Origin: Chloroflexi bacterium HGW-Chloroflexi-1
GTDB taxonomy: Bacteria; Chloroflexota; Anaerolineae; CG2-30-64-16
Direction of reading: 5' to 3'
DNA: 39,661 nucleotides
NCBI GenBank assembly: GCA_002842085.1
Contig: PHCA01000019.1
Location: 1 to 39,661 of the forward strand
Part shown: positions 1 through 39,661 of the stretch, in pieces
Layout: the number at the start of each line of letters is the position of its first letter
Position numbering within the stretch: position 1 is the first letter of the stretch
Position numbers and translations under genes: made by a program
Notes under the pieces: model-generated
Told to the model about the DNA's origin: nothing
Database searches by the model: none
Seen by the model: the letters and a program-made list of their open reading frames with translations, nothing else

Positions 1-164
1 TGCATGTATGGCTCCAAATCCATAAGTTGCGCGTCGATCTGGCCTGGATCCCAACCTACCCCTCGGTCGGGATCCACACCCTCCTGGGCTGACGCTACCG
101 TCAGCAACGAGCTGACCAGCAGCACCAACAACACGAACACCGAAACAAACTTCCCCTTGCGCAT
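1..164 (-). CDS. N-terminus of a secreted protein (signal peptide), runs off window start
   Basis: ATG at 164 preceded by AGGAGG; reads MRKGKFVSVFVLLVLLVSSLLTVASAQEGVDPDRG...; continues beyond position 1. Confidence 0.6.
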   Translation of the reverse strand, partial: MRKGKFVSVFVLLVLLVSSLLTVASAQEGVDPDRGVGWDPGQIDAQLMDLEPYM

Positions 165-373
165 TTCAAACCTCCTGTGTTGATAAACTCACCGGCATGC
201 TTTAAGTACTAGCATACCACAAATTATACTATACATATCGTGGCCGTGTCAACGACCAAAACGGCAGTTTTAACCTGCTACTTTTGACAGGTCTGACCTG
301 GCGTAAACGCCAGGTAAAGCTGGCCGTCCAGGTCCGGTCCCACCTGATCGGGATTACCCCTGTCCAGTAGGCC

Positions 374-850
374 TCACGCCGTTCTATCCTCCTCACCCAG
401 CCCGTGCCGCACGGCCCAGATGGCCGCCTCCGTCCGTGAGTGCACCTCGATCTTGTCATAGATGTTCCGCAGATGGAAACGCACCGTCCGCTCACTGATG
501 GTCAACCCTTTTGCCATACGGCGGTTGTCCCAGCCACGCGCCAGCAATCGCAACACTTCCAACTCTCGGTCGGTCAGCCCGGCCACTGCCGGCTCTGCTC
601 CCCGCGCCCAGGCGGCCACCTTGGCCGCCACCGGCGGGCTGAAGTAGCCCCCCCCGCCCTTAGCCGCTGCCACAATCGTCTCCGGCGCCTCCTCCTTCAA
701 CAGGTAGTAGCCCACTGCCCCGGCCTCCAGCATCCCGCGCACGTACCGATCCTCGTCGTAGGCGCTGAGCGCCAGTACCCGCACCGGCAGGCCATTGTTC
801 CGAAGGAGGGGATGGTCGTCGGCCAAAAGCACGCCAATCACCTTGCTCAC
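374..850 (-). CDS. LuxR/NarL-type response regulator with internally deleted receiver domain
   Basis: GTG start at 850 with GGAGAGGG upstream; VIGVLLADDHPLL then directly NNGLPVRVLALSAYDEDRYVRG; C-terminal HTH LTDRELEVLRLLARGWDNRRMAKGLTISERTVRFHLRNIYDKI. Confidence 0.75.
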   Translation of the reverse strand: MSKVIGVLLADDHPLLRNNGLPVRVLALSAYDEDRYVRGMLEAGAVGYYLLKEEAPETIVAAAKGGGGYFSPPVAAKVAAWARGAEPAVAGLTDRELEVLRLLARGWDNRRMAKGLTISERTVRFHLRNIYDKIEVHSRTEAAIWAVRHGLGEEDRTA

Positions 851-949
851 ATTGCCCTCTCCGCGGGATGGGCTATCACCCCGTCCTACTTTTAGCAACA
901 CGTCAAGCTCCTCCGCCGCGTAAATCAAGCGACCGGGGCACCGCATCAG

Positions 950-1810
950 TCAGATTTTCAGCCCCTCCACCGCCCCTTTGATGAACCACCTCTGCAGGAA
1001 GATGAAAACGAGTACGACAGGCATTGCGGTGAGGAGCACGCTGGTCGCTGTAACTCCATAGCTACTTATTTCCCCGAGGGCTGGAGATGTAAAAAGAATA
1101 GAGCCCAACCCGGCGGAGAGGGTCAGTTTATCCGCCGTATCAATCATCGTAAGGCAGACAATATATTCTCCCCAGATAGCAATGAACTGCATGATCGCAA
1201 CCAGCACCATGCCGGAAGTTGCCAAAGGCATCATAATCTGAAAACATATCCGCAGATCCGATGCGCCATCGATGCGGGCAGCGTCCTCCAACTCAGCAGG
1301 TATGCCGAGAAAAACCTGGCGCATGAGAAATAAGTTGATCCCGCCACCTCCCGAGTACAATAGGATCAGGCCGATCAAGGAGTTTCTCAAGTGTAACTTG
1401 TGCATCAGCTCGTATTGCGCCATTAATGTGCCGGCGGCCGGCAGAAACATCAACACGATAAAGAGTCCGAAGATTGCATCCCGGCCCCAGAACCGTAAGC
1501 GCGCCAGGGCGTAGCCGGCCAATGAGACTATGATCACGGTCAGCACTACGCTGTTTATGGTTACAAAGATACTGTTTCGGTAAAGATTGAGCAACTGGTT
1601 CGCGCCAGCCCCCGCCAGCACAAATCGATAGTTTTCCAGAGTAAAGTAGTGGGGAAAGAGCGCAGGGAGGGTGGTATATAACTCCCGTTGACCTTTGAAC
1701 GATGAAGAAAGCGCCCAGAGAAAAGGGAACAGCCCAAAAGAGGCGGCCACGATCATGATCGGGTGCACAAGCAAACCTGTGACTCTTTTTTTCCAGCGTG
1801 CCATGTTCAT
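950..1810 (-). CDS. Carbohydrate ABC transporter permease (MalG-like)
   Basis: Multi-TM protein with EAA-like motif ELEDAARIDGASDLRICFQIMMPL. Confidence 0.9.
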   Translation of the reverse strand: MNMARWKKRVTGLLVHPIMIVAASFGLFPFLWALSSSFKGQRELYTTLPALFPHYFTLENYRFVLAGAGANQLLNLYRNSIFVTINSVVLTVIIVSLAGYALARLRFWGRDAIFGLFIVLMFLPAAGTLMAQYELMHKLHLRNSLIGLILLYSGGGGINLFLMRQVFLGIPAELEDAARIDGASDLRICFQIMMPLATSGMVLVAIMQFIAIWGEYIVCLTMIDTADKLTLSAGLGSILFTSPALGEISSYGVTATSVLLTAMPVVLVFIFLQRWFIKGAVEGLKI

Positions 1811-1825
1811 TGCAAAATCTCCTTG

Positions 1826-2752
1826 TCAGGCCTTTTCGCTCTTGAAGAATTTGAACACGATAGTCACCAGGCCCAGGTTGACCAACCCGGCAAACAACGC
1901 CATGGCCGCCCCATAGCCCAGGCGGGCATTCCCTTGGAAAGCTTGCTGCCAGCCATACAGAGCCAGGGTCTTGCCAATGTTGGCGGGTCCCTCGCCGAAG
2001 GTCATCATTTCTACCATTCCCGCTCCTAAGAAGGCTACATGGGTGACGATAAAGAGGAGCATGATATTTCTGATGCCGGGCAGCTCAATAAACCGGAATT
2101 CCTGCCAGCTATTGGCGCCATCCAGACGCGCGGCCTCATACAACTCTGATGGAATGTTGTAGAGCCCGATCAGGAAGAGCAGCGCATTGTGGCCAAAGCT
2201 CTTCCAGATACAGGCCAGACCGATGGCGGGCCAGTACCAGGAAGCGCTGGAAGTCCAGGCCGGCGGATCGGGCCAGATCTTCAAGACCTCACTGAGAAAG
2301 TGGTTCAAGTAGCCATAATTTGGCTCATAGATCTGTAGCCACATAGGCATGGATGTAGCGACGGGGATCACCCACGGTAGGGTAATCAATACCCTGTAAA
2401 CGGTCGCGAGCCCACTCGTTTTGACTCTGTTCAGTACGACGGCGGTGAAAAGGGCGAGTACGGCGACGAAGGGATACACACTCACATACAAAAGGGCGGA
2501 CGCCTTCACACCCTGCCAGACGCGTGGGTCTTGCAATAACTCGATGAAGTTAGCGAACCCTATAAAGGAGTTGAAAAAGGACCACGACTGGCGCTCCATG
2601 AGGCGATAGTCCTGCAAAGCGATCAGAATTCCCCGGACATAAGGATAAGCTCCAAAGATCAGCCACATGCCGACTATAGGGGCAACGAAGAGATAACCGT
2701 ATAAATTCCCCAACTTCTTGCGCCAGGTCTGCTTTCCCGCTTGCTTGGCCAT
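1826..2752 (-). CDS. Carbohydrate ABC transporter permease (MalF-like)
   Basis: Multi-TM protein; EAA motif ELYEAARLDGANSWQEFRFIELPGI; adjacent to second permease. Confidence 0.9.
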   Translation of the reverse strand: MAKQAGKQTWRKKLGNLYGYLFVAPIVGMWLIFGAYPYVRGILIALQDYRLMERQSWSFFNSFIGFANFIELLQDPRVWQGVKASALLYVSVYPFVAVLALFTAVVLNRVKTSGLATVYRVLITLPWVIPVATSMPMWLQIYEPNYGYLNHFLSEVLKIWPDPPAWTSSASWYWPAIGLACIWKSFGHNALLFLIGLYNIPSELYEAARLDGANSWQEFRFIELPGIRNIMLLFIVTHVAFLGAGMVEMMTFGEGPANIGKTLALYGWQQAFQGNARLGYGAAMALFAGLVNLGLVTIVFKFFKSEKA

Positions 2753-2854
2753 GTTCGCAACCTCTACTTGAGTTTAGGGTTCAGCTTGGTAACTGCTCAG
2801 ACATAGAACCCTTGCGAAGGTTTGTGAGCAGATTTCAGGCCGGAAGTGTCCTCG

Positions 2855-3814
2855 TCAGCCAAGAATCGCTCTATCGGTAAGGCTATTCGCGTTGGTCCAT
2901 GCCATGTGTCCCTGTGTATCCGCGCATTGGATTCTGATATATTTCTCCTGCCCCCGGAGCTTGTATTCAATTTCCTGCAACGGCGCTCTTTTTAGCGCCG
3001 TAAACATCTCCCCGTACCCGCCGTATCCGCCTGGTGCAATAAAAGAAATTGATCGAACCGGCGAAGTTGCAACAAAAATACTGTTCTTACTGATTTCAAC
3101 GTTTTTTATTTCTGGCCCCCAGCTCGCATAAAAAAGACCTTTTTTAATCGAGCTCATGATATCCCCTACGGTCAGTTTCTCGGATTTCACCATAATCCAC
3201 GCGCCACAGAGATCATTCTGACGATGGTCATTGAATTGATGATGAGCATCATCACTGGCAAACCCGAACACATTCCTGCCCCGGATCAAAAGGTCATCCC
3301 AGTGGCTTAGAGAATAACCCTTATCCACGCTGTAGAGACAGTTGGTATTGAAGACTTCTATGCCAATATATCCGTGACAGGAAAAAAGATCATTGGTGGT
3401 CAGTGCAGACCAGTAAGGATGACCCACTATGATTTCGCCGTTCTGTGACTTGATCAAATCAATCATTTCCTGTGGCTGGATTTCCCCCAACTTCTTTTTC
3501 ACCATTGGAATTTCGTCTTCTGCATAAACTAATTCTTCTCGCAGGTCCAACCCCACAAAATGAAAGTTTGTCTTTGCCTCGGTGGCGCCAAAATGAAATT
3601 CCTCCCCGGCAATTAGCAGAACTCCGGAATTTTCCTCAACCGTCGTCAGACGCCAGTGGTCGGTTATGCTCAAAAAGTGATATCCCGCCTGGTGATACTG
3701 CTTCACAGTATCTTGGGGTGATAGTCCTCCATCCGAATTTGTTGTATGAGTGTGTAAATTTCCTTTATACCAGTTGCCTTTGGCTTCAAATGGATTGTTG
3801 AACTTTACTTCCAT
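2855..3814 (-). CDS. PHP-domain metal-dependent phosphoesterase; C-terminal tail derived from a repeat element
   Basis: NLHTHTTNSDGGLSPQDTVKQYHQAGYHFLSITDH PHP motif; ATG at 3814 with GGGGGAATTG upstream; last residues ANSLTDRAILG and stop lie in repeat B. Confidence 0.85.
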   Translation of the reverse strand: MEVKFNNPFEAKGNWYKGNLHTHTTNSDGGLSPQDTVKQYHQAGYHFLSITDHWRLTTVEENSGVLLIAGEEFHFGATEAKTNFHFVGLDLREELVYAEDEIPMVKKKLGEIQPQEMIDLIKSQNGEIIVGHPYWSALTTNDLFSCHGYIGIEVFNTNCLYSVDKGYSLSHWDDLLIRGRNVFGFASDDAHHQFNDHRQNDLCGAWIMVKSEKLTVGDIMSSIKKGLFYASWGPEIKNVEISKNSIFVATSPVRSISFIAPGGYGGYGEMFTALKRAPLQEIEYKLRGQEKYIRIQCADTQGHMAWTNANSLTDRAILG

Positions 3815-3890
3815 CAATTCCCCCGGGATACAACTATTGTACACCAAAAAATGCGTCGTTGTAGTATTCAATAGTGTAGGGACCGCCGCC

Positions 3891-3925
3891 ACGTGCCTGG
3901 CACTTTTCGGAAGTGCCAGGCACGT
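3891..3925. terminator. Perfect 15-bp hairpin between solute-binding protein and PHP genes
   Basis: ACGTGCCTGGCACTT-TTCGG-AAGTGCCAGGCACGT; no U-tract, so it could be a regulatory or REP-like hairpin rather than a terminator. Confidence 0.5.
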
Positions 3926-4001
3926 CCGCCCCGAATTAAGGAGAGGAAAGAGAGAAAAAACCCCCTCCTTCCTCTCACTGCTGCGGGCAACGTGCCCGGC
4001 C

Positions 4002-5447
4002 CTACTTCTTCATCTCCGCTGCCATCTCTGCCTGGGCTGCCGCCATCCCAGCTTCGGCAGTCTCCTTACCCAGCAGGAAGTTGACGAAGTGTGGTACGAT
4101 AAAGCCGTTGTACACGCTGGGCCACTTGGTGCTAGGTGTGGGGGAAGCTGCCCCAAGAAGCGTTCTCACACCTAGCGCCCAGCTCTGGGTGACATCGTCG
4201 GGGTTGATGTACTTATCATATGCAGATACGTAGGGGCTCATCTTACCCGACTTGAACACTCCCCGCTGCCAGGTCTCGTTATCCGGGTCCAACAGCCAGA
4301 CGAAGAAGTCCATCGTCTCCTGAGGGTAGGGAGCGCCGTTGTAGAGAACGACGCTTGTGCTCCACATGTTCGTACCTACCTTCTCCTTCTCCATACCTGG
4401 CCCCGGCGGGGTAAGCATGATCCCTAAATTCTCGTAGCCCCAGATCAGGGCGCCCCAACTGGCCATAGAGACCTGGCTGACGGCCATGGCCACCTTGCCC
4501 GTCTTCCAGATCTCAGGATAGGGCCAGGTTTCCCAGCCTTTAGGAACTACGTCGGCATCGATGAACTTTTTGGTGGTCTCCATGGCCGCGATCCAGCCGG
4601 GATCGGTGATGTTCCACAGCCCCTCAGGGGTGAAGAGCTTATCGGATGGGCTGAAGGCCTGATGGAGGGCGGACATGTAGCGCCAGGCGACAGCGGGAGT
4701 GGGCGCGAAGCCGAAGACCTTCTGATCCTTGAACTTCTCCTGGACCTTCTTGGCCGCATCGAGCACCTCATCCCAGGTCTTCGGCGGCTCTGGGTAGCCC
4801 ACCGCGGCCAGGTAGTCTTTCCGGTACATAAAGACCACCACATTCATACTTACCGGTAGGGCATACAGCTTGCCCTGGTAGGTGTTCTCGCCCCGTGATA
4901 CCGGGAATAGCTGTTCCTGGATCCGCTGAGCCGCGGTGACGTACTGGCTGGCCTGGATATAGGGTTCTATGGGTACGATGTCCTCCAGCCCTACGGCTGT
5001 CACCATGGCAGTGAAGGGGGACAGGGCAGTCGTGCCATTCCATATCATCTTCCCATCTTTACGCATCTGCCCGAGGAGCGGATCGCCTGGACCCTTTCCT
5101 GCCGGATCCAGCACGATCTTCACGTTGTCCTTGGCTCTCTCCGGCAGATCATTATAGATGGTAACGCACATATCAAGCGGCATCTCGGCCGTCTGGTAGC
5201 CAACCCTGAGAATTTTGACCTCTTTCTTCGCTACGGGTGGGGCCACGGTCACCGGTACTTCTTTGATGACCTCGACGACCTGCGGCGCCACGGTTACCGG
5301 CACTTCCTTGATGACCTCAACGACCTGCGGTGGCACGGTTGCCGCCGGGACCTGCGGTGCGGCCGGCGCACAACCGGCCACTACTCCCAGGAGCATAATG
5401 AACAGCATACCGATCGCTATCTGCCGTCGGTGGGTGAGTGTAGACAT
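4002..5447 (-). CDS. Extracellular sugar-binding lipoprotein (ABC solute-binding family 1)
   Basis: Lipobox LLGVVAGCAP; SBP-like body; ATG at 5447 with AAGGAG; tandem PQVVEVIKEVPVTVA linker. Confidence 0.88.
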   Translation of the reverse strand: MSTLTHRRQIAIGMLFIMLLGVVAGCAPAAPQVPAATVPPQVVEVIKEVPVTVAPQVVEVIKEVPVTVAPPVAKKEVKILRVGYQTAEMPLDMCVTIYNDLPERAKDNVKIVLDPAGKGPGDPLLGQMRKDGKMIWNGTTALSPFTAMVTAVGLEDIVPIEPYIQASQYVTAAQRIQEQLFPVSRGENTYQGKLYALPVSMNVVVFMYRKDYLAAVGYPEPPKTWDEVLDAAKKVQEKFKDQKVFGFAPTPAVAWRYMSALHQAFSPSDKLFTPEGLWNITDPGWIAAMETTKKFIDADVVPKGWETWPYPEIWKTGKVAMAVSQVSMASWGALIWGYENLGIMLTPPGPGMEKEKVGTNMWSTSVVLYNGAPYPQETMDFFVWLLDPDNETWQRGVFKSGKMSPYVSAYDKYINPDDVTQSWALGVRTLLGAASPTPSTKWPSVYNGFIVPHFVNFLLGKETAEAGMAAAQAEMAAEMKK

Positions 5448-5741
5448 GGTTCTTCTCCTTTTTTGTTTCCTGATTGCTTGACAATGTGGACAGGGTTTGA
5501 TAGACTGAAGAGGTTGATTTGGCTTTGGCACACCTCCTTCCCAGCCCTGGGCTGAAGAGCGAATGAGCGTAAAGATATGATGGGGGGCGGATGGTACGGT
5601 AGATGATGCATTTATACTGAACGGAAATGGATGCAGTGCAAACGGAGTCGAGCCTTTAGGCGGAAATCAAGCGCAAAAACCGGCTAAAGCCTCGATTCCA
5701 ATGCACTCGTTCAAGGAGACACGGAAACGACTGAAAGCGTT

Positions 5742-6929
5742 GTGATAAAACCGGGCAACGACTGCGTCGCGCGGGTCAAGGACGCGCTGGAGCACTTGTA
5801 TGACCTGCGGTACCTGGAGCAGCACCCGCTGGCCGCGGCGCCACAGGACCAGGCCACCCCGGCGCTGGACCTGGCCGGGCAACGGCTGCGCCGCGAACTG
5901 GCCGCGGCCATCGAATCCCTCAGCCCCGGGCCGCGCGCCTCTTTTCGCGCGCCCCAGGCGCGCGCCTACAACCTGCTGACCATGCACTATGTCGAGGGGA
6001 TGACCGTCCAGGAGGCGGCGTTCAAACTGGGCATCTCGCGCCGCCAGGCGCACCGCGACTTGAGCGAGGCTCGCCAGAGCGTAGCCGCGGTATTCGCAGC
6101 CCGGCGGTCCACGCCGGCAGTCCCTGAGTCGGGCACGGCGCAGCTCTCGTCGGCCCACGCCGAGGTGGCCCGGCTGAAGCTGCGGTTGCGGCCCACCGAC
6201 ATCCACGGCCTCATCCAGCGCAGCCAGGAGATGGTGGCGCGCCTGGTGGCCCAGCGCGGCGTGCTGCTCACCTGGGATGTCCCGCGGGAGCCGGTAGCCC
6301 TGCCCACCGATCCAACGGCGGCCGAGCAGGTGCTCGTCAGCGCGTTCAGCCGCGCGATTGGCCAGGCCCTGCCGGGAGAACTGCGGTTGGCGCTGGCGGT
6401 CGCAGAGAAGCAGGTCACGCTGACCCTGTGCTACGTCCCGGAACGACCACAGCCGGCCGCCGCGGCGCTGGATCAGGTGACCGCGCTGTTGGCCGACCGG
6501 CTGGGGTGGCGTGTGCGTCAGGAGGAGCAGCCGGACGACCGGCGGGTCGTGACGCTCGCCATGCCGCGGCAGGGGGCCGTGATCCTGGTGATCGACGACA
6601 ATGCGGGGCTGGTCACGCTGATCGAGCGCTACCTGACTGACCATGCCTACCAGGTCGTGCCGGCGCAGGATGGCCGCGAGGGGTTGCGCCTGGCCCAGGA
6701 GTTGCTACCCACCGCGATCGTGCTCGATGTAATGATGCCGGAGATGTCGGGCTGGGAGGTTTTACAACGCCTGCGCAACTATCCCAAAACGGCGCAGATC
6801 CCGGTGATCATCTGCTCGGTGTTGAACAATCCAGCTCTGGCCTACTCGCTCGGCGCATCTCTGGTCTTGCCCAAGCCAATCAATCGAGAGGACGTATTGA
6901 GCGCGCTCAGGCAGTTGGGGGTGGGGTGA
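5742..6929 (+). CDS. Response regulator with N-terminal sigma-like HTH region, degenerate ATPase-like middle and C-terminal receiver
   Basis: HTH-like MTVQEAAFKLGISRRQAHRDLSEARQ; receiver ILVIDDNAGLVTLIERYL...AIVLDVMMPEMSGWEVLQ...LPKP; GTG start. Confidence 0.8.
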   Translation: MIKPGNDCVARVKDALEHLYDLRYLEQHPLAAAPQDQATPALDLAGQRLRRELAAAIESLSPGPRASFRAPQARAYNLLTMHYVEGMTVQEAAFKLGISRRQAHRDLSEARQSVAAVFAARRSTPAVPESGTAQLSSAHAEVARLKLRLRPTDIHGLIQRSQEMVARLVAQRGVLLTWDVPREPVALPTDPTAAEQVLVSAFSRAIGQALPGELRLALAVAEKQVTLTLCYVPERPQPAAAALDQVTALLADRLGWRVRQEEQPDDRRVVTLAMPRQGAVILVIDDNAGLVTLIERYLTDHAYQVVPAQDGREGLRLAQELLPTAIVLDVMMPEMSGWEVLQRLRNYPKTAQIPVIICSVLNNPALAYSLGASLVLPKPINREDVLSALRQLGVG

Positions 6930-6962
6930 GGGGGCGATCACCCTTTATTTCATCCGCAGTCC

Positions 6963-9155
6963 TCAGGGTAACGAATTCGGCGCACCCGTGACCGGCGTCG
7001 ACCGCTCGGCGTAGCGCGGGGTCAGGGCCCCGACGAGCGCTTCCAGGCAACGCAACACCTCCACCAGCCGCAACCCGTCCGGGCGCCGGACCACGATTTG
7101 GCTGCTGCATGGCAGCAGGATCTCCCCGGTCAGATCGGCCGCGGTCACCAGCGCCGCCGGCACCTCCGCCAGCGCCGGATCGCGGCGCATCTCCCGCAGC
7201 ATCTGGAGGCCGTCCATGTCGGGCATGACCAGGTCGAGCAGCGCCAGGTCCGGTTTCCGGGCGCGCATCTGCGCCAGGCCGGCGGCGGCGGCGTAGGCCT
7301 GCCGGATAGCCAGGCCGGCCACGTTGGCTTTGAGCGTGCGTTCGACCAACTGGCAGAAGCCGCGATCGTCGTCCACCACCAGCACGTCACGCACGTCTCC
7401 CAGCCGGCCGATCACACCCAGCAGGTCGGCTGCGGAGACCGGCTTGGTCAGGTAAGCGGCCAGGTTCTGCTCGGCAGCCAGCCAGGCCCGGCTGGGCAGC
7501 GAACACTCGATGCAGGGCACAGACAGGGCGGGCAGGCCGTTCGCGGCCGGTTGACTGACCGGCGCGGCGGCGGCGCGCGGCGGCGCGTTCAGGATCACCG
7601 CGCGCGGGTGGCGCAACAGGATCTCGTCGGCCAGCCGCCCTGCATCCGCCACCGGCGCCACCTCATAGCCCGGCATATGCCGGGCGACCAGGTCGGCGAC
7701 CGCGGGGTCCGGGTCAACGACCAGGAGCGACATGGCGGGCTCGGAGGCCGGTTGCGCGATGGGCTGGGTTGCCGGCAACCAGGAAACCGGCACGTATTGC
7801 CCGGGGATCGGCAGCGTAAAGGTGAAGGTCGAGCCGTGGCCCACTTCGCTCTCGGCCCAGATGCGGCCATCGTGAGCCTGGACGAAGTGCTGACAGATCG
7901 CCAGCCCCAGCCCGGCCCCCGCGGGCTTCCGGCTCGACGAGAGGGCCACCTGGTAAAACTCTTCGAAGATGTGCGCCAGCTCCTCGGCCGGGATGCCGGG
8001 GCCGGTGTCGCTGACGCTGATCTGTACCTCGCCGTCGGCCTGTCGAGCCGCGACGCGCACCGCGCCCCGCTCGGTGAAGCGTGCGGCGTTGTTCACCAGA
8101 TTGAGCAACACCTGGCGCATGCGCGTCCGGTCAATTTCGAGCGCGGGCAACGCGTCATCGATCGCCAGTTCCAGGCGCACAGGCCGCTCGCGGAAGAGGT
8201 CGCCGACGATTTCCACGGTATCCCGCAGAAACGGCTCCAGCGGCGTCAGCTCACGTTCCAGCGTGAAGCCCACCATCTCGAAGCGCGAGAGGTCCAACAC
8301 GTCGTTGATCATGTCCAGCAGGTGGTGACTGCTACGGTAGATCTGGTAGACGTCCTGGCGTAGCGCCGGCGGCCAGGTCATGTCGCCGTAGACTTCGGGC
8401 GACAGGTGCATCAGTTCGCTGAAGCCCAGGATCAGGTTGAGGGGCGTGCGCAGCTCGTGGCTGACGTTGGCCGCAAAGCGCTCCTTCATGTACTGCGCTT
8501 TCTCCGCCTGCCGGCGGGCGACGACCAACGCGCGCTGGGTGCGCAGGAGGATCGAGTTCGCCAGGTCGAGCGATTTGAGCGTGCGGGCCAACTCACCCTG
8601 GCGATCGCGCGCCAATTCGAGGAGGCGGTTGGCTTCCTGTTGCATGTTCCAGGCCCACTTCAACGCGATGTTCTGGGTGTCGGTCGCCAGCCACGCCAGT
8701 GTCAGGCCGAAGGCGAGCGCGGGGAGCAGTTCCGGCAGCGGGTAGGCGCGTGCGCCGCTGTGCGTCAGCCAGGTGGCCAGCACCGCGACGATGCCCCCGG
8801 ACGCCAAGGCGCCGCCCCAGACCAGCATGGCCGCGAGAAACATCAGCGTGGCGCCCAGGAACGGAATCCAGGCCGCGCTGAAGGTCCACATGGCCGCCAG
8901 CAACGCCGCGGTCAGCCCCCAGAGCAACAAATGGCGCGCCAGAAAGGGCCGCTTCTGATTCAGCTTGTACACGGCCCCCCCCAGCCCAACCAGCAACGCC
9001 GGCAGGAGGAAAGCCCTGAGCGGCAAGGAGTATAAAGGCAGGAAAGCCGACATGGTCAGGCTACCGCCCAGCAGCAGAAAGAGCGCCACGCGCGTCGTCA
9101 GTTGGCTGCGCAGCTCTTCGAGATTGACATCCGGACCGGATTTTAACGCTGTCAT
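6963..9155 (-). CDS. Hybrid sensor histidine kinase with two C-terminal receiver domains
   Basis: N-terminal TM segments; ERFAANVSHELRTPLNLILGFSELM (H box), LVNNAARFT, DTGPGIP, GAGLGLAICQ; two receiver domains; internal ATG at 9155 preferred over 9188, which lies in a repeat. Confidence 0.85.
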   Translation of the reverse strand: MTALKSGPDVNLEELRSQLTTRVALFLLLGGSLTMSAFLPLYSLPLRAFLLPALLVGLGGAVYKLNQKRPFLARHLLLWGLTAALLAAMWTFSAAWIPFLGATLMFLAAMLVWGGALASGGIVAVLATWLTHSGARAYPLPELLPALAFGLTLAWLATDTQNIALKWAWNMQQEANRLLELARDRQGELARTLKSLDLANSILLRTQRALVVARRQAEKAQYMKERFAANVSHELRTPLNLILGFSELMHLSPEVYGDMTWPPALRQDVYQIYRSSHHLLDMINDVLDLSRFEMVGFTLERELTPLEPFLRDTVEIVGDLFRERPVRLELAIDDALPALEIDRTRMRQVLLNLVNNAARFTERGAVRVAARQADGEVQISVSDTGPGIPAEELAHIFEEFYQVALSSSRKPAGAGLGLAICQHFVQAHDGRIWAESEVGHGSTFTFTLPIPGQYVPVSWLPATQPIAQPASEPAMSLLVVDPDPAVADLVARHMPGYEVAPVADAGRLADEILLRHPRAVILNAPPRAAAAPVSQPAANGLPALSVPCIECSLPSRAWLAAEQNLAAYLTKPVSAADLLGVIGRLGDVRDVLVVDDDRGFCQLVERTLKANVAGLAIRQAYAAAAGLAQMRARKPDLALLDLVMPDMDGLQMLREMRRDPALAEVPAALVTAADLTGEILLPCSSQIVVRRPDGLRLVEVLRCLEALVGALTPRYAERSTPVTGAPNSLP

Positions 9156-9176
9156 GTCCCGCTCCACCGCGCCGAG

Positions 9177-9226
9177 GTATCTTCTCAATTTTTCGGGGAA
9201 TCGCTGGCTGTCGCTTGAGAGGATAC
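9177..9226. mobile_element. Repeat family A, minimal 50-bp copy (A1)
   Basis: GTATCTTCTCAA...TTGAGAGGATAC termini; flanks GCGCCGAG / GCGCCGAA (7/8 match). Confidence 0.7.
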
Positions 9227-9335
9227 GCGCCGAATTGATCCGCTGTTCGCGTCATTCGCACATCGATTTCCGGCAGCGCCTTACAAGGCCGCTACCGTGT
9301 CTTGACAAAAGAGGTCACTACTCAGGGGGGCGCTG

Positions 9336-9443
9336 GATAGAACGCTGATCCCGCTGATGCGCGCTGATCAACGCTGACTTATCGAATAATTTTATCTTCT
9401 GATCTGCGCGCATCTGCGTCATCTGCGTCATCTGCGTTCTATT
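9336..9443. repeat. Inverted repeat built of short ATCTGCGTC/GCTGATC-type units
   Basis: ATAGAACGCTGATCCCGCTGATGCGCGCTGAT ... ATCTGCGCGCATCTGCGTCATCTGCGTCATCTGCGTTCTAT. Confidence 0.8.
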
Positions 9444-9672
9444 CTGTCAAGTGGGAATATAGCCTGGTTGCACCTTGTCTCTTGCGATTCAGGATTTCGA
9501 CCATATCATCGTGCAGCGGCGAATCGGGCTTTAGATAGAAGACATCCGGTCTCCGGATGGCTACCTGCGTGAGCTCCTCCCGTACGATTTTGCGAATCAG
9601 CGGCTCCAACACACCAATGAGTTCCTGGAAATTGGTTGTCACGGCCTGCATGGACTGAGTTGTCATTGTCAT
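9439..9672 (-). CDS. Small conserved-looking hypothetical protein
   Basis: MTMTTQSMQAVTTNFQELIGVLEPLIRKIVREELTQ...; stop codon lies at the edge of the 9336-9443 repeat. Confidence 0.55.
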   Translation of the reverse strand: MTMTTQSMQAVTTNFQELIGVLEPLIRKIVREELTQVAIRRPDVFYLKPDSPLHDDMVEILNRKRQGATRLYSHLTE

Positions 9673-9776
9673 CGCACACCCTTCCACTTTTTCGAATGCT
9701 GAATCCAGAATACAACAATTCCGTGATCTCGTCAATTCATCTCTCAAGATAAACCCGAAGGGGCTCAGCGCTGGCC

Positions 9777-9914
9777 CTATTCGGGCGTGGCCCACGCGGG
9801 CGCAACCGCGCCGACCGCGAGCATCAGCAAGAACACGCTGAAAATGACGCGGGGTACACGTTGGGGAAGCCAGGCGCCGGTCTTGGCCGGATCATGCGCG
9901 GCCCCGGCGCCCAT
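9777..9914 (-). pseudogene. 45-aa signal-peptide-like ORF, possible remnant of a secreted protein gene
   Basis: MGAGAAHDPAKTGAWLPQRVPRVIFSVFLLMLAVGAVAPAWATPE*. Confidence 0.3.
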
Positions 9915-9965
9915 GTTATTTGATAATTGATCGGTTCCATTGTATACTTGCCCTCGCCTGACACT

Positions 9966-10045
9966 GAGGAATGAGAATTAAATAACTTGCGCGATTAGCC
10001 TTGCGAAGGTTCCCGAAGACGCCATTTCTAGCCCAAGTCGGGGCA
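9966..10045. mobile_element. Repeat family C, half copy abutting the 5' end of parB
   Basis: GAGGAATGAGAATTAAATAACTTGCGCGATTAGCCTTGCGAAGGTTCCCGAAGACGCCATTTCTAGCCCAAGTC matches the reverse complement of 25835-25904. Confidence 0.85.
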
Positions 10046-10143
10046 ACGGTTTAGGACGTGGCCTGAGCGCGCTGATTCCTCCTGCGACAACCTCTCCGCC
10101 GCAAACTGCCGCCGAGGCGCAGGCGGGTATCCTCGCCATCCCG

Positions 10144-12576
10144 GTGGCCGACATCGCGCCCAACCCGCGCCAGCCCCGCGCGCGCATCGAGACCGAGAGC
10201 CTGGCCGAGCTGGCTGCCTCCATCCGCGAGCACGGCCTGATCCAGCCGCTCATCGTCACGCGCGGCCGACCGGCCGACCCGACCCCCTATCAGCTCATCG
10301 CGGGGGAGCGACGCTGGCGAGCAGCTCGACTCGCGGGCTTGAAGACCGTGCCCGCGCTGCTTAAAGAGGCGACCCCGCAACAGGCGCTTGAGCTGGCGCT
10401 GGTCGAGAACATCCAGCGGGCCGACCTGAACGCCCTGGAAGAAGCCGCGGCCTACCAGTCCCTCATGGCCGACTTCGGCCTGAGCCAGCAGGAGGTGGCC
10501 GACCGCGTCGGCAAGAGCCGGGCGGCCGTGGCGAACGCCGTGCGGCTGCTGCGTTTGCCGGAGCGGGTGAAGGCGCTCCTGGCCGATAGCGCCCTCAGCG
10601 AAGGGCATGGCCGCGCGCTCCTGGGGTTGTCCGACGATGAATTGATCGTCCAGGCCGCCGAGCAGGTGGTCGCCCGCGAGTTGAACGTTCGCCAGACCGA
10701 GGAGTTGGTGCGCCGCCTGGCCGCCGTGGCCGAGGCCGCGCAAGAGGTGGCCGAAGACGCCGCGCCGGCCGATGACCCGGACGCCATGCACACCCATCGG
10801 CTGGAAGAAGCCTTCCGCGGCGCGCTCGGCACCAAAGTCACCCTCTCCCGCGGTCGCCGCGGCGGCAAGCTGGTGATCCATTTTTATTCCGACGAGGAAC
10901 TCCAGGCGATCTACGAGCAGATCGTTGGGGACACCCGGCCGTGGGTCGAAGCCGTCGCTGTACGCGATGGGCACTTCCTGGCCGCCGGCAGCGCGGCCGA
11001 CCTGGCCGAACTGCACGGCCCGCACACCGAGCTCGTAGACCTGGCCGGCAAGCTGCTGCTGCCCGGCTTCACCGAGAGCCACGTCCATTTCGTCGAATTG
11101 GCCTTGCGCGTTCAGCAGGTGGACGTGACCGAGGCGCGCTCGGCCGGCGCGGTGGTCGAGGCGGTGCGCGCCAGGCCAGACCTCAAAGGTCTCACCAGAC
11201 CTTCGAGGGCTGCTGTATGGCTGCGCGGGGGCGGCTGGAACCCGAACCTGTGGACCGACGGCATGCGGCCGCACCGCAGCCTGCTCGATGCCGTTGCGCC
11301 GGACACGCCGGTCGCGCTGGACAGCAAGGATCTGCACTCGATCTGGCTGAACAGCGCGGCATTGCACCGGGCCGGCATCACCACGGATACGGCTGACGTG
11401 CCGGGCGGCGTGATCGAGCGCGACCCGGACAGGACGCCGACCGGCATCCTGCGCGAAAACGCCGTCGAGCTGGCCTATCGCGCGTGCCCCGCGCCCGGTC
11501 TGGCGGAGACGCTGGATGCGACGCGGGCTGCCTTCCCCGCGCTCTGGTCAACCGGCATCGTCGCGATCCACAACGCCAACGACGACGCGGACATGCGCTC
11601 CTTCCGCGTCTACCAGGAGTTGCGCCTGCGCGGGGAGCTGGGGCTGCGCGTGCTGCAACAGATTCCGGTCTGCAACCTGGCGCACGCCCGGTCGGTGGGT
11701 CTGCGCAGTGGCCTGGGGGATGCCTGGTTGCGAGTGGGCGGCGTGAAGATGTTCGCCGACGGCGCGCTGGGCAGCCGCACCGCCAACATGCTCCAACCTT
11801 ACGCGGGGGAACCGGACAACTGGGGGGTGGCGACCACCGCCGCGGAGGAGTTGCTGGAGCAAGCGCTGGCCGCCAGCGCGGCCGGGCTCAGCCTCACGAT
11901 CCACGCCATCGGCGACCGCGCCAACCGGGACGTCCTGAACGTTTTGGCCGCAGTGCGGCGGCAGGAGGCCATTGCAGATTGCAGATTGCAGATTGCAGAT
12001 TCCGGTTCCGGTGAGGTCGATCCGAAATCCGAAATCCGAAATCCGAAATCACCGCTCCGCCACCGCATCGAGCACGTCCAGTGCATCCACCGGGATGATT
12101 TGCCGCGGCTGGCTGAACTGGACATTATCGCGTCGGTGCAGCCGATCCACTGCACGTCGGACATGGCCATGGTGGATCGGGATTGGGGGCCGGGGTGCGC
12201 GGCGCACGCCTATCCATTCCGCGGCCTGTTGGACAGCGGCACGCGGTTGGTCTTCGGCTCCGATGGGCCGATCGAGCCGCACAGCCCGCTGGTCGGCATC
12301 CACGCGGCCGTCACCCGCCGGCGCGCCGACGGCGCGCCCGGCCCGGCCGGCTGGCAGGGTCAGGAACGCCTCACCGTCGCCGAGGCAGTGGACGCGTACA
12401 CGTATTGGCCGGCCTATGCCGCGGGCGAGGAAAGCTACCGCGGCAGCATCACGGCCGGCAAGGTAGCCGACCTGGTCCTGCTAGCGCGGAACATCTTCAC
12501 GATTGACCCGATGGCAATCCTGGAGACGCAGGTAAAGATGACGGTGTTGGACGGGAAGATCACGTGGCGGGGTTGA
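10144..12576 (+). CDS. ParB-like partition protein fused in frame to YtcJ-type amidohydrolase
   Basis: ParB: PNPRQPRARIETESLAELAASIREHGLIQPLIV, AGERRWRAARLAGL, LVENIQRADLNALEEAAAY. Amidohydrolase: LLLPGFTESHVHF, FADGALGSRTA, HAIGDRANRDVL, HRIEHVQ, FGSDGPIEPHSP. Junction near 10925. Confidence 0.85.
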   Translation: MADIAPNPRQPRARIETESLAELAASIREHGLIQPLIVTRGRPADPTPYQLIAGERRWRAARLAGLKTVPALLKEATPQQALELALVENIQRADLNALEEAAAYQSLMADFGLSQQEVADRVGKSRAAVANAVRLLRLPERVKALLADSALSEGHGRALLGLSDDELIVQAAEQVVARELNVRQTEELVRRLAAVAEAAQEVAEDAAPADDPDAMHTHRLEEAFRGALGTKVTLSRGRRGGKLVIHFYSDEELQAIYEQIVGDTRPWVEAVAVRDGHFLAAGSAADLAELHGPHTELVDLAGKLLLPGFTESHVHFVELALRVQQVDVTEARSAGAVVEAVRARPDLKGLTRPSRAAVWLRGGGWNPNLWTDGMRPHRSLLDAVAPDTPVALDSKDLHSIWLNSAALHRAGITTDTADVPGGVIERDPDRTPTGILRENAVELAYRACPAPGLAETLDATRAAFPALWSTGIVAIHNANDDADMRSFRVYQELRLRGELGLRVLQQIPVCNLAHARSVGLRSGLGDAWLRVGGVKMFADGALGSRTANMLQPYAGEPDNWGVATTAAEELLEQALAASAAGLSLTIHAIGDRANRDVLNVLAAVRRQEAIADCRLQIADSGSGEVDPKSEIRNPKSPLRHRIEHVQCIHRDDLPRLAELDIIASVQPIHCTSDMAMVDRDWGPGCAAHAYPFRGLLDSGTRLVFGSDGPIEPHSPLVGIHAAVTRRRADGAPGPAGWQGQERLTVAEAVDAYTYWPAYAAGEESYRGSITAGKVADLVLLARNIFTIDPMAILETQVKMTVLDGKITWRG
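11971..12050 (+). repeat. Two heptanucleotide tandem blocks inside the amidohydrolase coding region
   Basis: (ATTGCAG)x4 from 11971 and (ATCCGAA)x4 from 12020; translates to IADCRLQIADSGSGEVDPKSEIRNPKS. Confidence 0.9.
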
Positions 12577-13531
12577 CCTGCCGCAACAGGTCATCGGCCA
12601 GCTTGAGGTAGAACGCGCGCAACTCTTCCAGCGAGATCGGCTCGAACAGCCTGGGCAACGCCTCGAACCGGGCCACCTGGCGCATCGAGTAGCCGAGGTG
12701 AAACTCGGCCAGACCCCGGTCCTTTTCTTTCGCCAGAGCGATGAGGGCCTTGAGATCGTAGCCGGCCCGCAGCAGGCAATAGAGGTCCACGAAGTCCTTG
12801 GCCTCGGTGCGACCGAAGATGGCCGTGACCTTGTTCGCGGCGATGTTGGTCAAGGAATCTACGATGATGCCGCCGACCGCCCGGTGTTGGCCGAACTGCG
12901 GGCCAAAGTCCCTCACCAGGTCTAGCTTCAGAGGCGGCAGATCGGGTTGGGCCAGGAAGAACTGTTGGTAGGTAGGTGTGCCCAGACCATCGGTCACGGT
13001 GCATTGTAAGGTATTGGCGATGTCTTGCATTTCGCGGCGGGCGTGATCGAGCGCGTCAGGCTCAAGCGTGAAGAGGTCCAGGTCTTCGCTAGGCCGGTGG
13101 CCGAGGTAGAAAGCTGCCAGCGCCGTGCCGCCCGTCAACCAGAATCGCTGCCCGACTGGGTTGGCGAAGAACTGCTTCAGGCTCGCCAATTGCAGCGGCG
13201 TCAGAATCCCCTCGATCAACTGCGGCTCGCGATCCGGGATGGTGGTGTAGGCGATCGGTCGTTCGCGTAACGCCATCGTCTTGGCATCCTGGTCCCACAT
13301 CTCCAGGGCGTAGGCCCACATCTCTTTGATGAAGGGGAAACGCCAGGCGATCCGGTCGAAACAGTCCCGCACGTCGTCCAACGTCAGGTACTTCCAGATG
13401 TCGTCCCAACGCGCGTACTGCAGGATGCGACCGACGGCCCACGTCTTGTAGTACTCGTTGTCGCCCCGCAGCATCTCCCGGATCTTTTCTTCGCTGAAGT
13501 CGTAGTCCCAGATGAAATACGGCCGCGTCAT
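12560..13531 (-). CDS. AbiEii-family nucleotidyltransferase with fused N-terminal antitoxin-like domain
   Basis: FWLTGGTALAAFYLGHRPSEDLDLF nucleotidyltransferase motif; N-terminal FIWDYDFSEEKIREMLRGDNEYYKTWAVGRILQYARWDDIWKYL resembles the separate ORF at 20190. Confidence 0.75.
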   Translation of the reverse strand: MTRPYFIWDYDFSEEKIREMLRGDNEYYKTWAVGRILQYARWDDIWKYLTLDDVRDCFDRIAWRFPFIKEMWAYALEMWDQDAKTMALRERPIAYTTIPDREPQLIEGILTPLQLASLKQFFANPVGQRFWLTGGTALAAFYLGHRPSEDLDLFTLEPDALDHARREMQDIANTLQCTVTDGLGTPTYQQFFLAQPDLPPLKLDLVRDFGPQFGQHRAVGGIIVDSLTNIAANKVTAIFGRTEAKDFVDLYCLLRAGYDLKALIALAKEKDRGLAEFHLGYSMRQVARFEALPRLFEPISLEELRAFYLKLADDLLRQVNPAT

Positions 13532-13619
13532 GCTCGGCTCCTTCGCTGGCAGAATCACCTGTCTGAAAGCCGCCTCCTTCGACTCCGCCCGCGAAAACCA
13601 GCGGGCTCCGCTCAGGATG

Positions 13620-13722
13620 CTCACCTTGTCACCTTGTCACCCTGTCACCAATTTACCAATTTACCAATTTACCAATTTACCAATTTACCCCGTCACCTTG
13701 TCACCCCGTCACCCCGTCACCG
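13620..13722. repeat. Octanucleotide tandem mosaic (GTCACCYY / AATTTACC units)
   Basis: TCACCTTG TCACCTTG TCACCCTG TCACC(AATTTACC)n CCGTCACC...; 8-bp periodicity. Confidence 0.9.
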
Positions 13723-15678
13723 CAGCACCCGCTCATCCCCCACCCGCCGCGTCACCCGCCGCTCGTCCAGGCGCTCCATGATCGCCAGCGCGTACTTGCG
13801 GCTGGTGTCGAACGTGTCCCGCACCTGGGCCACAGTCATGCTACCGTGTCCTTGGATGAACGCCACGACGCCCGCGACGATCTCATCGTAGGTTTCGCGC
13901 AGAAACAGCACATCTTCGCTCAACCGGACCAGGATCCCCTGATGGAGCAACGCACTGACGATCTCAGGACTCGTAACGGTGCTGCTCTCGGCCATCGAGG
14001 GGGGTGTGTAGGGCTGGCGGCGGAAAGCGTCCAGAAGGGCGGTCACCCGAGCCTGCTGCTCGGGGGTAAAAACGATGCGATGGCCCGGCCGGCACAGATA
14101 CTCGCCGGCTTCTTCCAGGATTGTCTCAGCGATGCCGCGCGCGATGAATTCGTTGAAGAGCTTCGCCGGCCACTTGTCCCGACCCTGCAACCGGCTCTTG
14201 AGCTCCTCGCGGGCCACGCCGGGGCGGAGCGGATACTGGGCGTGATATTCGGCTAACACGTCGGCCATGCGTGCCGCCAGGTGATGCCAGCCACCGATGG
14301 AGAGCGCCGGGGTGTGACTGTTGACCAACGGCGGCTGGGCTACGCCCAACGGGAGCACCTGCCCCTTTGCGATCATGGCGGTCAGAGTCACTTCGGCGGT
14401 CGCCGCGTCCAGGCCGCTGCCCTCAACCAAGGTCTTGAACGGGACCGGTTCCATAGTGGCCAGCGCGTGCAGCAACAGGTCTTCCGGCGTGCCGCGGGCC
14501 AACGCTTCCAGTTGGTCCAACACGTCGCGCTGGAAGCGGCGCCAGCGCCGCCGCGGGTACGGATCGACCACCTGGCCGCCCCCGACGGTCACGCTCGGCG
14601 AAGGCTGGCGGATGATGAAACGATCACCGGCTACCAGCGCGACCGGGGACTCCAGGCGCAACTGGACCCAACCGGACCCGCCCGGCGGGATCTCCTCGGC
14701 GTCCAGCAGACGGGTGCGGGCCACCACCTGGGCCGCGCCGCTGAAAAAGTCCACCGCTTGATTGTGTCGGAGCGGCCCCACCGCGCTGTTGGCGACCAAC
14801 CGCAGCCGGACATCCACGAGCCTGGTGCTGCGCAGGGCGCCCGGTCGCGCGACGACCATGCCCCGCGCAAGTTCATCGGGGTGAACACCGGTCAGGTTGA
14901 TGGCCAGCCGGCTGCCCGGCAATCCCGTCTCAACCGCGCGTTTGTGCGTTTGCAGGCCGCGAATGCGCGCCCGTAAACCGCCCGGCACGATCTCGACCTC
15001 ATCGCCGAGCCGAAACTGGCCATCGCTCAGGGTGCCGGTCACCACCGTGCCGAATCCCGCCACGCTGAAGACCCGGTCGATGGGCAAACGGGGTTGGTCG
15101 CGGTCTCGACGCGGCGGCGCCGTGGCGAGCACATCGGCCAGCGCTTGCTTCAACGCCTCCAGGCCTTGCCCGGTGCGCGCGGAAACCGGCACAATGGGCG
15201 CATCGGCCAGGCAAGTGCCGGCCAACGTCTCCAGAAGATCGGCCTCGACCAGATCCAGCCAACCTTCGTCGGTGATCACATCCACCTTGGTCAGCGCGAC
15301 CACCCCGGCCGGCGCCTGGAGCAAGTCCAGGATCGCCAAATGCTCCTCGGTCTGCGGCATCACCCCTTCGTCGGCCGCCACCACGAACAGCGCCGCATCG
15401 ATGCCGCCCACACCGGCCAGCATGTTCTTGATGAAATCGATATGGCCCGGCACATCCACGACCCCCACTGTCGAATCGAGGGGGTTTGCCGCTATCTCGC
15501 CGCCCACCTGCCCACCCGCATCCCGGGCCGGGGGCAACGTCAACCAGGCAAACCCCAGATCGATGGTCATCTCGCGTTCTTTTTCTTCCCGCAACCGATC
15601 GGGGTCGATACCGGTCAGCGCGTGCACCAACGTCGATTTGCCGTGGTCCACATGGCCGGCCGTGCCGATGACACGCAT
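13717..15678 (-). CDS. selB: Selenocysteine-specific translation elongation factor SelB
   Basis: MRVIGTAGHVDHGKSTLVHALTGIDPDRLREEKEREMTIDLGFAWL, VDVPGHIDFIKNMLAG, ALTKVD, C-terminal winged-helix repeats. Confidence 0.92.
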   Translation of the reverse strand: MRVIGTAGHVDHGKSTLVHALTGIDPDRLREEKEREMTIDLGFAWLTLPPARDAGGQVGGEIAANPLDSTVGVVDVPGHIDFIKNMLAGVGGIDAALFVVAADEGVMPQTEEHLAILDLLQAPAGVVALTKVDVITDEGWLDLVEADLLETLAGTCLADAPIVPVSARTGQGLEALKQALADVLATAPPRRDRDQPRLPIDRVFSVAGFGTVVTGTLSDGQFRLGDEVEIVPGGLRARIRGLQTHKRAVETGLPGSRLAINLTGVHPDELARGMVVARPGALRSTRLVDVRLRLVANSAVGPLRHNQAVDFFSGAAQVVARTRLLDAEEIPPGGSGWVQLRLESPVALVAGDRFIIRQPSPSVTVGGGQVVDPYPRRRWRRFQRDVLDQLEALARGTPEDLLLHALATMEPVPFKTLVEGSGLDAATAEVTLTAMIAKGQVLPLGVAQPPLVNSHTPALSIGGWHHLAARMADVLAEYHAQYPLRPGVAREELKSRLQGRDKWPAKLFNEFIARGIAETILEEAGEYLCRPGHRIVFTPEQQARVTALLDAFRRQPYTPPSMAESSTVTSPEIVSALLHQGILVRLSEDVLFLRETYDEIVAGVVAFIQGHGSMTVAQVRDTFDTSRKYALAIMERLDERRVTRRVGDERVLR

Positions 15679-15736
15679 GGCTGCCTCCGTCGCGACGAAC
15701 GCGGGGTCGTTCTCGTTCGTCGCCTACCGTCTGCGG

Positions 15737-16927
15737 TTACGACTCCGCTTTGGGTCGCCCTGTCAACGCTCCGCCGATGACGTCCAGCAACTGCTGAGTC
15801 TGGCTCAACCGTTTGTCGCCCAACAGCTCTTGCAGCCGCCACAACGCCTCAACGTCGCGTTGCAATAGTGACACAGCCTGCTCCACCGCCGGGAAGCGCT
15901 CCTGCACCTTCTGGTTGATCTTGTGCTGCTCCTGAAAGGCGTAGTCCCAGCGCAACAGCTCTTTCTTCCAGCGTTGCTCGTTTTCAGCCTGCCACTCGGC
16001 CAGCTCCTTGCGTTGTCGATCCTCAGCCAGCCGTTGCAGCTCGGCGACCTGCTTCTGCTCCCGGATAATCTGCGCCCGGAACTCCTCCAGCGCCTTGATC
16101 GCCCGGCCGGCCGCCTCGTATTGGGCAGCGAACTCGCGCATCCGCACGGCCTGTTTTTCGATGGTCTCGCGCTGCTGGGTGAATTCCTCCATCCATTGGG
16201 CCATCTGGCGGGTGCGATCGACCTCAGCGACCTTTTGGGCCTCGATGAATGTTTGCTGTTCGCGGCGGAGCTGGTCCGCGATCGGCTGGAGGCGCTGGAG
16301 TTCCCGCTCCGCGCGTTGGATCCTTTCCTCCGCCAACAGTTGTTTGTTAGCCTGCGCATCGGTCCGCTTGAGCAGCTCGACGTTCTCCGCCTGGATCTGG
16401 GCGATGCGCTTGTTGTCCTGGGCGCGCTGCTCCACCATGTACGGTAAACTGCGCGTGCGCTCGTCCACGTCCCGGTTGAGATTGCTCAACGCCTGGCGCT
16501 GCGCCAATAGCATCTCCCCCAGGCGTTGGTCCTCAGCCTGACGCGTGGCCAGCTCCTCTTCGACACGGCCCAGTCGCGCCAACTCCTTGCGCAACTCGGC
16601 GATGCCGCGAGACAAAATTTCCCGATCACTCAGCCGCGCCCGCTCCGTCTCCCGCTCGGCCTGCAAGCGCGTCTCGGTCTGCTTGTCCAGCATCACCACG
16701 ATTTCGTTCTTGAGCTGTTGCAGCGCCTGCTCCAGTTGCGTGAAGCGGGACAATTGCGCGTGGGTGCTCGCCAGGCGGCCCTCGAGATCCTGGATGCGCC
16801 GCGCCTGCTCCTGCTTCTCGATGGCCATGCTCTGCAAGCGCTGATCCAACTTGGCGAGCTCGTCGCGATCGCGGCGGTGCTCCTCGTCCAGCCAGCTCAC
16901 CATCTGGCTCAATTGTGTCAGGTCCAT
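15737..16927 (-). CDS. Coiled-coil (SMC-like) protein of unknown function
   Basis: Continuous heptad-rich sequence rich in E/Q/R; between selB and phoU remnant. Confidence 0.7.
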   Translation of the reverse strand: MDLTQLSQMVSWLDEEHRRDRDELAKLDQRLQSMAIEKQEQARRIQDLEGRLASTHAQLSRFTQLEQALQQLKNEIVVMLDKQTETRLQAERETERARLSDREILSRGIAELRKELARLGRVEEELATRQAEDQRLGEMLLAQRQALSNLNRDVDERTRSLPYMVEQRAQDNKRIAQIQAENVELLKRTDAQANKQLLAEERIQRAERELQRLQPIADQLRREQQTFIEAQKVAEVDRTRQMAQWMEEFTQQRETIEKQAVRMREFAAQYEAAGRAIKALEEFRAQIIREQKQVAELQRLAEDRQRKELAEWQAENEQRWKKELLRWDYAFQEQHKINQKVQERFPAVEQAVSLLQRDVEALWRLQELLGDKRLSQTQQLLDVIGGALTGRPKAES

Positions 16928-16968
16928 AAGCCTCTATCCTGGGATTGCGCGCCCGACATGCGAGCGTT

Positions 16969-17518
16969 TCATTCGTTCAGCTCGACGATCTCGCCGGTCA
17001 TCAGGAAAGCCACCCGCTCGCCGATGTTCGTGGTGCGGTCGGCAAACCGTTCCAGGTTGTGCGCCACCCACATCAGATAGGTCGCGCGGGTGATGGTGCG
17101 CGGGTCGGTCATCATGATCACCAACAACTCGCGAAAAACCTGCTCGTTGAGTTGATCGACTTCAGTATCTCGACTTGCAAGCCGTTTCGCGGTCTCCAGA
17201 TCACCCTTGACAAATGATCCCCTTGGCGTGGTCGGCCATCCGCTCCAATTCCGACGCGATCGCCGAGATGGAAACGATGGTGCGCAGATCGCGCGCGACC
17301 GGTTGTTGGCTGGCGATCAGGAACAGACATTGTTCCCCGATCTGCCGCTCCATCTGGTTGACGATCTGATCCCCGGCAATCACCGCGCGCGCCAACTCCT
17401 CGTCGCGATCGGCCAGCGCCTGGACAGACTGTTGCTGCGCGTTCGCCACCATCGCGCCGAGGTCGAGCAATCGCTCCTTGAGCGCAGTCAATTCCGTTTC
17501 GAAGCTTTCTCGCGGCAC
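16969..17518 (-). pseudogene. phoU: phoU remnant with internal deletion and frameshift
   Basis: N-half MPRESFETELTALKERLLDLG...LRTIVSISAIASELERMADHAKGIICQG*; C-half in another frame GDLETAKRLASRDTEVDQLNEQVFRELLVIMMTDPRTITRATYLMWVAHNLERFADRTTNIGERVAFLMTGEIVELNE*. Confidence 0.85.
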
Positions 17519-17640
17519 GGGCCAACTCCTTCTTCGTTGCGCTACGTCTCAAACCAGGCCTATTATAGCATCCTTTGCGCCGCGGCTAAAAACGGTGCGT
17601 CCCGCTTCGAGTCGCATTGCTCTTCTCCGATTCAGTCTGG

Positions 17641-17710
17641 GTGCGGTGCAAGATTTCGCGAGACAAGCATTTGGTGGTCACCCTGAGCAGCGCAAATTTC
17701 TGCACCGCAT
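17641..17710. repeat. Imperfect inverted repeat
   Basis: GTGCGGTGCAAGATTTCGC ... GCGCAAATTTCTGCACCGCAT. Confidence 0.5.
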
Positions 17711-17890
17711 CCATTCAGCCTTGTCGGCTTTGGCGTCCATCGAAAAACGTGCTAAGATAGGGCCTAACCAGTTAAGTCCTTGCACGACAGACAAGAATTT
17801 TCTGATGGCATTTGCCTGGTTGGCTCTGGCTTGTAAGCGCAGCGGCCTTGTCCAGGTCAGGTCTGCGTGGCGCCAACCGTGATCGCGACT

Positions 17891-18003
17891 GTATCTTCTC
17901 AATAGTTCGGGGGGCGTGCTTGCTGTGGCCGGTCTCCTGACCGTGCCACCCGTGGCACGGTCAGGAGACCGGCCACAGCATCCCCAGATTATTGAGATGA
18001 TAC
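17891..18003. mobile_element. Repeat family A, copy A2
   Basis: GTATCTTCTCAATAGTTCGGGG ... CCCCAGATTATTGAGATGATAC; flanks TCGCGACT / TCGCGACA. Confidence 0.85.
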
Positions 18004-18054
18004 TCGCGACACACCGGTCGATGACCGGCACATCTGGCAGGAGGATCCCTCAAA

Positions 18055-18659
18055 ATGCAACCGACGCTGGCGGTAATCGATATCGACATCTTGAGTGGGC
18101 AGGACGAGCTGGCGCGCGAGGGGTTGCTGGAAAACCTGGCGTGCTGCACCGGCGAATTCATCACCCCGTTGTGGGTCAACTGGCTGCGCGAGCGGGCCGA
18201 TCTGCGCGTTGTGTGCCTGGTCCACGACCTGACCCGGTTCGACGACTTCCTGCTGGACGTCATCCGCACCGTGCCGGGCGTGCGCGGCACGGCCGCCCAA
18301 CTCGCCTTCTCTGGAATCCCCGCGCCGCAGCCACCGTGTTGGTCAAGTCGCAACCTGGCCAGGACCGCGAGGTGTACGACGCGTTGATCCGGCTGCCGAA
18401 ACACCAGGAGGTCGGAGTGGTGTGGGTGGTGAAACTCTTTCACTCCATCGAGGCCGACCTGATGCTGGTCCTCCTGGGCGAGCGCACGGCCGCGCTTACC
18501 GGTTACGTGATGAGTTGGGTGCGTACTGTGCCCGGTGTGGTGGATACGAAATTGACCAGCGTGCTGGACTGGCAGATTCTCGGCAAAGCCGAGGACTTCA
18601 TCGAGTTGGCCCGGCGTTTCCCCGAACCCTCCCCCGGGCCTCGGCGCCCTGCGGCATGA
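18055..18659 (+). pseudogene. Two-domain Lrp/AsnC ligand-binding (RAM)-like protein split by a frameshift
   Basis: MQPTLAVIDIDILSGQDELAREGLLENLACCTGEF...VIRTVPGVRGTAAQLAFS then, in another frame, AAATVLVKSQPGQDREVYDALIRLPKHQEVGVVWVVKLFHSIEADLML...WVRTVPGVVDTKLTSVLDW; shift near 18310-18330. Confidence 0.65.
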
Positions 18660-18720
18660 AGACGCCGCGCGCCTATCGGCCCTGGACCACTCACGACGGC
18701 CGGGACTTCAAGGAAAAAAG

Positions 18721-18834
18721 GTAACTACTCAGCCACCCTTGCGAAGGTTGCGAATAGCCTTACCGATAGAGCGATTCTTGGCTGACGAGGGCACTTCCGG
18801 CCTGAACTCTGCTCACAAACCTTCGCAAGGGTTC
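18721..18834. mobile_element. Repeat family B copy, right end fused to a family A fragment
   Basis: GTAACTACTCAGCCACCCTTGCGAAGGTT...AACCTTCGCAAGGGTTCC; right GTTAC terminus missing. Confidence 0.8.
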
Positions 18835-18836
18835 CA

Positions 18837-18913
18837 GGGAATCGCTCGCTGTGGCCGGTCTCCTGACCGAGCCACGGTGGCTCGGTCAGGAGACCGGCCA
18901 CAGCGGATTATTG
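18837..18913. mobile_element. Repeat family A, truncated copy A3
   Basis: GGGAATCGCTCGCTGTGGCCGGTCTCCTGACCGAGCCACGGTGGCTCGGTCAGGAGACCGGCCACAGCGGATTATTG. Confidence 0.8.
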
Positions 18914-18966
18914 TGTCCTGCGTGTCCTTTGTGGTTTCTGATCCGGTTGGTTCCGGCTCGTCCGGG

Positions 18967-19338
18967 TCAGGGCGTCAGGCCGCGCAAGACCAAGTCGGCC
19001 GTGGCCACGTTCGTGGCCACCGGGATGTTGTGCACGTTGCAGAGGCGCAACAAGCCCTGGATGTCCGGCTCGTGCGGGTGCGCGTAGAGCGGGTCCACCA
19101 GGAAAATCACCGCGGCGATCAGCCCCTCGGCCACGCGGGCGCCGATCTGCGCATCGCCGCCCAACGGGCCGGAGTGCATCCGCTCCACGTCGAGCCCGGT
19201 GGCATCCGCCACCCGTTTGCCGGTGGCGCCGGTCGCGATCAGGTGAAAATGGCTGATTTCGGCCAGGTGTTCCTGCGCGAATTGGACCAGGGCGTCTTTC
19301 TTGCCATCGTGAGCGATCAAGGCCAATGTGGGGGGCAT
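18967..19338 (-). CDS. mgsA: Methylglyoxal synthase
   Basis: LALIAHDGKKDALVQFAQEH, LIATGATGKRV, SGPLGGDAQIGARVAEG, VDPLYAHPHEPDIQGLLRLCNVHNIPVATNVATADLVL. Confidence 0.95.
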   Translation of the reverse strand: MPPTLALIAHDGKKDALVQFAQEHLAEISHFHLIATGATGKRVADATGLDVERMHSGPLGGDAQIGARVAEGLIAAVIFLVDPLYAHPHEPDIQGLLRLCNVHNIPVATNVATADLVLRGLTP

Positions 19339-19405
19339 GGCGACTCCTCCTGGGCAAAGATATCATGGCGACAGCACCGCCCCATTACATCACACCCACA
19401 CCGTC

Positions 19406-19435
19406 TTGTCAATTGCCCTCACGCCGCGGTACAAT
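19406..19435 (+). promoter_or_regulatory. Candidate sigma70-type promoter
   Basis: TTGTCA-18 nt-TACAAT, 20 nt upstream of the ATG at 19456, with GGAGGG between. Confidence 0.5.
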
Positions 19436-19455
19436 AGCATCCGGAGGGAAACAAC

Positions 19456-19794
19456 ATGCTTGCGATCACTTGTGACAAATGCCGGCGGCGCTTCACACCC
19501 ACCGTCGAGGAGATCCAGGGCTACCTGACAAACCAGCAGGGCAAAAAGCACACCCTGGTCATCTGCCCGCACTGCGGCAAGGGCAACAAAGTCGGCGTGC
19601 AACGCCTGCAACAGGCGGTCAAGTTCAGCCTGCCGGCGCCGGCGGAGGCCGCGCCGGCGGAGGCCGCGCCGGCGGAGGAGGGCGCTGCGGAGGAGGGCGC
19701 TGCGGCGAAGGCCGCGCCGGTGGAGAATCTTGCGGCGGAGGCCGCGCCGGCCGAGGCCGCAGACGATCAGCCACCGAAAACGGGCCCGGCCTGA
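19456..19794 (+). CDS. Small zinc-ribbon protein with Ala/Pro/Glu-rich tail
   Basis: CDKCRRRF...CPHCGKGN; tail encoded by tandem GCGCCGGCGGAGGCC-like units. Confidence 0.7.
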   Translation: MLAITCDKCRRRFTPTVEEIQGYLTNQQGKKHTLVICPHCGKGNKVGVQRLQQAVKFSLPAPAEAAPAEAAPAEEGAAEEGAAAKAAPVENLAAEAAPAEAADDQPPKTGPA

Positions 19795-19949
19795 CACAAC
19801 GCCCCGCTTCCGGCGGATGCGCCATCACCGCCGAGATCACCAGCGTCCTTTCCGGCGGTCTCCCGAACGCTCTGCGAGTGAGCGGGTTCACCGAGTGCCC
19901 GTGAACGAGTTGCGCGCGGTCTCAGCGGCGACTCCGCATAGGCCTCGTC

Positions 19950-20074
19950 GCATCTTCTCGATAATCCGAGGTAGGGGCCGTGCTTTGCTCCGCTGTGGCC
20001 GCCGTTCGGCAGGCTCAGGAGGGGCCTCACGAGGAGGTCTGTGACCGAGCCACCCCGGATTATCGAGAAGATAT
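19950..20074. mobile_element. Divergent family A copy (A4)
   Basis: GCATCTTCTCGATAATCCGAGG ... CCCCGGATTATCGAGAAGATAT. Confidence 0.6.
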
Positions 20075-20189
20075 TCCGGCACACACGTTGCACCTTCCCG
20101 CCGAGATTGAGAGCTCTCGACAAAACGGCGGATGGGGGGTAGAATACGGGCTGGAAAGGGAAGCGACCGAAGAAGATGGAGGTATATTG

Positions 20190-20507
20190 ATGATCCGACT
20201 TCCTCCCTATACCCATCGTTTCTTCTGGGACATTGACCCAGCTCACCTGAACGTGGACGATTATCGCGTCTACATCTTGGCGCGCCTGCTGGAATACGCC
20301 GACCCGCCGTCGGTGCGGTGGATGCTGCAACAGTTCTCGCCGGAAGAGATCATTGCCGTCCTGCAGAGCAGCCGGCAGCTTTCCCCACTCAGCGCCAACT
20401 TCTGGGCACTTTATTTCGATGTGGACAAGGAGACCGTGCCATGTTTATCGAAGCCCTCCCCGAAGGAACCCGGCGGAATCTGGCCCTACCAGGGGGTGCA
20501 GGGCTGA
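20190..20507 (+). CDS. Antitoxin-like partner of AbiEii-family locus
   Basis: RFFWDIDPAHLNVDDYRVYILARLLEYADPPSVRWMLQQFSPEEI resembles N-terminus of 12560-13531; overlaps the next gene; GGAGG upstream. Confidence 0.6.
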   Translation: MIRLPPYTHRFFWDIDPAHLNVDDYRVYILARLLEYADPPSVRWMLQQFSPEEIIAVLQSSRQLSPLSANFWALYFDVDKETVPCLSKPSPKEPGGIWPYQGVQG

Positions 20508-21088
20508 CGGAGCCGTTCTACCTGGCCGGCGGGACGGCCGCCGCGCTCCACCTCGGCCATCGCGTCTCGATTGACCTCGACTTCTTCGGCCCGGTCTCCT
20601 TTGACACGCGCCAACTGGCCACGCAGTTAGCCGACCTGGGGCAATTCCGCCTGGATCGGCTGGCCCCCGATACCCTGCTGGGCGAGCTGAACGATGTCAA
20701 GATCAGCTTCTTCCGTTACAGCTACTCGTTGATCAGTGAGCCGGCGTCCGTCCTGGGGGTCAAGATCGCCAGCTTGAGGGACATCGCGGCTATGAAGCTG
20801 GACGCCATCGCCACACGCGGCACCCGCCGCGATTTCATAGACCTGTACTTCATCGCCCGGTCGGGTCTGACCCTGCCGGAAGCCTTGCAATGCTACCAAC
20901 AGAAGGTCATCGGCCTCAACCTGAACGTCGTTCACGTGGTCAATTCGCTCGCCTACTTCGCCGATGCCGAAACCGACCCCCTGCCCTGGATGTTGGTGAA
21001 AGTGTCCTGGAACGACGTGAAACGTTTCTTTGAGGGCGAGGCGAAGGCACTGCTTAAGACGCTTTGGAGCCAGGGTGAACAGCCATAA
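20441..21088 (+). CDS. AbiEii-family nucleotidyltransferase (toxin-like)
   Basis: FYLAGGTAAALHLGHRVSIDLDFF; KLDAIATRGTRRDFIDLYFI; ATG at 20441. Confidence 0.8.
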   Translation: MFIEALPEGTRRNLALPGGAGLTEPFYLAGGTAAALHLGHRVSIDLDFFGPVSFDTRQLATQLADLGQFRLDRLAPDTLLGELNDVKISFFRYSYSLISEPASVLGVKIASLRDIAAMKLDAIATRGTRRDFIDLYFIARSGLTLPEALQCYQQKVIGLNLNVVHVVNSLAYFADAETDPLPWMLVKVSWNDVKRFFEGEAKALLKTLWSQGEQP

Positions 21089-22179
21089 TACCCAATATCC
21101 AATACCCAATACCCGCTCCCCACGCCACGTAGCCTTAATCCACGACTGGCTCAACCAGATCGGCGGCGCAGAGAACGTGCTGGAGACGTTGGTGCGCATG
21201 TACCCCGGCGCGCCGGTTTTCACCAGCATGTACGCGCCCGACCTGATGCCCCCGGCGTATCGCGCGTGGGACATCCGCACGACCTTCATGCAGCGGTTGC
21301 CCGGCGTCACCCGCCACCACCAGGCGTACCTGCCCGCCTACCCGTTGGCGTTTAGCCGCGTCGATTTGACCGGCTACGATCTGATCCTGAGCAACAAGAG
21401 CGGATTCTGCCACGGCGTGCCCGTGCCGAAAGGCGCGACGCACATCTGCTATTGCCTGACTCCGACGCGCTTCCTGTGGCAATACGACGCCTATCGGGTG
21501 CGCGAGGGGCTGAGCCCGGCCCTGGACGCGTTGCTAAAACCGGCTGTGGCCCTGCTGCGCCGGTGGGACTACGCGGCCGCCCAACGCGTCGATCATTTCA
21601 TCGCGATCTCGACCGAGATCCAGGACCGCATCCGCCGCTTCTACGATCGGGACAGCACCATCATCTGCCCACCGGTTGACGTGTCTCGTTTCACGCCCGC
21701 AGACGGATCGCCCGGCGACGATTTGCCCGGCGACGATTTGCCCGGCGACCGGCCGCGATCGGGCGGCATTGGAGAAGCTGGCCGGCCCCACCGTCCGCTT
21801 CCTGGGCCGGATGTCGTGGGACGAGCTGGTCCGGCTGTTCCAGGGGGCGCGGGCGTTCATCTTCCCCGGGCTGGAGGACTTCGGCATCGCGCCGGTAGAG
21901 GCCCAGGCAGCCGGTCGCCCCGTGATCGCTTTCGCAGGCGGTGGCGCGCTGGACACGGTCATCCCCGGCCAAACCGGGGAATTCTTCGGCGCACAGACCG
22001 TCGCGGCCCTCAAAACGGCGCTGGCGCAATTCGACCCCGGGGCCTATGATCCCGCGCTATGCCGGGCTAACGCGGAACGGTTCAGCACAGAACGCTTCGA
22101 AAAAGAGTTGAGAGAGTTCGTACACGCTCATATCCAGGTGGGGTCTACTTCGAGAATCGGTGCTCTGGCCGGTCTGTGA
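21075..22179 (+). pseudogene. Glycosyltransferase (GT4-like) with internal deletion, frameshift, and repeat-derived N- and C-termini
   Basis: VALIHDWLNQIGGAENVLETLVRMYPGAPVFTSMY ... CPPVDVSRFTP; shifts frame near 21740-21757; then GRDRAALEKLAGPTVRFLGRMSWDELVRLFQGARAFIFPGLEDFGIAPVEAQAAGRPVIAF. Confidence 0.8.
21089..21116 (+). repeat. Heptanucleotide tandem repeat at the glycosyltransferase 5' end
   Basis: TACCCAATATCCAATACCCAATACCC (7-bp period), peptide NTQYPIPNT. Confidence 0.7.
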
Positions 22180-22203
22180 CCGAGCCAGCCCGGTTCTCGT
22201 TCT
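22151..22203. repeat. Short palindromic element F
   Basis: CGAGAATCGGTGCTCTGGCCGGTCTGTGACCGAGCCAGCCCGGTTCTCG; shares CTCTGGCCGGTC with element D. Confidence 0.6.
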
Positions 22204-22378
22204 TGGTGGTTGGCTCATGCCCATAACGACTTCTCAAGAAGTCGCGAGAACTCCCGCAGCTTTACCGGCACACTTCTGTCGCTATGCGAAGGTGGATTCT
22301 CAAACCCGCTTCAAACCGGCCCTGACGATTGCGCATAGTCATCTGATCGTCTCACGATCACACATTCGAGGAGAAATA

Positions 22379-23065
22379 ATGGAACTTCGAGCCTATTGGC
22401 GCATTATCCGCCGCCGCTGGTGGTTGCCGGTGGGACTGGCGCTCTTAGTCGGCGCATTGACCCTGGTCATACAACGCCCCTGGCAGGCGCGACCGGCCAC
22501 GTACAGCGCGACCATGCGCTTCAACGTGGGCCTCCAGCCCGAGCGCATCCCCGGCGTCTACACTTACGACCGCTACTACACCATGCTGACGTCGGAATAC
22601 CTGGTGGATGACCTGGGCGAGATCGTGCGCAGCCAGGCCTTCAGCCGTGCGGTCAGCGAGCGTTTAGCGGACCAGGAGATCGTCGTGCCAGCCGGAGCTA
22701 TCGGAGCCAGTACGCAACCGGGTAAGCTGCACCGCATTCTGACGGTGAATGTAAGCTGGGGGGATGCCGCGCAACTCCGCGCCATCGCCGATGCCATCGT
22801 AGCCACGATGACCGGGCGCAGCGCCGATTTCTTCGGCCAGTTCAGCGCCGAGGAAGCCGACATCCGGCTGATCGACCCGCCGACCGTCAGCGTGGTGGGC
22901 CGGCCCGCGCGCGAGCAACTCGACCTGCCGTTGCGCGTCCTGCTGGCGCTGGCCGCGGGGATTGCGCTCGCGTTCTTGCTGGATTACCTGGACGACGCGG
23001 TGCGGGATCGTGATGAGCTGACGCAGTTGGGGCTGGCAGTGCTGGGAGAGATCCCGAGGCGATAA
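22379..23065 (+). CDS. Wzz/chain-length-determinant-like membrane protein
   Basis: MELRAYWRIIRRRWWLPVGLALLVG N-terminus; C-terminal TM followed by DYLDDAVRDRDELTQLGLAVLGEIPRR; GAGGAGA upstream. Confidence 0.8.
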   Translation: MELRAYWRIIRRRWWLPVGLALLVGALTLVIQRPWQARPATYSATMRFNVGLQPERIPGVYTYDRYYTMLTSEYLVDDLGEIVRSQAFSRAVSERLADQEIVVPAGAIGASTQPGKLHRILTVNVSWGDAAQLRAIADAIVATMTGRSADFFGQFSAEEADIRLIDPPTVSVVGRPAREQLDLPLRVLLALAAGIALAFLLDYLDDAVRDRDELTQLGLAVLGEIPRR

Positions 23066-23083
23066 CAGGTGTGTCGCGCCGGT

Positions 23084-23941
23084 CTATCTCTCTGGACGTA
23101 CGGATATCTCCCCGACGCGCGAGCGCAGATAGAGGCTGGCCGAAGCGTTCTCGCCGACGCTTCCACGCACCTCTTTGCTGAGGAACCCCTCGCGCGCGCT
23201 GCGGCCGGAGAGGACGAAGCCTGGATCCACGTTGCCGATGTCGCTGCGGGCGTCGATGCTGAATGCGCTGTCAGCCGGCACCCGCATCGAGATCCGCCCC
23301 ACATCGCTAGATAGCCTGTAAGCTGCGCCCGGAACCAGAGCGCCGGTGAACTCGACGTTGGCCACCCGGGTCTTGATCTCCAATAATTCCTGAGGCAGTA
23401 CCTGGTTCAGGGTCACCTCGCCGACATCGACCTTGACCGAGAGATCTCCGCTGAGGCCCGCGGCCAAGACCCGCCCAACGTTCACATCCAACGTCGATGC
23501 CGTTTCCGATGGCACGGAGATCACCAGGTCCACCTGCGGCGAACGCGACACATTGCGCACGTCGCTGAGCCCCGTGACCTTGACTCGGACCTGGTTGCCG
23601 GTCTGATCGACACCGATGTCGATGCCGTCCAACACCTCTTGCGCACGATTGCGCGTGCTGCCCCAGGCGCGTTTGGTCGCGGTCACGGTCACCTGCCCAC
23701 TCGTGCCGGCCTCGACCGTGACATCACCCACCGGCACATCCACGCTCAAGCTGACCGGTCCGTCGACAACCAGAGCACGATTGAACTGCCCGGTCACCGC
23801 TACCCGACCGCCCAAGATCCAGGAACCGCCCCAGTCCATGCTGCGCACCATGAAGAAGGCAGCCGTCGCCGCGCAACACAGGCACAGCACGGGAAAAACG
23901 ACCAGGAGCAGGATCCAAATCGTTCGGTTTTTACCCATCAC
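23084..23941 (-). CDS. DUF4097-like beta-solenoid putative adhesin
   Basis: N-terminal TM; repeated short strands VSLSVDVPVGDVTVEAG, LDVNVGRVLAAGLSGDLSVKVDVGEVTL, DVGRISMRVPAD. Confidence 0.75.
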   Translation of the reverse strand: MMGKNRTIWILLLVVFPVLCLCCAATAAFFMVRSMDWGGSWILGGRVAVTGQFNRALVVDGPVSLSVDVPVGDVTVEAGTSGQVTVTATKRAWGSTRNRAQEVLDGIDIGVDQTGNQVRVKVTGLSDVRNVSRSPQVDLVISVPSETASTLDVNVGRVLAAGLSGDLSVKVDVGEVTLNQVLPQELLEIKTRVANVEFTGALVPGAAYRLSSDVGRISMRVPADSAFSIDARSDIGNVDPGFVLSGRSAREGFLSKEVRGSVGENASASLYLRSRVGEISVRPER

Positions 23942-24200
23942 CAGCCTCCCAGCGAGAAAAATTTCGGCATTTTAGCGCTTCCGAAATCTGCCGTTGTCTA
24001 GCTATCCCTCAATACGGGGGCCTGGTGGAAAAGTTGCGCGGTCAACCTTCAGCCGAGACACAAGAAACCGGATTTTTCATCCCTGACATAGCGCGGCCTC
24101 CCGCCGCAACTAAACCCCTTTCAACGCAAAGGCGCGAAGACGCAAAGCCACCAAGCGGTCTTTCGCGCCGATTCAAATGCGCAGTACGTTGGGCAACCGA

Positions 24201-24374
24201 TTACCGGCCGACGAGGACGTACGGAATCCACCGCAAGGGCGAGAGAGGGGAAATGGGCGAAGTCAGCGTACTAGCCAACAACGGGCTGGTTTGCATCTGC
24301 CACGATAACAAAGCGGTGAGCAAAACTGCCAGTGCCAGGATCACTGCGACGCGCCAGGAAAGATTGAACGTCAT
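24201..24374 (-). pseudogene. Short ORF with single TM/signal segment, possible gene remnant
   Basis: MTFNLSWRVAVILALAVLLTALLSWQMQTSPLLASTL... Confidence 0.3.
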
Positions 24375-24402
24375 GTGAACCTCCGAACCAGGGCTATACT
24401 TG

Positions 24403-24469
24403 ACAAGGTGACAGGGTGACAAGTAGACAAGGAAACAAGTAGACAAGGAAACAAGTAGACAAGGTGAAA
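24403..24469. repeat. Octanucleotide tandem mosaic
   Basis: TGACAAGGTGACAGGGTGACAAGTAGACAAGGAAACAAGTAGACAAGG... Confidence 0.85.
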
Positions 24470-24474
24470 AAACC

Positions 24475-24682
24475 GTAACTACTCAGCCTGTCATTGCGAG
24501 GGCCTCGCTGTGGCGAGGGCCTCGCTGTGGCGAGGAGCGTAGTTTGCGGTTGCGAGGCACGGAGCAAAGCAATCTCCGCCATGATGGGGATTGCGGCAAT
24601 CCCGATTGCGGCAATCCCGATTGCGGCAATCAGAGATTGCTTCGCAAACTGCGCTCGCAATGACAGAGGGCTGAGTAGTTAC
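24475..24682. mobile_element. Repeat family B, full copy carrying CATTGCGAG/GCAATC cargo
   Basis: GTAACTACTCAGCCTGTCATTGCGAG ... CTCGCAATGACAGAGGGCTGAGTAGTTAC; flanks AAAAAACC / AAAAAACG. Confidence 0.85.
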
Positions 24683-24689
24683 AAAAAAC

Positions 24690-24812
24690 GTAACTGCTCA
24701 GCCACCCTTGCGAAGATTGCGAATAGCCTGACCGATAGCGCGATTCTTGGCTGACGAGGGCACTTCCGGCCTGAAATCTGCTCACAAACCTTCGCAAGGG
24801 TTCTATGCCTGA
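24690..24812. mobile_element. Repeat family B copy carrying CCTTGCGAAGG-type cargo
   Basis: GTAACTGCTCAGCCACCCTTGCGAAG ... AACCTTCGCAAGGGTTCTATGCCTGA; right terminus diverged. Confidence 0.8.
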
Positions 24813-24934
24813 CCGTGGCGAGTATAACATGGCTCGTTGGGCACGCCAATGGTCAATTGGTCCTATCTGGCCCTGGAGCGATGCATGGGCATCCCGGGCA
24901 TGGCGTTTGCAGTGCGCGTTCCAAGGCGCAAACC

Positions 24935-25047
24935 GTATCATCTCAATAATCCGGGGATGCGACCGGGTGGCACGGTCAGGAGACCGGCCACAGCGAGCAC
25001 GCGGAGACCGGCCACAGCGAGCACGCCCCGAACTATTGAGAAGATAC
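24935..25047. mobile_element. Repeat family A, copy A5 with duplicated internal unit
   Basis: GTATCATCTCAATAATCCGGGG ... CCCCGAACTATTGAGAAGATAC; flanks GCGCAAACC / GCGCGAACC; GGAGACCGGCCACAGCGAGCACGC x2. Confidence 0.85.
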
Positions 25048-25065
25048 GCGCGAACCAACTCGCCC

Positions 25066-25527
25066 TCAACGTTTTGCTGTTTCGCCATTCAAATGGGCCA
25101 ACGCCCGATCGATCATCGCCCGCGTCGCGGGCAACATCTCGTACTGCGCAAGATCGGCGGGGGCCACCCAGCGCACATCGGCCGCATCATCGCCCACGCG
25201 CAGCGTCCCCGACCGGTAATACGCCAGGAAGTCGATCACGACGTAATGATAGCGGATCCGGTCATCAGGGTCGCGTTGAACCGGCTCGAACAGCCCCAAC
25301 AGCGGACCAACAGTCACGTCGATGCCGCATTCTTCCCGCACCTCACGCCGCACCGCGTCCTCCGCGGTCTCGCCCAGTTCGATCAGCCCGCCGGGCACGG
25401 CCCACAGCCCCCTGGCCGGCTCCTGGCCGCGTTGTTCCAGGAGTAGTCGCGCCCCGTCCCACACCACCGCGCCGACACCTGCCAACGGACGGGTGGGAAA
25501 CATGCGTTCCGAATGATCATCGGCCAT
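25066..25527 (-). CDS. Nudix hydrolase
   Basis: Nudix box GGLIELGETAEDAVRREVREECGI; start may be 25503. Confidence 0.9.
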   Translation of the reverse strand: MADDHSERMFPTRPLAGVGAVVWDGARLLLEQRGQEPARGLWAVPGGLIELGETAEDAVRREVREECGIDVTVGPLLGLFEPVQRDPDDRIRYHYVVIDFLAYYRSGTLRVGDDAADVRWVAPADLAQYEMLPATRAMIDRALAHLNGETAKR

Positions 25528-25553
25528 CGGCCTGCCACCCTTCCAAAGGGATG

Positions 25554-25586
25554 AAAAATAGGCCCCTGCGCCAGCAGAGGCCTATT
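25554..25586 (-). terminator. Candidate intrinsic terminator between ferredoxin and Nudix genes
   Basis: Minus strand AATAGGCCTCTG-CTGGCG-CAGGGGCCTATT followed by TTTC. Confidence 0.6.
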
Positions 25587-25653
25587 CCAAAACGGATTAA
25601 TAGGTATCCGCTGTGGCCGGTCTTCCGTGTAGTTTTGCCGCGAAACAACCAGA

Positions 25654-25750
25654 GTATCTTCTCAATTTTTCGGGGAATCGCTCGCTGTGGCCGGTCTCCT
25701 GACCGAGCCACCGTGGCTCGGTCAGGAGACCGGCCACAGCCACCCCGGAT
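25654..25750. mobile_element. Repeat family A, copy A6, right end truncated
   Basis: GTATCTTCTCAATTTTTCGGGGAATCGCTCGCTGTGGCCGGTCTCCTGACCGAGCCACCGTGGCTCGG...CACAGCCACCCCGGATT. Confidence 0.8.
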
Positions 25751-25767
25751 TTGGGCCAAATTCCTTA

Positions 25768-25905
25768 CTAAGGAATCGTGATTAAATAACTTTCACATTT
25801 GTGGACAGCCTTGCGAAGGTTTTTGCCCTGACTTGGGCTAGAAATGGCGTCTTCGGGAACCTTCGCAAGGCTAATCGCGCAAGTTATTTAATTCTCATTC
25901 CTTAG
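25768..25905. mobile_element. Repeat family C, full copy
   Basis: CTAAGGAATCGTGATTAAATAACTT ... AAGTTATTTAATTCTCATTCCTTAG; inner CCTTGCGAAGGTT...AACCTTCGCAAGG. Confidence 0.85.
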
Positions 25906-25907
25906 CC

Positions 25908-26180
25908 CTAAGCCGGGTAACCAGGACCCTCGCTGAAGTACTGGGCGTTCTTGTCGATCGCACCGACATACTGCGGGAATTCGTCAGCCAGGTCGTCAGC
26001 GGGCCGGATCGCGTCCACAGGACACTCGGGGACACAGGCGCCGCAGTCGATGCACGTATCCGGGTCGATGTAGAACCAGGGCCATTTTTCTTCCGGCTCA
26101 CCCGGTACGATACATTCCACCGGACAAACCTCTACACAGGCGCCGTCGCGAATGCACAAGTCGAAAATAACATGCGTCAT
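25908..26180 (-). CDS. Ferredoxin with two Fe-S cluster motifs
   Basis: CIRDGACVEVCPVECIVPG and CIDCGACVPECPVDAI. Confidence 0.92.
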   Translation of the reverse strand: MTHVIFDLCIRDGACVEVCPVECIVPGEPEEKWPWFYIDPDTCIDCGACVPECPVDAIRPADDLADEFPQYVGAIDKNAQYFSEGPGYPA

Positions 26181-26412
26181 TTTGCTCCTCCTGGAGAGCG
26201 ATTGGGGAAGGATTTCGTCGCAGATAACCCACCGAGTGGTTATCGATCAGCAGACCAAGGCCATTTTACAGGCTGTCGTATCGTTTGTCAAGCCAAAGAT
26301 CTCGGCGCGGCGGGGGTCATTCGGAGCCACATCAGCTCTCGGCCAGGACGTGGAGTCGCTCGGGGTTCAGGATAAGGCGGAACGAAAACTATCAAACCCG
26401 CTCACTCTGAGG

Positions 26413-26418
26413 TATAAT
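26413..26418 (+). promoter_or_regulatory. -10 element immediately upstream of an ATG
   Basis: TATAAT at 26413-26418, ATG at 26425. Confidence 0.45.
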
Positions 26419-26424
26419 GCCGGC

Positions 26425-27834
26425 ATGACAGGCACACGATCCGACACGCAAGCCTTGTGGCGCCGCCTCGACGCGCTGGCGCTGGTCACGCTGGTGCTGG
26501 CGCGCATCCGCATCGACACCCTGGCCGAGGCCGCGGTGCTACCCCTGCGCCAGAGTGACGTCGCCCGCCATCCCTGGCTGGGCCACTTGCTGCCGGCGCC
26601 GGCGATGACGCGGTTGGCGCAGCAGGGCCTGGTGGACCCCATCGGGCTGTTGTTGGTGGTGGCGGCGCTGGGGTGTCTCCTGGCCTATTTGCTGGCCGGT
26701 GAATTCGTCAGCGGTGAGCTGGCACGCCACCGGATCAAGATGGCGCTCCTGTGGACCATCGTGCTGCTAACCGTATTTGCGCCCGGCATGAAACTGGTCC
26801 TCTTGCGCCAGGACAGCGGGCCGGCCAGCTACGCTCACGACGGCGGGGTAATCCAGACCGAAGCGACCATCGACATGTTGTTTCAGGGGCGCAACCCCTA
26901 CGTCGAGAATTACCTGGATACGCCGATGGCAGAATGGGGCATCAGTGAGTTCCGCACAGCGCTCTACCATTACCCCTATCTGCCGTGGACATTCCTCTTC
27001 TCGGCGCCTTGCAAGCTGCTGGCCGAACGCACGCTCGGCTGGTACGATCAGCGGCTGGTCTACCTTTTGCTCTTCGCCCTGACCCTGTTGATGCTGCCGG
27101 CCTTGACTCGCACACGGCAGAGCGGCTTGCTGCTGGTGATGCTGATCGGGCTCAACCCGATCATGGGCTCGGACCTGATCTATGGGCAGAACGACAGCTT
27201 CGTGCTGGCCTGGATCGTGTTGAGCCTGTGGCTTTGGATGCGGGGACGCACACGCCAGGATGGGCGCAAATGGACCTGGGGCGCGGCCGCGGTGTTCGGG
27301 CTGGCGTGTGCGAGCAAGCCCACGGCCTGGTTCCTGGCGCCGTTCTACCTCTTGCTGGTGGCCGGGGGCGACCCAACCGACCTCTGGCGTCGGCCGGGGA
27401 TGTGGGTCAGGCGCGCGTGGTGCGCGAGTTGGCCGGCGCTGGTCGTCGCGGCGCTGGTCATCGGGCCGTACCTGCTCTGGAATCCGATCGCCCTGTTCGA
27501 CGACGTCTGGCGGTGGTCCAGCGGCACGTCCGACACCGCGTATCAGATATGGGGCTGGGGCGCTTCAAACCTGGTGATCGTGCTGGGGTGGGTGCAGGAC
27601 CGCTTCGCCTACTGGCCGTTCTGGCTGCCGGAGCTGCTCGTCGGCGCGCCTGTGCTGGCTGCGCTGCTATGGCGGCAGGTGCGAGAGAACAGCCTCACCC
27701 GCGCGCTGTGGGGATACGGGCTTTTCCTTTTCGCCTTCTTCTTCGTCTCCCGTTTTCTCAACGAGAACTACCTGGGCTACATCCTGGCCTTCCTGGCGCT
27801 GGGGACGTTAGCAGATGCGGAACACCGGATGTAA
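26425..27834 (+). CDS. Multi-TM glycosyltransferase-like (mannosyltransferase/DUF2029-type) membrane protein
   Basis: Many TM segments; QGRNPYVENYLDTP, YHYPYLPW, FGLACASKPTAWFLAPF. Confidence 0.7.
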   Translation: MTGTRSDTQALWRRLDALALVTLVLARIRIDTLAEAAVLPLRQSDVARHPWLGHLLPAPAMTRLAQQGLVDPIGLLLVVAALGCLLAYLLAGEFVSGELARHRIKMALLWTIVLLTVFAPGMKLVLLRQDSGPASYAHDGGVIQTEATIDMLFQGRNPYVENYLDTPMAEWGISEFRTALYHYPYLPWTFLFSAPCKLLAERTLGWYDQRLVYLLLFALTLLMLPALTRTRQSGLLLVMLIGLNPIMGSDLIYGQNDSFVLAWIVLSLWLWMRGRTRQDGRKWTWGAAAVFGLACASKPTAWFLAPFYLLLVAGGDPTDLWRRPGMWVRRAWCASWPALVVAALVIGPYLLWNPIALFDDVWRWSSGTSDTAYQIWGWGASNLVIVLGWVQDRFAYWPFWLPELLVGAPVLAALLWRQVRENSLTRALWGYGLFLFAFFFVSRFLNENYLGYILAFLALGTLADAEHRM

Positions 27835-27906
27835 CCGGACGGTCGTCCACCAGTCACACACCATCCGCCGACGACGTAGACCGCCGGCGGCTGGCGCATG
27901 CCGCTA

Positions 27907-28803
27907 CTACTCTGCCGATCCGGGGTTGTATTCGCTCAGCACCGCCCGCAAAGATGGGAGCGTCTCGCGCTGCGCTTCCGCATATTGCTGGAACAAGTAG
28001 TTGGAGCGCGCGGCCAACGTGGCGCCCCGGTCCCCCATACGGAGCGTCAAGACCTGGATCAGGCTATGCAAAATAGCCAACACAGACGTCAACGAAGGAA
28101 ACACCCCGATGGTCTGCACGGGGGCATGGATCACATATTCCGCCTGCGCCGCGGCCGGATTGGTGAGGGCGCCAACGATCGCCACGGTGTGGGCGCCTTC
28201 GGAACGGGCGATCTTCAGAGCAACGGCCACACCGGGCACCAGCCGGGTCGTCCCCAGGCCGATACACAGGTCACCCGGACCCAACGTCACCGACAACGCG
28301 ACGCGCGTAATCAGATCGCCCGGCAAAGCCCGAATCGGAAACCCTAACGCCAGCACGCGCGAGGTGAAGAGATCAGCCAGGTACACACCCGCACCCTCGC
28401 CGATAACATAGATCCGCGGCGCTTTCTCCAACAACTCCACCACCGGCTCGATGACGGCCACATCGGCATGCAACAACATGTACTCCAGGCTGTTGCGATC
28501 CTGTACCAGGCTGCGTTGGAACATCGCAAACGTGGTGTTGTCCTCCGGGCCGCCGGTCGCATACACGGCGCGCAAATCTCGCTTGACATCCGCCTGCACG
28601 TCAGCGATCAACTCCGGGTAGCCGGCATAGCCGAGCCGCTGGGCAAAACGCACCACCAGAGTTGTGTCCACCTCAGTCGCCCGGCCGATCCGGCCGGCTG
28701 TCATGAAAGCGGCCTCCTGGTAATGGTTCAACAGAAAGTCCGCCACGCGCCGATAGCCCGGTGACAGCCGCTCATACGTCTCACGAATGCGTTCTTTATA
28801 CAT
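27907..28803 (-). CDS. MurR/RpiR-family transcriptional regulator with SIS domain (paralog 1)
   Basis: HTH ERLSPGYRRVADFLLNHYQEAAFMTAGRIGRATEVDTTLVVRFAQRLGYAGYPEL; SIS-like C-terminus. Confidence 0.85.
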   Translation of the reverse strand: MYKERIRETYERLSPGYRRVADFLLNHYQEAAFMTAGRIGRATEVDTTLVVRFAQRLGYAGYPELIADVQADVKRDLRAVYATGGPEDNTTFAMFQRSLVQDRNSLEYMLLHADVAVIEPVVELLEKAPRIYVIGEGAGVYLADLFTSRVLALGFPIRALPGDLITRVALSVTLGPGDLCIGLGTTRLVPGVAVALKIARSEGAHTVAIVGALTNPAAAQAEYVIHAPVQTIGVFPSLTSVLAILHSLIQVLTLRMGDRGATLAARSNYLFQQYAEAQRETLPSLRAVLSEYNPGSAE

Positions 28804-28829
28804 ACCAGGATTGTCCTCAAAGAAAAAAG

Positions 28830-29159
28830 GTGTCTTCTCAATAGTTCGGGGCGTGCTCGCTGTGGCCGGTCTCCTGACCGTGCCACGGGTGGCACGGTCA
28901 GGAGACCGGCCACAGCGTCCCCAGATTGGAGACCGGCCACAGCATCCCCAGATTGGAGACCGGCCACAGCATCCCCAGATTGGAGACCGGCCACAGCGTC
29001 CCCAGATTGGAGACCGGCCACAGCATCCCCAGATTGGAGACCGGCCACAGCATCCGGGGCGTTCAACGTAGACCTGTCAGGTTTTTGTTGCGCATCGCAC
29101 AGGACGCCCAGATATGGCCAGAAACCTGACCGGTCTCCCCCGAGTTATTGAGATGATAC
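28830..29159. mobile_element. Repeat family A, 330-bp expanded copy A7 with perfect 8-bp flanking duplication
   Basis: GTGTCTTCTCAATAGTTCGGGG ... CCCCGAGTTATTGAGATGATAC flanked by GAAAAAAG on both sides (28822-28829, 29160-29167). Confidence 0.9.
28901..29055 (+). repeat. 27-bp tandem repeat, 5 full units plus a partial, inside A7
   Basis: GGAGACCGGCCACAGCRTCCCCAGATT repeated. Confidence 0.97.
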
Positions 29160-29309
29160 GAAAAAAGGCTGCGGTGAGGATCATGAGCGATTCCCACCGC
29201 AGCGCGCTACAACAGGTCCTCGAATACACAGAAAACCTGCTCCTGAGACGTCGCCTTGGGGCTAATGCTTTAAACGTCAGTCCCCTCAGCACACCAAACG
29301 TCAGGCGGC

Positions 29310-30134
29310 TCAGGCAAGTCCTTCTAATGCGTGATCGATCTCCGCGGCCCGCTTGGTAGCGGTCTCAGACTGCTCCACGGCCAGCGCCTGGGCTATCGCC
29401 GTGGTAAGTGCGTACAGCCCGGTCAGGCTGGGCAGCGTGCCTTCGACCTCACCCGGGGCATACAACAGATGCTCGGCAGCCCGCGCCGCCTTGCTGCTCA
29501 GGCTCGGGGTGCACGCCAGCGAGATCGCACCCTCGCTCCGCGCAAAACGCAACACTTCCGCGACCCCGGAAGCCCCTTCCACGGGCGTCATGCCGACGAC
29601 CACTTCCTTCCGAACCAGATGCGCCAACTCACGGGCCCGGTCATACACATCACCGCCTGCATAAACCACCGGCAGCTCAGCGGCCTTGAGCATGCCGGCG
29701 AAGGACTCGGCGATCGGCGCCGCATAGGATTCACCGGTCACGATGATACGGGGCGCCGCGCGCAGCATGTCCAGCACGTTCTCGATGGCCTCCAGGGTGT
29801 TGTGCGCCAACAATTTTTCCAGGTTGGCCCGGTCCTGTGCCACCAAACTCTGCACCTTGGCCTCGACCGTGTCTTCCTCGGCCGGCAAAGCATAGGTCTG
29901 GTTTAGCTCGAGCTTCACCTGCTCCTGGATGTCGTCGATCAGCTCGGGATAACCCGGGTAGCCAAGGCGTTGGGCAAAACGCACCACCGTGGTTGTGTCG
30001 ACATCGACTGTGTCAGCCAAAGCGGCGGCTGTCAAGAACGCAGCCGTCCGATAGTCGCTGAGGATGAAATCAGCGACTCGCCGATAACTGCGCGACAGAT
30101 GGTCGTAGTGCTTGCGGATTTGCTCTCGAAACAT
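29310..30134 (-). CDS. MurR/RpiR-family transcriptional regulator with SIS domain (paralog 2)
   Basis: HYDHLSRSYRRVADFILSDYRTAAFLTAAALADTVDVDTTTVVRFAQRLGYPGYPEL; SIS-like C-terminus. Confidence 0.85.
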   Translation of the reverse strand: MFREQIRKHYDHLSRSYRRVADFILSDYRTAAFLTAAALADTVDVDTTTVVRFAQRLGYPGYPELIDDIQEQVKLELNQTYALPAEEDTVEAKVQSLVAQDRANLEKLLAHNTLEAIENVLDMLRAAPRIIVTGESYAAPIAESFAGMLKAAELPVVYAGGDVYDRARELAHLVRKEVVVGMTPVEGASGVAEVLRFARSEGAISLACTPSLSSKAARAAEHLLYAPGEVEGTLPSLTGLYALTTAIAQALAVEQSETATKRAAEIDHALEGLA

Positions 30135-30194
30135 GTCTCACCTCAGTAGAATAGTTGTGCCAGTTCCCTCCTCGGGATCCTGGCGGTTGTGCGT

Positions 30195-30217
30195 CTCCGA
30201 ACGACAGTCGTTCGGAG
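30195..30217. promoter_or_regulatory. Perfect 23-bp palindrome upstream of rpiR-like paralog 2
   Basis: CTCCGAACGAC-A-GTCGTTCGGAG, 60 bp upstream of the start codon at 30134. Confidence 0.45.
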
Positions 30218-30604
30218 GGCGGAGCGCCTTCGCTGGCCTGATCGTGATACCGAACGCTCCAACCAAAGCCCTCCTCTGCAGCCAGACATCACCGCGTTTA
30301 CAAGCCTTTCTCCACGAACCGGTTGCCCGTCGAAGGGGCCGTGCGGCCGTCCGCGACCGGTTCGCCTGGGGGAATGATAGTCAGCCTGGCAGTTCATCTG
30401 ATGCGTTGCAGATGTTGGACTATTCTACAATATTATTTCTGCTTTGTCAACTTTTTTTTAGGGCAAATCGACAGATTCACTCTACTTCTACGGCCATACC
30501 TCGTCACGAACACACCGATATCCGAAAACAAGTACCGAAATGCGCACCCGCACCCCCTCAGGACCATCGCTTTGACAGAACCGCAGTCCTGAGCTATTCT
30601 ATAC

Positions 30605-30706
30605 TTGACAAGGTGACAGGGTGACAGGGTAAATTGGTAAATTGGTGACGGGGTGACGGGGTGACGGGGTGACGGGGTGACGGGGTGAAAAGGTGACAAG
30701 GTGAAA
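30605..30706. repeat. Octanucleotide tandem mosaic
   Basis: TTGACAAGGTGACAGGGTGACAGGGTAAATTGG...(GGTGACGG)n...GGTGACAAGGTGAAAAAAC. Confidence 0.9.
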
Positions 30707-30749
30707 AAACCTCACCTTATGACCGTGGCGAGTATAACTCTGGAACTGC

Positions 30750-30816
30750 CTTATCTTTTCAATAATCCAGGGTGGCTGTGGCCGGTCTCCTGACCGAGCC
30801 ACAGCGCGAGCTATCC
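30750..30816. mobile_element. Repeat family A, truncated copy A8
   Basis: TTATCTTTTCAATAATCCAGGGTGGCTGTGGCCGGTCTCCTGACCGAGCCACAGC. Confidence 0.65.
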
Positions 30817-30910
30817 TGACTGCCGACCAGATGAGGACAATTGTCAAGTTCCGGTCATTTGAAAATCCGGGGGAGCTCAGGCTTTGAGACGTCGGGGATT
30901 TGATGGAGCC

Positions 30911-31942
30911 ATGACAATACGTTTGCTAATCTGGTGGGCGCTGGCGCTTATCCTGATCACTGAACTGCTCGGCTGCGCCGCTCCAGTGAACAGGCCTTCA
31001 CCGGCCACCACTACACGCCCTCAGGCCACCGAGACAACGCGAAGCTCTCGGGACACAGCCACCGCACGCCCATCGTTCACGACGACGATCGAGGTCCTGC
31101 CGCCGACCGGGACGCCGACCCCGACCTCCGCCCTGCCGACCCCGACGACCACCCCCACTACGACCCGGACGGCCACGCCAACGGCTACGCCGACCAACAC
31201 ATCAACACCGAGCCCCACCCATACCCCCGGGCCGACACCGGATGGCACGGCGCGCACGGTGCGGGCACCGATCCTGATGTACCATTATGTCTCAGAGCCG
31301 CCGCAAGATGCCGACGACATCCGGCAAGACCTCTCAGTGCCCCCGGAACGCTTCGATGACCACCTCCGGTACTTATCAGACGCCGGTTATCACGTGATCA
31401 CCCTGGATGACCTGCTCTACGCCCTGACACAAGGCCGGGCATTGCCGGACAAACCCATCATCCTGACCTTCGACGATGGCTACGAGGACAACTACCTCAA
31501 CGCGTTTCCACTGCTGCAAAAGTATGGGATGGTGGGTGAGTTTTTCATCATGACCGACGTCGTCAACGCAAAAACCGCAGGCTATATGACCTGGGCGCAG
31601 ATCGAGGAGATGGCCCGAGTCGGACAACGGTTCGGTTCCCACAGTCGAGATCACCCGGACCTGTGGGGGAAATCGGTGGACTACCTGGTGTGGCAAGCGC
31701 TGGGCGGCATGGAGGCGATCCAGGAGCACCTCGGCTACCATCCACGCTGGATCTCGTACCCTTCTGGCAGCTACGACGCGCAAGTCATCGCGGTCTACAA
31801 ATCGGCCAACTACTGGGGCGGGTTGACCACCCATCAGGGCGCCACGCACACGCCAGGCGACATTTTCGAGCTCACACGCGTGCGCGTGCGCGGCAGCCAC
31901 ACGGCGCAGGATCTCGCCACGCTGCTGAAGCTGGACCGGTAG
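30911..31942 (+). CDS. Polysaccharide deacetylase-family lipoprotein
   Basis: Lipobox LITELLGCAA; Thr/Pro linker; PIILTFDDGYEDNYLNAFPLLQKYGMVGEFFI; GSHSRDHPDL. Confidence 0.92.
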   Translation: MTIRLLIWWALALILITELLGCAAPVNRPSPATTTRPQATETTRSSRDTATARPSFTTTIEVLPPTGTPTPTSALPTPTTTPTTTRTATPTATPTNTSTPSPTHTPGPTPDGTARTVRAPILMYHYVSEPPQDADDIRQDLSVPPERFDDHLRYLSDAGYHVITLDDLLYALTQGRALPDKPIILTFDDGYEDNYLNAFPLLQKYGMVGEFFIMTDVVNAKTAGYMTWAQIEEMARVGQRFGSHSRDHPDLWGKSVDYLVWQALGGMEAIQEHLGYHPRWISYPSGSYDAQVIAVYKSANYWGGLTTHQGATHTPGDIFELTRVRVRGSHTAQDLATLLKLDR

Positions 31943-31997
31943 CGCTGTGGCCGCCTAAATATTAGAAGAGGCGCGGCACACAACCATGTCAGGTATA

Positions 31998-32152
31998 GAT
32001 TGGTAGATTGGTAGATTGGTGACTGGGCCGGTCACGCGTTACCTCGTCACCCTGTCACCCTGTCTACTTGTCTACTTGTCTACTTGTCTACTTGCCTACT
32101 TGTCTACTTGTCACCCTGTCACCCTGTCACCCTGTCACCCTGTCACCTTCTC
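31998..32152. repeat. Octanucleotide tandem mosaic overlapping the methyltransferase 3' end
   Basis: TAGATTGG x3; (GTCACCCT)n(GTCTACTT)n(GTCACCCT)n. Confidence 0.9.
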
Positions 32153-32920
32153 CGCGATCGCGATCACCGACGTGCCCACCGGCAGGTTCACGCGGCGCAA
32201 CAACGCCACCTCCAGCTTGCCCACCAGCGTCAGCACGGCGTTGAGCACAGGCGGCGTGGGCTCCATCTCCACCTGGTAGGCGTCCTCGTCGAAATGTGGG
32301 GACGCCAGTTTCGGCTCGGCGCGGCCACGGCGCAACACGATCAGCGCGGCGGCCAGCGGGAACACGAAGAAGTTGTTGTAGGAGATGCGCAACACCCTGA
32401 ACCCGTGCTGCGCCAGCTTCGCCTGCAACCCCGCCGCGGTGTAGCGCCGCTGATGCATGTTGATAACGTCGTTCTGGCTCCAGAGAAACTTGAACGCCGG
32501 CGCCGTAACCAACAGCCTGCCCCCCGGTCTCCCGGTCACCGGGTCCGGGCCGCGCAAAACCCGCCGGCACTCCTCGAAGACTTGATCTTCGCCGGGCACA
32601 TGCTCCACCGTATCCAACAACGCGACCAGATCGAACTCTTCATCCCCGAAGGGCAGGTCATCGGCCGCGCCCTGATACGCCTCCAGCCCTCGTTCGCGAG
32701 CGATCGCCAGGGGCTTGGGGTTGTTGTCCACGCCGACCACCTGGCCGTAATGGCGCAAGTGATGGGTCATGTTGGCCGCGCCGCATCCCACGTCCAGGAC
32801 GCGGCGATCCTTGCCTGGCCCAACGTAGCGATCCAGATAGGCCAGGATGATCCGGGTCCGGGTGGCAAACCACCAGTGTTTATCTTCTTCCAACACAGTC
32901 AACATCGGGGTTGAAGTCAT
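32135..32920 (-). CDS. Class I SAM-dependent methyltransferase
   Basis: RVLDVGCGAANMTHHL, DEEFDLVALLDTVEHV; ATG at 32920 preceded by GGAG. Confidence 0.88.
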   Translation of the reverse strand: MTSTPMLTVLEEDKHWWFATRTRIILAYLDRYVGPGKDRRVLDVGCGAANMTHHLRHYGQVVGVDNNPKPLAIARERGLEAYQGAADDLPFGDEEFDLVALLDTVEHVPGEDQVFEECRRVLRGPDPVTGRPGGRLLVTAPAFKFLWSQNDVINMHQRRYTAAGLQAKLAQHGFRVLRISYNNFFVFPLAAALIVLRRGRAEPKLASPHFDEDAYQVEMEPTPPVLNAVLTLVGKLEVALLRRVNLPVGTSVIAIAEKVTG

Positions 32921-32960
32921 GTGAAACTCCGTGAGCGAATCTGCGAATGGGCGAATCAGC

Positions 32961-33068
32961 GAATGGCAAATAGCAAATGGCAAATAGCAAATGGCAGATG
33001 GCAGATGGCAGATGGCAGGGGGCAGATGGCAGGGGGCAGGGGACAGGGATCAGGGATCAGGGACCAAA
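32961..33068 (+). repeat. Heptanucleotide tandem mosaic
   Basis: GCAAATG GCAAATA GCAAATG GCAGATG ... GCAGGGG ... TCAGGGA. Confidence 0.9.
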
Positions 33069-33101
33069 GTCCCGCCGTCATCGTGTCACCGTGTCACCCT
33101 A

Positions 33102-34277
33102 TCACCTTGTCAGCAGTATCTTCGCCGCGGCCAAGACGCGTTCGGGCGAGATCGCGGCCATGCATTGATGCTGAGCCAGCACGTCCGCCGGCCAATCCAG
33201 CCGGTTGCACGGCGCGCAGACCCAGTCAGTGGCCAGGACGACGTGCCGGGTCGGGTCACCCCACGGCCCGAATTTCGCGTGCGCCACCGGGCCGTACAGG
33301 TGCACTGTAGGCGCGCCCATCGCCACCGCCAGGTGCAATGGGCCGCTATCCGAGCCCAAGACCAGGGCGCAACGGGCCAGCAGGGCGGCCAACTGGCCCA
33401 GGGTAGTCTCGCCAGCGCTGTCCCAGGCCGGCTGGCGCAGCGCCTTGCTGAGGGCCTGGGTCAACGGCCGTTCGCTCGCGCTCCCGGTAAGCAAGATCTG
33501 CGCGTCGAACGCCGCGGTCAAGCCATTGGCGACCGCGGCCCACGCGTCAACCGGCCACTGCTTGACCGGAGCGCCAGCGCCGGGATGGATCGCTATCAGC
33601 GGCCGGGCGGGCTCGACGCCGCGAGCTACGAGCCAATCCGCGGCCCACGCCCGCTCCTCGGGGGCCACGGCATAGCGCGTCGGCCCCATCCGCCGATCCG
33701 GGCCGGGGACCAACGCGGCCACCAGCGCGGCATTCTGCTCGACCTCATGTCGGTCGGCGCGATAGGGCGCCCCCTGCGTGAGAAACGGCCGGGTCTCAGG
33801 CCAGGCGTAGCCGACACGCCGGGGGATGCCGGCGGCGGCCACCAGCCAGGCGCCCCACCAATGATCGAAACGGAAAACCACGGCCGTATCGTACTCGCCC
33901 GCGCGCAGCGCCCGAGCCGTCTCGAAAAGCACGCGATACGGGGTCAGCAGGCCAGTTTTGGGCGTGCGCTCGAAGCCGGGGAAACGGCAGATTTCCACCG
34001 CGTCCAGGTCCGGATTGCCTCGGACCACATCACGGCCCCCCGGTCCCGCCAGCAGCGTGAGGCGAGCGCCGGGCAACGCCTCACGCAGGGCGTGCAATGC
34101 CGGTGTCAAAAACAACATGTCGCCCAGGTGATCCGGGCGGATGAGCAAGATGTTCCGCGGCGCAGTCACCAGGCCTGGCCTGGGATAGGACCTGCCGATC
34201 AAGCGCAGCAACGCCAAACGGATGCCTTCCCGGCGCGTGCGCGTTTGCGGACCTGGCGGCGAGGGGGCTTGCATCAC
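33102..34277 (-). CDS. Glycosyltransferase family 9 (heptosyltransferase-like)
   Basis: NILLIRPDHLGDMLFLTPALHALREALPGARLTLLAG; IHPGAGAPVKQWP; LVLGSDSGPLHLAVAMGAPTVHLYGP. Confidence 0.92.
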   Translation of the reverse strand: MMQAPSPPGPQTRTRREGIRLALLRLIGRSYPRPGLVTAPRNILLIRPDHLGDMLFLTPALHALREALPGARLTLLAGPGGRDVVRGNPDLDAVEICRFPGFERTPKTGLLTPYRVLFETARALRAGEYDTAVVFRFDHWWGAWLVAAAGIPRRVGYAWPETRPFLTQGAPYRADRHEVEQNAALVAALVPGPDRRMGPTRYAVAPEERAWAADWLVARGVEPARPLIAIHPGAGAPVKQWPVDAWAAVANGLTAAFDAQILLTGSASERPLTQALSKALRQPAWDSAGETTLGQLAALLARCALVLGSDSGPLHLAVAMGAPTVHLYGPVAHAKFGPWGDPTRHVVLATDWVCAPCNRLDWPADVLAQHQCMAAISPERVLAAAKILLTR

Positions 34278-35560
34278 GGATAAAGCCCCTCCAGTAACGG
34301 CACGATGGCATCCCAGCCGAAATACGCCTCGACGTACGCCCGCGCCGCCCGCCCCAAATGCGCCGCCCGCCCCCGATCGCGCAACAACCCCGAAACCGCA
34401 TCAGCAAAGGCCGCCGGGTCGTCGGCGAAACGCACCTCCCGGCCATCCTCGAACGTGAACCCATCACAGCCCAACCGCGTGGAGACCAATGCCTGCCCCA
34501 TGGCCATCGCCTCCAACACCTTCAACCGCGTGCCCCCGCCGATGCGCAACGGGACCACGAAAACGCCGGCTCCCGCGATGTACGGCCGCACGTCCGGCAC
34601 CCGCCCGGTCAACGTGACCGCCGGGTGACCGGCCAGGTGCGCCAGCCGGGCGTGAGGTTGTTGACCCACCACGTAGAAATGCGCGTCGGGGATCTGCGCC
34701 AGGATGCGCGGCAGCACCGCGTCCGTGAACCAAAGCACCGCGTCCACGTTGGGCCGGTAGTCCATTTTGCCGGTGAATACCAGCGCGTTGGCGCCGAGGC
34801 CGGGCAGCGGTGGCACGACGCCTGGCCGGTAGAAATCGAGGTCTACGCCATTGGGAACCACGGTCACGTGCAACCCCGGCGCCAACGCCTGCAGCGCCGC
34901 GCGATCCGCCTCCGAGACGGCAGCCACCCCATCGGCCGCGCGGCAGATGCGCCGCTCGTAGTGGGCCAGCTTCTGCCATTGGACCAGCGAATAGGCCGCC
35001 CCCAGCCAACGCCGCGGCCGACGCACGTCGGTCGTGAAGGCGCGCTTTTGCAGCAGGTACTCGGCGTTATGATCATCGAAGATCAGACGCGGGCGAGCCC
35101 GATCCGCACCAGTCACGGGGCCGCGCGCCGCCAACCACCGCAGCGCATACGGCGCCATCTCGATCCCCTCCACCTGGATCACGTCGTAGTCATTCTCGCG
35201 CAACAGCCGGTCCAGATGGGCGTGCATGGCCGGGCTTTCCAGCCGCAGCGCCATGTCGGGCAGCGCGTTGAACAAGGTGTCCCATCCGCGTTGAGCCAGC
35301 GTGCGCACCGGGGGCGCCGCGGCCACGATGTTCCGGCAATAGGGGCGCAAAAGTGCGACCTCGTCGATGGACGCGCCATCCAGTCCATCGGCGTCCGTCA
35401 CGCCTGGCGTTGGCGCAAGGAAGGTCAACAGGTCGATCGTGTGCCGGCGGGCCAGGCGGGCGATCAGATTGAAGTTGCGGATGGTTGTGCCCTGCGACCG
35501 CCCGGTGAAGGCCTGGGGCGGATGGGGCAATTGCGGGGTCAGGATCAGGATACGCGGCAT
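34274..35560 (-). CDS. Glycosyltransferase family 4 (sugar transferase)
   Basis: VFTGKMDYRPNVDAVLWFTDAVLPRI...GTRLKVLEAMAMGQALVSTRLGCDGF. Confidence 0.9.
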   Translation of the reverse strand: MPRILILTPQLPHPPQAFTGRSQGTTIRNFNLIARLARRHTIDLLTFLAPTPGVTDADGLDGASIDEVALLRPYCRNIVAAAPPVRTLAQRGWDTLFNALPDMALRLESPAMHAHLDRLLRENDYDVIQVEGIEMAPYALRWLAARGPVTGADRARPRLIFDDHNAEYLLQKRAFTTDVRRPRRWLGAAYSLVQWQKLAHYERRICRAADGVAAVSEADRAALQALAPGLHVTVVPNGVDLDFYRPGVVPPLPGLGANALVFTGKMDYRPNVDAVLWFTDAVLPRILAQIPDAHFYVVGQQPHARLAHLAGHPAVTLTGRVPDVRPYIAGAGVFVVPLRIGGGTRLKVLEAMAMGQALVSTRLGCDGFTFEDGREVRFADDPAAFADAVSGLLRDRGRAAHLGRAARAYVEAYFGWDAIVPLLEGLYP

Positions 35561-35582
35561 TGGGGTCCTTCCCGGGAACTTA

Positions 35583-35693
35583 GTATCTTCTCAATAGTGC
35601 GAGGCGTGCTCGCTGTGGCCGGTCTCCTGACCGTGCCACGGGTGGCACGGTCAGGAGACCGGCCACAGCATCCCCAGATTATTGAGATGATAC
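35583..35693. mobile_element. Repeat family A, copy A9
   Basis: GTATCTTCTCAATAGTGCG...CCCCAGATTATTGAGATGATAC; flanks GGAACTTA / GAAACTTA. Confidence 0.85.
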
Positions 35694-35700
35694 GAAACTT

Positions 35701-35781
35701 AGGGTCCGGCAAGAAATAAGTTCCGTTTCTGGCTCGGTCGCAGACCGGCCAGAGCGGGAAGTTATTCTTTTACGGACCCTT
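35701..35781. repeat. Palindromic element D
   Basis: AGGGTCCGGCAAGAAATAAGTTCC ... GGGAAGTTATTCTTTTACGGACCCT with core CTGGCTCGGTCGCAGACCGGCCAGAGC. Confidence 0.7.
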
Positions 35782-35800
35782 ACGGCGACAACCAGAGCGA

Positions 35801-36910
35801 TCAGGGCGCAGCCGCCTTCGAGTAAACGGACATGGTCAGCTCCGCGGCCCGCTGCCAGGAGAACGCGGCGGCGCGCTGCAAGCCCTTAGTGCGCAACTGC
35901 TCCCGCAAAGCCGGATCGGTAAGCACCCGCCACAGCGCCACGGTGATCTCTTCATCATGCTCAGGATCGACCAGAAACGCCGCATCCCCCACGACTTCGG
36001 GGAGACTGGAAACGTTGGAAACGATGACCGGCGTACCGCACGCCATTGCTTCCAGAGGCGTCAGGCCAAAACCTTCGTAAAAGGCCGGATGCACCAGGCA
36101 ACGCGCCGCGTTGTAAAGGTGGAGCAGATCATACGAGTTGACGCGCCCCAGGAAGAAACAGTGGGGACGCAAATCCAGCTTGTCCACGGCATCGAAGACT
36201 TCTCGGTACAGCCAGCCCAACGAGCCAGCCAGCACCAGCGCCGGGGTCAGCTTGTAATCGTCGCGCAGGCGCCGATAAGCCCGCAACAGCCCGATGACGT
36301 TCTTGCGCGGCTCGATAGTGCTGACAAACAGGATGAATTCCTCGGGCAAATCATAGAGCGCCTGCACGTGGCGCAACGCCTCGGTCCGATCCTCCGGCTG
36401 AAAACAGGGCGCGGCGGCCTCGTAGATCACCGAGATCTTATCCTCCGGCGCGCCCAGCCGCTTGATCAGATCGCGTTTGGTGCTCTCGGAAACGGCGATG
36501 ATCCGGTCAGCGTGGCTCACTGCGCGATCGATCTGTCCGTAGTAACGCGCGCCTTCTTTGGTGAGAAAATGCGGATAGATCAGGAATGCCAGGTCATGGA
36601 TCGTGATGACCGAAGGCCCCTTGGCCCGCAGCGGTGGGATGAAGTCGGGACTATGAAAGACATCGACGGGCAGACCGTTGACAGTGAATGGCAGCAGGAG
36701 CTGTTCCGCCCGATGGTGGCTGGGTATGAAACTGGTGACGACGTCCACGTTAGGAGCTTCGATCAGCGGCCGCGGATTCCGCCGATCCTGCAACAAGACA
36801 AACCGAGCCTCCGTGTAAGTCATCGCCAGCGCCTGGACCAGGCGGAGGGTGTACTCACCGATACCGGCTCGGGTGTAGTAAACCAGCCGGGTGTCAATAC
36901 CGATGCGCAT
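35801..36910 (-). CDS. Glycosyltransferase family 4 (mannosyltransferase-like)
   Basis: ISVIYEAAAPCF, EFILFVSTIEPRKNVIGLLRAYRRL, HPAFYEGFGLTPLEAMACGTPVIVSNVSSLPEVVGDAAFLVDP. Confidence 0.93.
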   Translation of the reverse strand: MRIGIDTRLVYYTRAGIGEYTLRLVQALAMTYTEARFVLLQDRRNPRPLIEAPNVDVVTSFIPSHHRAEQLLLPFTVNGLPVDVFHSPDFIPPLRAKGPSVITIHDLAFLIYPHFLTKEGARYYGQIDRAVSHADRIIAVSESTKRDLIKRLGAPEDKISVIYEAAAPCFQPEDRTEALRHVQALYDLPEEFILFVSTIEPRKNVIGLLRAYRRLRDDYKLTPALVLAGSLGWLYREVFDAVDKLDLRPHCFFLGRVNSYDLLHLYNAARCLVHPAFYEGFGLTPLEAMACGTPVIVSNVSSLPEVVGDAAFLVDPEHDEEITVALWRVLTDPALREQLRTKGLQRAAAFSWQRAAELTMSVYSKAAAP

Positions 36911-37229
36911 GAAACCACTGACCTCCGAACAAGCTCAAAAACCGAAAAATACGCCCTCCACGCCGGCGCAAAATCGCCACGGGAGGGCATCGATGACCCA
37001 TCACAACCACTTCAATCATAGCATGGAGCGCCGCTTACGTCAAATACAGCGGCTTTTTTTCTCCACCCATTCGCATTCTCCTAATTTCCCGTTTTGCCGG
37101 TTGTGAAGTATAATGATATACATGTCACCTCGTGCGGCATCTATCGAGCCGCATGTTGGAACCCGATGCTGTTGAGATGTCACCCGACTCGAAACCGCTT
37201 CACTCAATCACCTTTGGAGGAAAAGAACC

Positions 37230-38024
37230 ATGGCAGCTCTCGTCAATTTTCTGACCACCGCCGGCATAATCATCCTGGCGGGGCTGGCGCTGGCCAGCTC
37301 AGCCATCAAGATCGTGCAGGAGTACGAACGCGGTGTGATCTTCCGGCTAGGCCGGTTGGTCGGCCCCAAGGGGCCAGGTCTGTTTCTCATCATCCCGTTC
37401 ATCGACCGGATGGTGAAGATCGACCTGCGCGTGATCACGTTGGACATCCCCTCGCAAGAAGCGATCACCCGTGATAACGTGACCGTCAAGGTCAACGCAG
37501 TGGCCTATTTCCGCGTGGTAGACCCATCGAGGGCTATCGTGGCGGTGGAAGACTACCGCCGGGCCACCTGGCAGATCTCGCAGACCAGCTTGCGCTCGGT
37601 CCTGGGGCAGTCCAACCTGGACGATCTGCTGATCCACCGCGACGAGATCAACCTGAAACTGCAACAGATCATCGACGAACAGACCGAGCCATGGGGCATC
37701 AAGGTCAGCATCGTCGAGGTCAAGGACGTGGAGATGCCCGACTCCATGAAGCGGGCCATGGCACGCCAGGCCGAGGCCGAGCGCGAAAAGCGGGCCAAGA
37801 TCATCCACGCCGAGGGCGAGTTCGTGGCATCCGAGCAGTTGAAGAACGCAGCCAAGGTCATCGGCGAGGAACCGGCCGCAATCCAACTCCGCTACCTGCA
37901 GACACTCACCGAAATCGCCGTCGAGAAGAACTCCACCATCATCTTCCCCGTGCCCATCGAGTTCTTCAAAGCATTTGCCGGCCTCTTGGGTACTGAGCCC
38001 AATCCTCCGGCCGAAAAGGCCTGA
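37230..38024 (+). CDS. SPFH/Band-7 (slipin/stomatin-like) protein
   Basis: [90 protein letters not shown]. Confidence 0.95.
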
Positions 38025-38035
38025 TGCAAGGCCCC

Positions 38036-38059
38036 GGGGCCGGCCTGTGGGCCGGCCCC
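38036..38059. terminator. GC-rich hairpin downstream of slipin gene
   Basis: GGGGCCGGCC-TGTG-GGCCGGCCCC. Confidence 0.5.
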
Positions 38060-38102
38060 GCATAACGATCGCTCAAAGTGACTCCCCCAGAAAGGATCGA
38101 CT

Positions 38103-38723
38103 TTGGACGCACCGGGCGGGGCGCGCAACGTGCGCGGCTACATCGGGCTTTCGTTGGTCTGGCTGGCCATTCTGGGCTCGGTCCTGTGGCTCACCCGCAG
38201 GCCATCCGCACAACCGATCGAGATTCTGCCGCCCCCCACAGCACTGCCCACCGCGACGCCGGCCGCCAGCCCCACCCCGAGCCCGCTCCGCGTCGACGTG
38301 GCTGGGGCCGTGCGCGCCCCGGGCGTCTACACCCTCCCCCCCTGGAGCATCGTCGCCGACGCCATCGCGGCCGCCGGCGGCCCGGCCGAGGATGCCGCCC
38401 TGGATCGCATCAACAAGGCGGTCGCGCTCCAGGACGGCGCCCAGGTCTACGTGCCCCATGTCGCAGAGTCAGCACCCCCTCCACCAGTGAACCCGGCGCC
38501 GCAGGCGCCGGCCTCCGCACCGGCAACCGCAGGAACCGGCCCGGTGGTCAACATCAACACCGCCACCGCGGCGGAGCTGGACACGTTACCGGGTATCGGC
38601 CCGGCCATGGCCCAGCGCATCATCGAAGGCCGGCCCTACGGGGCCATCGAGGAGATCATGCGCGTCAAAGGCATCGGCCAGGCCACGTTCGACAAACTCA
38701 AGGATTGCATCACGGTGCAATGA
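38103..38723 (+). CDS. comEA: ComEA-like helix-hairpin-helix protein with SLBB-like domain
   Basis: N-terminal TM; VDVAGAVRAPGVYTLPPWSIVADAIAAAGG; VVNINTATAAELDTLPGIGPAMAQRIIEGRPYGAIEEIMRVKGIGQATFDKLK; TTG start. Confidence 0.85.
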   Translation: MDAPGGARNVRGYIGLSLVWLAILGSVLWLTRRPSAQPIEILPPPTALPTATPAASPTPSPLRVDVAGAVRAPGVYTLPPWSIVADAIAAAGGPAEDAALDRINKAVALQDGAQVYVPHVAESAPPPPVNPAPQAPASAPATAGTGPVVNINTATAAELDTLPGIGPAMAQRIIEGRPYGAIEEIMRVKGIGQATFDKLKDCITVQ

Positions 38724-38814
38724 GTTGGCTATTTGTGTTATCGTTTTGAGAGAAATAGTAAACCCGATCACTGGCAAATCGAGCGGGATGCGCCAGTATA
38801 AGGCCAGATTCTTC

Positions 38815-38902
38815 GTAACTACCCAGCCGGGGGGGGCCGGGGGGGCCGGGGGGGCGGTCAGGCGCTGCGGAGGCCATTTTCACTGCCTGTCTGGGTAGTT
38901 AC
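38815..38902. mobile_element. Repeat family B, G-tract-bearing copy with perfect 8-bp flanking duplication
   Basis: GTAACTACCCAG...CTGGGTAGTTAC flanked by GATTCTTC on both sides (38807-38814, 38903-38910). Confidence 0.9.
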
Positions 38903-38923
38903 GATTCTTCCTCCTCCTTGGCG

Positions 38924-38962
38924 CACGAACGCCGGGGCACAAATAAAGCCCCGGCGTTCGTG
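38924..38962. terminator. Perfect 15-bp hairpin between convergent comEA and nitroreductase
   Basis: CACGAACGCCGGGGC-ACAAATAAA-GCCCCGGCGTTCGTG. Confidence 0.55.
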
Positions 38963-39017
38963 TTCAACCAACCACTTCTTACCCTGCGCGGCCACCGCCC
39001 CCTCTGGTGAAACAGGG

Positions 39018-39530
39018 CTACAACTCATGCACCAGATCATCCAAACTGCGGCGAGCGCTCGCCGATGGCAGCTCGTCCGCATAGCCGACGGGCAGGAGCG
39101 CCACCGGGACCCAGTCGCCCGGGGCACGGATGGCCGCGCTCACCGCGGCGGCGGCGAAGGCGCCAACCCACACTGTCGCCAGGCCCAGCTCATGGCAGCC
39201 GAGTTGGGCATAGGCGGCCGCGATGGTGGCATCCTGCAAGGCGTACAGATCCCGGCCCCGCGCGCCATACTTGCGCGCCGCACGGCCGGGGTTGGCGAAG
39301 AAAACCAGCGTCACCGGGGCCTCGGCGATGAAGGATTGATCGGCCGCGCGCGCCAGAGCGGCCCGCACGCGCGGCGCCATCACCTGATAGATCTCGTACG
39401 CCTGCAAATTGCCCGCCGAAGGCGCCTGGTTGGCGGCCTGCAGCACCGCCCGGAGCTTCTCCGGCTCCACCTGACGGTCGACAAAAGCCCGTACCGAACG
39501 CCGAGAGTGGATCAGATCCATGAAGTTCAT
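39018..39530 (-). CDS. Nitroreductase family protein
   Basis: IHSRRSVRAFVDRQVEPEKLRAVLQAANQAPSAGNLQAYEIYQV; AAYAQLGCHELGLATVWVGAF. Confidence 0.93.
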   Translation of the reverse strand: MNFMDLIHSRRSVRAFVDRQVEPEKLRAVLQAANQAPSAGNLQAYEIYQVMAPRVRAALARAADQSFIAEAPVTLVFFANPGRAARKYGARGRDLYALQDATIAAAYAQLGCHELGLATVWVGAFAAAAVSAAIRAPGDWVPVALLPVGYADELPSASARRSLDDLVHEL

Positions 39531-39582
39531 CGCGCCCTCCTTTTTCTCATCCCAGCGCCCGCGCAGTATATTTCGGGAAACC

Positions 39583-39661
39583 GTAACTACTCAGCCCTCT
39601 GTCATTGCGAGCGCAGTTTGCGAAGCAATCGAGATTGCCGCAATCGGGATTGCCGCAATCG
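39583..39661. mobile_element. Repeat family B copy with CATTGCGAG cargo, runs off window
   Basis: GTAACTACTCAGCCCTCTGTCATTGCGAGCGCAGTTTGCGAAGCAATCGAGATTGCCGCAATCGGGATTGCCGCAATCG. Confidence 0.8.

What the first reader, a model, noticed from the sequence alone, without database searches (positions are those of the whole stretch)
24393..24829. Apparent filled versus empty insertion site for a family B element
The octamer arrays at ~24393 and ~30597 share outer sequence: CTATACTTGACAAGGTGACAGGGTGACA at one side and ATGACCGTGGCGAGTATAAC / CTGACCGTGGCGAGTATAAC at the other. In the 30.7-kb copy the junction reads GGTGAAAAAACCTCACC. In the 24.4-kb copy it reads GGTGAAAAAACC-[GTAAC...GTTAC]-AAAAAACG. 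A single A6C site has become two copies around the element, as expected for insertion with duplication. A second family B element (24690) follows immediately.
Basis: seen in the sequence. Interest (0 to 1): 0.72.

Follow-up and report, generated by a model that had tools for sequence, protein, structure and literature searches.

The report
Transposon scraps nested in a repeat
A short transposon fragment with no gene of its own has jumped into a repeated sequence, copying 8 letters of the target on each side, while a sister copy of the repeat 6 kb away still shows the untouched site; this is ordinary mobile-DNA behaviour, unusually well preserved.

Summary
At 24395-24826 a composite octamer repeat carries a 208-bp element (24475-24682) with perfect inverted ends GTAACTACTCAGCC, flanked by AAAAAACC and AAAAAAC. 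The sister repeat at 30600-30736 has one uninterrupted GGTGAAAAAACCTCACC.

Genome-wide, 30 of 42 paired elements with these ends carry an exact target duplication, always 8 bp (about 0 expected). In fetched sequence, ten A-tract sites of the composite are empty with a single A-run; filled ones hold an element there. The ends match autonomous IS66-family elements (ISBst12 type, single transposase) in the same class, several with perfect 8-bp duplications, and the published ISDge4, which was caught transposing with an 8-bp repeat. The elements are therefore non-autonomous IS66/ISBst12 MITEs.

Corrections: the duplication is 8 bp (AAAAAACC), not A6C. The second element (24690-24812) most likely landed in the right-hand duplication and later lost its right end through a TGA microhomology deletion. 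The 30.7-kb copy is a paralogous, not ancestral, empty site. The composite is itself an inverted repeat whose 49-bp minimal form survives. No IS66 transposase was found in this MAG. A new MITE family of a known kind.

The parts
24395..24474 (+). Left part of the composite repeat: inverted end TATACTTGACAAGGTGAC, octamer array, then GGTG and the left target copy AAAAAACC (24467-24474)
24467..24474 (.). Left copy of the 8-bp target duplication, AAAAAACC
24475..24682 (.). Element 1: 208-bp IS66/ISBst12-type MITE, perfect 14-bp inverted ends GTAACTACTCAGCC/GGCTGAGTAGTTAC, whole body folds back (DNA fold z-score -11)
24683..24689 (.). Right copy of the duplication, AAAAAAC; the 8th base is displaced by element 2
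24690..24812 (+). Element 2: second MITE subfamily (GTAACTGCTCAGCCACCCTTGCGAAG...), right end truncated after CCTGA; intact copies end CCTGAGCAGTTAC
24810..24826 (+). Right inverted end of the composite repeat, TGACCGTGGCGAGTATA; TGA (24810-24812) shared with element 2, the inferred deletion microhomology
30600..30736 (+). Empty paralogous copy of the composite repeat
30704..30711 (.). Single, unduplicated target site AAAAAACC in the empty copy

Best explanation
The 208-bp element at 24475-24682 is a non-autonomous miniature transposon (MITE) carrying the ends of the ISBst12 subgroup of the IS66 family. A transposase supplied in trans, absent from this assembly, bound its GTAACTACTCAGCC ends and inserted it at the A-tract of a composite repeat. 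The staggered cut was filled in to give the 8-bp duplication AAAAAACC. A second MITE subfamily with related ends then inserted into the right-hand duplication (target CAAAAAAC, sharing the last C of element 1). A later deletion at a TGA microhomology removed its right end, its right duplication and the CTCACCTTA part of the composite. Shown: the ends, the 8-bp duplication across the family, the empty paralogous sites, and autonomous IS66 elements with the same ends and duplications. Inferred: the order of events, the deletion, and mobilisation in trans.
For: Of 42 paired elements with GTAACTRCTCAG ends in fetched own-genome sequence, 30 have an exact flanking duplication of 8 bp, none of any other length from 4 to 11; swapped flanks give 0.000 expected at 8 bp (list). 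The window element matches 7 of 8, and the 8th base is where element 2 begins. Ten empty A-tract sites of the composite have one A-run. Filled ones include C97 around 46 kb (L063), with AAAAAAAC on both sides of one MITE and AAAAAACC on both sides of a second, and L132, with GAAAAAAC on both sides of another element type. Autonomous elements with these ends exist in the same class: L171 (1,560 bp, ends GTAACTGCTCAGGCA, 491-aa transposase, NCBIfam IS66 E 3e-93, Pfam DDE_Tnp_IS66). Four others have perfect 8-bp duplications: L244 CCGGAAGG and L246 GCCAAAGA (ends GTAACTACTAAGCC), L252 GATTTTAG and L262 GTCCGCTC. Published ISDge4 (IS66, ISBst12 group) was caught transposing with ends GTGACTACTCAGCA/GTAACTGCTCAGCA and 8-bp repeat CCTCGATG (PMC12898284).
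Against: No IS66 transposase was found in the window's genome or its genus-mate, so the mobilising enzyme is inferred; the assembly has 419 contigs and may lack multicopy elements. L171 itself lacks a recognisable duplication. The right-hand copy in the window is only 7 of 8. No orthologous empty locus could be found: the genus-mate showed no match to the flanking genes and family members are too diverged.
Confidence: 0.93

Rival explanations
1. The A6C run belongs to the 5' end of each element (a fixed AAAAAAC-GTAACT start), so its two copies come from two tandem elements and not from target duplication.
For: In the window both elements are preceded by AAAAAAC.
Against: Across 42 elements the flanking 8-mers differ (GTTTCTTC, CAACGAGC, GGATCCGC, CCCGCGGT and others) yet match on the two sides within each element. 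Empty composite sites carry the A-run with no element.
Confidence: 0.02
2. The arrangement arose by recombination or slippage between repeats (octamers, fold-back elements), not by transposition.
For: The region is repeat-rich and the octamer arrays clearly expand and contract. Element 2 is joined to the composite by a recombination-like TGA junction.
Against: Slippage does not give a constant 8-bp duplication at 30 dispersed, unrelated sites.
Confidence: 0.04
3. The order was reversed: element 2 inserted first, then element 1 upstream of it with target AAAAAACG. (A variant of the best explanation: same mechanism, different history.)
For: It also yields A6C on both sides of element 1.
Against: It predicts AAAAAACG on the left, but AAAAAACC is seen and is also the base in the empty copies, so an extra mutation is needed. 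The order element 1 then element 2 needs none.
Confidence: 0.15

Closest known systems
IS66 family, ISBst12 group (ISDge4 of Deinococcus geothermalis, PMC12898284)
   Same: Inverted ends GTAACTRCTCAGC and an 8-bp target duplication
   Different: ISDge4 encodes a 449-aa transposase; the window elements are short (61-309 bp across the family) and carry none, and no transposase was found in this genome
Classical IS66 elements (ends GTAAGCG, 8-bp duplication; PMC11946415)
   Same: Ends begin GTAA; 8-bp duplication
   Different: Ends differ after the fourth base. Classical members carry tnpA and tnpB besides the DDE transposase (PMC12888890); the parents found here have a single transposase gene
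Bacterial MITEs such as MITEPsy1 (PMC3189936)
   Same: Short, non-coding, inverted ends shared with an IS, thought to be mobilised in trans
   Different: MITEPsy1 gives a 4-bp duplication and derives from another IS family

Membership tests
MITE of the IS66 family, ISBst12 group | Terminal inverted repeats beginning GTAA and matching autonomous members | tested here: met
   GTAACTACTCAGCC ends; autonomous L171, L244, L246 and published ISDge4 share them with few differences over the first 12 bases
MITE of the IS66 family, ISBst12 group | 8-bp target duplication | tested here: met
   30 of 42 elements exact at 8 bp, no other length from 4 to 11; the window copy 7 of 8 with the 8th base displaced
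MITE of the IS66 family, ISBst12 group | Short, without a transposase gene | tested here: met
   Elements 61-309 bp, median 137
MITE of the IS66 family, ISBst12 group | IS66-type DDE transposase in autonomous elements with the same ends | tested here: met
   L171 transposase: NF033517 E 3e-93, PF03050 E 4e-43
MITE of the IS66 family, ISBst12 group | Cognate transposase present in the same genome (not needed to be a MITE, but needed for present activity) | tested here: not met
   No PF03050 match and no match to the L171 protein at 1e-20; the fragmented MAG leaves a missing or collapsed copy possible
MITE of the IS66 family, ISBst12 group | Mobilisation in trans | not testable with these tools
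   Needs a transposition assay
Composite octamer repeat as a mobile element | Target-site duplication beyond chance at its own ends | tested here: inconclusive
   No excess of matching flanks in a loosely collected set that includes many off-target matches; only the constant TATA at both ends

The most novel reading that the evidence does not exclude
The A-tract inside the composite repeat is a favoured landing site shared by several unrelated MITE families (two GTAACTRCTCAG subfamilies, the GTATCYTCTCAAT family and a GCARTASCGC family), so that the 49-bp palindromic repeat acts as a dispersed dock in which mobile scraps accumulate and diversify away from genes.
Probability: 0.3. Interest if true: 0.45.

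Novelty: new member of a known kind. Interest (0 to 1): 0.33.

Why it matters
IS66 transposition, and the ISBst12 group above all, is poorly studied; a 2026 paper claims the first active member (PMC12898284). Here non-autonomous copies at roughly a hundred places show the exact ends, a strict 8-bp duplication and both empty and filled versions of one target. They also show how bacterial intergenic repeats are built up by nested insertion and microhomology loss.

Tried and rejected
IS66 transposase in the own genome and genus-mate: none. Orthologous empty sites: the genus-mate G001, apparently Anaerolineae bacterium CG2_30_64_16 since its hits coincide with those of G298, gave no match to the flanking genes, and a second test locus matched repeats only. 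In family members the parts of the syntenic interval that were fetched show no composite and no pair of GTAACTRCTCAG ends, but identity near 70-75% makes this weak. Target duplication of the composite itself: none detected with a loose collection. Rfam on 23900-31000: nothing. The literal string GTAACTACTCAG in the paper library: one unrelated paper. Enrichment of MITEs in composites: at least 5 observed; expected 0.24 if uniform (P about 6e-6), but 1.6 if confined to an assumed 15% intergenic fraction (P about 0.03), so only suggestive, and part of the sample was chosen through composites.

Full report
OBSERVATION. They share the left end TATACTTGACAAGGTGAC and the right end TGACCGTGGCGAGTATA, which are imperfect inverted repeats of each other. 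With up to two mismatches the left end occurs 86 times and the right end 40 times in the genome holding the window (4.45 Mb, 419 contigs); reversed controls give none. Other copies show what the composite is: the shortest are 49 bp, for example TATACTTGACAAGGTGAAAAAACCTCACTTTATGACCGTGGCGAATATA (L089) and L071. Longer ones are this core with expanded octamers or inserted elements. Another genome (Caldilineaceae bacterium CHL15) has many copies of a related 73-bp form.

EMPTY AND FILLED SITES. The core contains GGTGAAAAAACCTCAC. In fetched own-genome sequence ten copies have this A-tract empty, each with a single A-run, and five are filled. L052, whose array differs just before the tract, holds a sixth, truncated insertion. 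L063 (contig C97 near 46 kb) holds two elements in the same tract: AAAAAAAC on both sides of a GTACCTACTCAG/GTAACTACTCAG element, then AAAAAACC on both sides of a GTATCTTCTC element. L132 holds a third kind with GAAAAAAC on both sides. L155 is a deletion scar keeping only CTGAGCAGTTAC. L098 keeps only the left part.

THE ELEMENT FAMILY. The end GTAACTACTCAG occurs 228 times with up to one mismatch, against 8 for the control. Of 42 paired elements of 61-309 bp (median 137), 30 have an exact flanking duplication and all are 8 bp; none has 4-7 or 9-11, and swapped flanks give zero expected at 8. Element 1 of the window gives 7 of 8. The missing match is the base where element 2 starts, as expected if element 2 inserted into the right-hand duplication with its own 8-bp target CAAAAAAC. 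Intact copies of element 2's subfamily end CCTGAGCAGTTAC (L011, L016); in the window the sequence passes from CCTGA directly into CCGTGGCGAGTATAAC. TGA is common to both partners, so a microhomology deletion is the simplest account. It also explains why CTCACCTTA is missing and why the base before TGACC is C here and A at 30.7 kb.

MECHANISM AND PARENT. No IS66 transposase was found in the own genome. One was found in G047, a same-class genome that also has 23 exact GTAACTACTCAGCC ends: L171, 1,560 bp, ends GTAACTGCTCAGGCA, one 491-aa transposase. A wider search of 298 same-class genomes gave more, and inspection of their ends showed GTAACTACTAAGCC and related ends with perfect 8-bp duplications in L244, L246, L252 and L262. 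The literature agrees: ISDge4 of Deinococcus geothermalis, ISBst12 group, transposed with ends GTGACTACTCAGCA/GTAACTGCTCAGCA and the 8-bp repeat CCTCGATG (PMC12898284); IS66 in Frankia also gives 8-bp repeats (PMC11946415). Mobilisation in trans is inferred from shared ends.

LIMITS. The 30.7-kb copy is a paralogue, so it shows the form of the empty site, not this locus before insertion. No orthologous locus could be compared. The composite's own mobility is unproven. The taxon is inferred: the genus-mate G001 appears to be Anaerolineae bacterium CG2_30_64_16 (coinciding hits), which places the window in class Anaerolineae.

VERDICT. The finding is correct in essence and belongs to a known mechanism: a new MITE family of the IS66/ISBst12 group nested in a palindromic intergenic repeat. 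The recurrent use of one A-tract by several MITE families is suggestive but not established.

Noticed in passing
window 9177-9226, 24935-25047, 28830-29159, 35583-35693: Members of a second MITE family with ends GTATCYTCTCAAT; 23 of 50 paired copies in fetched own-genome sequence have exact 8-bp duplications. The end resembles GTAACTACTCAG, so an IS66-type parent is plausible but was not found.
   Followed up: partly
L132:934-1097: A further short fold-back element (ends GCAATAGCGCAAAACTCAC / GCAGTACCGCAAAACTCAC) in the same A-tract with GAAAAAAC on both sides.
   Followed up: no
L177, L180, L181, L183, L191, L207 (Caldilineaceae bacterium CHL15): A 73-bp TATACTTGAC...TCGAGTATA repeat in many near-identical copies, apparently a relative of the composite core without octamer expansion; no target duplication seen.
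   Followed up: partly
L037:1040-1287: A GTAACTACTCAG element inserted inside an octamer array with AATTGGTG on both sides.
   Followed up: partly
L161, L169 (genus-mate G001): Neighbouring GTTACTACTCAGCC elements that share the intervening flank (TCCTTTTG in L161), as in the window: a second insertion in or beside the first one's duplication.
   Followed up: no
L073, L077, L137 (own genome): Composite copies broken after CTCAC(C/T)TTAT by a sequence beginning AGTATTAC, which may be yet another inserted element.
   Followed up: no

What the first reader, a model, noticed from the sequence alone, without database searches (positions are those of the whole stretch)
38807..38910. Family B element: 12-bp perfect TIRs, perfect 8-bp TSD and a G-quadruplex-like interior
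GTAACTACCCAG...CTGGGTAGTTAC (88 bp) is flanked by GATTCTTC on both sides. The interior is CCGGGGGGGGCCGGGGGGGCCGGGGGGGCGG, three G7-8 tracts plus a shorter GG, a strong candidate G4 and replication/transcription block. It lies between convergent comEA and the nitroreductase gene. The same termini bound other elements with unrelated interiors (24475, 24690, 18721, 39583).
Basis: partly seen in the sequence, partly recalled or inferred. Interest (0 to 1): 0.78.

Follow-up and report, generated by a model that had tools for sequence, protein, structure and literature searches.

The report
Tiny IS66-type jumping element, G-rich core
This 88-bp sequence is a very small, gene-less jumping element that borrows the ends of a known class of bacterial transposon (IS66 family); the same site is still empty in a sister species, and its striking run of Gs looks like a one-off rearrangement, not a conserved working part.

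Summary
38815-38902 is an 88-bp element with perfect 12-bp inverted ends (GTAACTACCCAG), flanked by a perfect 8-bp duplication (GATTCTTC).

It is a mobile element. A sister species of the same genus (Anaerolineae CG2_30_64_16, Chloroflexota) has the same comEA-nitroreductase spacer with one GATTCTTC and no element. Two further family members within 8 kb are also absent there.

The host genome carries 211 exact copies of the terminal motif. Of 41 candidate pairs, 27 have a perfect direct repeat of exactly 8 bp. Single-ORF IS66-family (ISBst12-like) transposons elsewhere in the class have the same ends and 8-bp duplications, and published ISDge4, which was seen to transpose, has nearly the same ends. 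So family B is a set of non-autonomous IS66/ISBst12-type MITEs. No IS66 transposase was found in the host draft.

The G-quadruplex reading is only partly supported. This copy has the highest predicted G4 score in 305 kb sampled, but in most siblings with G-tracts these lie in a C-rich/G-rich hairpin. The G-only core looks like an internal deletion product. Interiors vary partly because elements insert into each other and then recombine at shared ends. Known kind, new member; low to modest interest.

The parts
38807..38814 (.). left copy of the 8-bp target-site duplication GATTCTTC
   Evidence: single copy at the empty site of the sister genome
38815..38902 (+). 88-bp non-autonomous IS66/ISBst12-type MITE (family B, G-rich subtype)
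38815..38826 (+). left terminal inverted repeat GTAACTACCCAG
38829..38857 (+). G tracts G8-CC-G7-CC-G7-C-GG; predicted G-quadruplex on the + strand (G4Hunter 3.04)
   Evidence: run lengths not verified against reads
38856..38890 (+). conserved right-hand module of the G-rich subtype, GGTCAGGCGCTGCGGAGGCCATTTTCACTGCCTG(T/C)
   Evidence: shared with siblings L072, L073, L074, L076 and the L075/L035 chimera
38891..38902 (-). right terminal inverted repeat (reverse complement of GTAACTACCCAG)
38903..38910 (.). right copy of the 8-bp target-site duplication GATTCTTC
38103..38723 (+). comEA-like helix-hairpin-helix gene, left neighbour (start codon uncertain)
   Evidence: TIGR01259 E 7.8e-23, below that model's cut-off; orthologue 84% identical in L195
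39018..39530 (-). nitroreductase-family gene, right neighbour, convergent
   Evidence: nitroreductase-family models, all below cut-off; orthologue in L195
38924..38962 (.). 15-bp stem hairpin (CACGAACGCCGGGGC-9nt-GCCCCGGCGTTCGTG) between the convergent genes; a related hairpin lies at the sister's empty site
   Evidence: sequence; terminator role inferred
24475..24682 (+). second two-ended family B element (CATTGCGAG interior), TSD AAAAAACC/AAAAAACG (7/8)
39575..39661 (+). TSD GGGAAACC and left part of a third family B element (whole element is C97:39583-39855, TSD 8/8; holds an assembly gap of Ns)
   Evidence: empty site in sister genome
18721..18834 (+). one-ended, truncated family B copy (CCACCCTTGCGAAGG interior)
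24690..24810 (+). one-ended, truncated family B copy, same interior class as 18721

Best explanation
[quoted passage not shown] It carries only the ends recognised by an IS66-family (ISBst12-group, single-ORF) transposase and is moved in trans by such a transposase, which makes an 8-bp staggered cut and so an 8-bp duplication. It inserted between the convergent comEA and nitroreductase genes after the host split from its sister species. The G-tract core arose inside a MITE subtype whose interior is normally a C-rich/G-rich hairpin followed by a conserved 35-bp module; loss of the C-rich arm left only the G tracts. Interiors diversify because elements insert into one another and then recombine at the shared ends. 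Shown: ends, TSDs, empty sites, IS66 elements with the same ends and TSD length, and one chimera with a clear footprint. Inferred: that an IS66 transposase did the moving in this lineage, and the order of deletion events.
For: Perfect TIR and TSD at the stated place. 211 exact terminal motifs in the genome, 0 for the reversed control. 27 of 41 candidate pairs have a perfect direct repeat of 8 bp; none at 5-7 or 9-12 bp; flanks swapped between pairs give 2 of 1640. Empty site in the congeneric genome for this copy (GGCCAGATTCTTCCTCC, one GATTCTTC), for the 39583 copy (one GGGAAACC) and for the C97:46032 copy. IS66 transposase elements (NF033517 about 305 bits, cut-off 180) with the same or near-same ends: L262 GTAACTACTCAGG with TSD AAGGGATT; L264 and L266 GTAACTACTAAG with TSD 8/8; L267, L277 and L278 near-same ends with TSD 8/8; L161 and L271 GTAACTGCTCAG without TSD. 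Published ISDge4 (IS66/ISBst12) has ends GTGACTACTCAGCA/GTAACTGCTCAGCA, an 8-bp repeat and observed transposition (PMC12898284). Chimera C75:12002-12272: element X sits in element Y next to AGGCAGGC, and the outer end carries Y's ACCC variant.
Against: No IS66 transposase in the host draft (97.9% complete) or in the sister draft (75%), by PF03050 and NF033517 or by the L161 protein at E 1e-20. Similarity between these MITEs and any autonomous element is limited to about 12-14 terminal bases, so no specific parent was found. About one third of candidate pairs lack a perfect TSD.
Confidence: 0.9

Rival explanations
1. The element is kept for its G-quadruplex: the three G7-8 tracts fold on one strand and pause polymerases or end transcription between the convergent genes.
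For: Highest G4Hunter score (3.04) in a 305-kb sample. Allowing G-quadruplexes lowers the predicted DNA folding energy of the + strand from -21.6 to -46.4 kcal/mol.
Against: The feature is not conserved in the subtype: L076 and L086 lack comparable G tracts and L074 has a single G6 tract; in L072 and L079 the fold gains nothing from quadruplexes and in L073 only about 1 kcal/mol, because the G tracts pair with C tracts. A hairpin already lies between the convergent genes, and a related one is at the sister's empty site. The insertion is lineage-specific.
Confidence: 0.07
2. The elements are moved by a transposase of another family that shares the GTAACT...CAG ends, for example one of the DDE_Tnp_1 (IS4/IS1634/IS5-like) transposases in the genome.
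For: The host has 4 DDE_Tnp_1 matches and no IS66 match.
Against: None of those four loci has GTAACTACTCAG-like ends around the gene, whereas six IS66 elements in the class have near-same or identical ends plus the 8-bp duplication.
Confidence: 0.06
3. The long G runs are an assembly or sequencing artefact.
For: Draft assembly with 419 contigs; G7-8 homopolymers are error-prone; another family B copy contains an assembly gap.
Against: Independent siblings on other contigs have G6-G7 tracts in the same place and order (L072, L073, L075, L078, L079). At most the exact counts are uncertain, and the element does not depend on them.
Confidence: 0.04

Closest known systems
IS66 family, ISBst12 group (example ISDge4, PMC12898284)
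   Same: Ends GTGACTACTCAG/GTAACTGCTCAG against GTAACTACCCAG here; 8-bp target duplication
   Different: ISDge4 is autonomous, with a 449-aa transposase; this element is 88 bp with no gene, and shares only the terminal bases
Prokaryotic MITEs (review PMC10969869; example MITEAba12, PMC6382973)
   Same: Short, non-coding, paired TIRs, TSD, many copies, moved in trans (inferred)
   Different: Parent family here is IS66/ISBst12; the MITE review does not mention IS66, and the papers I could search yielded no IS66-derived MITE family. Several unrelated interiors share one pair of ends
G4-forming repeats of Xanthomonas and Nostoc (PMC4692102)
   Same: Intergenic G-rich sequence predicted to form a quadruplex
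   Different: Those are short tandem repeats that the authors generally did not find with mobile elements; here the G tracts sit inside a MITE and are not conserved between copies

Membership tests
MITE (non-autonomous DNA transposon) | terminal inverted repeats, short, no transposase gene | tested here: met
   12/12-bp TIR, 88 bp, too short for a gene
MITE (non-autonomous DNA transposon) | target-site duplication of constant length | tested here: met
   8 bp at this copy; 27 of 41 pairs 8/8, no perfect repeat of 5-7 or 9-12 bp
MITE (non-autonomous DNA transposon) | insertion polymorphism / empty site | tested here: met
   three empty sites in the congeneric genome
MITE (non-autonomous DNA transposon) | multiple dispersed copies | tested here: met
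   211 exact terminal motifs in G000; at least 6 siblings of the G-rich subtype
IS66 family, ISBst12 group (parent) | terminal sequence shared with transposase-bearing members | tested here: met
   L262, L161, L271, L264, L266; ISDge4
IS66 family, ISBst12 group (parent) | 8-bp target duplication in transposase-bearing members with these ends | tested here: met
   L262, L264, L266, L267, L277, L278 8/8
IS66 family, ISBst12 group (parent) | transposase encoded by the element or present in the host genome | tested here: not met
   none in G000 or G001; hence 'derived, non-autonomous', not 'an IS66 element'
IS66 family, ISBst12 group (parent) | mobilisation by an IS66 transposase | not testable with these tools
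   needs a transposition assay
G-quadruplex element | G tracts conserved across copies | tested here: not met
   G-only core unique to this copy among siblings examined
G-quadruplex element | folds as a quadruplex | tested here: inconclusive
   prediction only: G4Hunter 3.04, Vienna gquad

The most novel reading that the evidence does not exclude
A pair of IS66 ends acts as an interchangeable shell: cores of unrelated origin (CATTGCGAG palindromes, CCACCCTTGCGAAGG type, GATAGAACGC type, C/G-rich hairpins) are captured by nested insertion and end-to-end recombination, and spread in a genome with no resident IS66 transposase. One such core has become a strong G-quadruplex that affects the flanking convergent genes.
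Probability: 0.08. Interest if true: 0.5.

Novelty: new member of a known kind. Interest (0 to 1): 0.25.

Why it matters
It gives a clean example, with three empty sites in one 8-kb stretch, of IS66/ISBst12-type MITEs expanding in an uncultured Chloroflexota lineage, a parent family for which I found no described MITEs in the papers I could search. The chimera shows a simple way in which MITEs with identical ends come to have unrelated interiors. As biology it is otherwise ordinary.

Tried and rejected
Long pairs (350-5000 bp) with TSD in the host, to find a resident autonomous element: none in the sequence held. A 1.6-kb pair of ends in G039:C1:7820-9409: its content is not a transposon. DDE_Tnp_1 transposases of the host as parent: no matching ends. 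Subterminal similarity between MITEs and IS66 elements as proof of a specific parent: nothing convincing beyond the first 12-14 bases. Rfam: no family at its cut-off near the element. Promoter/terminator scan: nothing inside the element. IS66-MITE literature: none found, which is weak evidence because only open-licence papers are held.

Full report
Observation. The 88-bp element lies exactly where stated: 38815-38902, with perfect 12-bp ends GTAACTACCCAG and GATTCTTC on both sides. The interior has tracts G8, G7 and G7 and then GG. In the window the terminal motif occurs 9 times (up to 1 mismatch) against 0.17 expected. In the whole genome (4.45 Mb, 419 contigs, 97.9% complete) it occurs 211 times exactly, and its reversed control 0 times.

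It is a mobile element. From about half of the genome's copies I formed 41 candidate pairs of ends up to 300 bp apart; 27 carry a perfect 8-bp direct repeat and 32 match at 7 or 8 positions. No pair has a perfect repeat of 5-7 or 9-12 bp, and flanks swapped between pairs match 2 times in 1640. Candidate selection admitted a pair with weaker ends if its TSD matched at 7 or more positions, so the proportion is slightly generous; the length signal does not depend on this.

Empty sites. The nitroreductase neighbour led to Anaerolineae bacterium CG2_30_64_16 (L195, 86% protein identity). The pattern search of that record (G397) gives the same places as G001, the same-genus relative. There the comEA-nitroreductase spacer reads GGCCAGATTCTTCCTCCTCC with a single GATTCTTC and no element. 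The alignments of the two flanks overlap by exactly 8 bp. In the same contig the sites of the 39583-39855 element (one GGGAAACC) and of the C97:46032 element are also empty; at the third, the T run of the target differs by one base between the species.

Parent family. IS66-family elements in the same class have these ends. L262 has GTAACTACTCAGG at both ends, TSD AAGGGATT and one 490-aa ORF. L264 and L266 have GTAACTACTAAG with perfect TSDs. L267, L277 and L278 have near-same ends with perfect TSDs. L161 and L271 have GTAACTGCTCAG without an intact TSD. The transposases tested (L161, L262, L264, L271) score 303-313 bits with NF033517 (IS66 transposase; cut-off 180). Published ISDge4 of Deinococcus geothermalis, assigned to the ISBst12 group of IS66, has ends GTGACTACTCAGCA/GTAACTGCTCAGCA and an 8-bp direct repeat, and was caught transposing (PMC12898284). 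The similarity to these MITEs stops after 12-14 bases, so a parent group is identified but no specific parent.

Missing transposase. No IS66 transposase was found in the host draft or its sister. The host's four DDE_Tnp_1 transposases lack these ends. G039, a single-contig genome, has many GTAACTGCTCAG ends and only one weak sub-threshold IS66 fragment. Either the parent was lost or, in the drafts, it dropped out of the assembly; I cannot tell which.

Interiors. Elements with good TSDs fall into a CATTGCGAG palindrome class (22), a CCACCCTTGCGAAGG class (2) and a linked group of 8 that joins the G-rich subtype to a GATAGAACGC class through one chimera. The chimera (C75:12002-12272; outer TSD AATTCCGC on both sides) is element X inside element Y: after X's right end comes AGGCAGGC, the target that Y's own sequence (GTAACTACCC-AGGCAGGC-AGTG) would supply, and the outer left end carries Y's ACCC variant followed by X's interior. 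This fits insertion followed by recombination between the two left ends, a direct route to shared ends with new interiors.

The G tracts. Siblings L072, L073, L075, L078 and L079 hold the sequence CCCCCAATCCTGGGGGG...CCCCCCAGGATTGGGGGG (with small variations) followed by G6-7 tracts; most also have the module GGTCAGGCGCTGCGGAGGCCATTTTCACTGCC, whereas L076 has the module without the tracts and L074 has it with a single G6. This element lacks the C-rich arm. Its G4Hunter score (3.04) is the highest of a 305-kb sample, and quadruplex-aware DNA folding gains about 25 kcal/mol on the + strand, whereas L072 and L079 gain nothing and L073 about 1 kcal/mol because their G and C tracts pair. L079 reaches the same G4Hunter score locally, but its fold prefers the hairpin. 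A quadruplex is therefore plausible in this copy, but it is not a property of the family, and no evidence of function was found. The C/G-rich hairpin also occurs as a repeat of its own in same-family genomes.

Verdict. A real, recently inserted IS66/ISBst12-type MITE: known kind, new member, with an unusual but probably incidental G-rich core.

Noticed in passing
17893-17990, 25654-25751, 28830-28927, 35583-35680: A second dispersed palindromic family with ends like GTATCTTCTCAA and core GCTGTGGCCGGTCTCCTGACCG. At C97 (L039 about 7402-7524) a copy is flanked by GGTTTTTT on both sides and is absent from the sister genome, so it also looks mobile.
   Followed up: partly
13613-13737, 24391-24466, 30599-30705, 32031-32155, 33070-33114: Arrays of an 8-bp unit (TCACCTTG / TCACCCTG / TCTACTTG) recur in both orientations; a family B element is inserted at the edge of one (24475).
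   Followed up: no
28874-29082: Tandem array of a 27-bp unit (GGAGACCGGCCACAGCATCCCCAGATT) that appears to have grown from one arm of the palindromic family.
   Followed up: no
L231, L240, L232, L258 and other loci of same-family genomes G005 and G006: The C/G-rich hairpin (CCCCCCAATCCTGGGGGG...CCCCCCAGGATTGGGGGG) occurs free-standing, about 26 matches in G005, apart from GTAACT ends; L230 (G023) has it inside GTAACCGTTCAG ends.
   Followed up: partly
G039:C1 (whole contig, 4.69 Mb): Single-contig genome with 61 GTAACTRCYCAGCC motifs but no IS66 transposase above threshold: MITEs with no resident parent.
   Followed up: partly
L035 1003-1273 (C75:12002-12272): Chimeric 271-bp MITE made of two elements, with a shared outer TSD and one internal end.
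   Followed up: yes
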